NCBI GenBank assembly: GCA_026770025.1
Contig: JAMXDE010000014.1
Coordinates: 1,736,001 to 1,800,000 of the forward strand
Source: Craspedostauros australis
Lineage: Eukaryota; Bacillariophyta; Bacillariophyceae; Mastogloiales; Achnanthaceae
Length of the DNA: 64,000 nucleotides
Direction: 5' to 3'
In this document: piece after piece, positions 1 to 64,000 of the stretch
Layout: every line of letters starts with the position of its first letter
Position numbering within the stretch: the first letter of the stretch is position 1
Position numbers and translations under genes: made by a program
The notes under the pieces: generated by a model
The model's database searches: none
What the model saw: only the letters and a program-made list of their open reading frames with translations
Told to the model about the DNA's origin: nothing

Positions 1-1867
1 TGAGGTTGTTGCAAACCTCTTCGAAGATGAGGTAGTCCTGCACACCACGGAAGTCCCAGCTACCAGTCGTGCCGCCTCCCGCGGCGTCTGCATTCTGATC
101 GTATGCATCGTCATCGCCGTAGTTGTTGTTGTCGTTTCCGGCATCGCCGCCAGCAACGACATCGTCATCGCTGAGGATGGAAAAGGGACGGAAGAGGTTG
201 TCAAAGATGAAGGCTGCGCTGAGGAATGTGACCAGGCTCGATATCCAAATCGCAGTCCAGTAGCCAGCTCTGAGTCGCAACCGCAGCATGGTTTGGTACC
301 ACTTCTTCTTGCGTTGTGCCGCGATGCTCTGGCCGTGAATCGCTTGTAACGATGGATCGACGGAAAGCGTTGTACTTTGAGCGTCCATGAAGTTGTGCGG
401 TGCGCCCATCGGTGTTGCGTGCTTGGATTGCTGTCGCTGCCGCCGCAGTTGCGGTGCCATCCGAACCACCGCTGGTCCTCCTGCTGCTCTCCTCCTCGGT
501 CTGTCGCGCACCGATCGGAATCCGTCTGCCAGGATGCTGTAAAGCAGCATGAGACTGAGCCCCATCGATATCCATGACAGGTAGTAGAGGTTGGCATTGT
601 CACCGACGTTGCCCATGTAATCGACTGCCGCGAGACTGTTGTACGGGTTCTGACCATCTTCATCTGCATCTTGCTTGGGTCGCAGGAGGATGATGACATT
701 CCAATACACCCAGCACGCCACAATGAGGACTTGGATGACAGTCAGCACCACCAGCGTGTATATTTGGCTCCAGTAGTGATCACCATCAGACACATGCTGC
801 TGCTGCTGCTGCTGGTGGTTGTCTTGCTGATCTTCATTGATTGGCAATGCTGCACCCGCAGGTATGGCTGTGCCTCCACCCAATGCATTGGTTTGTGTTG
901 GCAGTGATAACGATTGCGTTGATGCTGATTCGGATGCGGACTTCGTTGTCGTCGTCTTTTGCAGATGCCTGGAAATGATCATGATGGCGACGGCGCTGAG
1001 AAGGAAGGATATTGCGCCTGCCGGTGCCACGACGCGTCGGAAGAGGGCCACGCACTGGTACTGCCCCCGGATGATCGCCCGTTCGCTGACCTCCACGGAA
1101 TCATCATCCGTTGCCAACTCCAAGAGGAAGTACATCTCGTGCGACAGGCATTGTCGTTTGGCATCCATCGCCGACAGCAACGCCATGACCGTTGTGAGGC
1201 AGAGGCCCGCGTAGAGCATGGCAAGCTGCTCGAATGAGATCCAGTGCCTTGTCATGGTGTATCTGTCCACATCCAACATGAGGCCGTCACGTCCACTATC
1301 GTCAATGTCATCGCCATCGGCACTAACCGGAGTGGCACCAGCCGATGTAGTGTCAGCAGAAATAGTACCAGATGTGGCCGTCGAACCAGATGATGCGCCG
1401 ACATGCAACGGGGCTTTCATCTCTGCTATCGTGGTCATGGTCGTGCCCATTTGTGATGAGGAAGTTGGTGCAGCATCCGTATCCATGGCATACCGTATTC
1501 TCGAAGCATTTGGCGGTTCTTGTTGTTGTGCGTTGTTATCAGGGCTCATTTTTTCGTTCTGCCGTCGACCGCTATTGCCATGCTCGATCCTGCGGCTCTT
1601 GGCCTCCAACACGTCCTGAGGTTTCGAATGATTGCCTCCAAATGAAGTGTCATTCGTTGCCAAGACGTAGTGAAGACCTCCATTGTCCTCTGCCATGGTT
1701 GTTGCCGCGATACCAGCGCTCCCGCGATTGGCAGTAGTGCTGGCAGCAATACGGGCAGTATCATGGCTCGTGTCATTGATGTTGATAGGCGCCGCTGCAG
1801 GACGATGTCTGCCATCGTCGTTGATGTTGCTGCTGCTGCCACATTCGTCTGGGTTTGGATGAAACAT
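1..1867 (-). CDS. Multi-pass membrane protein of unknown function, C-terminus beyond the window
   Basis: An intron-free frame runs from an ATG at 1867 down to the left edge, so at least 622 residues are visible and the C-terminus is missing. An in-frame stop lies about 20 codons upstream of this ATG. The first ~210 residues are polar (Ser, Thr, Asn, Asp rich). Five hydrophobic segments follow: near residue 215-236 (LAMLYAGLCLTTVMALLSAM), near 282-303, near 360-385, near 430-450, and near 525-545. A six-Gln run, encoded by a CTG/CAG repeat near 795-812, sits between the second and third segments. After the last segment comes a polar Asp/Asn-rich stretch. I do not recognise the family. The arrangement, with charged or polar loops between single helices, suggests a polytopic receptor, channel or transporter-like protein, but that is inference. 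Confidence 0.7.
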   Translation of the reverse strand, partial: MFHPNPDECGSSSNINDDGRHRPAAAPININDTSHDTARIAASTTANRGSAGIAATTMAEDNGGLHYVLATNDTSFGGNHSKPQDVLEAKSRRIEHGNSGRRQNEKMSPDNNAQQQEPPNASRIRYAMDTDAAPTSSSQMGTTMTTIAEMKAPLHVGASSGSTATSGTISADTTSAGATPVSADGDDIDDSGRDGLMLDVDRYTMTRHWISFEQLAMLYAGLCLTTVMALLSAMDAKRQCLSHEMYFLLELATDDDSVEVSERAIIRGQYQCVALFRRVVAPAGAISFLLSAVAIMIISRHLQKTTTTKSASESASTQSLSLPTQTNALGGGTAIPAGAALPINEDQQDNHQQQQQQHVSDGDHYWSQIYTLVVLTVIQVLIVACWVYWNVIILLRPKQDADEDGQNPYNSLAAVDYMGNVGDNANLYYLSWISMGLSLMLLYSILADGFRSVRDRPRRRAAGGPAVVRMAPQLRRQRQQSKHATPMGAPHNFMDAQSTTLSVDPSLQAIHGQSIAAQRKKKWYQTMLRLRLRAGYWTAIWISSLVTFLSAAFIFDNLFRPFSILSDDDVVAGGDAGNDNNNYGDDDAYDQNADAAGGGTTGSWDFRGVQDYLIFEEVCNNL

Positions 1868-2754
1868 GGAGTGGAGACGATGCGCCAGCGACGTTGGATC
1901 TGGTTGAAGCACGTTGTGCGGAGAGCGGGCTCATCCACCAAACAGAATGGAATCAAATCGAATCGAATGAACAAGAACCGAAGGATGGATGTTTTGATGC
2001 GTTTATCGCAGGCAACACCAATGAATCGATGCTGAGTATTGCGCTCGTTGATGCTCCTCCTGTCTCTTCTCTTCCCTTCTGTCGATGCTCCCAACGAGCT
2101 CTTCAGAAAGATGGAGATGAATGCCGATGAACGGCTCTGCCTTTCTCTGATTCCGGAGAGAGGCGCGGTGGTCGATGCAACGTTGGCGACCAAGAGAAGC
2201 AGATGACAATGACGACTGCGCCAAAACGGAGAGCGTGACGGATTTGTGCGTCGCGGCCACGTCCTGGACGAACGAAGAAGACGGACAAAAAAGTGTTGCC
2301 GTTTGCGCTCTGTGTCGCTCATCCTTCTCTCCATCGCCAAACGACGCGCACACCACAGGACTCAGGCTCGCGTTGATTCGTGGATGACTATTTTGGACGG
2401 ATTTGAACACGAGTCGCATGACTCGCGCGACCGATTGTATACGATGGACCAGTCCGATCACGCCTGGGCAGTCCCATCTTGGCGGATCTGCGGATGACGT
2501 TTTTGGTGCCTTGTGTTCAACCCCACAACCACCAAACAAACGAACACGTGAACACGCAGAAGCGCTCCTCATGATGTAATTGCGACACCGTGATGTCATG
2601 AAACATCTGACGAGCATCCGCTCCAGGAGAACTCTGTTTCGCATCAGAGCCTCCATCCCACCACCATCACAAGATCCAAGCAAGGCCATTCTCGAAGACT
2701 CCAACACACTCCACACACAAACAGACAAACACACAATCGCATCTACTCTCAATC
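1868..2754. other. Divergent intergenic region
   Basis: 887 bases separate the starts of two divergently transcribed genes and presumably hold both promoters and 5' leaders. Open frames in it lack recognisable protein features. I see no convincing TATA box or repeat. Confidence 0.5.
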
Positions 2755-4135
2755 ATGTTCTCCTCCACCCTCGCACGCCGAACTGCCGCCCTGGTGCAAT
2801 CCACGGGCATCGCCAAGCGCGCCTTCGCCATGGGACCCTCCAGCGGAGGTGCCGTCTCCGATGAGACGCTCGAGAAGCTCGGATCCCTCTCCACGCAGGC
2901 CCTCGTCGATGGCCTCTGGGTCATGGGATGGCCAGCTGCCCAGATCGATGGTGCCCGTCCCCTCGCACCAGGCATGAAGTGCGTCGGACGTGCCGTCACC
3001 CTCAACTTCGTCCCAGCCCGTCCCGACATTGCCCAGGACAAGCCAGCCGGAGGCGAATCTCCAGAGTACGAGGCCTTCGAGAAGTGCGGACCAAACGAAG
3101 TGAGTGGGCAATCTGACAAAGAGTACTCCGGAGAGCTCTATGCTCTGTTTCATTCATGTCATCGTCCATCGTTCTGCTTAGTGCTCTGTGTGCTTCTCAA
3201 TCTAGCAGCAGCAATACTCCAGAAGAGAAGAGAATAGAGTACGAACACTCGAAGCGGTCTTGATTTCCCACAAAAACAACCGCTCACTCATGTTTTCGTG
3301 CTCTTTCTTTCATTCATGCACTCGTTCATCCATCGTCTATCATTTGTTGCACACTGCAAACTGCAACCACCCACGCTCGTCAAACCGGACCACTTCTTGC
3401 CTTCCATCTCGATGAAATGGAATGGCATGAAATTGGTCATGGATGTAACCCAATGTATTGCGACCCCATGACATCGAATTGAATTGAATTGAATTGAATT
3501 GCAATCATCTTGTGGTTGGATCCGATTCTCCTTCAAATGCAATTGGGACGAATTGCTAAACTAATTGCGATGGCATTGCCATGTCCATGAATTATGAATA
3601 TCATTCACGCACACACGCACGTACATAGGTCCTCGTCATGTCCAGCACCGGACCATGGGAATCCGTCGGCGGCGACATCAAGTTCCTGCGATTGAAGCAG
3701 CTCTCCATCGGCGGACTCGTCACGGACGGCAGCGTGCGCGACACCGACGAGATCATCAACTACGGTTTCCCGTGCTTCTCGTACTCCACCACCGCGCGTC
3801 AAGGACCGGCCGCCATGCAACCATGGGAATGCAACGGCATCGTGAGCCTCTCGGGTACCGTCGTGCGACCCGGTGACGCCATCATCGGAGACCAGGACGG
3901 CGTCGTCTGCGTCCCGGCCAAGGTCGCCGAGATGGTCTACTCCATCGCGCATGGACGTGAGGAGATCGAGGAGATCGTCAAGGAGGAGCTCATCAAGAAC
4001 CCAGGACCACCAGGCAAGTACTATCCATTCATGAGCGGAAAGGTCAAGGTCGATTCTCCACTCGGACAGCTGCTCGCCACCAAGGGAATCACGCCAGAGA
4101 ACTCCAACCAGTTCGAAGGAACCGCCGACTGGTAA
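2755..4135 (+). CDS. RraA / HMG-aldolase family protein, mitochondrial-type leader
   Basis: Two exons, 2755-3099 and 3629-4135, joined at a GTGAGT..ATAG intron of 529 bases in phase 0, give 283 residues. The family motif is in exon 2: GGDIKFLRLKQLSIGG at about 129-144, then VTDGSVRD at 146-153, which carries the Arg-Asp pair of RraA-like 4-hydroxy-4-methyl-2-oxoglutarate aldolases and oxaloacetate decarboxylases. Bacterial relatives also bind RNase E, but that role is not expected here. The likely activity is retro-aldol cleavage or decarboxylation of a small oxo-acid with a divalent metal. The first ~27 residues (MFSSTLARRTAALVQSTG) are Arg, Ser and Ala rich without acidic residues, as in mitochondrial presequences. 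The region at about 95-118 (PEYEAFEKCGPNE then VLVMSS) crosses the splice junction and reads smoothly, which supports the intron. Exact substrate unknown. Confidence 0.8.
3476..3501. repeat. (GAATT)5 microsatellite in the RraA-like gene intron
   Basis: Five uninterrupted GAATT units lie inside the 3100-3628 intron. One of several pentanucleotide repeats in this window's introns. Confidence 0.95.
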
Positions 4136-4348
4136 ATAGGAGATATACTGATTCTGAATAGCCTGGCATACACTTAGCAGAGTGCTGCGATCTGCTGCAT
4201 CATAGCGTCAATACTCGCAAATCCAGTCCAAAATAGAGGAAATATGTAGGTACACCAATTCGTCAATACTCTCTGGACAAGTAGAATGGCAAATGCGGTA
4301 TACAGTGCTCTATCAACCTGTTAACTACTATTCTGCAAGCGAATGACA

Positions 4349-5723
4349 TCACTTCCGCCTCAGATGTCCCATCAGAACCTCCTTGACGAGCTTCCTGCCA
4401 CGGATCAGATCCCCATGCGCCGGCACTATCGTCTCGATATCCCATTCGTTCAAGATGATATCGACCATCGCATCGTACTTTGCTGTGTCCTTGAGCATGA
4501 AGTTCATGTAGAATGGATAGTACACCTTGTCCATTCCGATCTTCCACAGCCGGCTGCCTTTGGGAATGGACTTCACGGAAGGTGCCAGCGCCCAGGGCTT
4601 CTGACCTAGCTGGGAATTGGGAACGCCGTCGGAGGATGGATAATTCCAATACAGGTCAGTGACGAACAACGACTTGGATGGTTCGTGGTAGAAGACGACC
4701 TCATTGAAGAATGGCCGTCCAGTGAAAGGATTGAGTTCCATGTCTACGTGGATGGGACGGATCGTTTCGAAGTCCCAGCAATTCTTCAAGTTCGCGGAGG
4801 ATTGTGACTCCAGAATGCCTGATGGAACTTCGCCTGTCCATGAGACCTCTGGCATGCGCTCTGCCAGTCCGGGGCAACCCCACATGAAAGCTGGTTTTAT
4901 GTATGCGGACGAACGGATGGGAAGGAAAGGGCAGGAATGGACCAAAAGGGAAGAAATGTCGAGGGTTGAGTTCATTGTTTGATTCGTACTCGTAGACGAG
5001 TTAGAGAAACGGAATGGGGGTACACAAATGGCATCAAGTCTCCGTTCTTCATTGTACAGTGCAGTCGTATCTCCACTCTACTCTCCTCGACTCTACTCTA
5101 CTCTACTCTACTCTACTCTACTAATGCATCAGTACAATTGTGCACGAAGACATGCGCATGGCTGAGCCGAACGTACCATCTGGATAGGCCTTATCCCACA
5201 TCGGTGCATACTTGAGATGCTCATAATTGGGTGAGACGATGTACTTGACCGTCCCCAACTCATCAATCGCGGCCCGCAGTGGTGCATCCAACCCCACGGG
5301 CGAATGAACCCATAGGTCCGGTTTCGCGTTGGCATCATCGTTGGGCAATTCCACCACCGTCATGCGACAGCCCACATCGATCTTGTTCCAATAGAATGGC
5401 CGATCGGCCGTCCAAACGCCCGGTACGCATGCCGGCGTCAGAACGGAACCCAGCCGATTGGACCAACCGGCTGGCGAGTACGTGCCTTGCACGCCGGATG
5501 CCTTCGTATCCACGACGACGCCGCTCTGCTTGGCCTTTTCCACGAGCATGGCACGTGTGGACATGGGGAAGATGTCGGGTCGAGCATCGCTGTGGAGTTG
5601 CGTTGCGCTGTGGCAGGATCTGGCGGATAGATCGTGCAAGGTGAAGGCATGTGATGTTTGCCAACTCAATGGGAGTAGCAGCAGGAAGATCAGCAACGAT
5701 TGGTGCAGTTGCGGGATTGTCAT
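4349..5723 (-). CDS. DUF4336 protein, plastid-type leader
   Basis: Two exons read on the minus strand, 5723-5177 and 4890-4349, separated by a 286-base GTACGT..CCAG intron, give 362 residues. The leader MTIPQLHQSLLIFLLLLPLSW is a signal peptide, and SHA-FTLHD is an ASAF-type cleavage site with Phe at +1, so import into the complex plastid is likely. The body has DUF4336 landmarks: PNYEHLKYAPMWDKAYPDG before the intron, MWGCPGLAERMP after it, DVELNPF-like and EVVFYHEPSKSLFVTDL in the middle, and IVPAHGDLI near the C-terminus. DUF4336 is distantly related to metallo-beta-lactamase-fold proteins. NYEHLKY and AHGD stand where metal-binding His residues would be. Biochemical role unknown. The gene is divergent from nothing nearby and ends 213 bases from the RraA-like gene, tail to tail. 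Confidence 0.82.
5091..5123. repeat. (CTCTA)6 microsatellite in the DUF4336 gene intron
   Basis: Six CTCTA units plus CTA lie within the 4891-5176 intron. On the transcribed strand this is TAGAG. Confidence 0.92.
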
Positions 5724-6496
5724 GGTGTAGCTATCGGAATCCGCTGTCCTTGGATCAGTTAGATGTATCGTTGGATGTGATGAATGGTTGGTTGCATGAA
5801 TGGGACGTACGATAGGCTCGCTGGAGAGAGAGAGAGAGAGAGAGAGGGCATGCTTTGTTGTGTCCGCACCATCTCAGTTGCTTCTGTGTGCGAAAACACG
5901 TGCAGAGGCGTCGCGATCTTTTCTCCACAATCCGTGGCTTCTCTGATGCTGACATGATGCCATTTTCTCACTATTCTCGTGTTTGCGTCCATGCTACACT
6001 CAAATCGACAACTACTCGCACGAACGTCAATAACAAGAGATGCAGTTCAATGCAGACTAAAGAGTATGACATGATGGCTTGTTTCATGTTACAAGCCAAA
6101 TGTTTATGACGGCAACTTGAAATGGATGTACCCAAACATATTACTTCTGTGTATAATAATGTTTTAGATGAAAGGAACAAAGCCATCGTCATCCCCGTTC
6201 TCCCCAGGTGCCGACAAATTGATGAAGAACTTGATAGTGCTCTCCAGCTTTTCAATGAATGCATCAACATCTCTGTGCAAGTGCATGAAAGTATAATGGA
6301 TGTTTGAGTGGTTGCGAGCAGTGCCGTGTCCATACGATGCAGAGTTGCAATTCCGACGACGCAACAGAGAGAATAGAACGTTGGGAAGAGTCATGTGAGT
6401 CGTCATGTTCACACCAACAGCAATGAACCACAACAACAACAATGTCCCGCTGCAAACCACCTCAACCTCTCCCACGCCCCTTTCCACAAATACCAC
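5724..6496. other. Intergenic region with an (AG)n tract
   Basis: 773 bases between the DUF4336 start and the end of sufS. A pure AG run of about 24 bases lies at 5824-5847, roughly 100 bases upstream of the DUF4336 start codon, where the transcribed strand reads CT, a common pyrimidine-rich 5' leader or promoter feature. No gene seen. Confidence 0.5.
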
Positions 6497-7957
6497 TTAC
6501 TCCTTGGTGTTGTAGATATACAGACTGGCACGGGCCGAATGCGAAATATCAAAGGTCTGATGCAACGGCTGACAGCAATGATGCCCAGCACGAATGGCCA
6601 CGCCTTCCATATCCAAAAAGGTGCTGAGATCGCTGGGATGCACACCATCCACGGTAAAGGCACACAACGCCGCACGCTCCACACCCACGGGCGGACCCAG
6701 CACGTTGACGTGCTCGACCTCCGCCATGCGCCGGTGCAAGTAAGCCGCAAGTTCATGCTCGTACTGCGACACCTTCTCCATGCCGATGGCCTCGAGGTAG
6801 TCGATTGCGGCGCCCAATCCAACGGCCTGCGCGATGGCGGGTGTGCCGGCCTCGAATCGCGCCGGCGCCTTGGCGTACGTGGCCGTCTCCATCGTGACGT
6901 GATCGATCATCTCGCCGCCGGTCTGGTAGGGTGGCATGGTGTTGAGGATGTCCTCCTTGCCCCACAGAAACCCTATGCCCGTCGGTGCGCACATCTTGTG
7001 GCCCGACGCGGCCAGGAAGTCGATGCCCAGCGCCTGGACATCGACCTGCATGTGCGGGACGGACTGGCAGGCATCGAGGACGATCTTGGCGTTGGGCGCC
7101 TTGGATCGGATGATTGCGACGATGTCTTGCACCGGGTTGATGCAGCCCAGGACGTTGGAGACGTGCGGGAACGCCACGATCTTGGTGTTCTCGGCATCGA
7201 GCAAGGACTCCATCTGCTCCAAATTCAACGCACCCGTGCTCATGTCAATCTCGGCGAATCGCAGCGTGGCGCCGGTGCGCTGCGAGAGGATCTGCCATGG
7301 CACGAGGTTGGCATGATGCTCCATCTGCGTGAAGACGATCTCGTCGCCGGGCTTGAGGTTGGAGATGCCGTACGTGTTGGCGATCATGTTCAACGCCTCC
7401 GTGGCGCCCTTGGTGAAGATGACTTCATTGCGAGACGGCGCGTTGATGAAGCGCTTGATGCTGTCGCGGGCCGCCTCGTAGGCCGAGGTTGCCTCGCGGG
7501 ACAGCGTGTGGGCGCCGCGATGGACGTTGGAGTTGGTCTTGGTGTAGTACTCCTCCAACGCATCCAGCACCTGCCTGGGCTTTTGGGAGGTCGCGGCAGA
7601 ATCGAGGTAGATCAGTGGCCTTTCATTCTCGCCGATCTTCGTGGTCTGAAGGATCGAAAAGTCCTCTCGAATGGATTCTGCCAAGTCCGCGTGCTCCAGT
7701 TCGTACTCCTCCCACCACAACTTTGACTCCTTCTGCTCCTCAACTGTGTCCGTGGCATCTGTCTCGGCTTCGGCAACTGGATCATCCAGAACAGCGCGCG
7801 CTGTTGAGGTTCGACAGGAGTGTGGTGCTTGCTGCTGATGATGTCTGATGCCGAGATGGTTGTGCTTGGCAGGAGAGAATCCTTGCGTCCGCTGCGACTG
7901 CAGCTGCACTAACAGCAGCAGCAACAGCAGCGATGATGGTGTCTTCGTTCCTCCCAT
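6497..7957 (-). CDS. sufS: Cysteine desulfurase SufS, plastid-type leader
   Basis: Single exon, 486 residues. It takes sulfur from cysteine, using pyridoxal phosphate, for the SUF iron-sulfur cluster pathway of the plastid. The start is the ATG at 7957. The frame stays open for eight more codons upstream, but they contain no ATG. The leader MGGTKTPSSLLLLLLLVQLQ is a signal peptide, followed by TQG-FSPAKH, an ASAF-type site with Phe at +1. The catalytic core is complete: PLIYLDSAATSQKP near the start of the domain, SGHKM with the cofactor Lys at 321, and RAGHHCCQPLH with the active Cys at 461, in the class II (SufS) context RxGHHC. Neighbours are other plastid-type genes, but no SUF partner is nearby, as expected for a eukaryote. 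Confidence 0.95.
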   Translation of the reverse strand: MGGTKTPSSLLLLLLLVQLQSQRTQGFSPAKHNHLGIRHHQQQAPHSCRTSTARAVLDDPVAEAETDATDTVEEQKESKLWWEEYELEHADLAESIREDFSILQTTKIGENERPLIYLDSAATSQKPRQVLDALEEYYTKTNSNVHRGAHTLSREATSAYEAARDSIKRFINAPSRNEVIFTKGATEALNMIANTYGISNLKPGDEIVFTQMEHHANLVPWQILSQRTGATLRFAEIDMSTGALNLEQMESLLDAENTKIVAFPHVSNVLGCINPVQDIVAIIRSKAPNAKIVLDACQSVPHMQVDVQALGIDFLAASGHKMCAPTGIGFLWGKEDILNTMPPYQTGGEMIDHVTMETATYAKAPARFEAGTPAIAQAVGLGAAIDYLEAIGMEKVSQYEHELAAYLHRRMAEVEHVNVLGPPVGVERAALCAFTVDGVHPSDLSTFLDMEGVAIRAGHHCCQPLHQTFDISHSARASLYIYNTKE

Positions 7958-8772
7958 TGTGTACGAATATGATGAGTGCAATTACTGTATTAGAATGCGC
8001 TCTGTGATGCAGGCAGGTGTGATGTCACGATGTTGCGATGATGGCATGGTCTGAACCGACTTCAAGTTGTGACAGCACCCGGTGGTTTCTTGGATGATCG
8101 TGGATGGTGATGGCATGGTTGGGATGATTTGTGCGAAGGATTTGTTGGTGGTGAGTGCGGAATCCACGTTCGGGTTTGCAGCGTGGCGCAAAAAGAATGT
8201 CGATTGTGGTTGATGACGTGTGCGCGCCATATATATACTAAGTTCATGGTACTCTTATTTGACATCTTCCATATTGATGTACCGTGGATACTGTTTGACG
8301 TGGCCAATGACGCTGACGTGTCCCGAACCGAAGTTGAACACGAGCTGTTTGCAAAGACACGCAGATGGGGCGTGTGATCATTCCTCTCTTTGGTGTCATC
8401 ACATCATGTGATGTCATGTCATGTGATGTGAGCAGAGATGAACAGAAAATGCAAGGCGGGAGAATCACTCGACATCGACATCACGCAGAGGAGGGAGCGA
8501 GAGAGAGACGGAAAGTACCTGCGGAAAGAGTGGAGAGGAAAGTTCTGTGGGATCCGTCCTCTCCATTTGTTGCCAACGTGGACGACGATCTTCCTGTTCC
8601 GATGACAAGAAGAGGAAGGATGTGAATCTCTCCCCACATTTCCAGTTCGACGCAACACGACGCAGAGGTGCACACTTGTACCATAACTTCACATTCCGAT
8701 CCATCCCAACCAATTCCCACAATCGACAACGAGCACAATCACAATCACCTATCACATCTTTCTGCCAGCATC
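7958..8772. other. Divergent intergenic region between sufS and a plastid protein gene
   Basis: 815 bases that must hold both promoters. A TATATATA stretch at about 8227-8236 could serve either strand but is 250 or more bases from both start codons, so its use is uncertain. Near 8405-8430 there are repeats of ATGTGATGTCATG type. No gene seen. Confidence 0.45.
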
Positions 8773-9936
8773 ATGAAGTCATCCCTTGTCATCGCGAGCT
8801 TCGCCGTCGTCCTCGCGACATCCGAGGCGTTCGTGCCGCAACCGCAGCAACCACGGTCGGCACGCACTGCCGTCCATGGCTACGTCCCATCTGGTTTCAC
8901 TCCAGAACAGTACAAGAAGTTCAAGCGGGACGAGGCCAAGAAGGTCAACAAGAAGAAGAACTTGGGTGGCCTCGGACCGCGCGGCTTCCAGAGCCGATCG
9001 ATGCAGTCCTTCCAAGAGGCCTTGGAGCGTGGTGAGGCCGAGCATCTCCTGCCCGTCTTCAATGCCAAGGAGCGCGTGCGCAAGGGGGAGATCAAGCAGA
9101 CCGATATTCCCGTGAGTCGTTGTGTTGGTTGGTGACGTGTGTTGTGGTGTGGTGTGGTGTGGTGTGTTGTGACTTGCAACGCAACGCGATGCAATGCAAT
9201 GCAATGCAATGCAATGCAATTGGAATGTACTTGGATAGAGTGTGGTGATTGTAGTCTGATACGATGCATACTCGTAGTCTCGTACTGACTCTACCATCAG
9301 CGATGTGAACGTGGCCAACTCACCAAATCATCCTTGCTCGAACCATCACTTTTGAACTCTCACCTACTCCTCACACCATACACCATACACCGTGACGTAA
9401 CACTGGGAAATGCTCCATTCTACATACAATTCTGGATGCAGTACATGCAACGAGGAGGTAAGTGTTGTGCAGAATGGCGATTGGATGAGCTACTCTCGAG
9501 TGTTTTGAAGAGCTTGATGGATCTGTGTCACTCACACGTTCTTCTCAAACATTGATCGCCTCTCCTTTTCTATCCCTGCTTTTGCCATGCCATCACTCAC
9601 CTACTGCCTTCCTTCAATCCACAACCAACGAACTCACTCTCCAAAGGCGCATGGGACAACTCCGACGTCAAGGGTGCCAAGAAGAAGGCCTGGCTCTCGT
9701 CGGACAAGGAATACGCATCAGGAGGATACCGCAGGGAGCAGAGCGTGTCCATCTTTGGGAACGGATCAGGGTTGGACTGGACCGGATCCAAGGCCCGCTC
9801 GACGCCCTCTGAATCCGTCGTGGGCGCCGCACCCAAATTCGCCAAGAACTACAAGGCCCCCAACGTCAAGGATCTGAAGAAACCAAGCAGCGATAGTGGC
9901 GGCGAGGACAAGAAGAAGTTCTTTGGCTTGTTTTAA
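8773..9936 (+). CDS. Small plastid-targeted protein of unknown function, three exons with a 16-nt micro-exon
   Basis: Exon 1 is 8773-9111, ending in phase 0 at GTGAGT. Exon 3 is 9647-9936, starting after CCAAAG. A donor CGAGGAG|GTAAGT at 9457/9458 shows that an exon lies between them. The best acceptor is GGATGCAG|TACATG, giving a 16-base exon 9442-9457 that reads YMQRGG across the junctions. The model encodes 214 residues. The leader MKSSLVIASFAVVLATSEA-FVPQPQ is a signal peptide with an ASAF-type site (Phe at +1), followed by a basic transit-like stretch. The mature part is Lys-rich with the block KKKNLGGLGPRGF and, after the micro-exon, AWDNSDVKGAKKKAWLS and SVSIFGNGSGLDWTG. It ends in EDKKKFFGLF. 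No membrane segment is evident. I do not recognise the family; a small photosystem- or ribosome-associated stromal protein would fit. Confidence 0.7.
9145..9220. repeat. Two pentanucleotide microsatellites in intron 1: (GGTGT)n and (GCAAT)6
   Basis: GGTGT-type units run at about 9145-9167 and six GCAAT units at 9191-9220, both inside the first intron of the preceding gene. Confidence 0.9.
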
Positions 9937-10377
9937 AGTATAGAGTAGCCATGTGCGCAGATCACAGTGTCATAGTGGAGTAGAGTAACAGGACTGCGCG
10001 CGTGGCACCATTAGGGTACGTGCGAGCTATGGTACGACTACTGGTGTGGAGGATAGATCGTATTGGCAGAGTGGTGAGCTGCGAAAGTACCTCAAATTGT
10101 TGGTGTGTGACGATTGCGGAGCCATCAACAAGATCCAATTTCCCAAAAATGAGACAATCGTTGACAACCAACCACCGCACACAAACCACACACATCCTCC
10201 TTCTTGCACAAACCTGACCAAGCCAAGGAGCACCAATTCATCGTCGAGACCCAAGCCTTCCTCGCCTCGGCGCAAACGAAGAACGCATCAACACCATTGA
10301 ACACTCTTCATATCAATGCAAACCCTGACCTACGTGCAAGTACCAATACCAACAGAAACGGAAACAGGAACAACGTT
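9937..10377 (+). other. Intergenic region and 5' leader of the SET-domain gene
   Basis: 441 bases. The SET-gene frame stays open upstream from 10204, with a possible ATG there, but that stretch has no protein-like character and a good signal peptide starts only at 10378. No repeat or promoter motif recognised. Confidence 0.4.
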
Positions 10378-11292
10378 ATGAAAACGGCATCTCTTCTTCG
10401 ATTGGCTCTTCCGCGTGGGTGCATCATAATCGCCATGATCATTACCATGATGGCTGGTTGTGTCATGGCCAGACAAGCATCGGCGTCACGTCGGTTCGTG
10501 TCATCGGTCGCAGCGTTCGTCGGACCGCATCACTCCCAACATCAACATGCTCGTAGAGTTGTGATATCAAAATCGATGCCGATGTTGCCCATTTCTACTT
10601 CCATGCACTATACGGATCAATACAACCGACAGCATCGTCACACCCATCGGCATATCCAAACCCAAAACCGCCGAAGCAGCTCCATGCAATTGATGGTCTC
10701 GTTTTCGGACACGGACCTGTGGGCCGTCCGCGTGGCATCCGCCGTTTCCACCTACCTCGGCTTCCTCATCTGGAGCGACCGCCCCAAAGGCAGCCTCACG
10801 GATGCCGGCAAGCAGTGCCTCGCTGTGTCGAGCAGCAGCGTCGCCGGCAAAGGCGTCTTCGTCACGCAATCCATGCCCGCCAACACCGTCCTCGGCACGT
10901 ACCCCGGCGTTGTTCTGCCTCTCAACGCACAGCAGGCCTCCAAGGCGCAGCAATTTCCCCAATGCGAGGCCTACGTGTGGCGATTCAGCGACAATCAGCA
11001 GATCATCGATCCCACAGATTCGCAAGGCATCTGTCAGGATGTCTGCAACGGCGGTTCGGTCATGATCGGTTCGCAGCCGCTGTTTGAGTACGTGCTGGGT
11101 CCTCTCGGCTTTCGGGTGCCCACGACGTTGTGCCGCATCAATGAACCGCCCAAGGGAATGGATGTGAACGTCGTGACGAATGAAGATTTGGAGACGCGCA
11201 CGGTGACATTCCTCTTGGAGCGCGATGTCTTTGAGGGTGAAGAGCTTTTCATCGATTACGGATTGACGTACGATCGCACCAAGTACCAGTGA
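10378..11292 (+). CDS. SET-domain protein with plastid-type leader
   Basis: Single exon of 304 residues when started at 10378, where a signal peptide follows directly (LLRLALPRGCIIIAMIITMM). An ASAF-like site VAA-FVGPHH lies near residue 46. The SET domain fills the C-terminal ~170 residues: VAGKGVFVTQSMPANTVLGTY at its start (the GKGVFA-type N-motif), CRINEPP near the middle where SET proteins have the RFINHSC motif, and EGEELFIDYG with the conserved ExLxxDY. This predicts AdoMet-dependent lysine methylation. The CRINEPP form suggests a non-histone or plastid methyltransferase rather than a chromatin enzyme. An in-frame ATG at 10204 would add 58 residues and bury the signal peptide, so I prefer 10378. 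Targeting is inferred from the leader only. Confidence 0.78.
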   Translation: MKTASLLRLALPRGCIIIAMIITMMAGCVMARQASASRRFVSSVAAFVGPHHSQHQHARRVVISKSMPMLPISTSMHYTDQYNRQHRHTHRHIQTQNRRSSSMQLMVSFSDTDLWAVRVASAVSTYLGFLIWSDRPKGSLTDAGKQCLAVSSSSVAGKGVFVTQSMPANTVLGTYPGVVLPLNAQQASKAQQFPQCEAYVWRFSDNQQIIDPTDSQGICQDVCNGGSVMIGSQPLFEYVLGPLGFRVPTTLCRINEPPKGMDVNVVTNEDLETRTVTFLLERDVFEGEELFIDYGLTYDRTKYQ

Positions 11293-11958
11293 GGTGGATC
11301 TTGCGAGAGCTAACTCCGTCGAAGGTCGCTGGTGCAGTTGCCGGAGTTTGAGCATCGGCATGCTGTGCGTGGACGAAAGAGAGGCGCGGAGTGCTGAGTG
11401 ATGGAGCTGGTGAAATGGCATCTATTGGATAGCAGTGGAGCAACTCCTTCTTCCACCACATGCATTACTTGCATGCAAGAAACCAACTGAAGTTTTACCT
11501 ATGTACAGGACGTAATCAACCCATCGGCGCCCAAAGAGACGGCTCTTGTCACCTCCCCAAGTCTTGCTGGCCGATTGTGGTCGAAGCTATCTAATCTCAT
11601 GTCAATAGACTTCCCTCCATATCATTATCCACGACTGCGGAACAGCATTGTTTTCTTCTTTCAGCATCCCCACACATCGTCAGTGCCATCACACACGCCA
11701 AACACAACTGAACTGTCCCACCACCGCTCATTCATTCATTCATTCATCGCAACGGAACGGAACGCAGCACGACGCAATACCGAGAGATACCAAGACAGAG
11801 ACTGATCATCACATCCATCTCTCACGCAGCGATACCAACATCCCAACTTCTACAAATCCAAGAGCCGCAGTCAACGCAATACCTCCCTCATCAAACAATA
11901 CAATACCATACAATACTCAACCACTCACCGGCTTGCATACCATACGACTGCAGAGACG
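11293..11958. other. Intergenic region
   Basis: 666 bases between two same-strand genes. It holds short simple repeats upstream of the next gene: TTCA units near 11727-11745, AACGG/AACGC near 11751-11770, and ATACC/ATACA units near 11900-11945, all probably in the 5' leader. No gene seen. Confidence 0.5.
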
Positions 11959-14047
11959 ATGCTACGACCATCACTGTTGATGCCATTGGCAACGCTCGCA
12001 TTGGCGGTCGTCATTGTGCCAACGCACACAGATGCGTGGGTGGTGCCGCAGCGCAGCTCGGTGTCAGGCCTGCAACCAGGTGCATTCAAGCGCATGTTCT
12101 CGTGCAGTCCATCTGCCTTGCAGCCATCATCCGTTGCCGACGCCACCATGGATGGCACGACACAAGACGGCCAAACGGAAAACATCACGCTGCGGACGCT
12201 GTACGAACGATCGGAACCGTATTTCCAAGGGATGCTTGCGGTGGATGACACGCATAGCTTGCATTACGAGCTGTACGGAAGACAAATCCCCGAAGACGGC
12301 AACGACGGCAACGTCGATGATACTGAACGACACATCCCCACAGCCCTGTTCCTGCATGGCGGTCCAGGCGCTGGTTGCAACCCCAACCACGCCAGGTTCT
12401 TTGATCCGACGAAGTACCGGATCGTGTTGCTGGACCAGCGTGGATGCGGACAGAGCACGCCGTATGGCGAAGTGGAAAACAACACGCTGCACGACCTGAT
12501 TGAGGATTTGGAGGCCCTACGCTCCGTCCTCAAGATGGAACGATTCGACATCATCTTCGGCGGCTCGTGGGGCACGACGCTGGCGCTGGCCTATGCGCAG
12601 CGATATCCGCAAACAACCGGGGCGTTGCTGCTGCGTGGGATTTGTACATTTCGGCAATGCGAGATCGATTGGTTGTTCGCGGCGAATGGTGGCATCGCCA
12701 AGCGCAATCCAAGCACCTGGCAACGGTTCCAAAGCGCTGTCAACGTCACCGACGAGGACAATGAGCGGTATCCAAGGAGCGTGCTGCAGGCTTACAACTC
12801 CATCTTCCTCCAGAATGGCAACGTCCCCAACAGCACAGCGCAGAACATCTCGAGATCGTGGATGGGATTCGAGTTCATGGCATCTGTGTCGCACACCCTC
12901 GAACAGGACGAGACAGCGGTAGCGACAGCGTCAGAGATGCAGCAAGCGGTGCTTCAGCCCGATGATGGATCGAAACAGCCGATGAACTTCTCGCAGATCA
13001 TGGAGCAGTCGAAGAAGTATGACTCGACATCGGGACCTGTCGCGGTGTGCAAACAGAGTCCCGATGGAACTGACGTCTGGTCACTGGAAGAACTCCAGAC
13101 CTCATCGCAGGAAGTGCCTGCTGCTTTTGCTGCTGCGAGTAGTGACGACATCTCGCGAATGATACATGCTCTGCGTCAGAACATCCCGGAACTTGAAGGA
13201 GAGTCGGACTCTTTCGCAGCAAGAAGTGCTGCACAACAGCCATCATCTCCTTCACATTTGGCAGGCACCGTCACGAAGAACACCACCCAATTCTCTGCCC
13301 AGAACATCCTCACCTGCTACTACTCCGCCAACATCGATCACGTCATGGATGCGGTGCCAGACATACTCCGGAATGTCGACAGGTTGCACAGCATACCATG
13401 CGTCGCCGTGCAAGGTGGCAAGGATCGAATCACGTGAGTGCTTGCGCGAGCTTTGATACTTGTTCGCCTCTCCGCGGTTCCCTGCAGCTGTTTTGTCTTT
13501 GTCATTGGCAGCGCTGTGGATGCCCTCGCCGCTCTGGTTGATCTGATGTCATGGACTGGTCGTACTCTGTGTGATGTGGCACCGCATAACATGATTTGCG
13601 CCGCGAGTGCGGACAGGATGGCAGAGAAAGCGCTTCATCCAGTATTCGCGATACAATGTCATGATGTGGACCTTTGTCTCCGGATTCGAGTGAGGGGTTG
13701 TTTGTGCTCGTCCCCTTGGCGATGGTTTGCATCATGGTGGCGTGATGCGTGGTGTCTGTTTCCCCAGCCTCTCACTTCTCTCTCCCCTCCGTGCGTATTC
13801 GGACGCTCTGTTCTCCCCAACCGCGACCTGGCTTCCGCTGGACTTGAACATCCTCAACGAATCACCCCTCGCGAATGGTATCGCTCGCGGCAACGCTGGT
13901 AACAGCCCGATTGACACAGCGCTGGAGCTGAAAGCCAGATGGCCTGCCCTGGAATTGCGCGTTCCCACCAAGGCTGGTCACTCCATGTACGATCCTGCCA
14001 TCACCCACGAGATCGTCCAAGCCACCGATCGGTTCGTCTCCAAATGA
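11959..14047 (+). CDS. Proline iminopeptidase-like alpha/beta hydrolase (S33), plastid-type leader
   Basis: Exon 1 is 11959-13433, ending at AC|GTGAGT; exon 2 most likely starts at 13768 after TTTCCCCAG. The product is 584 residues. It would release N-terminal proline from peptides. The S33 landmarks are HGGPGAGC (oxyanion loop), GGSWGTTLALAY with the nucleophile Ser203, GGKDRIT with Asp489 and KAGHSMYD with His563. The spacing from Ser to Asp is 286 residues, longer than usual, because of a polar Ser/Gln-rich insertion near residues 310-440. The leader MLRPSLLMPLATLALAVVIV then TDA-WVVPQ resembles a signal peptide with Trp at +1, a permitted diatom plastid variant. Exon 2 begins with an Ala/Leu/Ser-rich stretch (LSLLSPLRAYSDALF) not found in the family, so a different acceptor downstream is possible. 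Confidence 0.8.
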
Positions 14048-14570
14048 TGATGACGACAACGACGATGATGATGATGATTCTGGAGAGGCAGAAATAGAAA
14101 CGATCAGGAGAGCGTACTTGTACAAGGTATGAGCATGTGGAGAGCCGCATGTCATGGGATTCAATGAGTTCCAATTAAAGTTCAAGAGCAACACCAACGA
14201 TTAGAAGGGAACCAACGCAGGGGCCTCAGAAACAACGACAACAACAACACCAACAGCCAAGTATAAGCGATCTCGCTGCAGTCACCAAGAGAGTCGACCC
14301 AAAGAGCTGATCCCCAGATAGGGATGGGAAACATAGGTCATACATGCGCTATCATCGGTCGTCATCCGTCCAGTCGCAGATGTTCTCACCAAGAGAGTCG
14401 CAAGCGAAATCTCTTTCTTCACGCCACCACCGCCATCGTCGTGGCCTCTCGTGTCGATTGCTAATTGCATGTGCTGGCGAAATAGCGGATTGGTTGATCG
14501 GAATAACGTGGGCGGGCACATGCCCCTCCTGACGATTGAAATAACGCGTGAGCATGTTTGAATGATATTA
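14048..14570. other. Intergenic region
   Basis: 523 bases after the hydrolase gene up to the TIR element, starting with a GAT/GAC-rich run near 14045-14080. No gene recognised. Confidence 0.4.
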
Positions 14571-15669
14571 GAGGCCTATCGCATTTCACATTGGGAGTCC
14601 CACGGTACAAAATAACCTGATAATGATATTTTTAGAGGGGCAACATGCGAACTTCCCCCTCGGAAAGTGAAACTCGATTGCGTTTTAGGAGCCAAAAACA
14701 CAATTGAGTTTCACATTGCAGTCCCGGCAATCCAACCTTCCACGTGTTGGAACGAAACGAATGGCCAATCATTTCTCTTCATTTGCAGAAATGTTGAGTC
14801 GTCCTTGTCGTAACAATGATATTTTTTTGAGATGCTAGTGATGATGAAACTAGCATTCCGAATGAGAGGTGCATGGAGCGATAGAGAGCGATTAAGATGT
14901 CGAATATGCCTGTAAGCTTCACATATGATATCTACGCGCAAATATAAAAGGACCCCTTCATGATCCAGCTGAGGAATCTTTGCTCATATCCTAGTTCACC
15001 CGATACAACATCCACGGCGTGTTCCTGATGCTCTGAGGACTAGTGTAGTCAGATACGACCAGGGACTTCGACCAACGCGCATTTTGCATCTTTTGGAGAT
15101 CCTGACTGCCATATCGGAAGTCGTTGTTGGTCTCCAACCAACCCAACGCGCAATCGCAATAGTTCTGTGTAGACTGCGTGGAGACCTTCTATTGGACAAC
15201 AAACTGCTGATCCATCTCCATGATACAGTGATCAAGAGGTCTCTGTCATCGATATTGGCAACAGAGCCTTGAACAAGCTATGAATCAGCAGGGACAAAGT
15301 GCTTGCGCATATGTTACCGGACCTCTGTTAGTAGCAAAGTTGAGACAGAAGAGATGGCAGCGAAACTCTCAGAACACGAAGCTCCTAAGAGAAGAAAGAG
15401 GGATGTGCGTTGCGTGCAACTCAGAGCACACCCATTAATGATCCTATCAACCTTTGGTCTCAACAAGTGATGCGATAACATGCAAGGAGCATTCATATCA
15501 GAGCAGTCTAAACTAGAGCTCTATTCTACAGAAGAGAAGCCGATTCAGTCATGTTGGTCGTCTTTCTGAGTAGATCACGAACTAGTCACGAGTACCAATG
15601 TGAAATCCGAACGTGAGTGCCACATGTGACATGAGCACAGGGGTGTGAATGTGAAATGCGATAGGCCTC
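14571..15669. mobile_element. 1.1-kb terminal-inverted-repeat element, probably a non-autonomous DNA transposon
   Basis: A perfect 22-base inverted repeat (GAGGCCTATCGCATTTCACA..) bounds the element at 14571-14592 and 15648-15669. Both ends abut a TA dinucleotide (14569-14570 and 15670-15671), the target duplication expected of Tc1/mariner elements. A different reading with an ATT duplication cannot be excluded. Inside lies a second imperfect hairpin near 14667-14725 (GTGAAACTCGATTG against CAATTGAGTTTCAC). No transposase or long frame is visible. A minus-strand frame near 15000-15180 has protein-like composition (SKSLVVSDYTSPQSIRNTPW) but is short and interrupted, so the element may carry a captured or decayed gene piece. 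Family assignment is inference from the ends alone. Confidence 0.65.
14943..14951 (+). promoter_or_regulatory. TATA-box-like TATAAAAGG inside the TIR element
   Basis: A strong match to the TATA consensus in AT/GC-mixed surroundings. No clear gene follows, so function is uncertain. Confidence 0.25.
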
Positions 15670-16494
15670 TATTTAGTGAACACATCTTGCTTGTTTGTTA
15701 ATTGTTGCCACTGGGATAAGTGGCACTTGCGCCATTAATCGTGAAAATAGCTTACATTGACGTTTCCCAACTGGTTTTCTTTGTTTAAGGACAATCTCAT
15801 CGCTAGCGACAATAGAGGGGTTCGAGTGGCTATTTTTTGGCATGGCCGGCGACCCCAGCCAATCAAATGGCTTAGACTTTATCACTGCTACGAGCAAGCC
15901 ATCTCATTGAAGGGTGAATTGAGGGGAGTTTGGGTCAATTTTCCCGAGCTTTGTTGCGCTTGGGGTTCTCATTTGGAACCATGTGACGCAGACGATCTGT
16001 TCCCTGTCGGATCGATTCTCGTTGTGAACGCTGACAGAGGCGGTGGGATTGCGTGGTTGGTTTCGCACGAGGAATTGTGGAACTTTGACACTTTCTCAGA
16101 AATCACGTATTGAACAAATGAAATGTAATTAGTTACATGCAGTATCTCCATTTGAGTATCTCGAGGGGACAAACTTCATTGTCGTAACAGAACGACGATT
16201 CCGACCGATACGTTCATGATATCGTTGCGATGGTACTATATTATGCTCAGTATTGTTGTCGTTTAGTACTAGTATTACCGCAATAGTACCAAGACATACG
16301 CAAAATTGACAAAATTGTTTTCTACAAAATCCCAACAAAACAAGGACAGAAGTGTTCCTTTGATGTGAACGGCGACACAGCAGTCAGCTGTTGAGATACT
16401 TCTGTCGGTAGTATCCGTTTTGGTATCATGTCGTCGGCTGTGACTTTGTGAACACAGTTGTGAGTGAGATTCTGGGTCTTTGTGTGACACCAGA

Positions 16495-16535
<41 letters not shown>

Positions 16536-17088
16536 TCGGCATCGGCATCAAGATCGACAATGGCATCGGTGCTGTCATCGAGTACAACTACCCACAGGTC
16601 TGTGCTCGCTAGCAGTATGAGCCCACGCTACAAATGTGCGCAATACTTGGCACACTGGTCATATGCAACACATGCGCACATCACAGCAAACCAATAACAA
16701 AAATGATAATGCTGATTACAATGACATAAACACGCTGCTGTCGGTCACAGTCACCACTGTGTCCTGCAATATGGGTTGAATTCAGGATTGCAGCTTTGGC
16801 AACTTCACTGATGGGGCATCTGCTTTGGTGGTGGGCATGCCATATTGGCCGCAGCACAGGACCCACCCACCCATCTATTCATCCATGAAGATCATCCATC
16901 CTTGTACCAGTTCCGGCGTTGGCATCCAGGTTGGGATCTTTCCTCTACATTCAATGGGCAGAGATCCTTTGAGAAGTGTATGATTGTTGGTGTTGGAAAG
17001 AGTGTTGGAGCAATGTTGTGGTGGCCTTGTGCAAGCAACAGGAAGCCTTGACACCATTGGACTCCATTCAACCTCAAGCATCCAGCTG
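15670..17088. other. Gene-poor stretch with an unassigned 118-codon open run
   Basis: A plus-strand run is open from a TAG at about 15747 to a stop at 16113. It looks protein-like (many Trp, PQPIKWLRLYHCYEQ, GSILVVNADRGGG) but contains no ATG, so it is either an exon whose start lies elsewhere or a decayed gene. I cannot name a family. The rest of the stretch, apart from a CAA tract, shows nothing. Confidence 0.3.
16496..16534. repeat. (CAA)n microsatellite
   Basis: About twelve CAA units without interruption, followed by three ATCGGC units. Confidence 0.95.
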
Positions 17089-17898
17089 TGTCGAGATGTA
17101 CATGCGTGTATATGTCAAGATGTATGTGTATATGTGCATTGTTCACCTGTTAATCTCTTATTCATATACGGACGGTACAACTACATTCGTGTCAATTGTA
17201 TACTGTGATTTGTCAGAATTACAGTGGAAATGGAACACACAAAAATGAGCAGATTTTCTGGAGGAAATTTGCAATCAACGATTTCTGAGGGAATCAGGAA
17301 CATCATCTGTCCATCCATCAATGGAAACATATGGTATTGAGCGAAGCTTGATGTACCTCCCAACTAAGCCCCAGATGATGATATCATCTGACAGACCACT
17401 GCATCACCAATGGAACGTGACATCTGGAGAGCAGAAGGACGCCTACTGACGTTGACAGGATGTCATCGTGTCACCACATCGACATCTGTCTCCAAGTCAG
17501 AGCAGGAGGCGATGATCCGATGACCCATGAAGATCATGGATACTGAAAGTGAACTTCAAATGGTAAGTACTCATGGAGTAGGAGCCAGTACTGAATGAAC
17601 AAAGTATCGAATGCAGAGTACGCATTGAACACGGAGCATCGTGTAGTATGAAACACACGATATTAAGACAGAGAAAGAGAGAGAGAATACAGAGAGGAGC
17701 GAGAGAGCATCTCGCGTACCGACTCATAGTCGGACGACCGAATCTACAAGACAAATTGAAGCACCAAGAGCATCGGGCAAGAGAACGGGCGTACACTGAG
17801 AGGATCGGAGTAGCCAAGTAATGAAATAGCAAACGAACGACTATCAACAAACACCACCCTCCACGATCGTAGGCTACCAATCACGGAACTTGCCAACA
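17089..17898 (+). mobile_element. Old diverged LTR, same family as the copia element downstream
   Basis: About 810 bases align end to end with the young element's LTR. It starts TGTCGAGATGTACATG and ends GGAACTTGCCAACA. Divergence is visible throughout, and no matching target duplication flanks it, so it is an old fossil. No internal coding part is attached on either side. Confidence 0.8.
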
Positions 17899-18366
17899 GA
17901 GGAACAGGAAGATGACAGCTGACATAGACAGGATGTCATTGTCTCACTATGTCAACATCTGTCTCCATGTCAGAAGCAGAAGGTGAAGATTTGATGACCA
18001 AAGGGCATCAAGATCATGGATACACAAGATGGAGTTCAAGTGGCAAGCACTTGTGGAGTAGAAGTCAGTAGTGAACGAACGGAGTGTCGAATGTGGAGTA
18101 TGCATTGAACACGGAGTATCATGTAGCATAAACATGCAACATTGAGAAGAGAGAGAATACGAATTGCAGCAAGAGAGCATCTCGCGTACCAACTCATAGT
18201 CGGAGACCAATCTACAAAACACAGAGACGCGCCAAGAGCATTGGGCAAGAGAACGGAGACACAAAGAGGATTGGAGTGCTCAAGGAATGAAATAGCAAAC
18301 AGAACAACTATCAACCAACACCGTCTTCCATGATTGCAAGTTATCCATCCATGGAACTTGCCAACA
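17899..18366 (+). repeat. Partial second old LTR copy in tandem
   Basis: About 468 bases matching the 3' part of the same LTR, ending again in GGAACTTGCCAACA. It directly abuts the copy at 17089-17898 and looks at least as diverged. Confidence 0.7.
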
Positions 18367-19180
18367 TGTGTGCTCTGTTCTCTGGATACTCTGGTGTTGC
18401 AGATTTGTAGCTTGTTGCTGATTGCTGATTGCTTTGCAGTAGGTTTGATGTTCAATGCTCGATGCCTTGCCTGCTGCTGGTTGCTTTCTCCTGGATCCTT
18501 TCCATGGATTTGTTGTTTGTGGCTGCATGCTCAGCTCTCTTCTGGATATGCTTTTCTGGAATCTCTTGGTTGGGAAAACTGTGGATTCTCTGGTTGGGTC
18601 AAGTGGTGTGCTGGATGCTCCTCCCTCTCTCTCTCTTGTAAATCATCACTGCCAATTCACTACTGCTTGCCAAATGACATCTGGCAAAGATCACTGCTGA
18701 TGCATTGATAGTTGGTGGTGGCAAAATACTCTGATTGATGCTCAGCCGTGTGTGAAGTTGTTGGGTGTGATCAGAAGCTCTTCAGCTGCTGTTTGGAGCT
18801 GCCCACTCATTGATTGATGGCAGATGTTTCAGCTCCTGCCGCATGCTGTGTTCTGATTGGCGAGTTGTTTCAGAATACAGAATGCAGTCTGCATGTTGAA
18901 TAATGCTGACGAATTCATTGTACATTGGTGTCTGGCAGATGCTTCGCTGGATGCTTTGCCTGCTGTTTTTGCATTGGCAATGTGTGGTCTGATGAGATGG
19001 TGAAGACAGAGCAAAGGAACAATGTATACACCATGCATGCCCACTTCAATTGTTGCAAAGGATGATGGTGTCATTGCTGAAAGATCAGTGACATAAGCAT
19101 AGCATGCCAAGTCCATGACTCGGTGCACCGCACATCTGCGACAGTCAGGAGGTTCTGCAATGAATAACAACTATGTTGCT
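18367..19180. other. TG-rich intergenic stretch
   Basis: 814 bases rich in TTGCTGATTGC and CTCTTCTGGAT-type words but without a clean tandem repeat. Open frames here are Cys, Leu and Trp rich by composition and not gene-like. The last six bases, GTTGCT, are the left target duplication of the copia element. Confidence 0.4.
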
Positions 19181-19971
19181 TGTCGAGATGTACATGTGAG
19201 TATATATCAAGATGTACGTGTATATGTGCATCGTTCACCCGCTATTCTCTCATACGCACTTGGACGGTATAACTATACTCGTGTCGATAGTATGCTGTGA
19301 TTCGTCAGAATTACAGGGGAAATGGAACACACAAAAAGGGGCAAGATTTCTGGAGGAAATTTGCAAATAACGATTTCTGGAAGAATCAGAAAATCGTCCG
19401 TCCATGCATCAATGGTACCAAGAGAATCTCGAGGTACTTCCCAACTAAACCTCAGATGACGATATCATCTGACAGACTACTGCATCACCAATGGAACGTG
19501 ACATCTGGAGAGCAGAAGGACGCCTACTGACGTCGACAGGATGTCAACATGTCACCACGTCGACAGCTGTCTCCAAGTCAGAGCAGGAGGCGAAGATACG
19601 ATGACCCATGAAGATCATGGATACTGAAGGTGAACTTCAAATGGTAAGTACTCATGGAGTAGAAGCCAGTACTGAATGAACAGAGTGTCGAATGCGGAGT
19701 ACGCATCGAACACGAAGCATCGTGTAGCACGAGCACACGATGTTGAGAGAGAGAGAGAGAATACAGAGAGGAGCGAGAGAGGATCTCGCGTACCGACTCA
19801 TAGTCGGAGACCGAATCTACGAAACAGATTGAAGCGCCGAGAGCATCGGGCAAGAGAACGAACGGACACCGAGAGTATCGGAGTGCCAACGTAATGAAAT
19901 AGCAAACGAACGACTATCAACCAATACCATCTTCCACGATCGTAGGTTACCGTGAGCGGAACTTGCCAACA
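19181..19971 (+). repeat. 5' LTR of the copia element
   Basis: 791 bases, TG..CA ends, with a GA-rich tract near 19745-19765. Same family as the old LTRs upstream. Confidence 0.95.
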
Positions 19972-20053
19972 CGTTTATAAACGATAGATCAGGGCGAGCC
20001 CGCGAATCGTATCGTGCGAGGAAGACGAACATCATTCAAGAGCAGCAGGCTGA

Positions 20054-23000
20054 ATGAGCGAGGAAGAGGAATTGAAAGACATCCCTCTGTCCAATCCGAC
20101 TATCAAGAGAGAAGAAGGTGCGAGTGAGACTCCACCACGAGAAGAGAAGGAAGCAGCCGCGGCTACTGTCCTATCAAGCGCAGACGCAAGCGCGATCGAC
20201 GAGACCGAAGAAGAACGGTCTGCAAGACTACATCGTAAGGAGAAGAGGATTCTCAAGGCGATCAAGCAAGAGGAGACTGGTGTGACGAAGAGCATTCGCA
20301 CAGCCAAACAGGGTGGGAAAAGTGAGACACCACCAGGAGGAGAATTTGTGACGAAAACAATCTCCGCGCAACAACAGGCGAAAATCGAAGAATCGACAAC
20401 ACAGAAACAGACGGAAATCAAGGGCGCGAGCGCACCAACGACGAAACAACGAATCAACATGGCGACATCAGCCAACGTGAACAAGCGACGCATCAAGGCG
20501 CCGATGTTCAGCGGTGAACAGGAAGACTACAGCGCATGGGAGTCCCAAGCGAAGGCATACGCTCGTGCACAGAAGACGAGAGACGTGATGTTGGGCAAGA
20601 CCAAGGTGCCAACAGTGAGCGAGATCGCGGCAGCCGCCGATGAAGACAAGGAAGCGATGGAGGAGATCTACGAGCTGGGATGCGATTGCTTCAGCGATCT
20701 GATCCTCATGATGGATGCAGAGAAAGGAAAGGGCAAGCAAGCCATCCAGTACATCAACCAATGCATCTCCGTCGACTACCCCGAAGGAGACGCACACGGA
20801 GCGTGGAACGTTCTCGCGGAGAAGTTCCGACCATCCGACGCAGTAACGAAGATCAAACTCAAGCGTCAATTCAACAACGAAAAGATGAAGAGAGACACGG
20901 ACCCCGACATCTACATCACGCAACTCGAGAGTCTACGATCGCGTCTCCACGATGTCAAGTACGAGATCACAGACGAGGAAATGATCATGCAGATCCTCAG
21001 CACGGTGAGCGTGGAATACAAAACCCACGTCGTGAACTTCCAACACCAACTCACGTTCAATCCGGAACTGGTTACCATCAACGCGATCAGAGGAGTACTC
21101 CGTACTGCATACGCCACCCACAGAGGAGGCAAGGCATACGTCGACGACTTCCAAGACAGCAACACGAAGAGCAACGACACCGGCTTCACAAGCACCGGTA
21201 ACTTCAAGGGTACTTGTCACAACTGTGGCGTGTATGGCCATAGATCCGCCGATTGCCCAGAACGCAAGAAACCGAACAACAAGAAAAACAACAACAACAA
21301 CAACAAGATGAACGGAAAGCGCAACAAGGGAAGCGGCTTCAAGGGCAAGTGCAACTACTGCGGCATCTTCGGACATCGCGAGGCGGAATGTCGAAAGAAG
21401 AAGTTCAACGAGAAGAAGAACAACGAACAAGCCAACGCGGCTACGGAAGGACACGACAAGAGCGGGCACGAGATGGTACTCTCTGCAAAGGACATGCCGC
21501 TCTGCATGTTGGTGTCCGACGACTACATCGAAGACTCCTTCTTCGATAACTTCGAATACGTCGGGAGTGACGACGAAGTGCAGGATGATGAGATCATCCC
21601 GGAGTGGCTCAGTGAGGAGCCAATCATCCACGAGGTGGATCCAAGACGCGAAGTGAGCTACGAATGCTGCTTCAACGCGCACGACCTGATCGGTTCATAC
21701 GGCGACGAAGCTGAGATGGACGAGGCCAACGATAGCGACATCGAAGAGGCCATGAGCGATGACGACGACGACGACGCCGACGAGGACGGCGCAGATGAAG
21801 ACGACGAGGCGAACCGTGACGAGTTGCCTCCTCCTCAAGCTGGGAGATACGAGAGAACGGGAACCTTCATCAATCAAGGCGAAACGCGCCGCGCCGCGGC
21901 GCCGCCTCCTCCAGCGGCGGGGAACAACAGATCGGGCATCTTCGACGAGGATGACAGCGACGAATCCGAGGACGGCAATCATCCAGACGACAGCTTCAAT
22001 CCAAACGAGCGTGTCGTCTATCCATCGAATATCGACTTCCCGGATATTGAGAATCCCAATAGCATCGACTACCTCCTCCGTCACAGCACCATCCCGAATG
22101 CAACAGCAACAGCATTGATAATCCAAAAGCAGCTCATCTTTGACGCCGTGATGGAAGCGGGAATGCGAGTATTCCCAGGAACGACACGAGGAGCACTCAT
22201 GCCAATATGGGTGAACATGATGGGATCCATCCTATCCGAGCACTTCGACTCAATCGAAGAGATCCTCGCCAATGCAATCATCGTCAACCGCATACTGGAA
22301 GGGAACGACTCGGAAACGATCCCAGATACGGATCTGCATTACATCCTTGGAGGATGCATGCGCGTGCTCTTGCGAGAGCGATCACGCGTCTACCCATACG
22401 ATCCAGCCACAGGATCTCATCGGAACACTACGATTCCATCGGACTACGCGCAACTACCCGACGACATGGATGACGGAGACCATCATCATCCATACAACGA
22501 AGATGGAGTCCACGAAGACAACGACGACGGCAGCTTCGACGACGAGATAGCTGCGGCAGCTGTGGAGCAACTCCACGAACTGAGCACCAAGTACAAGGAC
22601 AAGGTCAACAAAGACACCTGGCTCGCCGACAGCGGAGCTTCGTGTCACATCGTCAACTCGGATGCCGCTCTCTTCAACGTGCGGCACATCAAGTCCTTCG
22701 TCCAAGTGGGAGACAGCACGAAACTGGACTCTCCCAAAATGGGATCCATTCGCTTGAAGGTCAAGCAGCGAGATAACACTGGCCACATCATCCGGCTCGA
22801 TGACGTGAAGTACACACCAAAAATGGCGGTGAACCTTTTCTCCACGAACAAGGCTCTGTACAACGGTTACCAGCTTGGTAACAACGGCATTCTGATGGAC
22901 ATCATCAACGGATCCGGAACGAAGATCGTGTTCGATCGAGTCTTCCCCACATCCAACGGGTTCATCACGGGAGTGCAGATGCATCCCATCATGCCAACAG

Positions 23001-26000
23001 ACGACGACAAGGCTTGCACAGCCATCGTCAAGAATCCATCCAAGGAGATCAGCGCGGTGAACCTGCACCGAATGCTCGGCCACGCGCCACTCGAGACCAT
23101 GAAGCGAACGGCCGCTCAATATGGATGGAAGATTATCGGCGAGATGCCGGTATGTCGTGACTGCGCGGTCGCGAACGCAAGAGTGAAGAATATTCCGAAG
23201 GCAACTATTCCAAGAGCTACTCGCCGCGGCGAACGGTTCTTCATTGACATTAGTTACACTAAACACATAAGCTTCGGAGATAAACGCTACTGGACCCTGA
23301 TCGTGGACGACTGCACGGATCACTGCTGGAGTTTCTTTCTCAAGAACAAGAGTGATCAACCAGGATACATCAAACGATTCATCCAGACGATCAAGTCACA
23401 GACTGGTGACCAACAGATCATCTTCCGAGGTGACAACAGCGGAGAGAACAAATCCACGGAGGATATTCTCATCGATGCAGGACTCAACGTGAAATTCGAA
23501 TACACGGCATCGAACACGCCGCAACAGAACGGAAGAGTGGAACGCAAGTTCGCGTACCTCTACACCAAGATTCGCTCCATGCTCAACGGAGCACAGCTCG
23601 ACGAAGAGTATAGGCATGGCCTGTGGGCAGCAGCTGCTAGCACTGCCACTGCTATCGCCAATATCACCGTAGCGAAGAACCAGAAGGAGTCACCACATCG
23701 ACAATTCTTTGGCAACGATCCACCATATGCGAACGCGCTCCGCACATTTGGAGAGGTGGGTGTTGTGAAGACTACCTACGGCGGGATTACCGCGAAACTC
23801 AAGAACAGAGGAGAAGAGATGGTGTTCATCGGATATGCACACCAACATGCATCAGGGGTCTACAACATGTACAGACCATCGACCAAGTCACTCATCTGTT
23901 CACGCGACATCAAGTGGCTCAACCAATCATACGGACAGTTCCGTGGTTGGGCACCAGCACCGAACATATCCAACGAAACAGGAACAACGGACGCAGACGG
24001 CTTCACAACCATCGGACGAAAGGGAGCAACGCCAAGGACGGCAACGCGTCAAACATCGGAAGCGAAGAGAGTATCTTTCGCTGACAGCAACAGGTACTAC
24101 ATTCTATCAGACAGTGATGACGAGGATAATGAGGACGACGGAGTAGTGACTCAACTAATCCAGAATGACGAGGAAGATCGGAGCGAATCCAATCATGAGG
24201 ATGACGAAATCCTACCCTCCGGCGACGAAGCCGATGACGAGACAGGTGTCACTCCTCCGAACACACCAGCAAGGTCTACACATGACACACCATCTAAATC
24301 TCCACCAAGCAAACCAAACAAGCGTGACATAGCTAGAAAGGAGAGGATCCGACGTCACGAAGCACGAGGCAGGAAGAGAGAAGCTAATCCCAAGCCAACC
24401 ACAGGGAAGAGTATTCCCAGAGCTCTGCGCGAGCTCGAAGACTTCAACGAACGAGGTCGAAAGGAAGAAGGCTATGAGAGCGATCCATCATCCAGTGAGG
24501 CGAGTGACGAACTCAGCGACGAGATGATCGACGATTCCAACAACGAAACTACAGATGATGAAGAAATCGAAGACGAAAATGAAGAGATCGAGATCACTCA
24601 TCATAGCACAACAGGACTATACGGAATGAATGCAATCATTACCGAATCACCAGCGATCGACATCGGATTGTCGATGCAGGACGAGAACAAGGAACCAGAG
24701 AAGCACATCGAACCTACAACGTTCGACGGAGCCTTCAATCACCCAGATCCTATCCATCGGAAGGGATATCGAGCAGCCATCAAGAAGGAGTTCGACTCCA
24801 TGGATACACGCAAGGTGTATAGCAAGATCAAACGAGACGCCATCCCACGCGGCCGCAGATGCTGCAAGTGCAAATGGGTCTTCAAGCTGAAGCGTGACGG
24901 CACACATCGAGCACGGCTCGTTGCATGTGGCTATTCACAAGTTGCAGGAGTAGACTTCCAAGAGCATTACTCACCCGTCATCCATGACGTGACCTATCGG
25001 GTCATGATGGTGATCATGCTAATCAAGAAGATGGACTGCGCACTCGTCGATGTCGTAACGGCATTCCTACATGGAGACCTCGACGAGGAGATCTACATGA
25101 ACTGTCCCAATGGGATGGATCATCAACCAGACGAAGCCCTGACCCTACACAAGCCAATCTACGGACTTGTGCAGAGCGCCAGGCAATGGTTCAAGATGTT
25201 GGTATCGACCCTCAAGAATATCAACTTCGAACAGAGCGCAGCAGACCCGTGCCTGTTCTACAGGAAGACGAACGAAGGAAGCATGATCGTGGCCATCTAC
25301 GTGGACGATTGCTTCTGTTGCGGAGACTCCAAGGCACTGGAGACATTCCTGAAGGACATCCAAGGCAGCAAATTCAAGGTGACAATCGAGCGCGGACTCG
25401 GAGACTACCTCAGCTGCAACATCGAATTGAACCATGACAAGACTAGAGCGACATTGCGTCAACCACATCTCATCCGACACCTCATCGAAGAGTTCGGAGC
25501 CAAGGTTGAGAAGATGCAACGTTATGGGACACCGGGAACCCCGGGTCAAATCATCGTACGACCATCCGAAGATAACGGACTGCAGAAGGTCGGACCGGAA
25601 GAACATGCCGAATACCGCCGAGGCGTCGGTATGCTACTCTTCCTCATCAAGCACTCGCGACCAGATATCGCGAACCCTGTGAGGGAACTCTCCAAGGTAT
25701 TGATCGGGCCCACCAAGGCTGCAATGAAGGAGATGTATCGGATCATCAAGTATGTGATCGATACAAAGGACTATGGATTGAAGATCCATCCAGCGCGTCC
25801 AGATGACGACGGCTGGGACATGGAGCTCTTCTGCGATAGCGAATATGCAGGAGACAAGAATACAAGAATCAGCGTAGGGGGATTCATCCTATACCTGTGC
25901 AAGGTACCAATCCTTTGGCGATCCAAGGCACAGAAGGCCGTCACACTCAGTTCATCCGAAGCAGAATACGTTGCCCTTTCCGAAGCGGCAAAGGAGATCT

Positions 26001-26296
26001 TCTTCGTCATGCAGCTACTCGAAAGTGTGGGCGTCCCAGTGAAGACACCGATCAAGGTCCGCGTGGACAACATCGGGGCGATCTTCATCGCCAAGAACCC
26101 ATCAACATCCCAACGATCGCGGCACATCGACGTGCGCCATCACTACGTGAGGAACATGGTAATCAACAAAACCATCGAAATCATTTTCGTCAAATCCGAG
26201 CAGAACACAAGCGACGGATTCACCAAGAACATCAAGGCCGACTTGCAACGTGAACATGAGAAGTCATACCTTGACATATCGAGAACATTCGAATGA
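20054..26296 (+). CDS. Copia Gag-Pol polyprotein (fossil element)
   Basis: One frame of 2080 residues. Parts in order: Gag with two CCHC zinc knuckles near residues 389-402 and 434-447; a long acidic module with a helical-looking segment, about 480-850; aspartic protease (LADSGASCH) near 856; integrase with its HHCC zinc region near 1000-1040 and core after that; an acidic linker near 1340-1540; reverse transcriptase near 1600-1800 with YVDD; and RNase H near 1930-2060. The element looks whole. Confidence 0.93.
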   Translation: MSEEEELKDIPLSNPTIKREEGASETPPREEKEAAAATVLSSADASAIDETEEERSARLHRKEKRILKAIKQEETGVTKSIRTAKQGGKSETPPGGEFVTKTISAQQQAKIEESTTQKQTEIKGASAPTTKQRINMATSANVNKRRIKAPMFSGEQEDYSAWESQAKAYARAQKTRDVMLGKTKVPTVSEIAAAADEDKEAMEEIYELGCDCFSDLILMMDAEKGKGKQAIQYINQCISVDYPEGDAHGAWNVLAEKFRPSDAVTKIKLKRQFNNEKMKRDTDPDIYITQLESLRSRLHDVKYEITDEEMIMQILSTVSVEYKTHVVNFQHQLTFNPELVTINAIRGVLRTAYATHRGGKAYVDDFQDSNTKSNDTGFTSTGNFKGTCHNCGVYGHRSADCPERKKPNNKKNNNNNNKMNGKRNKGSGFKGKCNYCGIFGHREAECRKKKFNEKKNNEQANAATEGHDKSGHEMVLSAKDMPLCMLVSDDYIEDSFFDNFEYVGSDDEVQDDEIIPEWLSEEPIIHEVDPRREVSYECCFNAHDLIGSYGDEAEMDEANDSDIEEAMSDDDDDDADEDGADEDDEANRDELPPPQAGRYERTGTFINQGETRRAAAPPPPAAGNNRSGIFDEDDSDESEDGNHPDDSFNPNERVVYPSNIDFPDIENPNSIDYLLRHSTIPNATATALIIQKQLIFDAVMEAGMRVFPGTTRGALMPIWVNMMGSILSEHFDSIEEILANAIIVNRILEGNDSETIPDTDLHYILGGCMRVLLRERSRVYPYDPATGSHRNTTIPSDYAQLPDDMDDGDHHHPYNEDGVHEDNDDGSFDDEIAAAAVEQLHELSTKYKDKVNKDTWLADSGASCHIVNSDAALFNVRHIKSFVQVGDSTKLDSPKMGSIRLKVKQRDNTGHIIRLDDVKYTPKMAVNLFSTNKALYNGYQLGNNGILMDIINGSGTKIVFDRVFPTSNGFITGVQMHPIMPTDDDKACTAIVKNPSKEISAVNLHRMLGHAPLETMKRTAAQYGWKIIGEMPVCRDCAVANARVKNIPKATIPRATRRGERFFIDISYTKHISFGDKRYWTLIVDDCTDHCWSFFLKNKSDQPGYIKRFIQTIKSQTGDQQIIFRGDNSGENKSTEDILIDAGLNVKFEYTASNTPQQNGRVERKFAYLYTKIRSMLNGAQLDEEYRHGLWAAAASTATAIANITVAKNQKESPHRQFFGNDPPYANALRTFGEVGVVKTTYGGITAKLKNRGEEMVFIGYAHQHASGVYNMYRPSTKSLICSRDIKWLNQSYGQFRGWAPAPNISNETGTTDADGFTTIGRKGATPRTATRQTSEAKRVSFADSNRYYILSDSDDEDNEDDGVVTQLIQNDEEDRSESNHEDDEILPSGDEADDETGVTPPNTPARSTHDTPSKSPPSKPNKRDIARKERIRRHEARGRKREANPKPTTGKSIPRALRELEDFNERGRKEEGYESDPSSSEASDELSDEMIDDSNNETTDDEEIEDENEEIEITHHSTTGLYGMNAIITESPAIDIGLSMQDENKEPEKHIEPTTFDGAFNHPDPIHRKGYRAAIKKEFDSMDTRKVYSKIKRDAIPRGRRCCKCKWVFKLKRDGTHRARLVACGYSQVAGVDFQEHYSPVIHDVTYRVMMVIMLIKKMDCALVDVVTAFLHGDLDEEIYMNCPNGMDHQPDEALTLHKPIYGLVQSARQWFKMLVSTLKNINFEQSAADPCLFYRKTNEGSMIVAIYVDDCFCCGDSKALETFLKDIQGSKFKVTIERGLGDYLSCNIELNHDKTRATLRQPHLIRHLIEEFGAKVEKMQRYGTPGTPGQIIVRPSEDNGLQKVGPEEHAEYRRGVGMLLFLIKHSRPDIANPVRELSKVLIGPTKAAMKEMYRIIKYVIDTKDYGLKIHPARPDDDGWDMELFCDSEYAGDKNTRISVGGFILYLCKVPILWRSKAQKAVTLSSSEAEYVALSEAAKEIFFVMQLLESVGVPVKTPIKVRVDNIGAIFIAKNPSTSQRSRHIDVRHHYVRNMVINKTIEIIFVKSEQNTSDGFTKNIKADLQREHEKSYLDISRTFE

Positions 26297-26316
26297 CCGA
26301 ATGCACACAGGAAGGG

Positions 26317-27107
26317 TGTCGAGATGTACATGTGAGTATATATCAAGATGTACGTGTATATGTGCATCGTTCACCCGCTATTCTCTCATACGCACTTGGA
26401 CGGTATAACTATACTCGTGTCGATAGTATGCTGTGATTCGTCAGAATTACAGGGGAAATGGAACACACAAAAAGGGGCAAGATTTCTGGAGGAAATTTGC
26501 AAATAACGATTTCTGGAAGAATCAGAAAATCGTCCGTCCATGCATCAATGGTACCAAGAGAATCTCGAGGTACTTCCCAACTAAACCTCAGATGACGATA
26601 TCATCTGACAGACTACTGCATCACCAATGGAACGTGACATCTGGAGAGCAGAAGGACGCCTACTGACGTCGACAGGATGTCAACATGTCACCACGTCGAC
26701 AGCTGTCTCCAAGTCAGAGCAGGAGGCGAAGATACGATGACCCATGAAGATCATGGATACTGAAGGTGAACTTCAAATGGTAAGTACTCATGGAGTAGAA
26801 GCCAGTACTGAATGAACAGAGTGTCGAATGCGGAGTACGCATCGAACACGAAGCATCGTGTAGCACGAGCACACGATGTTGAGAGAGAGAGAGAGAATAC
26901 AGAGAGGAGCGAGAGAGGATCTCGCGTACCGACTCATAGTCGGAGACCGAATCTACGAAACAGATTGAAGCGCCGAGAGCATCGGGCAAGAGAACGAACG
27001 GACACCGAGAGTATCGGAGTGCCAACGTAATGAAATAGCAAACGAACGACTATCAACCAATACCATCTTCCACGATCGTAGGTTACCGTGAGCGGAACTT
27101 GCCAACA
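26317..27107 (+). repeat. 3' LTR of the copia element
   Basis: 791 bases, apparently identical to the 5' LTR, followed by the right target duplication GTTGCT. Confidence 0.95.
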
Positions 27108-29634
27108 GTTGCTTTGCTACAGTGAGGAAATGTGTGACAAATCCCATCAGGTTGTCCACTACAGCTGGGACAGTCTTTGTTTGGTGTGATGTGAGACAGG
27201 ATGGAGCATCCCCCAGGTGTTGATACTATCTATCTCTAGAGGCACATTGGCATGGCGTGGTGTGGCAGGGATGGATAGATGGATGGGTGTTTGTTGAATG
27301 CCAAGTCTGGCACAGCTGAGTATGAGAGGGTGGGAGACTGTTGTGTGGGAGTCTATTTGTTGTTGGGGATTGTTTGTTGGCATGGCTTGGGTTCTTGGCG
27401 TGACATGCTTCTTCTTCCACTCTCGATCCCACTTCCACATGAGCTACATACTTGCTCTGCAGATGAAGTTGACTTGGAAGGAAGGGAGGGAGGAGGTAGT
27501 GGCAATTGGCAGTGTTGTCAACGAGTTTCTGAATGAGTTGTGTTGAGAGTTGAGCATGGATTGCCACACAAGAAACCAACGTTCCTCCTCTTGCCAACAA
27601 CGCGAATAGACCACGGATCAAAGTACTCAAGTTTTGGCATTATCGTCCTTATTTTTTAACAGTGTGCATTGTTTTTACATAAGTCAACAAGAAGAGACAA
27701 GAATCATGCGATGATTCGCGTACAAGAGATGCAAAAAGAGAGAGATCTGGACAATCGAATCAATCATTTTGGTTCAGATTGGGCAAAAATGCGAAAAACT
27801 ATGTTGGCACCATGAGGAAACAAACAGTTTGACGAAACAGTGTGGGAAACAGGGAAGGAAGAAAGCGAATCGTGACGTCACATGGGCATTGCAAAGACCT
27901 AAATCCCCACGAAAGTGGCTGTCTCCATTGCGTCCAGACAAGTTTCAATAGCGGGGCTCCCCCTGGAATTCGGACAGCCCGGCGTGTCCCAGTACCCAAC
28001 TTCTGGGGCCACTCGAACCCCTCTAATGCCCAACTACAATGAGGCACACAGAAACACAGTGGGGCTGTTCGCCGTTGTCCTGTGTCTTTGGACAAACGGC
28101 GAGGTTTCTCTATTTAATGGTATTGGTTGGATGGTTGCGTCGGTGTTGTTCGTGTTTTCCTCGGTGGTACACACGAAGCTACTTGGGCCAGTTTTCGAAA
28201 CTCGCGAGTTCTCGTGGGTATGGTGGTAGTGGATGGTGGAGTACGTGGCTGGTGCGTGTGTGAACGTGTGCGAAAAGCGTGGGGCGCCCCTTGATGACGC
28301 TGTTGCGAGAGCCAGACATGCACCTGACTGGAACTTGTGCGAACCGTGCAGATTACTTGTGTCCCTTCTCCCCCTGTTGTTGCTCTCGTCTCCAACTTCT
28401 TGGTGTTCCTCACCTCGACCAGCGCATTGGTCGCTGCCTTCTTGGATCGTCTATTTGATCCCATCTGTTTGGCTCTCTGTGATCGGAATGATACACGAGG
28501 CTCTATTGCGATACATAAAGCTCGTGGAAACACACGCGCATCCCCATCAGCAGACAGCGCTCTTTGGATCGGATCAACCACAAAGACGCAAACATCCCAA
28601 ACAAGTGCCTCTGCATCGTTCTCCTCTCAACGTTCGTTTTGTTTGCGTGTTCATGGGTTGACTCGCTTGTTCTTGGAGGTGTTCCCATCTGCGTCTCCCT
28701 CTTGCGTTGACCAGTTGTTCTCCGGATGTATTTCAACCACGCCATTGTTGTAAATCAGGAGACTGATTTGTTCCATTGCTCTTACTCTTCATACAAACAA
28801 TAATCCGTCCTCACGGAGGACGTGGTGCAGAATCACCAATACTCTGCACACTTTGTGAACACGGGTATTCAAGCCACATCCTCTCTCTCCCTCCATTTCT
28901 TTCTGTGGAGCCACAATTGTGCATTCCGCGTCCTGTTCTGTTGTCTGTACAAGACAGATTGGAAAACACGATACCATACGATACGAGCACAAAGAGGGAA
29001 AGAAAGAAGGAAACAAAGGAGGGGTGACCATAGATCGCAGCTCGTCGAGTGGGTTGTACACAGGGCATTACTATTAGTCTTGCACCTTGGGTAGGTACGA
29101 GCACCATCCACGCTCGCGTTGGGCCGACAACATCACGCAACAAGGAACCCCAACAAGAACAACGTCACGGACATAGAGGGGGAGCTACCGAATTTTGTAT
29201 CACAAGGCAGGAGTGACGACCTCGAGGCCGAGCACACAACCAACCCAACACCAGCAATCTCTCTGTTCTCGAGTCGAGCGCCATACCAATAGGCCGCAGA
29301 GTACTGGCTGAGCGGAGTCGAGCGAGTGGAGGACCTCATCATTACAGTTGCTACATCAAAGCAAACAGCGACACTCACGGAGTCACTCACACAACAACAA
29401 GTCATTGAGGAGGTCTGTGCTGTATTTGTGCTGTATTTGTGCACGTACCATAGTGCCACCACAGCAACAGGCGACAAGAGGAACGATCCACACACATTGG
29501 AATTGATAGATCGTACGAACTGGAATTGCATCCTGCTCCACTCTACTCTACCCACATATTCTATAATACACAGCATACAACGTACGAGCACACGAACACA
29601 CTCGACATTGTTCATCCAGAAGCAGCGATCAACC
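27108..29634. other. Gene-poor stretch and leader of the DUF6824 gene
   Basis: 2.5 kb. Open frames are short and overlap on both strands without family features. A GC-rich block at about 27905-28035 differs from its surroundings, and a hairpin lies at 28070-28101 (11-base arm, 9-base loop). The DUF6824 frame is open from 29326, but its first plausible ATG is 29635. No RNA gene recognised. Confidence 0.4.
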
Positions 29635-31161
29635 ATGAAGCGCACATTGCAGGGAGACACGAAGGTGGAGCAGTACCGGCAGCCGCAACGATGGGGAGGG
29701 ACGTTGGACAGCGACATGTCTTCGACGGGCGAAGGGAGCAGCGATGAGAACGACATGTGCTCGTTCCTGTGGAATGACGGTGTCAAGCTGCGCAACGGCA
29801 TGACGAGCAGCCTCTCCGTCGCCTCACCGCGCCAGGGCACCCCGGACGCTGCCCCATCTTCGGGCTTCGATCCTGCATCGGCCTCAGGCGACTCGAAGAC
29901 GGTGTCGGCCCAAACGATACTGGCCAAGGAGATGAACCAGCTCTCCATCAACCAGAGGGAGTCGGTCTACGAGGAGATCCACGGAGTGCAGGCATGTCCG
30001 AAGGAGGATCAGCAGCAGATCCTCAAGGCCGTCGCCAAGATGGAGCGCCTCATGAAGAAGCTGCCCAACAACCAGGCCTACATGAAGGCCGTCTTCTTCA
30101 ATCCAAAATACTGCAAAACTGTCAACATCATGTTCCTGCGGGCGGAGGGCATGAACCCCAAGCCCGCGGCCAAGCGCTGCGTGTTCCATTTCGAGAAGAA
30201 GCTGGAGCTGTTCGGCCCGGAATGCCTCGCGCGGTCCATCGTGTGGAGCGATCTGGGCCACGATGTGATCGACTCCCTGAGGCACGGCTACTACCACTTC
30301 TTCCCCACCTACAGCGACAGGATCGGCCGCACCATCAACCTCTGCGTCTGCTCCAAGATCTGGGAGGACGTCGTGGAGGAGCGCCACACCAAATCCACCT
30401 GGTACGTCATGATGAAGTGCCTCGAACGCAACGACCAGGCCCAGCAGCGCGGCGTGTGCACCGTCCTCTACTTCCCCGGCAGCACCGTGCATCACTTTTA
30501 CCAATTCTTGAAGATGTACAGCGCCAGCCACTGGGTCACCAAGGCGCTGCCCTTCCGCGTCTCGGTGGTGCACCTGTGCCTCGAGCACGACAGCCGATTC
30601 CCCAGCATCCTCGCCTCCATGGTCCAGGAAAGCCCGACGGATGTGCGCATCCGCACGCGCATCCATTACGGCTCCCACCTGGAATGCCAGTACGCGCTGG
30701 GCAGCTTCGGGATATCCATTGGCGAATCCCTGCCGATGGAGCTGGATGGCAGCATACGACGCCCCCTGCTGGATCGCCGCCTGCGCGAGCTGCAGCTGCA
30801 CGACGAGAACGCCGCGGCGCAGCAACGGAGCATGCTGGTGACCAAGCACGGCGCGGACGTCGCCAAGACGGTACATGTCACGGCCAGGGATATCGACGTG
30901 CTGCTGGGACGCGGTCAGCCCTTTCAGCGGCATCCCGGCACCGTGGCCATGATGAAGATGGTGGAGGATGCGAGGTCGGAGCACGAAGAGGCCGGCCTCT
31001 TCGCCAAGAAGGGCATCACGAAACGCATCGTGAACGCGATCAAGAGCAAAGGCGGATTCTTCCTGCAGCGGACGGATGACGACATGTGGATCGAGGTCAG
31101 CGATTCCAAGGCGCACGAGAAGGTCGCCATGGGCTTTCGCAATTTGGCGCGCAAGGATTGA
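29635..31161 (+). CDS. DUF6824 protein with an N-terminal CRAL-TRIO-like region
   Basis: Single exon, 508 residues from the ATG at 29635; the frame is open further upstream but that part has no protein character. The N-terminal ~85 residues are polar and Ser-rich. Residues about 100-390 follow a pattern seen in many diatom proteins: a helix with ERESVYEEIHGV-type sequence, then FLRAEGMNPKPAAKRCVFHF and a CRAL-TRIO-like lipid-binding fold (inferred). Residues about 419-507 match DUF6824, a family largely confined to diatoms and relatives: DIDVLLGRGQPFQRHPG, then KKGITKRIVNAIKSKGGFFL and WIEVSDSKAHEKVAMGFR. The domain resembles a nucleic-acid-binding or regulatory module, but no function is established to my knowledge. 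Confidence 0.82.
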   Translation: MKRTLQGDTKVEQYRQPQRWGGTLDSDMSSTGEGSSDENDMCSFLWNDGVKLRNGMTSSLSVASPRQGTPDAAPSSGFDPASASGDSKTVSAQTILAKEMNQLSINQRESVYEEIHGVQACPKEDQQQILKAVAKMERLMKKLPNNQAYMKAVFFNPKYCKTVNIMFLRAEGMNPKPAAKRCVFHFEKKLELFGPECLARSIVWSDLGHDVIDSLRHGYYHFFPTYSDRIGRTINLCVCSKIWEDVVEERHTKSTWYVMMKCLERNDQAQQRGVCTVLYFPGSTVHHFYQFLKMYSASHWVTKALPFRVSVVHLCLEHDSRFPSILASMVQESPTDVRIRTRIHYGSHLECQYALGSFGISIGESLPMELDGSIRRPLLDRRLRELQLHDENAAAQQRSMLVTKHGADVAKTVHVTARDIDVLLGRGQPFQRHPGTVAMMKMVEDARSEHEEAGLFAKKGITKRIVNAIKSKGGFFLQRTDDDMWIEVSDSKAHEKVAMGFRNLARKD

Positions 31162-32761
31162 TCCTTCGAACATGCAGCGGGGTTTTGGCATGAGCTGTGG
31201 AGTAGGTGCACGATACGTGTGCCATTTTGCTTTTTTCATTGGTGTTCTTGTCACACAATTCACTCCACTCTACTATGGGCGCGGTCCTTCCTCATGTCTC
31301 TCCACACTCTGTCAGATGGGATGCGACGACTCTATGGTTGATCCCATCCAATTTAAAACTATTCTACTCGGCTCTTCATGCTCGGTTCTGTTTCTTGAGT
31401 TGGATTTGAACAGAATATTCGCTGAGGACTGCAACTGTGGACACATGTATGACTACAGATCATTTCGCAATGATCGTTGCAAGATTGACGCTATATTCAT
31501 ATTGCTGTTATCCGATCTATTGTATTGTAGTCGTATTGTACAATACATCTCGACCATCACAAGTCTTCAGTCTCTCGACAACTTCTGCACTCTACACTCA
31601 CTGATTGTAGCTTGCGCTGTTTGGCGACGAACGCGATGAATCAGTAATTCTCCGAATGCGGATGACGCGGCAAAACTATTGGCGCGCTTTTCGTCTACGA
31701 CCAAACCGACCACAGAAAAGTGAAGCTCAAGTCTTGTCACATTGGACAGTTCATTCACGCATTTTCGCCAGACTGCGACATAGTTGAATGATGACGATGT
31801 ATTCAAGTGCCAATGACTATGTTTATATATTGTATGAATGTATCAATATAATTTAAATGAAAGCACAAGAATCATGTGTCGCGCAGATGAAGTTGGATGC
31901 GTCGGCCGTCTCGCCAAATCGCTGTCAACGAAGAGAACAACGACGATGGCGATTGTGGCGACGGCGAGGGAATTGCGCCCAAATTGCGAGCACCAAGAAA
32001 ACAGACGGGCAGAAAGAAAAGTACTGCCACGAGCCAGAGCACCAACATCATTCGCAGAACGAAACGATCGCTGCTGTCAAGGAGTCAAATCATCTGGTCT
32101 GCCGAGCTGTTGTATGGTGCGTGTTGGCACACACCAATCGACAGACAACCGCATCGGTGAAGTCGACCACAAGAGACTGACTCTTTTGCTGTTGCATACG
32201 CCAACGAATCCATTCGCGCAGTAGCGTCACCAAATAAACAAGCATACTGAATCACACCATCCTTTGGGCAAGCAGCCTCGCGACTAGAGCACTGCCATCT
32301 TCTGCTGCAATACTCGATTCGATTCCATTGCGTACTAGCGCACGAGTGCACCAAGAAAGAAGCAAAAGCATTGAGACAAGGACACGAACGAAACTAACGA
32401 ACCGAACGGCGTGATTGTCAGGAGAGACAGGCAGATCGGAGTCTAGCGCGCAGCACGCTCAGCGTTCCGTTCTCTTCTATTCTATTCTACTATTATATTG
32501 CAGCAGAGCAGTAGACAATACCAATATACTCCAAGTTGCGTTCCACGGAAGCAGCACGACTTCGAAAGAAGCGCGAGACCGACCTCCACCTTGGTTGCGG
32601 CCGTCCTCGGTTCATTGCGCGATACGATTGCACAATACGACTGCGCTGATATCCACAGCATATTGCCACGACTGTCAATAGTAGTACCGATACCGAGAAA
32701 CGCGAGAGTGAGAGAAGAGTCAGAGTTGGAGTGTGACAGTGTGACAGGACGACAGTGAGAG
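31162..32761. other. Intergenic region between the DUF6824 and PDZ genes
   Basis: 1.6 kb. No convincing gene on either strand. AT-rich words near 31800-31860. The last ~200 bases are likely the 5' leader of the PDZ gene. Confidence 0.4.
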
Positions 32762-35700
32762 ATGGCAGCGCAATACGCAGAATCCCCACCTGGAGGGTTT
32801 GACGGAGGAGGACCGACGGGTGCGCAGTGGCAGGAACCGCCCAGGCCATCACAAAACCCCAGCAACTTCCGCAGCGTGACGCCGGCCATCAACAACACAC
32901 GGGGAGCCGTGAGGAGTAGCAGCGGAATGGGCTCCACGGGCAGAGGCACCATGGACAACATGTCCCCCTCCGGACGGCTGCGGGGCATGTCGCCTGGCCA
33001 TGCTGCGAGGGCGGGAGCATCGGCCGTTCACTCGCACTACGAGCAGCACAGATCGACCACGCCAGCAGGCAGGAACTCCTACGACAACCCCAGCGTCTCC
33101 ACGCCCTACGGCAACAGCACGGGCAGCCAGACACCCTCAGCCACGGGCCTCATCCGTCTCACGCTGCGCAAGCCCATGGGCATCGTCTTCGAACCCATGT
33201 ACGACCCAAATGCGCCCGCGGTGCAGCGCGGAGTGCGCATCTGCGATCTGCCGCGGACGGGCGCCGCCGCTCTGTCGAGGAAGCTCGAGATCGGCGACGA
33301 ATTGCTCTCCATCAACGATAACACCATGTCCAGGCTCACCTTCGATGAGATCATGGACTTCATCATCGATGCCGATCCCGAGTACGTCAACCTCCTCTTC
33401 CGCAGACCGCGCAAGGAGACCCTCAACGCGAGACATGGCAGCAAGGCTCCCGCCATCAGCAGCGGAGGCAACGGCGTCAAGTGGGTCGACGACGAGCAAA
33501 GGAACAAAAAGAAGCCGTCCTCCTCCTCCTCTTCCTCCACGTCCGACCGCAAGAAGAGTGATAGCGGCACCGGCAGCAGCAAGCGGCGTGAATCCGGTCG
33601 CCGCAGTCGCAAGGGCGGCCGCGACGACGACGAGACCCTCGTGTCCGAAGATCAGGAGAGCAACCGCCGCAACCGCAAGAAGGGCAGGAGTCGCAAGGAG
33701 CCATACGAGAACGAATGGTTCCTCGACAGCCTCATCGACTTCATCTGCGCCAACCCCGACAATGTGTGCCGCGACAGGAGGCGGAGGGACGACGACGAGT
33801 ATTACTCAGACGAGGATGATGGGACATTTGCCTCGCGCGACGACTCCACCTACGTCACCTACGAATCCGAAAAGGTATCGAAGCGCAAGAAGGCCAGCGC
33901 CAAGTCCAAGCAGGCGGCCGGCGAGGAGGATGAGTCCACGTACGAAGGCGCGGAGGACGAGACGATGGAGGATCATGACAGAGGTCGGGACAGGGATCGC
34001 GGTCGCGATCGGAATCGTGGCAGAGACCGCGACAGGCCCGACCACCAACCAAGGAACCCTTCGCCTGCCAAAAATCACGATCGCAACCACATGCCGATGC
34101 CCATGCAGGGCAACAACGGCGCCCCTGGCAACTACGAGGATGATGGCACCTTGGAGACGGTCGACTCCAACGATCGCCAGAAACCCGTCATGGAGGAACC
34201 AGAGCAGGTTCCACCGCCGCTCGGCCTTGCGCAGGAACCACCGCCACCGGAGGTTATGCGTGAAACCCACGTGCCCGTCGCACCAGTCGAAGTGGAAGAA
34301 GACGTCGTCAACCCGGCGCCGATCAAGGAGGTAGAGTACGACGATCAGGTGGATCACGGGGCCGACGTCTCCGTCATGGAGAGCCTCGGCGGTCCGTCCC
34401 TCCTCATCGAAAAGCAGCGCAACGCTGCCATGTTGGCGGCCGCCGGTCCTGTGCCGCAGGTGCCACGCGACATCATCGAGAACTTCGGTCAGGACTACCC
34501 CATCAACTTCGGATTTTCGTTGGAGCAGACGATCCAGAACGATCCGCTCAAATTCTACACCTTCGTCGTGCAGTCCCTGTTGGAGGAGCACGAGCCGGAG
34601 AAGGTCAGGCTCCTCGACAAGCTCATGGCCAAGTACAAGGGCCGCGAGGACCATCTCGTGCAGAAGCTCTCGGTGCGATACAACAAGTCCGAGGATGAGG
34701 ATGAAGAAGGCCATGACGTGCGGAATGGTGGCGACATGCCGGATGAGCATCAGCAACACGAACAGCAGCACCAGCACCACGATGCCGTGGGCGATCACGA
34801 CAACTACGCGCCGCATTTCCAACAGGCCGTCATGGAGGGCAGGGCGAGCGAAGGTGCCGACGCCAACATCGAAGGCGCCAAGCAGCGAATGTTCACAGAG
34901 GAACCCTTCGCCGCGGAGTCGTGGCCGGAGAAGGAGACGAAGGAGATCGATCCGGAAGATCAACATCGCGAGGGCCCCACTCACGAAGAAGGTTCCATGT
35001 CTGGATCGGAGTACTCCGGCGACTTCATCGACGGCACTTCGCCTGCCGTCATTGCGCAGGTATCGGAACTGCTGAACTACGTCTACGGCAAGACATCGGT
35101 GCCTGGGCAGATCGATCGTGTGTCCACCATCATGCGCGCCTACGAAGGCCGAGAGGCCGTCCTCCTGGAATTGCTCGAGACGAAGGCCCTCATCAAGGCC
35201 AACCGCGAAAAGGAGAACGCCGCGAACCTCCCATCCTTCCTGAAGAACTCCGCATCGAATCCTCGCAACCTCGACTCCACCGAAATGGCCGTCAATCCCG
35301 ACGTGCCACCTGTCACGCCCATGGCAACGCAGAATGGTAACGCTGGTGCCCAGGACACAATCAACGACGACATTTCCTCCATGAGCGGAGTGTCGTCGCC
35401 GGTCGTCGTGCAGCAGCATCCTGGTTACACCGCAGCTGGCGTTCGAACGAATAATGGAGCAATGATGACTCCATTGTCTGCTGCCGCTGCGTCGCAACCA
35501 GCACCAACACCCTCGTCGCAGAGCACGCTGCGGCAAATATCGGTGAGTGCACTCACTGTATTGGAGATACTTGTTTCTACTGAATGCTTTCGGATATGCG
35601 TGGATATTGGTACGTCCTTTGTTCTCACACTTTGTTTGTCATCTACCACATCACTCGTTTGATTCATTCACTCATGACTCCATTGCAGACGGCGCAATCG

Positions 35701-35988
35701 TCCTTGTCGCGTCCTTCCAGGATGGACACGAAGACGCCTGTGAGCGACCTGGAGCAACCAGCAGGCATGGCGCCAACGCCGTCATCGTCCGTGACGAAGG
35801 CGGCGAGCGCGACACCAACAGCAGCAGCAACACCAACGAGCATGTCAAGACAGAGCACGCAAACACCGGACAAGAAGAAGAAGAAGGGACTGTTCGGTGG
35901 ACTGTTCGCAAAGAAGAACAAGAAAGGAAAGGACAACGGCAAGAACGGGCGCAGACTGAGAGGTGGATCTACGGAAGGCTCCATCTAG
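32762..35988 (+). CDS. Large PDZ-domain protein, two exons
   Basis: Exon 1 is 32762-35542 (927 codons, ending ATATCG|GTGAGT) and exon 2 is 35689-35988 after CATTGCAG, phase 0; the product is 1026 residues. A PDZ domain spans about 129-218 (LRKPMGIVFEP, then ICDLPRTGAAALSRKLEIGDELLSIND), placed after a Ser/Gly/Pro-rich start. The rest is mostly disordered: Ser and Lys runs, an RD repeat (DRGRDRDRGRDRNRGRDRDR) near 405, and acidic stretches. Two weakly similar helical units lie near 600-640 (EKVRLLDKLMAKYKGREDHL) and 780-810 (RVSTIMRAYEGREAVLLELL). The C-terminus is a basic tail, KKKKKGLFGGLFAKKNKKGK. PDZ domains bind C-terminal peptides, so a scaffold role is plausible; the basic-aromatic tail could touch membrane. 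Both are inference. Confidence 0.85.
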
Positions 35989-37113
35989 AGAGCGCGTACT
36001 CTATGTGTGTATGTGTACAAGCTGATGAGATCAGATGGATGACCTGAGACTCGACCTTCTTGCTCCATTTCTTTTGCCTACTTGATGAGGCGCGCTTCCA
36101 TCGGCAGACACGACGGTATTGCTTTCAAGCAAGAACGCTGTTGTCTGGCTCGCATCGATCCTTCTCCAATGCTATGACGACGACGACTCCATACCGATAA
36201 TCAATCTATCATTCAGTCACAAGATGCAAACGTACGCGTCGTAGTAATATAGTAGAATACTATATTAAATGCCGACTGCTGTAATAATGCCATCATTCCA
36301 TAGCTTCGCACCACATCACACATACTGCGCGAGCAAGAGTAACGGAGAGCATTCGTGTATAGAGCAGCAGGAAGCCGTCTCGATCGCATTGCTCTGAGGA
36401 GGGATGTGAGCGTAGAGTACGCGTATTAGCACATGTGGCACTTCCGCAGATGGTCGTTGTTGCTGTTCATGTGATGGTGATCTTGTTGATGATGATGCCG
36501 ATCTTGTGAAAGCATGAAACGAAATCACGAGGTGGATTGGAGGAATGACTGAAAGAATGGATACGTACAATGCATTCCGACGAATGCAAGAAAGAACCTC
36601 GTTGGGTGCAGTTTTGGTCTTGTGAGAATGTTTGATCGAATACGGATCTTTGTCGACCGCATGTCGTTGCGGCTTTTCCATTGGTCGCGTACCACGATTC
36701 TTACGGGCCTGCGTGCGCGATGGTAGACGTTGGAACGCATGGACCACATCGCGCACGCCAACGCAATCGTGTCACGCAAAAATTCTTGCAATTTTACGAA
36801 TCCAAAAAAGGGAGAATGTGATTGTGGTTGGGTGATTACAGCATGTGATTGTGAGTGTTTGTGAGTGGAGGGATGAATTGCGTTGTGATCATCACCATCA
36901 CCATTGTCGCCAACTACAACATCACACGACATGACATGACATAACATGACATCACGCGACATCACACGACATGAGGAGATGGAGATGGATGGAAATGAAT
37001 GGAGAGATCATAGAGTTGAGTTGAAGTGGAATGCACAGCCCCTCCATCGGTATCGACTATAGCAGAGCAAGAATCCGCAACAAGAACAAGAGCAAGAACA
37101 GACAGCAAGGGGA
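35989..37113. other. Intergenic region between the two PDZ genes
   Basis: 1.1 kb. A cluster of ACATGACATG and ACATCACACGAC words lies at about 36915-36975 upstream of the second PDZ gene and could be a tandem regulatory or microsatellite array. No gene seen. Confidence 0.45.
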
Positions 37114-40100
37114 ATGGAACTGCGTTCCGACAATCAGGTGATCCAGCGGCGGAGGCATCTGCGGCAAGCCTATTCGCAGGCCAAGGGAGACTATAAGCAC
37201 TCGCCCTCGTACAGCACCAGCGACAAGCACGTGCGCGCGCATTCCAAGAACCGCGACAGCCCTGATCACTGCGTGGATCTGCACAAGATCATCCAATCTA
37301 CCGCCCCTTCGCCCACTTCCGTCATTCACCAATCCATGAATGCCCCTTCCTATACTCGTGCGAGCAACTACAATAGTAACATCAACAGCAATAGCTACAC
37401 AAGCAGTTACACAAGCAAGACCAGGAACAGGAGCAGGGCCATGATCGTGGACCAGACAGGATCGCCCGTGAAGATCACCAACAGGGCCATCAGCAATCCC
37501 AGCAGCCCGCCAGACTACCATCACTCCTACAAGCCCACATATGACTACACTCCCACGCATACACACACTCCCCCACGAACTCCCAACCATGACTCCACCT
37601 TCGCGTACTCGCATGCAGTGACGCCTCCGCGCAAATCTGTCGTCGCAAAGGCGTACGAGTATGCGGGCAGGGACTCGTCGCCGGCCACTTCCGTGCCGAC
37701 ATCGACGACTGCGTCCATCACGTCGCTCTCCTCACAGCACCGGTCTCCCGACAGCCTTGCCAAACGACACACGAGGTCCATGATTCGTGAGCTGGCAAGG
37801 CAGAGGCTGCAGGAGTACGAGCAGGAACGTGAGCAACAACGCGAGCAGCAACGTGAGCGGGAACTTGAACAGCAACGTGAGCAGGAACGCAAGGACCAAC
37901 TCGAAGCTGCGAATAAGGTCTCCTACGAATACAGGAACGACAACGTCGATGCGGCCTACCAGCAGTCCTTCATGGTCAACCCGGATGGGATGGACGATGA
38001 GAATGACGGCAATGATGACGATGACGACGATGAGAGCCTGCCATTTGATGTGCAGGTCGATAGCATGACCTCGCAAAGTCAGGAGTATCCCGGCAATCAG
38101 ATTCGTCACTACATCCCGCCGCAGATGTCGCCCATCCGTGAGAACCAGGAGCATGCAACGAGACGAACCGCAGCAGCCCAGCCACGCACACTCCCATCCT
38201 CGTCGCACGCCACTGCTGCAAAGAACATCACGCACCACACCAAGGAAGGCCGCGTCATCACGGTGCATGCCAACAACGATGATGTGTCGGCCCTGGAAAG
38301 CCATGATGGCACCAACAGCAGCATGTACATGGACGCCTTCAAGCAGGAGCCCTACATGCGTTACGTCCCGCCTGCCACCCGCACGACGCGACAGCCCGTC
38401 CCCATCCTGTCCAAGCCCAAGCACAGCCGACCAGCCGCCAATGCATCACAGTCCACAACCTCGTGGTCGAGCTCATCAAACAAGTACGACTACGACGAGG
38501 ACCTCGATGAGATCGATCTGCCCATGGGCGTGTCGCGCGAGACCTCGCAGCCAGTCTCGCGCCAGATGGATTACATCAGCGATGGCATGCAAATCGACGA
38601 TGATCAGGAGGACGACGAATCCCTGCAGATCATCACGGCCGTCTCCGTCAGGTCCGTCGACAACTCGTCCCACAACAAGTTCTCCAACAACAACATCAAA
38701 GACGAAGATTCTTTGTTCGATTTTGCGGAACAACGTGTCATCACCACCACGCATCCGATCGACACAGAAAGCCACGACTGCACGCACGATGAAGCTTCCG
38801 GTGCCATCTCCGTTGACCACAGCGGCTACATGGGATCGTTGAACTCCGTGTCGACGTTGTCGCAGTCGCAGCAATCGTCACACCCACGTCCGACGCGCTA
38901 CATCCAGCAGCTGCGCAAGATGCAGACCATCCCGGAACCCGCGGCATTGAAACTCGCGTCGTCGCAAGAATCCAATTCGAACAGCAAGCCCATTCTCAAG
39001 CATCGTCGCATGCAAACTCCTGCAAATGATGAAGACGATGACGACACTTCCATCGAAGCATACAATACATCACCGCAGAGGAAGGCCCACGTCACCAACT
39101 TGCAACAACGAGCAGCGCAGGCATGGGCGTCGCGGCGCAAGCAACAACAACAGCAGCCCCAACATCAAGAGCAATATGACGACGATGAGCCAAGCGATGA
39201 ACAACCTTCCTCCACGGACGAAAGCAAGCCACGTCCACGACAATCCAGCCTGCGTCATGGTGGCAAATCAAACAACAAGAAGGCCGCGGCCGTCTCGTTT
39301 CATAAGCACGCCACCGTGCATCATTTCGAACCATCCGACCATGAACAGTCGACCGAATTTGAAGACCTCATGATGAACATGTTCCAAATTGGCGATAGCA
39401 CCAAACCGAAACCTTGTGGCGTAATGTGGGGCGAAGGGGACGACGACGAGCATACGGCGCGCGAACCACTGAAAGAACCGCAAACGCAAGAGCTGGCGAA
39501 AGAGACGGACGACAGTACCCTCACGGCCGTCTGGACCGCCTTGTCGACGGCGATTGGATACAACGAATCGCCGGCTGTGGTGCGATCCGACGACGATTCC
39601 ACGTGCCCGCCGAATCATTGTGCGCCCAACACGCAGAATCAGCAGGATGGATTTAGAGACCTTGTGGATTATGCACAGAACATGCTGTACGGTCCCGACG
39701 ATACATCCACGGTACGTGCGTGCGTGCGTTTGGAGAGTATTTGGGTTTGGCTCTTGTTTGGATTGTTGTGGTGTGCAAAGCATTGAAGTTCACAACCTCA
39801 CATACTGTCTTGTTGTTATTGTGCATCCATGCAATTCATTGTTGTTCCTCTCTGTCTTCCTCATCTCCAGATCATGGACCAATCCGATGCCCAAAGCCAA
39901 TCCACAAGCCATTCTGCAAATCGATCTCGTCAGTTCCGGGAGGACGGATTTGCGTCGTCCACCGATCTCGACGGAGATGAACGCATTGCCGAATTTGCCC
40001 TCTATGCGGCCAAATCATTGCACGAATCACTTGGTCTCGTCTACGATGAATCGCACACGCTCGATCTCTACACGCACATCAAGTTCTGTGTCGTGGAATT

Positions 40101-40758
40101 GACGTTGCCGCTTGGAAGTGAGTATTGTCCTGTGCTGTGTTGTGCTGCGCTATGATGATGTCAGTGACTGTGATTGCGGCTGGGTTGGAGATGCAACACG
40201 ATGGTCTCTTTTCATTGCCGACATTCACAACTCACTCTTGAATTGCTTTGGTCATGCTGTGTACACTCGCTTACCGATTTGGTGGTTTGCTTTTTTACCT
40301 CCTTCCTCCACTCGTATGGTACCACATCACGCACAGTCGTCTTCCTGGAGAACGACGGCGGATGCTGGGTGACCAAAGTATCACCGTCCGGAAGCGCGGC
40401 ACATAGCGGTGAAGTGAAGGCCGGCGATCAGCTCGCCGCGATCAACGGATCCATCATGTACCGTGTCAAGGTGGATGATATCTGTTCCAAGGTTGCCAAT
40501 TCACGACGCGAGAACGGTGTCGAACTTGCCTTCATTCGGTACATTGGTCCCATCGTGGCGACGAATGACGACAGCATCCTGAATATCCATTCGCAGACCA
40601 TCCCGGCACCACTCTCTGGTATGGCGCAGAAGAACAGCAATCTCATCAGCAAGCCCAAGTTGCAGCGCGGCGATAGCTCCAGCAGTTCAGAAAAGAGCTT
40701 GGGTGACAAGAAGGGATTTCGGTGGTTCGGACGTGGCAAGAAAACGAACAAGAAGTAG
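37114..40758 (+). CDS. Second large PDZ-domain protein, three exons
   Basis: Exons 37114-39711, 39871-40117 and 40337-40758; introns GTACGT..CTCCAG (phase 0) and GTGAGT..CGCACAG (phase 1). The product is 1088 residues. About 900 residues are disordered and rich in Ser, Gln and His, with a charged Glu/Arg/Gln coiled-coil-like run near 240-265 (QEREQQREQQRERELEQQRE). A PDZ domain lies at the end, about 942-1025 (GIVFLENDGGC, then VKAGDQLAAINGSIMYRV). The exon 2-3 junction falls inside its first strand and restores LGIVF, which supports the model. The tail ends GFRWFGRGKKTNKK, similar in character to that of the PDZ gene just upstream. Likely a scaffold; partners unknown. It ends 188 bases from the panE gene, tail to tail. 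Confidence 0.85.
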
Positions 40759-40946
40759 AGCGTTTCGACTTACTTGTACATGTTATTATACAATTACAGC
40801 ATTGCAGGTGCTCTTCGCCGACCTGTCTTTCGTGTCGTTCTAATATCATGTACAAATATAATAGTTGTTGCGCTCATCTGTGTACTCGTATGATACAATA
40901 ATCTCTTTACTCTGCTAGCACACTCACTCACTCACTCTAATTACAA

Positions 40947-42107
40947 TTAAAACAGATCATACATACTCTGGAATGCCTTGATCTGAGTCACCAGCGTCTC
41001 AAGGTGAGGCACCGGAACGCCGATACGCTTCGCTCGTTCCACCGGCTTCTTGAAGAGGTACTCGACCTCCATGGGACGGCGTTCTGTCAAATCCAGCATC
41101 GTCGACGTCTTGTACGGTCCCATGGCGTCGGACAGGTCGAACATATTTTTCTTGTCCTTCTCTCCGAGATAGACAGATTCATCGTATCCTGCCTCCTTCA
41201 GCTCCGCGTTGCCAACGGCGATCGTCTCGTCCATGATCTGCCCCGCCAACCACCGCAGATCAGGATCGTTGACGATCTTGTCCACCGTGATGCCGCCCAT
41301 CGCGACAGAGATGCCATTGAATGGCAAGTTCCACATATTCTTGCGCCATCGACCCGCCAACAAACTGGATTCGAATTGGATGTCGACCTTGGCACTCTCC
41401 CACAACGCTTCGAAAGCCGTTTGATGATCCTCCTCAGTCGACGACACCGCAACGCCACCGCTCAACAATCCCGCGTAGGAATGATCAATATGACCTGGTC
41501 CCAGCCGATTGCTGCAGACCAATGCCATGCCACCGTACAAGGCGGCGGGCGGCGAGTAGGATTGCAGGGCGGCCAGTAAATCTTCCTCGATCAGCCCATT
41601 CATGATGACGAGTACACGCGTCTTCTTCGGAATCAGCAACGGCGCGATGAGCTCCGGGATGACTTGCAACGCGGAGCTCTTCACGGAGACGAGGACCCAA
41701 TCGACGGGTCCAATGTCCTCGGTGCTGTCGTAGGCTTGCAGTTCCTCCGGCGGGATGAACATGTCGCCTTTGACGGACGTGACGTTGAGGCCTTGCCGCT
41801 TGCTCGTCGTGTAGTGCTCACCGCGCATGAAGTACTTGACGTCGTACAGGCCGGTCTCCCAAAGGCGCGTGCCGTAGTATGCGCCAACGGCACCCGCTCC
41901 CACGACGGCGACGGATGGTTTCCGTTCGGTTGGCGTGGCGGCGTTGCCGCTGTTGGATGCCATCCGAGTCAATGGATGGTAGCATCTTTGGCACCTTCCT
42001 GCGCAACCCACCGATCCAACCTGGAACGCAGACGTTGCATGTAGGATCCAGAGTGCCAATGGCACCCAAAGCGACCACCGCGAGCTTTGGGTGGGAAGCA
42101 CCATCAT
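40947..42107 (-). CDS. panE: 2-dehydropantoate 2-reductase (ketopantoate reductase), plastid-type leader
   Basis: Single exon, 386 residues. It reduces 2-dehydropantoate to pantoate with NADPH in pantothenate and coenzyme A synthesis. The start at 42107 gives a signal peptide (WSLWVPLALWILHA) followed by TSA-FQVGS, an ASAF site, so the enzyme is probably stromal. The frame is open further upstream but has no such features. The Rossmann motif is VAVVGAGAVGAYYGTRL with Gly70, Gly72 and Gly75. The C-terminal domain has NPxxxI-like NLPFNGIS and the substrate-site pattern PYKTSTMLDLTERRPMEVEY, typical of ApbA/PanE proteins. The TSMLxDxxxGRPxExxx motif is recognisable in that last block. Confidence 0.9.
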   Translation of the reverse strand: MMVLPTQSSRWSLWVPLALWILHATSAFQVGSVGCAGRCQRCYHPLTRMASNSGNAATPTERKPSVAVVGAGAVGAYYGTRLWETGLYDVKYFMRGEHYTTSKRQGLNVTSVKGDMFIPPEELQAYDSTEDIGPVDWVLVSVKSSALQVIPELIAPLLIPKKTRVLVIMNGLIEEDLLAALQSYSPPAALYGGMALVCSNRLGPGHIDHSYAGLLSGGVAVSSTEEDHQTAFEALWESAKVDIQFESSLLAGRWRKNMWNLPFNGISVAMGGITVDKIVNDPDLRWLAGQIMDETIAVGNAELKEAGYDESVYLGEKDKKNMFDLSDAMGPYKTSTMLDLTERRPMEVEYLFKKPVERAKRIGVPVPHLETLVTQIKAFQSMYDLF

Positions 42108-42638
42108 GGTATCGTGACAACGTTTGGATCTGCCCTTGTATCTGATGATGATGTGCCTCCTCCTTGCACAACAGAGTCTCCTTGCCACACAGTGCTCCCG
42201 CTGCGATCTTTGGTATCTTGTGTTGAACCATGAATGAGAAATGCCGATTGATGGGCAATCCGAAGATGTGAAGGACAAAATGCGTGGCGGTATTTTCGCG
42301 CGATGACGGCACTCAGCCGAACGAAGACCAGACTGTATGACATTACCATACTACGAAATTCGAACGTAGCTCATGTTCATAACATTGCTCTTCCTCACAT
42401 CAACAGTCGCGCTTCCACAATGTCTGAAGAAGTCCATTACTTCTCTAATAAAACAGATGGCATTACGCGGATATCATTGCAATCAATCACATTCAAACAC
42501 TCTTCCTTCTAGTTTCGTTGGACTCGATGACATTGCAATGGTTGGAGGTCTCTGAACGATGCACCTACAAACATGATGCCCCATTCGATCGAATACGGAA
42601 CGAACTGGCAGTTGCCGGTACTCCACATTTTACTCGTA
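42108..42638. other. Short intergenic region
   Basis: 531 bases between two minus-strand genes. No gene or repeat recognised. Confidence 0.4.
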
Positions 42639-43868
42639 TCAATGACCTCTACCTCTCCCCCTGCGCGCAGATGGAAAGATGCTGGTGAGCTGCGATGAGT
42701 TGCCACCGCGAACGTTCTCACTGGCCGACATGTTGATGCCGGCCTTGCCAAACTCGGAACTGATCTTGAACTTCTTGTGCGACGAGGCATCCGCAGTCTG
42801 CGTGCTGCCGCCTTCCTTCTTGTCGGTCATCCGTCTCTTGTTCTTGTAGTAGTCGTCGTGCGAGTTGTCATTGCCTCCGCCGCGTTGCTTGCCACCACCC
42901 TTCTTGTGCGGCGGTTCATCAAAGATGCCTTCTTCTGCGAACTTCGTGACCAAATGCGACAGGAAGGCACTGGGATTGTCCATGTCCCTGCCGTTGCCTT
43001 CGATGTACCGCGTCAACGCCGCTTGCACCACTGTGGCAGAATGGCGCCGGCACAGACCGATGACACCTTCATCCAGCTCGTCCTCGCGCAGTTCTCCAGT
43101 CTTCTTGTACTCTTGCAGGATCTTGTCAATGACATCTTCAAAGTACGCCTCCTGCTCTTGGCGGAATTGCTGGATCTTCTGCTTGCGCCGTTCGCTGCCA
43201 CCGCCAGCGCTGCGCTCGACATTCATGCGACGTCCTTCGAGGTAGGTGTGATGCAGCTTGAGCAGGAGGTAGAGTGATTCGGGCGTGTCGGCCTCGACGA
43301 ATGCCATGCCGCGCGATTTCTTCGTCTTGGAATCCGTCAGCATGCGGATGCGCAGCGCCTTCATCTTGATCTCCTTGCCCAGCTCCTTTTTGATGTGCTC
43401 GGCCAGGGTCTCCTGCGTCGTGCTGAAGGACAGCTGACCGAAGAATGCAATGTACGGAATCTTCTTCTCGCCGTCCTGTTTCGCTTTGTTCTTCGATGGC
43501 TTCATCGTTGGGTTGGCCTTGATGTACTGCTTGTACCAGCTCTCCAGGTCCTCGATGCTCTCAAACTTGGTGCTCTCCATGACGATGGCATCCGCCTTGC
43601 GTTTGGCGGAACGGCGTTCCTTGGATTTGAGCGTCTCGTCGGCCTCGATTCGTTTCAGTTCCTCTTGATAGGTCTGATAGGCCTGGCACTTTTGCGAATC
43701 GTCGCCCGCCGCATCGTTCTCGCCGTTGCCATCAGCCGTTTTCGTTGAAGCCGACTCTTCCGTATCTGTGGCAGCCGTCTCTGCCTGCAGTGGCTCGTAC
43801 GTTTCACCACGAGCCGCAGCACGCTGTTGCATGCGCTTGATTTGCGCTTTCGACTTTTTCTTCGCCAT
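42639..43868 (-). CDS. RNA-recognition-motif protein, basic, probably nucleolar
   Basis: Single exon, 409 residues. The ATG at 43868 gives MAKKKSKAQIKRMQQRAAAR, a basic start, and is preferred over the upstream ATG that adds 12 residues. An RRM-like domain lies near 136-226: PYIAFFGQLSFSTT (RNP2 region) and SRGMAFVEADTPESL (RNP1 region, with Phe at the aromatic position). A charged helical segment with EEGVIGLCRR-type sequence follows, then a Gly-rich basic stretch and the end SARRGRGRGH, an RG tail. The layout resembles ribosome-biogenesis RRM proteins with a basic N-terminus and RGG-like tail. RNA binding is well supported by motif; nucleolar location is inferred. Confidence 0.85.
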   Translation of the reverse strand: MAKKKSKAQIKRMQQRAAARGETYEPLQAETAATDTEESASTKTADGNGENDAAGDDSQKCQAYQTYQEELKRIEADETLKSKERRSAKRKADAIVMESTKFESIEDLESWYKQYIKANPTMKPSKNKAKQDGEKKIPYIAFFGQLSFSTTQETLAEHIKKELGKEIKMKALRIRMLTDSKTKKSRGMAFVEADTPESLYLLLKLHHTYLEGRRMNVERSAGGGSERRKQKIQQFRQEQEAYFEDVIDKILQEYKKTGELREDELDEGVIGLCRRHSATVVQAALTRYIEGNGRDMDNPSAFLSHLVTKFAEEGIFDEPPHKKGGGKQRGGGNDNSHDDYYKNKRRMTDKKEGGSTQTADASSHKKFKISSEFGKAGINMSASENVRGGNSSQLTSIFPSARRGRGRGH

Positions 43869-44353
43869 GGTGTATGACACAAAGTGGGGACGTGGACTTG
43901 CCACAATGCGTGTTGAGTGTTGCTGGACTTGTGGCTACCCTCGTTCCGCCATTGTCGATTTGTTCTCTCGTGGTGATTGTTTGTGAGGGTTATGTTGGTC
44001 ACAGCGATGCTTGATTTCCTTGTTTGTTGGGTTGGTTGGTCGAGAGCAATCAAAGAGTAGTTGAGTCGATGTAGTCAATATCACATGTTAGCATATTGGC
44101 AAATTCACTCTTTCCATAATTTTATCCTGAATAGGACATCCGATGACTGTCAATTCGCTATTGTCTCTTCGCCACCAGAAACTCCCACAGAACAGAAACA
44201 AGAAACGAAGACCAACACACAACTCACAACACACAACACACACACAAAGCCAAGGGAAGGGCAAGGGAGAGAGAGAAGCCTCAACGGCAACAGAACAAGC
44301 GAGAGAACAAGGGTCTCTTCCCACATTCCCGGCACCACGAGAAGTCGCATCCG
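43869..44353. other. Divergent intergenic region
   Basis: 485 bases between the divergent RRM and FKBP genes. It includes an ACACACAACACACACAC-type run near 44220-44245 in the FKBP leader. No gene seen. Confidence 0.45.
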
Positions 44354-45001
44354 ATGGTTGTCACGCTGCCCAACTATCCCGTCTCGCAATCGAAGCAAGG
44401 CGCCGGGATTCTGATCCGCGTGCTGAAGCCGTCACGAAGCCCCAACTCCAAGAAAGGCGGCGACAACGAACCAGAAGCCAATGACATTCATCGCCACCAT
44501 CGCGACGAGAAGCCCGCGCTACGTCCGGTCCACGGCGACAACTGTTTCGTCCACTATCGATGTGTTCTGGAGGTAGACGACAATGGCGACAATAGAGGCG
44601 GCAACGCAGATGATGGCAACGATCGTTCCAGGAGCCACCAGGATGGCAACCAGGCGGAGAGATCAGGAGCAGGGCAAGGCCCAGAGACAGAGCACAACGA
44701 TGGTGGTGGCGATGATGATCATTGCAGCGACGACGATGATCAATACGAACGAGAAAAGGAGGTCGTGATCGACGATACGCGCGAGCGCGATCAGCCGCTG
44801 GAGTTCCGGCTTGGAGCGCATCACGTCATCCAAGGACTGGAGGTTGCCGTGCAGCGAATGCACCTCGGCCAGCAAGTGGAGGTGACCGTGCCGTATCCGT
44901 TCGCGTACGGCGAGCGGGGAAATCCTCCAGAGATCCCACCGAATGCGACAATCGTCTTTCAGGAACTCGAGCTCGTCCGAATCAACGACGTTCGTGCGTG
45001 A
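44354..45001 (+). CDS. FKBP-type peptidyl-prolyl isomerase with a long acidic insertion
   Basis: Single exon, 215 residues. The FKBP fold is split. The start has KQGAGILIRVLKPS and LRPVHGDNCFVHYRCVLE; the end has RERDQPLEFRLGAHHVIQG, then VAVQRMHLGQQVEVTVPYPF, YGERGNPPEIPPNATIVFQ and ELELVRI. Between the strand that ends in YRCVLE and the PLEF strand is a polar insertion of about 65 residues, rich in Asp, Gly, Asn and His, where FKBPs normally have about 15. The active-site Trp of FKBP12 is Leu here (VIQGLE rather than VIxGWE), and the loop His at the YG..G..P tip is absent. Such changes lower FK506 binding and activity in other family members. No targeting peptide. Confidence 0.88.
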   Translation: MVVTLPNYPVSQSKQGAGILIRVLKPSRSPNSKKGGDNEPEANDIHRHHRDEKPALRPVHGDNCFVHYRCVLEVDDNGDNRGGNADDGNDRSRSHQDGNQAERSGAGQGPETEHNDGGGDDDHCSDDDDQYEREKEVVIDDTRERDQPLEFRLGAHHVIQGLEVAVQRMHLGQQVEVTVPYPFAYGERGNPPEIPPNATIVFQELELVRINDVRA

Positions 45002-45547
45002 AGAGAACAATGAAGCGCAGAGTGACGTGAAGGTCCTGTCTGGGTCGTTTCTTTGGACGCAGCGGTGGAGGGACTTGGCCACACGCACACGCACGCACGC
45101 CTCTCCCTCTCTGTCCTCTTGTTCGTTTGATTGCCGCATCGGCAATCCCAATCCCGATTGTCCACTGTCTGCGGCGCGCGAAAACCAGAAGCCCTGTCGA
45201 TTCAGCGCTTCGGGTCGCAACTCGTCGGACTTCGCGATTCCACGAGATTTCATGTGGATCAAAGTGCAAGTACTGGAAGAAACACGAAGTCCGAGGTTGG
45301 TGCATGTGTTGCTTCGGCGAGGCGAGGCCTCTTTCGTCCGCATCGCAGACCAAACTCTTCAACCGTATCGGCAATCTGCTGTTTTGTGCTCACAAAAAGG
45401 ATGATTGCCAACACAAAAGACAGAAAAAAATCAACAAAGCAACCAAGCACACTCCGTTACTCCACCCTACCATCTCATCCAACCAGCAGACGGACACGGC
45501 GACCATACAATACTCTTGTCCCAACAACTCTTTCAAACCAATCCACC
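45002..45547. other. Intergenic region
   Basis: 546 bases between two same-strand genes. The downstream frame stays open from 45131 to its end, but the part before 45548 is not protein-like. Confidence 0.4.
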
Positions 45548-45976
45548 ATGGCCCCCACCAAGCACGTCAAGCAGGAGCCGCACTCTCATCACAGGCACAG
45601 CCTGCAGCAGCGATCTCATGAAACCCACCCCAAGGTCATCTTCATGATCTTCCTTCGCATCCTCCTGCGGATCTTGAAGAGCGAGAGCAACGAATTGCAT
45701 TGCAACTGCCGTCACATCGTCGCAGCATGCATCCACAAATCCCGCCAAAGCGATCCAGCATTCCTCCCCTTGTTGCCAGCACTCTACAGGCAACTCAAAA
45801 CGGCAGTGGGACAAGACTACTGGCGACGGGCGCAGCGCGTTCTCGTCGTTCACATGGCACGTCGGCATGCGAAACATGCATCCGCCGCAGCCAGACCGAC
45901 AGCAGTCGCATCGTCCAGCAAGCCAGCATCGACACCGCCACCACCATCACAGTATCCAACAACGAGCGTACGCTGA
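45548..45976 (+). CDS. Small basic protein of a stramenopile-type family
   Basis: 142 residues from the ATG at 45548. A His/Gln-rich start is followed by HETHPKVIFMIFLRILLR and ILKSESNELHCNCRHIVAAC, then KSRQSDPAFLPLLPALYRQL and TVGQDYWRRAQRVLVVHM. This matches a pattern I know from many small diatom proteins: KxxFMxxLLxYL, then a helix ending xxCxxKNRxGDPxY, then LRxTVGxxxWxRAxxYLxHF. Their function is not known. The tail is low-complexity Ala/Pro/Ser. Confidence 0.7.
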   Translation: MAPTKHVKQEPHSHHRHSLQQRSHETHPKVIFMIFLRILLRILKSESNELHCNCRHIVAACIHKSRQSDPAFLPLLPALYRQLKTAVGQDYWRRAQRVLVVHMARRHAKHASAAARPTAVASSSKPASTPPPPSQYPTTSVR

Positions 45977-46859
45977 GCGGCCAAAGGGGAATTGCGAGCA
46001 AACGGTCACAAAACCTCTCTCTCACTGCTTGGGGACGTCCAACCTCATCTTCACCATTGCATACATGCACACAACAGTTTTGACCAATCGACAGCAGATG
46101 GTGAACACATGGACCGACGATGCTTCACATGTACATACAACTATTTTACGATCACTTTTATTACACAAGCATTCCTTGGCGCCTTGGTACACATACGCCA
46201 CATCCAAATCAATCTCTCAACGAGTAGCAGCTATCCCAACCATTCTTATCGCACGATTCCGCTCTTGGCGTGGTACAACGACAGACACTTGAGTGCCTGA
46301 GAGTGTAGTAGCCTTGCTTTGGATGAGTACCAATCTTCGGGTTTGCCATTTGTGATGGACTTCGGGATCAATTCGGGGATCGAAAGATCTCCGGGGAGCA
46401 AACCTTAGTTTGGCCATTCCTGTTCTCTTGTGCCTCTTGATTGGACCATACAAAGAGAGTAGAGTACTCGCTGGGCAGCTGTTGGTTGCAGCTTTGAAAT
46501 TGCTCTGTGGAGAAGCACCTATCTTGTCTACTTCTATCTTTGATTGATAGACCTCTATCGTGGATTTGTTTGATGAGGGACACACTAATACTCGTGGACA
46601 CGATCGTGGAAACAGAAGTGAGGACATGCTATTTGTTACCACAACAACAACAACAACACAACGGTGATCCAACTCTTCTCCTTTCTCTACTTGCCGCGAT
46701 CTCATAGTTGCAGTTGCAGCACCCCACCACTCCCATCAGCCACACAAACAAGCATCGTACCCCAGCTTGTCTGCATTGCGGCCCATACAGTAGTATTATA
46801 CAACTATTCTATAATATTATTATATATAAAGTTCTAAAGCAATCCATCCTGCAGCAAAG
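45977..46859. other. Intergenic region
   Basis: 883 bases. It holds a CAA run near 46641-46660 and, just before the next gene, a very AT-rich block near 46790-46835 (TTATATATAAAG) that could be its core promoter. No gene seen. Confidence 0.5.
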
Positions 46860-47924
46860 ATGGTGGACGGCAAGACCATGCCATTGCGCAACCCCAAGCT
46901 GACATCGAAGCGCGTTGCTCGGTACATCTCGTCTAGATCCTCGAGCGCATCCTCGTCGTTCAACATCTCGAGACCGCCCGTGGTTCTGGACATCGGCGCA
47001 TCGGTGGTGCGCATCGGATACGCCGAGCAGTTCAAGCCGCAGTTCGTCATCCCCATCCTGCTCGACGAGGACGAGAACAACGCGACTGCCGGCGACTCGT
47101 ACAGATCGGAGGCCGACTGGTACGCCCATCTGTCGCCGATGGTCAACGACATCTTCGACCGCCTCATGATCAAGGCATCGTCGCGTCGCTTCGTCGTCGT
47201 GCACGCCATACATCCGCAGCGCACCTGGGAAAAGGCCATGACGCAGCATCTCTGGAATCGCGGCGTGCCGGCCATCACCATGGTCACCTCCCTCGACATG
47301 ATCCCCGTGGCGCATGGCTGGAAGCGCGGCCTCGTCGTCGAAGTCTCGCGCGATGAGGCCGTCTGCGTGGCGCACGTCGATGGCCACATCCTGCCCTTCA
47401 CGTTGCAGCGCGTGCCGTGCGGGTACAAGTCCGCCTTCGACGTCGTGCCGGGGCAATGGACGCAGCGGATGGATCAGGTCTGGCTCGATGAGGACAATCC
47501 CAACAGCATCACGGTGGCCGTGCTCAAGTGTCTCGAGGCCTGTCCCATCGATGTGCGACGTTACGTTGTTGGCAACATCATCTTCGCGGGTGATGCCGTG
47601 GCACTCGCGCCGGATCTTGGACGGCGCGTCGGCAAGAAGCTCAAGGAGATTTTGGGTGACGGCGAGGTTGCGCAACAGCAGCAGGCTGCGTTGCAAGAGG
47701 ACGCCCCGCAGGATTTGTCCTCGGAGCCGGAGATGCTCACCATCGTTCCAATCAAGACGTCCGCGCTCAAATCCTTGTCCAATGAACTCGGCATCACATC
47801 CTGCGCACCGTACCGTCCCGATCATATTGCGTGGGTTGGGACGTGTCTGTGGGCCTCCGTGTGGTACAAGTACGATGACGATGAGACCAGAATCAACTGG
47901 ATCCATGCCCCGGAGGATTCATAG
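46860..47924 (+). CDS. ARP10: Actin-related protein 10 (Arp10/Arp11)-like
   Basis: Single exon, 354 residues. Arp10 caps the pointed end of the Arp1 filament in dynactin, which links dynein to cargo. The actin-fold phosphate-1 region is VVLDIGASVVRIGYAEQF near 41-58. The usual FKPQFVIPI-like stretch (E/KPRxIxPS in actin) follows, and the phosphate-2 region is LVVEVSRDEAVCVAHVDG near 155-175, lacking the DSG of true actins, as in Arp10. VVGNIIFAGDAVALAPDLGRR near 238-258 corresponds to the actin NIVLSGGxxxxPGF motif in degenerate form. The protein is shorter than actin (375). Ends 230 bases from the next gene, tail to tail. Confidence 0.8.
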   Translation: MVDGKTMPLRNPKLTSKRVARYISSRSSSASSSFNISRPPVVLDIGASVVRIGYAEQFKPQFVIPILLDEDENNATAGDSYRSEADWYAHLSPMVNDIFDRLMIKASSRRFVVVHAIHPQRTWEKAMTQHLWNRGVPAITMVTSLDMIPVAHGWKRGLVVEVSRDEAVCVAHVDGHILPFTLQRVPCGYKSAFDVVPGQWTQRMDQVWLDEDNPNSITVAVLKCLEACPIDVRRYVVGNIIFAGDAVALAPDLGRRVGKKLKEILGDGEVAQQQQAALQEDAPQDLSSEPEMLTIVPIKTSALKSLSNELGITSCAPYRPDHIAWVGTCLWASVWYKYDDDETRINWIHAPEDS

Positions 47925-48154
47925 ACAAAGTTGTAACAATCATACTTGCCACACTGCCGTACGCGTAAGTCCATACCAACATGTCCCTTCGGAAGGTCAG
48001 TCAAACAAGAAGCGAAAGTCCTCAAAATTCAACGTCGCTCATTTATCCATAATCAGTTTACATAAGTGCCATGCGTACTATACTCGCACGGCATCTACAT
48101 ACAAACTCGATGTCACGAGGCTCATTCTATCGCTCTCTGGGGAGTTGCCAACCA

Positions 48155-51100
48155 TCAATCGATTTCTCCATCATACATGGACGGCATCGAATCATCCAAT
48201 GATCCGCTGGACTCGCTCACGCACTTGGTTTCCAATCGTTGCTGACCTGACCGTCGGTTGGTGCTTGGTGCGTACTTGGTGTCTCGGTAGGAGTGGCTGG
48301 ATTCCCGCAGTGCGTTCACGCGCATGCGCAGGATGGGATCATGCCAGCCCTTGGCGGCGCCCAATGCTGCTGCTGTTTCTTCCTTTAGGCCCAACGGACC
48401 GCCTTCCATGATCATCGGTCGAGTCGATGCGACACCCGCTGCTGCATTCACAGGAGAGTTTCTTGTCTCTTCCATGGTGTATTCGCCGTCTCCCTCATCC
48501 TCGCCATCGTCTGTGTACCTGTCGCTGTCATCTGGTGACGGCTCGTATGAATATGCGCCACCATCGTTACCCACACTAGACTTGCTTTTGCGTCGTTTGG
48601 AGGGCTTTCCCATGTCGGCTTCTTGGCCATCGAACTCGAATGTCAGTGTGGACACATTGTCATCCAGCTCGACGTAGATCGAGAACCATGATGCATCATC
48701 GTCATCATCATCTTCATCAACGCGCATGGTGTTTGTCGAGGCACGTTGGCGCTCTTCGGCATCAACCGCTGCGGCTGCATTTGCCACATCCATTTCATCG
48801 TTCTCCGCCGGCGTGCCAAGATCGTCCACGCTGTGCTCGGGGTAGATGATGCGGTGGATGATGTCCCACCGGACCTTCGTGTTGGTCTCTTCGCACAAAT
48901 TCAAATGGGCGACCACCTCTGCCATCTCTTCGTCATTCAGATCGTACTGCTTGCGGAAGCTGTCGATGGCGTCCTCAAATTGCTCACCAACGTCATTGAG
49001 CTCGCCCCATTGTTCATCGTTACCGTCTCCTCCTTCTCCTTTGCCGCTGTCATTGCGATTGCCATCATTGGCCACCGCGACAGCGACAGCACCACTGCCG
49101 CCAGCGTTGGCGACAGCTTCCTTAGAGACCTTGGTGGGACTTGTCGGATCTTGCAGCTGAGTTTCACCGACTTCGTCGTCTTCTTGGTCGGGTTCCTCTT
49201 CGATACCATCTGGGAAGACGATGTCGTTGATCAAATCCCACCGAATGGGGGTGTTGGTTTGCTCGCACAGGTTGATATGTGCCACGATGTCGGACACTTC
49301 GTCGACGGTCAAGGACGGATTGCCGTCGCCATCCTCGTCTCCCCATGCTTTGCTGGTTTCCAACAAATCACGTAGCATCTTCTCCTTCATGTGCCGCTGC
49401 TTCTCGCTCTCCTTCTCATCCCGGGTCGTCTTCATGAGATCCTGCAGGTCCTGTATGACCTGGAGATGCTGTCGCTTCACAGGCGAATCCGGGCCGAACG
49501 GGATCGCGTGATCTTGATCATTGCTGTTTCCCATGCTGCCATTGTGCTGGCTGGCGCTGTGAGAAGTGACCGCAACGCTGCCGTTGTGCGTGCTCGCCTC
49601 CGGGCTCTTCAAGAGCAGAGACCTGGTTGAGTTCTGCAACGATCGGAGACTCTCATCGTGTCGCGAATGTGGATTTGGCGACGTGAGTGGATCCATCTTG
49701 TGGCTCACATCATCCTCCATGCAAAAACTGACCTCGTCAGAGTGGGATTCGCGACGCTTGGACACCGATCGTATCGGCGATCGCGCAAACGGAGGATGCT
49801 CCATTGCCTTCGATGTCCGTGACGGGCTCAATGGGTGGATGACATCCTGTGCTTCTGGCAAAGTTTTCTCGTTCTTGCTCGCGATGCCGTCGTCAGCATT
49901 TGCATTGGCATCAGTATCTGCACCTTTGTTCGTCCTCTGCTGCTCTGAATACCTCTGCGTACCCTCCGTCGCCGCAGGTTTCTGTTCGTCCTTGCTCATG
50001 GATACTGCTTCCGATGCGATTGATTCGTATGCGGTCGAGCCATGGCGCACTGGGGATGACATCGTGCGTCGTAGAACGTCGCTTGGCTGCAGCAGCGTCT
50101 GCGCGTCCTTCTGGAAGATGGCCGACTTCGTCTTGCGTCGTCGTTCGCGAATGTTACGTCGCAGCCGGACTCGTTCCGCACCACGGCCTTCGTTCATGGC
50201 ACCGGCCGTGTCCGCCATGGATACATCGGCACTGATTCCGGTGGACGAGAACGTGTGCGCGGAACCCGAATTCAACGCCATCGTCCCACCCTGCCGATCT
50301 TCGTGACTTGCCAGGTCGAACTCGCCAGTGTCATCGTCATCGTAAAAGATAGCATTGTGAGTGTATTCGTACTCGTCAAGATTGGCGCCTGATGGATTGA
50401 GAGAGAAATGCTGGATCATGGACAGCACCTTCGACTCTTTGCGCAGATTCTGGATGATCTCAACATCTCGCTTTGGTGCCGTCTTCGCGTAATAGTGGTT
50501 GTTGCGAGTCTTCATCCAGCTCGAGAAATCTTTCTGCTTGCTACGCTTTGGCTTCCTGTGCGCTGACACATTCTTGCTGTGGTGGCTGCTACCAGTGCTC
50601 AGACTGTGATTGGTGTATTTCATGATGGCAGCGGCAGCGCTGGCTGCCTTTTGCAGCCTCTTCCGTGGATAGCGGCGGCCAGGCATTGGCCTCACATGCT
50701 TGCTGCCTCCATGTCCGGTGCGTTCCAATAGATTTGCAGTGTCAGCACTTTTTGTTCGGCGTGGTGGCACACGTCTCTTTTCTGCGACTGGTGATGGTGG
50801 CGTTGAACTTGAAGTGGGTTGTTCATCGACATCAACATGGGCACTAGTCTGCGTGTCCGCATGATTGCCAGTCCGAGCGTCTATGTCAGCATCAGCGGCC
50901 GCAGCTGCCTCAACTGCATTGGTTGCTGGCGAGGCCGTCTCAGCTGTTGAGGATGACGATGCCACCATCCCTCCTTTGGATTCTGCTGCCACAGCCGACT
51001 GTGTCGCAGATGTTCTGCGCTGTTCTTTCTCTTTCATCTTATATTCAAGCGCAGGTAGTATTTGTGATGGACTCCCCATCGTGAGACTACCGCGCCTCCA

Positions 51101-53800
51101 GAACTCGGACATTTGTTTCACAACCGGTTTGGGCTGGTCGTCGTTCTGCGGATCTGTGGGAGCGGAAACAGGACCGGAACGGTCGTTCTGCCCATCGCCA
51201 TTCTTGCTCTTGCCTTTCTTGCTGCTCTTGGGATGCTCACGATGGACGGAACCTTTCATCTTCTTCTTCCGTTTTGTTCTGTGCTGTGATCCAGTGGACG
51301 CCACGAGCGACGCAGACAACGATGACTCATCATCGCTCGAACTGAGGTCGTCGCTGTCGCTATCGCTGTCGCTGCCACCGTTCGTATCGCTGTCAGTATC
51401 GCTGCTGTCGCTATCACTTTCACTGTCATCGTCTGTGTCGCTGCTGTCACTGTCACTGCGACTGCTGCCACTACTGCTGCTACTGTTGTCTTCGCGATCA
51501 CCATCGTCATCATCGTCGCCATCATTGCTGAACTCGAAGCTGTCGGTCGAGATCGATACAGAGGAATGTACCGAGGACGTCGCACTTCGGAATTGCTCAC
51601 GTGCCGGTGAGGTCCCGAAGCTTCGCAAACCGCTGCTGCCGCTGTTGCTTGTCACACCGTCGCTAGTTTGTTTGTTGTAGGTTCGCTCTTTTGATGCGGC
51701 GACTCTTTGTTTCACCAGCGTCGCAGGCGATTGCAATGCAGGGATGCTCGGTGGCAAGGATTTCATTCCATTCGTTGCTTTCACCTTGTTGGATTGCGGT
51801 GTGATTGTTTGAATTGGCGATTTCCAAGACGACATCCGCTGTGCGTTCTTGCTTTCGCCGTTGGAGGATGATCCTGAGACCGCTGTAGATGCCATGAAAG
51901 AAGACGAAGTGGCGAGTCTTCTCGGAATCCGAGTTGCAGATGCAGTGACCTTGGAAGCGTGCAGAGGATCAGCGAGCAGGAAAGGAGAATCTGCCGACAC
52001 GGCTTTGGGCTTGCGACCTCCGCTGGGTGTTTTTGGGCGCACCCGCCTCGCCGCTGTGGATGAAGCCGATTCTTTTTCTCGCACTCTATCAGCTACCGGT
52101 TTCATCGCACCGTCACTGGAACTGCGAGGGAGTTTGGGCTTTGGAGAAAGTACCGATCGTTTTGATGCGTTCGGTGTCGCTGTTGTGGCTGCCGCAGCAG
52201 CTTGCCATGACGCCTTTCTGGCAGCAAGGGTCGACGGCGACGGTGATGGTGACGGTGACATCGATGATTTTTTTGTCTGCCCCCTTGGTTTCGGCATGCC
52301 TCCGCTCCTTTCGATTTGCCGAGTCAGCATCTGTTGCTTTGACGGTATTGGCGATACAGGTGCGGAGATGCTCTTCGACGCCTGCTCCTTTAGACTCCGC
52401 CTTGATGGACGCACGCGCCGTTGCGATACAAACTTCGAGATCGTAGCAGGGCTTTTGGGGGTGCTGCCGCCTTCTTGTCCATTGGGAGCACCCGCGGAGG
52501 ATCGTTTCTTGAGGCTGTAAGGCGACGTCACGATGATGCTGCTCTTTGATTTTTGTGGTTGGTGCGCGGGAGGCTCCTTGCGAGGCCTGATCATCGATTT
52601 GCGTTGCCTCGTGTCCCTGCGCCTTCCAGTCAAGTCCAAGGCCCCATCGCTGGAGCTCTTTTCCAGGTTGTGGCGAATGGCCTTCGGCGTTGGCACTGTC
52701 GACATGACGACAGATGATCTGGGAGCTGGCTTCTTCGTGGACATTGATGGCGAGACGGATGTCGAAACCAACGCCGATATTCGTTGGAAGGGGATATTGT
52801 TGGAGAGTGAGCTTTTGTGTGCTGATGGTTTTGGTGTCGCAGTTGGGGAAGCCATTGGCGTCTGATCATGTTCGCTGGCGTTCGATAGAGCCGCGACGTA
52901 GTGTCGATGTGCAGAACCCGACCAAAGGCCTGTGGGCAAGCTGCTTGAGCTTTGACCGTGATCACCATCCTTGTTGTCTCTTTCGTTGTTGTCGTTTGTG
53001 TCCTCGCCGTTGCCATAAGTTCTCGTATTGCTGTTGCTGCCACCGCCATCCTTCGTGTTCTGCCATTGATCGCTGGTGTACGAGTACGCCGGCTTGTGCA
53101 AACTGATGGACTTCTTCTTCCTCCATGTCTTCTTGAGGCCCGCCGAATTCCTGGACGATGATGGCGACTGCGATGGGGAGGCTGCGGTAGGCGGTGCTCT
53201 TGCTGGAAGCGACTCCGATGCCTGCCTCATCGCACCAGTGAGCGACACAGACCGTTGGTACCGCTGCCGCTGCTGGAATGGGGATTCAGTCACCTTCTTG
53301 CGTTCGATGCTGCTTGGACTTTTGCTCTTGGGCTGATTGGCGAGATTCATCTTGTGTTTGGAGGCATCCCGTTGCATCCTCTTCTGTTGCAGGATGGCGC
53401 TCCACTTGTCCGGCGTGTTCACAAATCCAGATGATCCAGAATTGCCGCTGTTGTGACTGCTTCTGTTGTGACTGCTTCTGTTGTGACTGCTGCTGGTGGT
53501 GATGTTGGCAGCTTTGCGGACGTCCAATGCGCCAGGACTATCGCCCCGACTGAGCGCACCGAGGGACCTCCTTCTGTACATTTGCTTGGCTTTGACGCGG
53601 AACTCGATGTTATCGCCGCTGTCCGCGCTGTCATCACTCCTGCGTGCATTGTCATTGAGAACCTCCTCCGCATGGTCGCTGCCATCCGCATTGGTTTGTT
53701 CGTAGGCGCTGTGGCGTTTGTGCGGTGCACCATGCTGCCTCAAGCTCCTCGGTCGTCGTCTTTCGGCGTGCGCGTAGGCCAGTGCTGGTTTGGACGACAT
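48155..53800 (-). CDS. 1881-residue disordered protein with a duplicated C-terminal motif
   Basis: One uninterrupted frame; the first ATG is at 53800 (MSSKPALAYAHAERR). About 1450 N-terminal residues are Ser, Lys, Arg, Pro and Thr rich with no fold visible, including a Ser/Asp run near 767-820 (SDSDTDDDSESDSDSSDTD) that resembles a casein-kinase-type phospho-acceptor tract. Near residues 1487-1531 and 1618-1655 the protein has two similar units: VDEVSDIVAHINLCEQTNT followed by RWDLINDIVFPDG, and NDEEMAEVVAHLNLCEETNT followed by RWDIIHRIIYPE. Acidic stretches surround them. The unit looks helical and could bind a partner; I do not know it. Function unknown. Codon use and the long open frame argue for a real gene. 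Confidence 0.8.
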   Translation of the reverse strand: MSSKPALAYAHAERRRPRSLRQHGAPHKRHSAYEQTNADGSDHAEEVLNDNARRSDDSADSGDNIEFRVKAKQMYRRRSLGALSRGDSPGALDVRKAANITTSSSHNRSSHNRSSHNSGNSGSSGFVNTPDKWSAILQQKRMQRDASKHKMNLANQPKSKSPSSIERKKVTESPFQQRQRYQRSVSLTGAMRQASESLPARAPPTAASPSQSPSSSRNSAGLKKTWRKKKSISLHKPAYSYTSDQWQNTKDGGGSNSNTRTYGNGEDTNDNNERDNKDGDHGQSSSSLPTGLWSGSAHRHYVAALSNASEHDQTPMASPTATPKPSAHKSSLSNNIPFQRISALVSTSVSPSMSTKKPAPRSSVVMSTVPTPKAIRHNLEKSSSDGALDLTGRRRDTRQRKSMIRPRKEPPAHQPQKSKSSIIVTSPYSLKKRSSAGAPNGQEGGSTPKSPATISKFVSQRRVRPSRRSLKEQASKSISAPVSPIPSKQQMLTRQIERSGGMPKPRGQTKKSSMSPSPSPSPSTLAARKASWQAAAAATTATPNASKRSVLSPKPKLPRSSSDGAMKPVADRVREKESASSTAARRVRPKTPSGGRKPKAVSADSPFLLADPLHASKVTASATRIPRRLATSSSFMASTAVSGSSSNGESKNAQRMSSWKSPIQTITPQSNKVKATNGMKSLPPSIPALQSPATLVKQRVAASKERTYNKQTSDGVTSNSGSSGLRSFGTSPAREQFRSATSSVHSSVSISTDSFEFSNDGDDDDDGDREDNSSSSSGSSRSDSDSSDTDDDSESDSDSSDTDSDTNGGSDSDSDSDDLSSSDDESSLSASLVASTGSQHRTKRKKKMKGSVHREHPKSSKKGKSKNGDGQNDRSGPVSAPTDPQNDDQPKPVVKQMSEFWRRGSLTMGSPSQILPALEYKMKEKEQRRTSATQSAVAAESKGGMVASSSSTAETASPATNAVEAAAAADADIDARTGNHADTQTSAHVDVDEQPTSSSTPPSPVAEKRRVPPRRTKSADTANLLERTGHGGSKHVRPMPGRRYPRKRLQKAASAAAAIMKYTNHSLSTGSSHHSKNVSAHRKPKRSKQKDFSSWMKTRNNHYYAKTAPKRDVEIIQNLRKESKVLSMIQHFSLNPSGANLDEYEYTHNAIFYDDDDTGEFDLASHEDRQGGTMALNSGSAHTFSSTGISADVSMADTAGAMNEGRGAERVRLRRNIRERRRKTKSAIFQKDAQTLLQPSDVLRRTMSSPVRHGSTAYESIASEAVSMSKDEQKPAATEGTQRYSEQQRTNKGADTDANANADDGIASKNEKTLPEAQDVIHPLSPSRTSKAMEHPPFARSPIRSVSKRRESHSDEVSFCMEDDVSHKMDPLTSPNPHSRHDESLRSLQNSTRSLLLKSPEASTHNGSVAVTSHSASQHNGSMGNSNDQDHAIPFGPDSPVKRQHLQVIQDLQDLMKTTRDEKESEKQRHMKEKMLRDLLETSKAWGDEDGDGNPSLTVDEVSDIVAHINLCEQTNTPIRWDLINDIVFPDGIEEEPDQEDDEVGETQLQDPTSPTKVSKEAVANAGGSGAVAVAVANDGNRNDSGKGEGGDGNDEQWGELNDVGEQFEDAIDSFRKQYDLNDEEMAEVVAHLNLCEETNTKVRWDIIHRIIYPEHSVDDLGTPAENDEMDVANAAAAVDAEERQRASTNTMRVDEDDDDDDASWFSIYVELDDNVSTLTFEFDGQEADMGKPSKRRKSKSSVGNDGGAYSYEPSPDDSDRYTDDGEDEGDGEYTMEETRNSPVNAAAGVASTRPMIMEGGPLGLKEETAAALGAAKGWHDPILRMRVNALRESSHSYRDTKYAPSTNRRSGQQRLETKCVSESSGSLDDSMPSMYDGEID

Positions 53801-54997
53801 CGCCGAAGGCAAGTTGCTTTGCGCCAGAGGTTGATCCCGAATGATGACGACGAACAGAACTTGGCAGTCTGATCTCCGACGCCCGGCCTGGCTTCTGCCT
53901 GGCTTAAGTCGTCGCCACTCGACTTGTTGTCACAGATAGGCCCTCCCCTCGGAATGTGATTTGAACTGAGATGCGCAGCAGCCGTCTTTGTGGTATAATA
54001 TTATAGAATATGATGCAGTACGGCTCCTTCAAAATCAACACCCATGAATACCGCGAGCTGAGGAAGATGGAAGGTGGAGAAATCGGCTGCTGGGGAATGA
54101 CTTGTGTGGTGCACTCATCAAGGAAGGGAAGAGGTGTATCGCCTGGAAGAGGTATCACCTGGAAGAGGTACCACCCCGAGGTGCTTGCACTTTCCCTTGT
54201 GTTGGTCGGTTGTGGTTGATTTGGCTTGGCTTGGCTGATCTCTGGCCTTCTCTCTCCTAAACTGGAAGCAAGTCGTCTCCTTGTCTACTGCCTCTCTACT
54301 GCCTTGATCTTTGCTTTGTTTTCGTTGATTGCCAGCAGCTGCGTCCATCCCACCCATCAATCCAGACAGCTTCTGCGAATCGGCTATCCACTCACACAGA
54401 CCAAGGAGAGAGCAACCTCGCCAAGGATACAACTACCCACAACGGAACACCCAAACAGAGGGAGAAGAGGCGAACAAGGAAGCAAGAAGCAAGAAACAAG
54501 GGGAAGCCTGTTGCATCTCACGAACCAGTCTTGTTTGCGGTTGTTGGGTTCTTCTTGTGCCCACAAAAGAAGATCGCCAGTCACAACATGTGCCCTCGTG
54601 GATACGTTTTCGTGTTGGTTGGATGACCTCAGCGCCATCCATGACTGGTACTTTTTGTCCGAGGAGAATCCGGTCGATGTAATCGATGGAAATCGTGATT
54701 CAGTCCATTCCTGGCCATTCGTGACATCATTCATCAACTTCCACGTTGAGAGATTTTCACGACAACACAAACGCGGAGACACACGCAACGATGATAGCGT
54801 GGGCCACAGCCGCACCCAAGGCAACCCACCAAAACCCCAACACAAACACAACAAGGAGCTCTTCTGTTCCTTCATACACCAACGAACAAGTGCCTCCGGA
54901 CCAACTGCAACCAAAGCATCAATCACAATCCACATACAAGCACAGAACCAAGCACAGAACCAAGCACAGAACCAAGCACAGAACCAAGCACAGCACC
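53801..54997. other. Divergent intergenic region and leader of the ubiquitin gene
   Basis: 1.2 kb between divergent start codons. Open frames here lack family features. The last 60 bases (54938-54997) are five units of the 12-mer AAGCACAGAACC, the last with one mismatch, ending at the base before the ATG. Confidence 0.6.
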
Positions 54998-56014
54998 ATG
55001 AAGTTCACGACCACAGCATTCCTGATCGCCGTCAGCGTGGCGTCCGCAGATGCCGCCGTCGGCTTTCCGTCCTTCTCAGGAGTTGGCCACCGATCCGTGC
55101 CCAACAAGATGGGCCTTGCCTCTGTCATGGGCATCCCACGCGGCGGCATGCAGCTCTTCGTCAAGACGCTCACCGGAAAGACCGTGTCCGTCGAGGTGGA
55201 AGAGGGAGAATCCATAGAGGAGGTCAAGGCCAAGATCTCGGAGAAGGAAGGCATTCCAGCCGAACAGCAGCGCCTCATCTTCGGCGGACAGCAGCTGCAG
55301 GATGGAAAGACGCTGGACGATTACGATGTCGGGGATGATTCCACATTGCACCTCGTGCTGCGATTGCGCGGTGGAATGCAGCTCTTCGTCAAGACGCTCA
55401 CCGGAAAGACGGTGTCGGTGGAAGTGGAGGAAGGCGAGTCGATTGAAGAAGTCAAGGCCAAGATCTCGGAGAAGGAGGGCATTCCCGCGGAGCAGCAGCG
55501 CCTCATCTTTGGGGGGCAGCAGCTGCAGGATGGAAAGACGCTGGATGACTATGACGTCGGCGACGATTCGACATTGCACCTTGTTCTGAGATTACGCGGC
55601 GGGAACACCAAACCAGCCTTCCTCAACAAGATCGTGGGAGACGGGCACTTCCCTGTCGACGAGGACTTTGTCAAGGACAACCTGCAGGGACTGACGGAGG
55701 CCGATCGCGAACTCATGAACACCTTCGTTGCGCAGAGTCTCGAGGGTGCCGACGAGATTGATGCCAGCGGCAAGGCGCGCGCCAAGCGTGCGTTCTTCCG
55801 CATCGGTACCTCCAAGCCGCGTCTCTGCGACGACAGTCCCGTCACATCCACGATCAGTCCAGCCGTGCGGCAGGCCAACGAATTCGATTACTCCGGCAAG
55901 CTGGTGCCCACCGACGGCAAGGGCAAGGCCACCAAGCTCAACAAGATCTTCAAGCGACGGGATAACGAAGAGAAGGTTCTGGACAGTGTGCAGAAGATGA
56001 ATTTGGATAACTAG
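54998..56014 (+). CDS. Signal-peptide tandem ubiquitin, K48Q and K63D, with a novel C-terminal tail
   Basis: Single exon, 338 residues. Residues 1-50 are a leader: a signal peptide ([16 protein letters not shown]), then AVGFPSFSG and the end MGIPRGG. Residues 51-126 and 127-202 are two ubiquitin units with identical amino acids. Each keeps Leu8, Ile44, His68, Val70 and the C-terminal LRLRGG, and Lys at 6, 11, 27, 29 and 33; Lys48 is Gln and Lys63 is Asp. Residues 203-338 are an unrecognised charged tail ([12 protein letters not shown] at its start, [14 protein letters not shown] at its end), not ribosomal L40 or S27a. In diatoms a symbiont-derived ERAD-like system (SELMA) in the periplastidal compartment uses its own ubiquitin. 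The residue after the predicted cleavage site (ADA-A) is not aromatic, which fits that compartment rather than the stroma. Location is inferred. Confidence 0.88.
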
Positions 56015-56292
56015 CTGTGGTCACCGACCGACTGGACAACTGACCAACTGAACAGTGCGCGAGGCGAACAACAAGTAGGATTAGTAACCAACTAGGGACT
56101 GATTGCATGCTATGGTAGAGCAGGGTTGTCATGTGGTTCCTACGGAATATCCTGTTGCAGTTGGCACCTATGCACTTGTAGTATGCGAGGAGGGTTTGAA
56201 TATAGCATTTCTCTTCATTGTGGAGAGGCAGCGAGAGGACATTTTCAAGCTGCAACATCCATGGACCATCAACGCAGCGCAGCACATCGCCA

Positions 56293-57759
56293 TCATCCAG
56301 ATCCTTTCTGCAACAGCAGCACGGCCAAGACGGAGATACCCATCACACCCGACATCCACACTTGATCGTTGCGCTTCTGATCCCGCAGCAGCTTCATTCG
56401 CATCGGATTGCTCTCCGTGGGCGGCGTCGCCTTTCTCTTTTCCAGATCCTCACCCATGCGCCATCGGTACAGCAAGGATTTGGTCGGAGGATCGCGGATC
56501 TCGTCGCGACTCGCTTTGGCAAGATTCAGGATTTCTTGCAAGTCATGCTGATGCAGCGACAGCTCCTGCATCAACGCAATGGCGTCCTTGTATTTGGCTT
56601 CGTCACTTGATTGGGATCTGCGTTTGTACCGATCACCGATGGGTAGCTGCTGGAATGGGTTGAGCTTGTTCTGCGTCGCGTTCCATTCTTGATCCTTGGA
56701 GGCCGTATTGAAGTACTTCTCGTGGATGGTTTGAAAGTACTTGACCAGACGAGGATAGGAGGACAGGAGGATCACCAAATGCACATCGCACAAAGCTTGC
56801 GCGAGATGATCCCACAGGATGGCATCCACAAGCGTGGGCTGGGATCCGCCAAGCATGAACTGCGTGCGGCCGGGATCAGATGCAAGCTGCGATTCCAACG
56901 CCGCGTACGCCACCTTGGCCTTGTCCAAGGCAACCGGCACGGTCCAACCACGCGTTGCGGACTTGATGCTGTGCCGGGCGGTCGATCGCTCGCACCAGGC
57001 TTGGAACATGCCTCCCAACTTGGATGGTCGGAACCAAGATGCGGCGATGGATGGCCGCGTCGCGGAAGCCGGACACGAGGCATCGTAGCATTGCGGTCGG
57101 TACACCTGGTCCCATGCATCCGCATCTTCGTATCGCAGATACACGAGGATGCGTTGCAGGTCGTTTTGAACGAGGTTGGTGATGAGCGTGCTCTTGGCGA
57201 CCTTGTTTGGATCGTCCTTGATCGAAGCATCCAGATCGATCTTGCGGTGCTGCTTGAGGTATTCCAAGATGGAGTTTTGATTGCTGAAGGACGATGCCGG
57301 CTGGGGGTGGCTGCGTCCCACTGCAACCGGGGGCGTCTCACTTGGGCTGCTGTTGGCGTTGCTCGTTGCATTGATATCGGCTTTGCTGCCGCCATCCGTG
57401 CGCAGATCCTGAAGGTAGGGCAACGGACCCGTGGCCTCCGTGCAAAGGTACGGCGAATTGATGACCACGAACGGCACCTTGGCCATGCGCAGCACGAGCT
57501 GCTCCAACCACGCTGGTCGGTACTGCACCAACCGAAGCGCTTCCTGCGGATGCTGCGTGGCCAACATGTCCGAGACGGCCGTCACATCCAACGTCCAGCA
57601 CGCCGCGTCGTTGCTTTCCACAGCCGGCTTGCCACCCCAGGCTTCCGTCCATCCTTCTCCTTGTCGCGTGTCGCGCGGTGCATCGCGGAATCGTTCGCAT
57701 CCCATGTTCAGCAGCGATGACGCCAGCGCCGACTGTGCCAGCAACGCCGTGTCTGTCAT
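56293..57759 (-). CDS. Metaxin-like mitochondrial outer-membrane protein
   Basis: Single exon, 488 residues from the ATG at 57759. Metaxins are the glutathione-transferase-fold subunits of the SAM complex that inserts beta-barrels into the mitochondrial outer membrane. The N-terminal half carries the thioredoxin-like part: LVQYRPAWLEQLVLRMAKVP and FVVINSPYLCTEATGPLPYL. A long polar spacer near 130-170 (NATSNANSSPSE) follows. The C-terminal GST-like domain ends with FMLGGSQPTLVDAILWDHLA near 297-320, the metaxin motif with its conserved Asp. A hydrophobic segment (VMGISVLAVLLLQ) near 470-485 is a likely C-terminal membrane anchor. It is longer than animal metaxins (about 315) mainly from inserted polar loops. 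Confidence 0.8.
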   Translation of the reverse strand: MTDTALLAQSALASSLLNMGCERFRDAPRDTRQGEGWTEAWGGKPAVESNDAACWTLDVTAVSDMLATQHPQEALRLVQYRPAWLEQLVLRMAKVPFVVINSPYLCTEATGPLPYLQDLRTDGGSKADINATSNANSSPSETPPVAVGRSHPQPASSFSNQNSILEYLKQHRKIDLDASIKDDPNKVAKSTLITNLVQNDLQRILVYLRYEDADAWDQVYRPQCYDASCPASATRPSIAASWFRPSKLGGMFQAWCERSTARHSIKSATRGWTVPVALDKAKVAYAALESQLASDPGRTQFMLGGSQPTLVDAILWDHLAQALCDVHLVILLSSYPRLVKYFQTIHEKYFNTASKDQEWNATQNKLNPFQQLPIGDRYKRRSQSSDEAKYKDAIALMQELSLHQHDLQEILNLAKASRDEIRDPPTKSLLYRWRMGEDLEKRKATPPTESNPMRMKLLRDQKRNDQVWMSGVMGISVLAVLLLQKGSG

Positions 57760-57775
57760 GATGTGTGTTAGTCTG

Positions 57776-57847
57776 TATGCTTGCTTGCTTCCTTGCTTCC
57801 TTGCTTCCTTGCTTCCTTGCTTCCTTGCTTCCTTGCTTCCTTGCTTG
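57776..57847. repeat. Tandem 8-mer repeat (CTTGCTTC-type) in the metaxin leader
   Basis: About eight to nine units of TTGCTTCC, transcribed as GGAAGCAA, starting 17 bases upstream of the metaxin start codon. Confidence 0.93.
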
Positions 57848-58745
57848 TGTCCTGTGACCTGGCGCTTGATGAGGGTAGATGAGTTCTGCCGAGTTGAGTT
57901 GAGCTGAGTCGGGTGATGGTTTGTGTTTGGGTTGTGTTTGGTTTGTGGAAAGATCTTGGTTTTGGATACTATTGTAGAATGTTTAGACTGATTTATGACT
58001 AATGCGACTGCACTAATCAGCCAGAAAGGGACGAAAAAGTCATCCAACATCGCTGCGCCAAAATGTCACGCAACGAGCACAACAGCTTTCTTCACGAGAT
58101 GGTGTCGTTTCCCACCAAACAGCGCACTGTTTGTTCTCAAACGGAAGGAGAGCGAGTCGTTGCTGGCGCAAAAAATAAGACCGCTGCATACAGCCCAGAG
58201 TTGTTCCATTCATTGAGCAGGGTGGAGTGTGTGGCGACAATCTGGATCTCCCTCCTTCTTTGTTGTCATTGCCTCTCTGTGGGCCATCCGCAACGACACC
58301 ACTCACCTTTGGTGTGTGCGCTCCTCGCAAAAGCCTCTCTGCGACAGAGATCGAAGAGAACGACAATCATCACACCACGCACACAAAGGAGCAGCATCAA
58401 ACTCGATCCCGACAGGAGTGCGAAACACGCCAAGAGAAACTGAACGCCACTGCGAACCACTGCCTCAGACATCGCTGACGCTCGACACTTTTGGTGGTCG
58501 ATTGATTGTTGGTTGGCACCATTCTGCGTCGTCGGATGAATGGCTCCCAAGCCAAATCACGGAAGTGTCGCAAGTTCTAATTCGCAACCGCATCAGTACA
58601 TCACGCATCTCCACAATCATTGCGTCAAGCATAACATCATATTATACCAAGCTCGGAGGCACAACAGCAACCAACCAACCAACAGCAACAACAAAAGCGA
58701 CATTCGCCGAAGCACTCGTGGCCACAGGCAGAATCAGAACCGACA
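57848..58745. other. Divergent intergenic region
   Basis: About 900 bases between the divergent metaxin and Asn-rich genes. No gene recognised. Confidence 0.4.
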
Positions 58746-61700
58746 ATGACCGAAGCTCCGCAAAGCAGGCGTCAAGGCCAAGGTCAAGGTCAAGGCAATG
58801 GGCAGAACCAAGGGAAGGCCAGGAAGAAACCACAATCAAGAGGCAACAACCGCAATCGTAACAACAACAATGGTAATACCAATAATGGCAACAGCAATGG
58901 CAACGGTGGCACCACCACCACCAACAAAAACCGAAACAGGAACCGCAATCGCAACCGAAATCGGAACAATGTGAACGGCAACGGCAATGGCAATGGCAAT
59001 GGCAATGGCAATGCACAGAGCAATGCCAATACCCATACCAATGGAAGCGGCGTCAACAATGGTGGCAATGCCAATAATGGAAACAATGGCAGTGGCCAAC
59101 AGAGACAACCCGGCCAGGCAGGCAACTCCGGCAACAAGCCGCCGATCAGTGGGCAGTCCGAGGGCAACAGAAACAACAACAGGAATGGCAGAAACCGCAA
59201 CAACAGGAACAATCGCAATCGAAACAATGGTGGGAACAACAACAACAACAACAACAGAAACATGAACGACGGCAATGACAACAATGGCAACAACAACAAT
59301 GGAAACAACAACAACCAAAGAAGAGGGTACCAAAATGAAGGCGGAGCCAGCGTTATGAGCGGTGGCAGCCGTCAAAGCAACAACAATCGCAATCGGAACA
59401 GGAATCGAAACCGAAATCGAAACAACAACAACAACCCCAACCACAACGTGAGGAATGCTCAGGTTGCTCCATACGGCGGTCCACAATCAAATGCCTACGC
59501 CGCTGGCAACTCAAATCCCAATGCCAATGCCAGCATAAACACCAGCAATCAGTACAAGCAACAAAGGCCGCCGCCGCAGCAGCAGCAGCAGCAGCAGCAG
59601 CAGCACACAAACTACAACTACAACGGAATCCCCAATCCTCCCCAGATCATTCAATCCTTGCCATCCCAACTACAAACCAACGGCAACTACAACCAGCGCA
59701 ACACCAACAACACCAACACCAACGGCAACAGTTCCGGTGTCCATCACAACCATAACACCAACAATACCAACAAAAACAACAACAACAACCGAAGAAACAG
59801 AAACAACCGAAGAAACAATCGGCGACGCAACAATCATGACGACAACATGTCATGCGGACACTCAATCATCAGCGACATCTCGGACACAGCATCACACTAC
59901 TCGAGGACCCCCAGCCTCGCCACCACCAACAACAACAGCCGCAACCGCAATCGCAACAACAACGGAAAGCAGCAACAGCAAAAGAAGAAAAACAACAACA
60001 ACCGAAACAAGAATAAGAACAAGCAGAGCAACAATCAAACCTACAACAACAACGATCAGAACAGCTATGCTGGTTCTCAGAACAATCAGAGACAGCCTCG
60101 ACAGAGGCAAGCACCGCCTTCCTCATTGCGCCAACAGCAGCACAACGAGCAGCAGCAAAAGCAACAGCAAAACGAACATCAGAGTCAGCCGCAGCGTGGC
60201 GAGCACAACATGGACGCTGCAAATGTCGGTCCAGGCGAAGGAGAAGAAGACCCCAACGCCATGACGTCATTGGAAACTGAGAGCGGCAAGAAGACCACGA
60301 AGCGACAGGTCCAAAACTTCACCGTCAAAAGCGACCAAAATGCAGCTTACATGCCTTCCCTCGCCGACATCCAGCAGCAGCTGGTCTTCCCCGGCAGCAT
60401 GAAGGAATCCCAGAAAACTGCACGCCCTTCGTCACTGGCAGCTGCCAGCGCCGTGGAGGTGGAGCGCACCACCACCAGCGTCGACAAGCCGAAATCGTCC
60501 CTGGCGGCGGCACAGGCTCAAGAACGCAGTGGCGATGGCGAACGCGAAGGGTCATCGAAGAGACAGGCTCCGTCGGAAGCCTCAGTTTCACCGTCGTCGG
60601 ACGAAGCCGCGTCACAGCCCCGTTCATCCTTGGCAAGAGCAGCGATGGCAGCCATCATGGAAAGCGAGAGTCTCATGGAGTCACCCAAGCCGGATGCGAG
60701 CAAGCGCAAGAAATTGACCGTCTCTTCATCTCTCGCCGCGGCCAGCTCTGCACCGCTGGCGCCTGCCGCAACCGGCGCAGCGACAGCAGCCGGAGCAACA
60801 GAATCGAAGCCAAAGGACGATGAATCTGTTGCGACGGTGGACTCGTACAAGCCATCTTCATTGGCTCTTGCTGCCATGGCTGCTATGGCGGAGGTGGAGA
60901 ACGTCATGTCCGATGACTACAGACCACCGGAATACAGCCGGCCCCGGGCGCCACAATCGTCGTTGGCGCAGGCTGCCATGGCACAGAGCAAACGCATGAT
61001 GTCTGACACGCCTCCTCCGAAGCCAGTGCCACAAAAGAAAGTGACGTCATCCTTGGCAATGGCAGCGCAGGCAGAAAGCGCCGCGCGTCCACCGTCATCA
61101 CTTGCAATGGCAGCGCGCAAACAGAACGGCGCACACAAGCCATCATCGCTGGCCTTGGCAAAGGCGGAGGCGGATGCAGCGTCGCCAGCAAGCTCGCGCA
61201 CGATGGCCTCATCCGGTTTCGTCTCATCGTCAAGAGGACGCAACACGAGATACAATGTCCGCAAGAAGACGCCGACGAAACGTAACAAGCAACCAAGGCC
61301 GTTCGCGACTCCAACGCAAGCATCCCAAACAACACCCACGAGCAGCATCGTTACTCCAAACGTGTTCGTCTTCGGTGCATCACCTCCATCCACGACCACA
61401 GATGTAAGTTCCTTCCATGATGCGCCCACGCAACGCAGTGCTGCTTATCATCGCGTCGAACAGCAGCAGCTGGCGGAGCAGGAGGCGTCTGTGCCACTAC
61501 ATGTTGGAACCAGTCATGTACTTGTTGTTGGTGATGCTGCTGCTGCTGCTGCTGACGATGACGATGACGAGAACAAAGCCATGAACAACAGCGACAGTAC
61601 TCAAAGTGATCCTAATGTGCGCCAATTGCTTGTTCCAATTGAAAACAATCACGCAGTAATTCAGAACAACGAGCATGAAGACAAGACGAATGGAACCAAA

Positions 61701-61977
61701 GGCAACGAGAACGAGGACAGGGACAAGGACAAGTACACTGATCGCATGACACCCAAGCATGAGCAACAAGATCCACAGCAAGACGATGCTCAAGAAGCTC
61801 CTTCCTTGCCAGAGGTGAAGGTGAGTGGCACTGGCGACCGCGCGACTGCCGTTGCTGCTTCGCCAAGCACAGTCGATGTCGATACCAGTAGCGACGATGC
61901 CGAATCTCGCCCAGCCGTCGCAGTCAGCAGCGATGATGCAGTCATGCACGACAAGAGTGACACATCAACAGTCCACG

Positions 61978-62018
<41 letters not shown>

Positions 62019-62810
62019 GCAACGGCAGTAGTGGCAGCAGTAGCAACAACAGAGGCTGCAGACTCCGAATCCACCCATCAGGGTACCGACCAAGCAGATT
62101 TGGAGAGAGAAGAACGGACTGAAGAGCTCGGGAATCAGAGTGGTCGCAGCTCTGACAACAACGACAGCAAAATCAGTGAGACTGATAACGGCGAGGATGA
62201 CAACGATCAAGGCAAGGATGATAACGGCGAAGATGACCAAGAGCCTCTCCAGTCGCATCTGCATCTAGCGACGATTGAAGAAGAGCAAGGCGCAGAACCA
62301 GCGGAGGCTGTGCATCCATCTAGGAATGGCAAGGCCACAGATACCGTGGCCCGTGCCCGTGGTGACGATGAGAAACGAGCGGCTGTCGAAGACCCCAAGG
62401 AAGATATTCGCGCTACAACTCGGCCTGGTGGTTACGCGGAGCTAAGCACCGAGGATCCACCTGCGCCCTCCAATTCCAGCGTCGAAATTGAGCGGAAGGA
62501 CGAGAGGATGGGGGAAAGACCAACCGACCGCAAACAATGCACTGTCCAGGAAGACAAGCCTCCAGTAACGCAGGCGACAGACGAGATGGATAACAAAAGC
62601 AAGACAAGTGGCAGGAGCGATGACGACGGCGCCGCCGATGGCGAGGGAGCAGGATTTACAGAAACAAGCCGTTCCGCCCCGGCTGTGCCTGCAGCTCCTC
62701 CGAACGAGAAGGACAGAACGATGGAGAAGACATTGAGTGGGGATAACTTCGTCATGGGATTGCTCTTGGGCATGAACCCGGTATCCGGCTCGCTGTTTCA
62801 ACCAAAATGA
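58746..62810 (+). CDS. 1354-residue Asn-rich protein with nine SSLA repeats
   Basis: One exon. The first ~470 residues are Asn, Gly, Arg, Gln rich (NNRNRNNNNGN-type), including a Gln run near 279-286, a composition typical of prion-like or RNA-granule proteins. Residues about 470-560 hold TKRQVQNFTVKSD and MPSLADIQQQLVFPG. Residues about 561-805 carry nine copies of a short motif with consensus PSSLAxAAxA, spaced 12-42 residues apart. After that the chain is disordered and acidic with a poly-Thr run near 1080-1095. The last ~20 residues (NFVMGLLLGMNPVSGSLFQ) are hydrophobic and could be a small motif. No enzyme fold is visible. Role unknown; a scaffold or RNA-related protein is inferred from composition only. 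Confidence 0.78.
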
Positions 62811-63079
62811 CTTTGGAACATGCAAATCGAACGAAGAAGGATGGGAAGCTCGTCGTGCTGAAAATGCGGAATCCACAAAACACCTACTAAGCCATCATTG
62901 CCTTGTTTTTTTTTTGCATTGACATGATGAATGTGACCTTGTACATTTCATAGAGCCAAATGCACTAGAGGAGGAGTGTAACGATGCCCGATCTGACCTT
63001 TGAAAGACGCTCGTATCGCTGCCACGCACGTTACTATGTTATGTCCGTAAATATCCCTGTGGTCCTTTTGTGAGCAACG

Positions 63080-64000
63080 TCAGGCGTAGATCTGATCAAC
63101 CGAAAAGTGGAATTTGTCCTCTGCTTTCGCGCCAGACATCAAAAGACGAACATCTTCATCAAGGTCCTTCGGTAGATCAAACGTCACGCAACGAAACGTC
63201 GTTGAGATTGTTATGGTCTCATGGCATCTCAATGTGCTGCAATCATCGCCCAAAAAAATGCCAATTTTTGTAAACACATTCCCACCGCAAAATGTAACCC
63301 GCATTCCCAACACCGTTCCTTGGAACTGGAATCTTTCTCCCGCCAACTCAGATGCCGCGATCTTGTACCACACACCAGGGTTATCCGAACGTGTTTCGTT
63401 CCATGCCGGATCCCAAGGAAAGTTGCAGAGATTCATGTCGTCAATAGTCGCAAGCAGACCGTCGACAACCACATCATCGCCGTCATGCAATGGTATCGCA
63501 TTCTCGCAATGGTCATTCTCCAGCACCAGCTTCACTTTGACTGACACAAGCTGTCCAGCCAGTGCGTTGCTATCTGCCATCGCAGACTCGCCAACATCTT
63601 CCGCAGTGCTCACGGCCCCTTTATTTGATTCGACGCTTGCGATGCGGATGAAATACTCTTCAGCAATTGTGCTTTGCCAGGAGATTGAACCATGCCAAAT
63701 GGGCGGACCATCTGCGAAGTTGGGATGAAAAGTCATCGTACCGGCTTCACTCAACCATCCATTGGTCCGTGACTGCACCGCGCCATTGACACAGCTCAGC
63801 TGATCACAGTCTCGCCCAGCGTAGATCTCCACTGTCGAGTTGAATCTTGTGTCAAACCCTTCCGTCGTCAGCATTAAGTATCCGCCGCTGCCCTTCACGC
63901 TCAACCACAAGGCGTTTCTCGACGATGCCTCGTACTTGAAGTCGCAGCTGGGTAATAGGTTTCCGTCATGGCTTTCCGGGTCGCCGGTTTCAATTGACGC
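63080..64000 (-). CDS. C-terminal part of a secreted-type repeat protein, 5' end beyond the window
   Basis: A minus-strand frame is open from the right edge (64000) to the stop at 63080, giving 306 codons. It contains two related modules. The C-terminal one reads NDHCENAIPLHDGDDVVVDG, then NPGVWYKIAAS, VTFCGGNVFTKIGIFLGDDC and LRCHET. The upstream one has SCDFKYEASSRNALWLSV, FDTRFNSTVEIYAGRDC and LSCVNG. The pattern C..A..L..G....G, PGVWY, FDTxIxIFxG and C..L.C matches beta-sandwich repeats common in extracellular stramenopile proteins and in bacterial pre-peptidase C-terminal domains. Cys pairs suggest disulfides, so secretion or surface location is likely. The full protein may have many such repeats. 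Confidence 0.7.
   Translation of the reverse strand, partial: ASIETGDPESHDGNLLPSCDFKYEASSRNALWLSVKGSGGYLMLTTEGFDTRFNSTVEIYAGRDCDQLSCVNGAVQSRTNGWLSEAGTMTFHPNFADGPPIWHGSISWQSTIAEEYFIRIASVESNKGAVSTAEDVGESAMADSNALAGQLVSVKVKLVLENDHCENAIPLHDGDDVVVDGLLATIDDMNLCNFPWDPAWNETRSDNPGVWYKIAASELAGERFQFQGTVLGMRVTFCGGNVFTKIGIFLGDDCSTLRCHETITISTTFRCVTFDLPKDLDEDVRLLMSGAKAEDKFHFSVDQIYA

Follow-up and report, generated by a model that had tools for sequence, protein, structure and literature searches.

The gene at positions 54998 to 56014 of the forward strand encodes, with a probability of about 0.82, the precursor of a ubiquitin of the diatom periplastid compartment, belonging to the import machinery known as SELMA and delivered, cleaved and used as a handle in the way proposed below. 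Positions refer to the window, the whole stretch of 64,000 nucleotides of Craspedostauros australis DNA that was analysed. This reading is carried by a targeted ubiquitin without Lys48 and Lys63, by partner genes with signal-peptide-like starts, and by cytosolic ubiquitins that keep both lysines, and together these support the fit to SELMA advanced in an earlier reading of the same DNA (hereafter, the original prediction).

Anatomy of the precursor

The coding sequence runs from an ATG at 54998 to the stop codon TAG at 56012-56014 and gives a protein of 338 amino acids without the need for an intron. Its first part, 54998-55054 (residues 1 to 19 or 20), is a signal peptide predicted by a simple hydrophobicity rule, rather than by SignalP or another trained predictor. 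The predicted cut, placed by eye after A19 or A20, leaves Ala or Val at position +1, in agreement with the signal peptide and non-aromatic +1 residue first described, and unlike the antenna proteins of the same genome, which have ASAFAP-type presequences (AAAFAP among them). The signal peptide is followed by a transit-peptide-like stretch of about 30 residues (55055-55147, up to residue 50) that ends in GIPRGG, with the RGG encoded by 55139-55147. Two ubiquitin units, both recognized by Pfam PF00240, occupy 55148-55375 (residues 51-126) and 55376-55603 (residues 127-202). Both end in LRLRGG, followed by Met in unit 1 and by Asn in unit 2; the last unit of the genome's polyubiquitin also ends in GGN. 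The remainder, 55604-56011, encodes a C-terminal tail of 136 residues with a coding-like GC3 of 0.79.

The tail belongs to no known family. It had no match in Pfam at E<=1 nor in the PDB at E<=10, and in a search of its own genome it matched only itself, with no second copy. With the whole 338-residue protein as query, no relative was found in the viral and prokaryote collections. An AlphaFold2 model of the units and the tail, built from the single sequence, reached a mean pLDDT of 46, and the block means of the tail (23-38) correspond to no confident fold. Units joined head to tail are also found in cytosolic polyubiquitins, and a C-terminal extension in ubiquitin-ribosomal protein fusions, both of which are cut at GG; the tail here, unlike that of the fusions, matches no family, and the lack of a Pfam or PDB match rules out a fusion with an L40 or S27a tail. 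The original description of the gene was thus right but incomplete, as it had neither the tail, nor the RGG before unit 1, nor the general divergence of the units.

An upstream ATG at 54791 is in frame with the precursor, and the frame is open back to it; if this start were used, the signal peptide would be buried. Directly 5' of the start codon, at 54938-54990, lies a short tandem repeat (AAGCACAGAACC-like, by eye). The neighbouring gene, 56293-57795 on the reverse strand, is convergent and resembles Tom37/metaxin (Pfam Tom37, 3.1e-8). Elsewhere in the window, a frame of 158 residues at 25820 on the forward strand is, judging by its look, presumably a copia-type RNase H.

Residues and constraint in the ubiquitin units

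Both 76-residue units have Gln at position 48 (55289-55291 and 55517-55519) and Asp at position 63 (55334-55336 and 55562-55564), as originally read and now verified on the translation of both. A residue check likewise found the patch formed by L8, I44, H68 and V70 and the LRLRGG end intact, as had been claimed, together with the F4 patch, the I36 patch and Arg72; the ubiquitin fold with its C-terminal GG is present. The lysines K6, K11, K27, K29 and K33 are kept and K54 is new, so that other chains are possible and only two linkages are excluded. In the TEK box, K6, K11 and E34 are intact and T14 is replaced by Ser. The targeted unit differs from the cytosolic ubiquitin of the same genome at 26 residues (66% identity), many of them near residues 46-64, and from human ubiquitin at 23; its net charge is -6, versus 0 in the cytosolic protein.

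The protein sequences of the two units are identical; 32 of the 76 codons are changed between them, through 32 nucleotide changes that are all synonymous, which makes exact the earlier count of about 30 silent differences with no residue changed. With S = 53.3 sites, dS between the units is about 1.2, and the chance that all 32 changes would be synonymous is roughly 6e-21. The original prediction took this as selection on sites 48 and 63 themselves. That conclusion does not follow, since purifying selection spans the whole domain and the two sites are among 26 differences in all.

In the genome searched (74.8 Mb, 90 contigs), Lys48 and Lys63 are kept in all eight canonical ubiquitin units found and are both absent from the two targeted ones. 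Five of the eight lie in a polyubiquitin on contig C3; the other three are single units on C2, C3 and C26, and the match on C26 is partial. Two ubiquitin fusions elsewhere in the genome (L013 and L010), which we take to be the usual fusions named L40 and S27a, keep both lysines. The predicted targeting sequence and the non-canonical residues rule out that the gene encodes a cytosolic polyubiquitin. As a weak control, ubiquitin-like genes on nine viral contigs keep Lys63 in nine of nine cases and Lys48 in four of nine; the five without Lys48 have Gln (three) or Ile (two) and none of them ends in RLRGG, while one of the four with Lys48 stops early.

Other divergent relatives were observed in the same genome. 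A single long frame (L110, G000:C49:288000-292300) holds 12 matched divergent ubiquitin-like tandem repeats without LRGG ends, a separate divergent ubiquitin-like protein (L012, G000:C3:1884393-1884617) ends in NRGG, and a ubiquitin-like frame (L011, G000:C9:1335741-1335965) ends in LQLRGGGM, with Lys at 48 and Ala at 63.

Comparison with known plastid ubiquitins

The loss of these lysines and its reading as an uncoupling from degradation are not new, and later papers credit them to Stork et al. 2012, whose title already names the uncoupling of translocation from degradation. In the available part of Fellows et al. 2017 (PMC5487736), the loss of Lys48 in diatom periplastid ubiquitins is credited to Stork et al. 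2012 and Maier et al. 2015, and in that of the review by Cavalier-Smith 2017 (PMC5756292) the loss of Lys63 in all chromist periplastid ubiquitins is credited to Stork et al. 2012. The gene described here lacks both lysines, like the diatom SELMA ubiquitins as cited in these two papers, a comparison made by description and not by sequence. The same part of PMC5487736 describes plastid targeting of the Phaeodactylum tricornutum homologue. This SELMA ubiquitin would be 54323, the plastid one of two identifiers judging by list order, and like the present protein it is a targeted, divergent ubiquitin.

The apicoplast modifier PUBL of Toxoplasma gondii, in the passages of PMC5487736 that deal with it, shares with the present gene an N-terminal targeting extension, an RGG directly before the ubiquitin domain and a C-terminal GG, which is essential in PUBL. 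In contrast, PUBL has one unit, with Lys48 and 56% identity to Toxoplasma ubiquitin, whereas here there are two units with Gln48, Asp63, a tail and 66% identity. In those passages Lys48 is kept by PUBL without being needed, four of its lysines can be lost together (a fifth was not amenable to testing), ordinary ubiquitin replaces PUBL with slight attenuation, the RGG before it is neither cleaved nor needed, and its size on gels suggests no processing. The kept Lys48 and the RGG that is neither cut nor needed count against the main reading. Since PUBL keeps a Lys48 that it does not need and ordinary ubiquitin can substitute for it, the loss of lysines looks permitted or refining, rather than what makes import work. 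The loss had originally been regarded as a strong functional hint; the loss itself stands, but its importance is weakened. A targeted orthologue with Lys at both 48 and 63 had been named as evidence that would speak against the proposal, and PUBL, outside the diatoms, goes half way towards it by keeping Lys48.

Partner genes in the host genome

Paralogues of Der1, E2, Cdc48, E1 and Ufd1 with signal-peptide-like starts, all judged by eye, are encoded in the host genome. Among all six Der1 matches these are L020 and L022, among all 24 E2 matches L032 and L046 (the latter presumably UBE2J-like), and among all three Cdc48 matches L049 and L050, for which first exons were read. The other copies showed no signal-peptide-like start in the frames read; matches of E2, Der1 and Cdc48 were read mostly in the frame holding the match, so that targeted copies with their start in another exon may be missed. 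For E1, one N-terminus was read among 11 ThiF matches, that of the second E1-sized frame, L087, which has such a start and is identified as an E1 by a PDB match at 2.6e-9; L051 is a cytosolic-type E1. For Ufd1, the one read of two matches was the divergent L088, which also has such a start. The cell encodes a ubiquitin-driven import set that would apparently be sent by way of the ER, as SELMA would predict.

The genome also encodes divergent subunits of the 20S proteasome in which a signal-like segment was recognized by eye. Of 29 proteasome matches, 12 were read and ten counted, leaving out L095, which looks mitochondrial, and L100, which is unclear; in L090, L094, L096 and L098 the segment is not at the very start. 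The available part of a review (PMC5756292) reports that the 19S cap has been lost in diatom periplastid proteasomes.

In this genome, the silicon transporter family gave 88 matches, on contigs C2, C3, C9, C11, C24, C30, C61 and others, some of them clustered. Nearly the whole profile is spanned by 32 of the 88, and 28 of these 32 have no internal stop. These matches, and antenna proteins whose presequences are of the ASAFAP type, characterize the genome as most probably that of a diatom. Silicon transporter families in a diatom typically have under ten members, and the family here is large by comparison.

RGG at the ends of presequences

The RGG before unit 1 recurs in the partner genes. An xRGG at the presequence end is found in eight of nine SELMA-type precursors, namely ubiquitin, two Der1, two E2, two Cdc48 and E1, but not Ufd1, whereas shuffling of residues 21-100 in each precursor predicts 0.31 (P about 2e-11). 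Five of the nine (ubiquitin, both Der1 and both E2) prompted the idea, so the cleaner test is given by the four examined afterwards, of which three, both Cdc48 and E1, have the RGG and Ufd1 does not. The preceding residue is Val, Leu or Pro in seven of the eight and Gln in one, and the following residue is Met, Ala, Ser or Gly.

In the antenna proteins, which served as control, an RGG upstream of the domain and in frame was found at none of 30 loci, with a presequence visible in only about 20 of them; the 30 come from 61 matches and many are near-identical. The same holds for the five window frames with stroma-type presequences (by eye), none of which has an RGG. Among 89 long frames from the window and the loci, an RGG lies at residues 21-110 in five, corresponding to three SELMA genes, polyubiquitin and one other. 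Of the 24 window frames flagged as signal-peptide-like, two besides the ubiquitin gene have an RGG within the first 150 residues, both on the reverse strand, from 37590 (at residue 95) and from 20460 (at residue 108). The contrast between eight of nine SELMA-type precursors and none of the antenna loci suggests a shared, ubiquitin-tail-like maturation site. As a mark of every periplastid protein the motif is rejected, given its absence from Ufd1 and its presence in just one of the ten proteasome subunits counted above, near the chance expectation of 0.19.

Triose-phosphate translocators gave 15 matches, five of which were read. The stretch before the domain was readable in three of these (not in L085 and L086); L083 and L084 have an RGG shortly before the transporter domain and L082 does not, and a signal peptide was not seen in any of the three.

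The recurring xRGG at SELMA presequence ends may be new. In the open-licence literature searched, no statement was found of RGG as a processing site or as a motif common to SELMA precursors. An LRGGG motif has been described in the N-terminal region of the Omp85-like import proteins of P. tricornutum and Cyanidioschyzon merolae, in the available part of a 2007 study on cyanelle import (PMC2222254). Its occurrence in P. tricornutum hints that the motif is also found in the import machinery of another diatom. However, since LRGGG occurs there together with a Phe-type signal, and also in a red alga, which has no such compartment around its plastid, an RGG need not mean periplastid processing.

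Proposed mechanism and alternatives

From these data we infer a mechanism that covers where the protein resides, how it is cut and conjugated, and what the lost lysines mean. The signal peptide would bring the precursor to the ER, and the transit-like stretch would then guide it by way of the Der1 channel to the periplastid compartment. A protease would then cut after the RGG of the presequence, of unit 1 and of unit 2, yielding two ubiquitins and a freed tail. E1 and E2 enzymes resident in the compartment would attach the ubiquitin to incoming precursors, Cdc48 would pull on the tagged precursors, and a deubiquitinase would afterwards take the tag off. Lacking Lys48 and Lys63, the ubiquitin cannot build the classical chains used for degradation and signalling, for which reason the tag is proposed to be a handle, and not a mark for destruction, in a compartment possibly equipped with a 20S proteasome of its own.

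The protein could be a periplastid ubiquitin whose loss of Lys48 and Lys63 was passive, the residues having drifted where there is neither a 26S cap nor DNA-damage or endosome signalling, so that Gln and Asp would not be adaptive. This is a possibility to be taken seriously, if at less than even odds. Both losses fall within a broader divergence from cytosolic ubiquitin, with many of the differences near residues 46-64, PUBL does without a Lys48 that it has and can be replaced by ordinary ubiquitin, and the reported loss of the 19S cap fits as well; against this, the identity of both units over a dS of about 1.2 implies strong present constraint on every residue, Gln48 and Asp63 included. It is rather unlikely that chains are still formed, through K11, K6, K27, K29, K33, K54 or Met1, and aid the pull of Cdc48 or feed the 20S proteasome of the compartment. 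None of the five other canonical lysines has been lost, nor has Met1, the TEK box is intact except for Ser at 14, and proteasome subunits with signal-like segments are encoded, but the joint dispensability of four PUBL lysines points the other way.

Two further explanations concern the GG sites. That the units stay fused as a linear di-ubiquitin with tail, a scaffold binding Cdc48 cofactors rather than a modifier, would agree with the encoded fusion, with a tail that blocks conjugation unless it is cut, and with the apparently unprocessed size of PUBL; it is nevertheless highly improbable, as each unit closes with an unaltered LRLRGG before a Met or an Asn, in the manner of the genome's polyubiquitin, the GG of PUBL is essential, and E1 and E2 with signal-peptide-like starts are encoded. 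The RGG before unit 1 could instead be a functionless remnant of an earlier unit in a polyubiquitin ancestor, as might be thought from its dispensable counterpart in PUBL, yet an xRGG occupies the same place in Der1, Cdc48, E1 and E2, which were never polyubiquitin, and makes such an origin quite improbable.

A periplastid SELMA ubiquitin remains the preferred reading, and the gene fits the published pattern, to which it adds the tandem units, the long tail and the net charge. The recurrence of RGG could matter more than the ubiquitin itself and deserves a cross-species comparison. The transit-like peptides of the periplastid compartment are, in the words of the available part of a review (PMC5756292), 'somehow' removed. 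In this diatom, the transit-like peptides of import-machinery proteins of the compartment might end in a replica of the ubiquitin tail, in most cases [Val, Leu or Pro]RGG with Met or a small residue after it, and one tail-cutting protease of the compartment, a deubiquitinase or a relative, might both mature the polyubiquitin and remove the presequences. This idea is for now doubtful: most deubiquitinases need a folded ubiquitin body, and it is weakened by presequences without such a body and by PUBL remaining uncut at its RGG. If it were true, the shared ubiquitin-like cleavage motif would point to a definite site for presequence removal and to a class of candidate enzymes.
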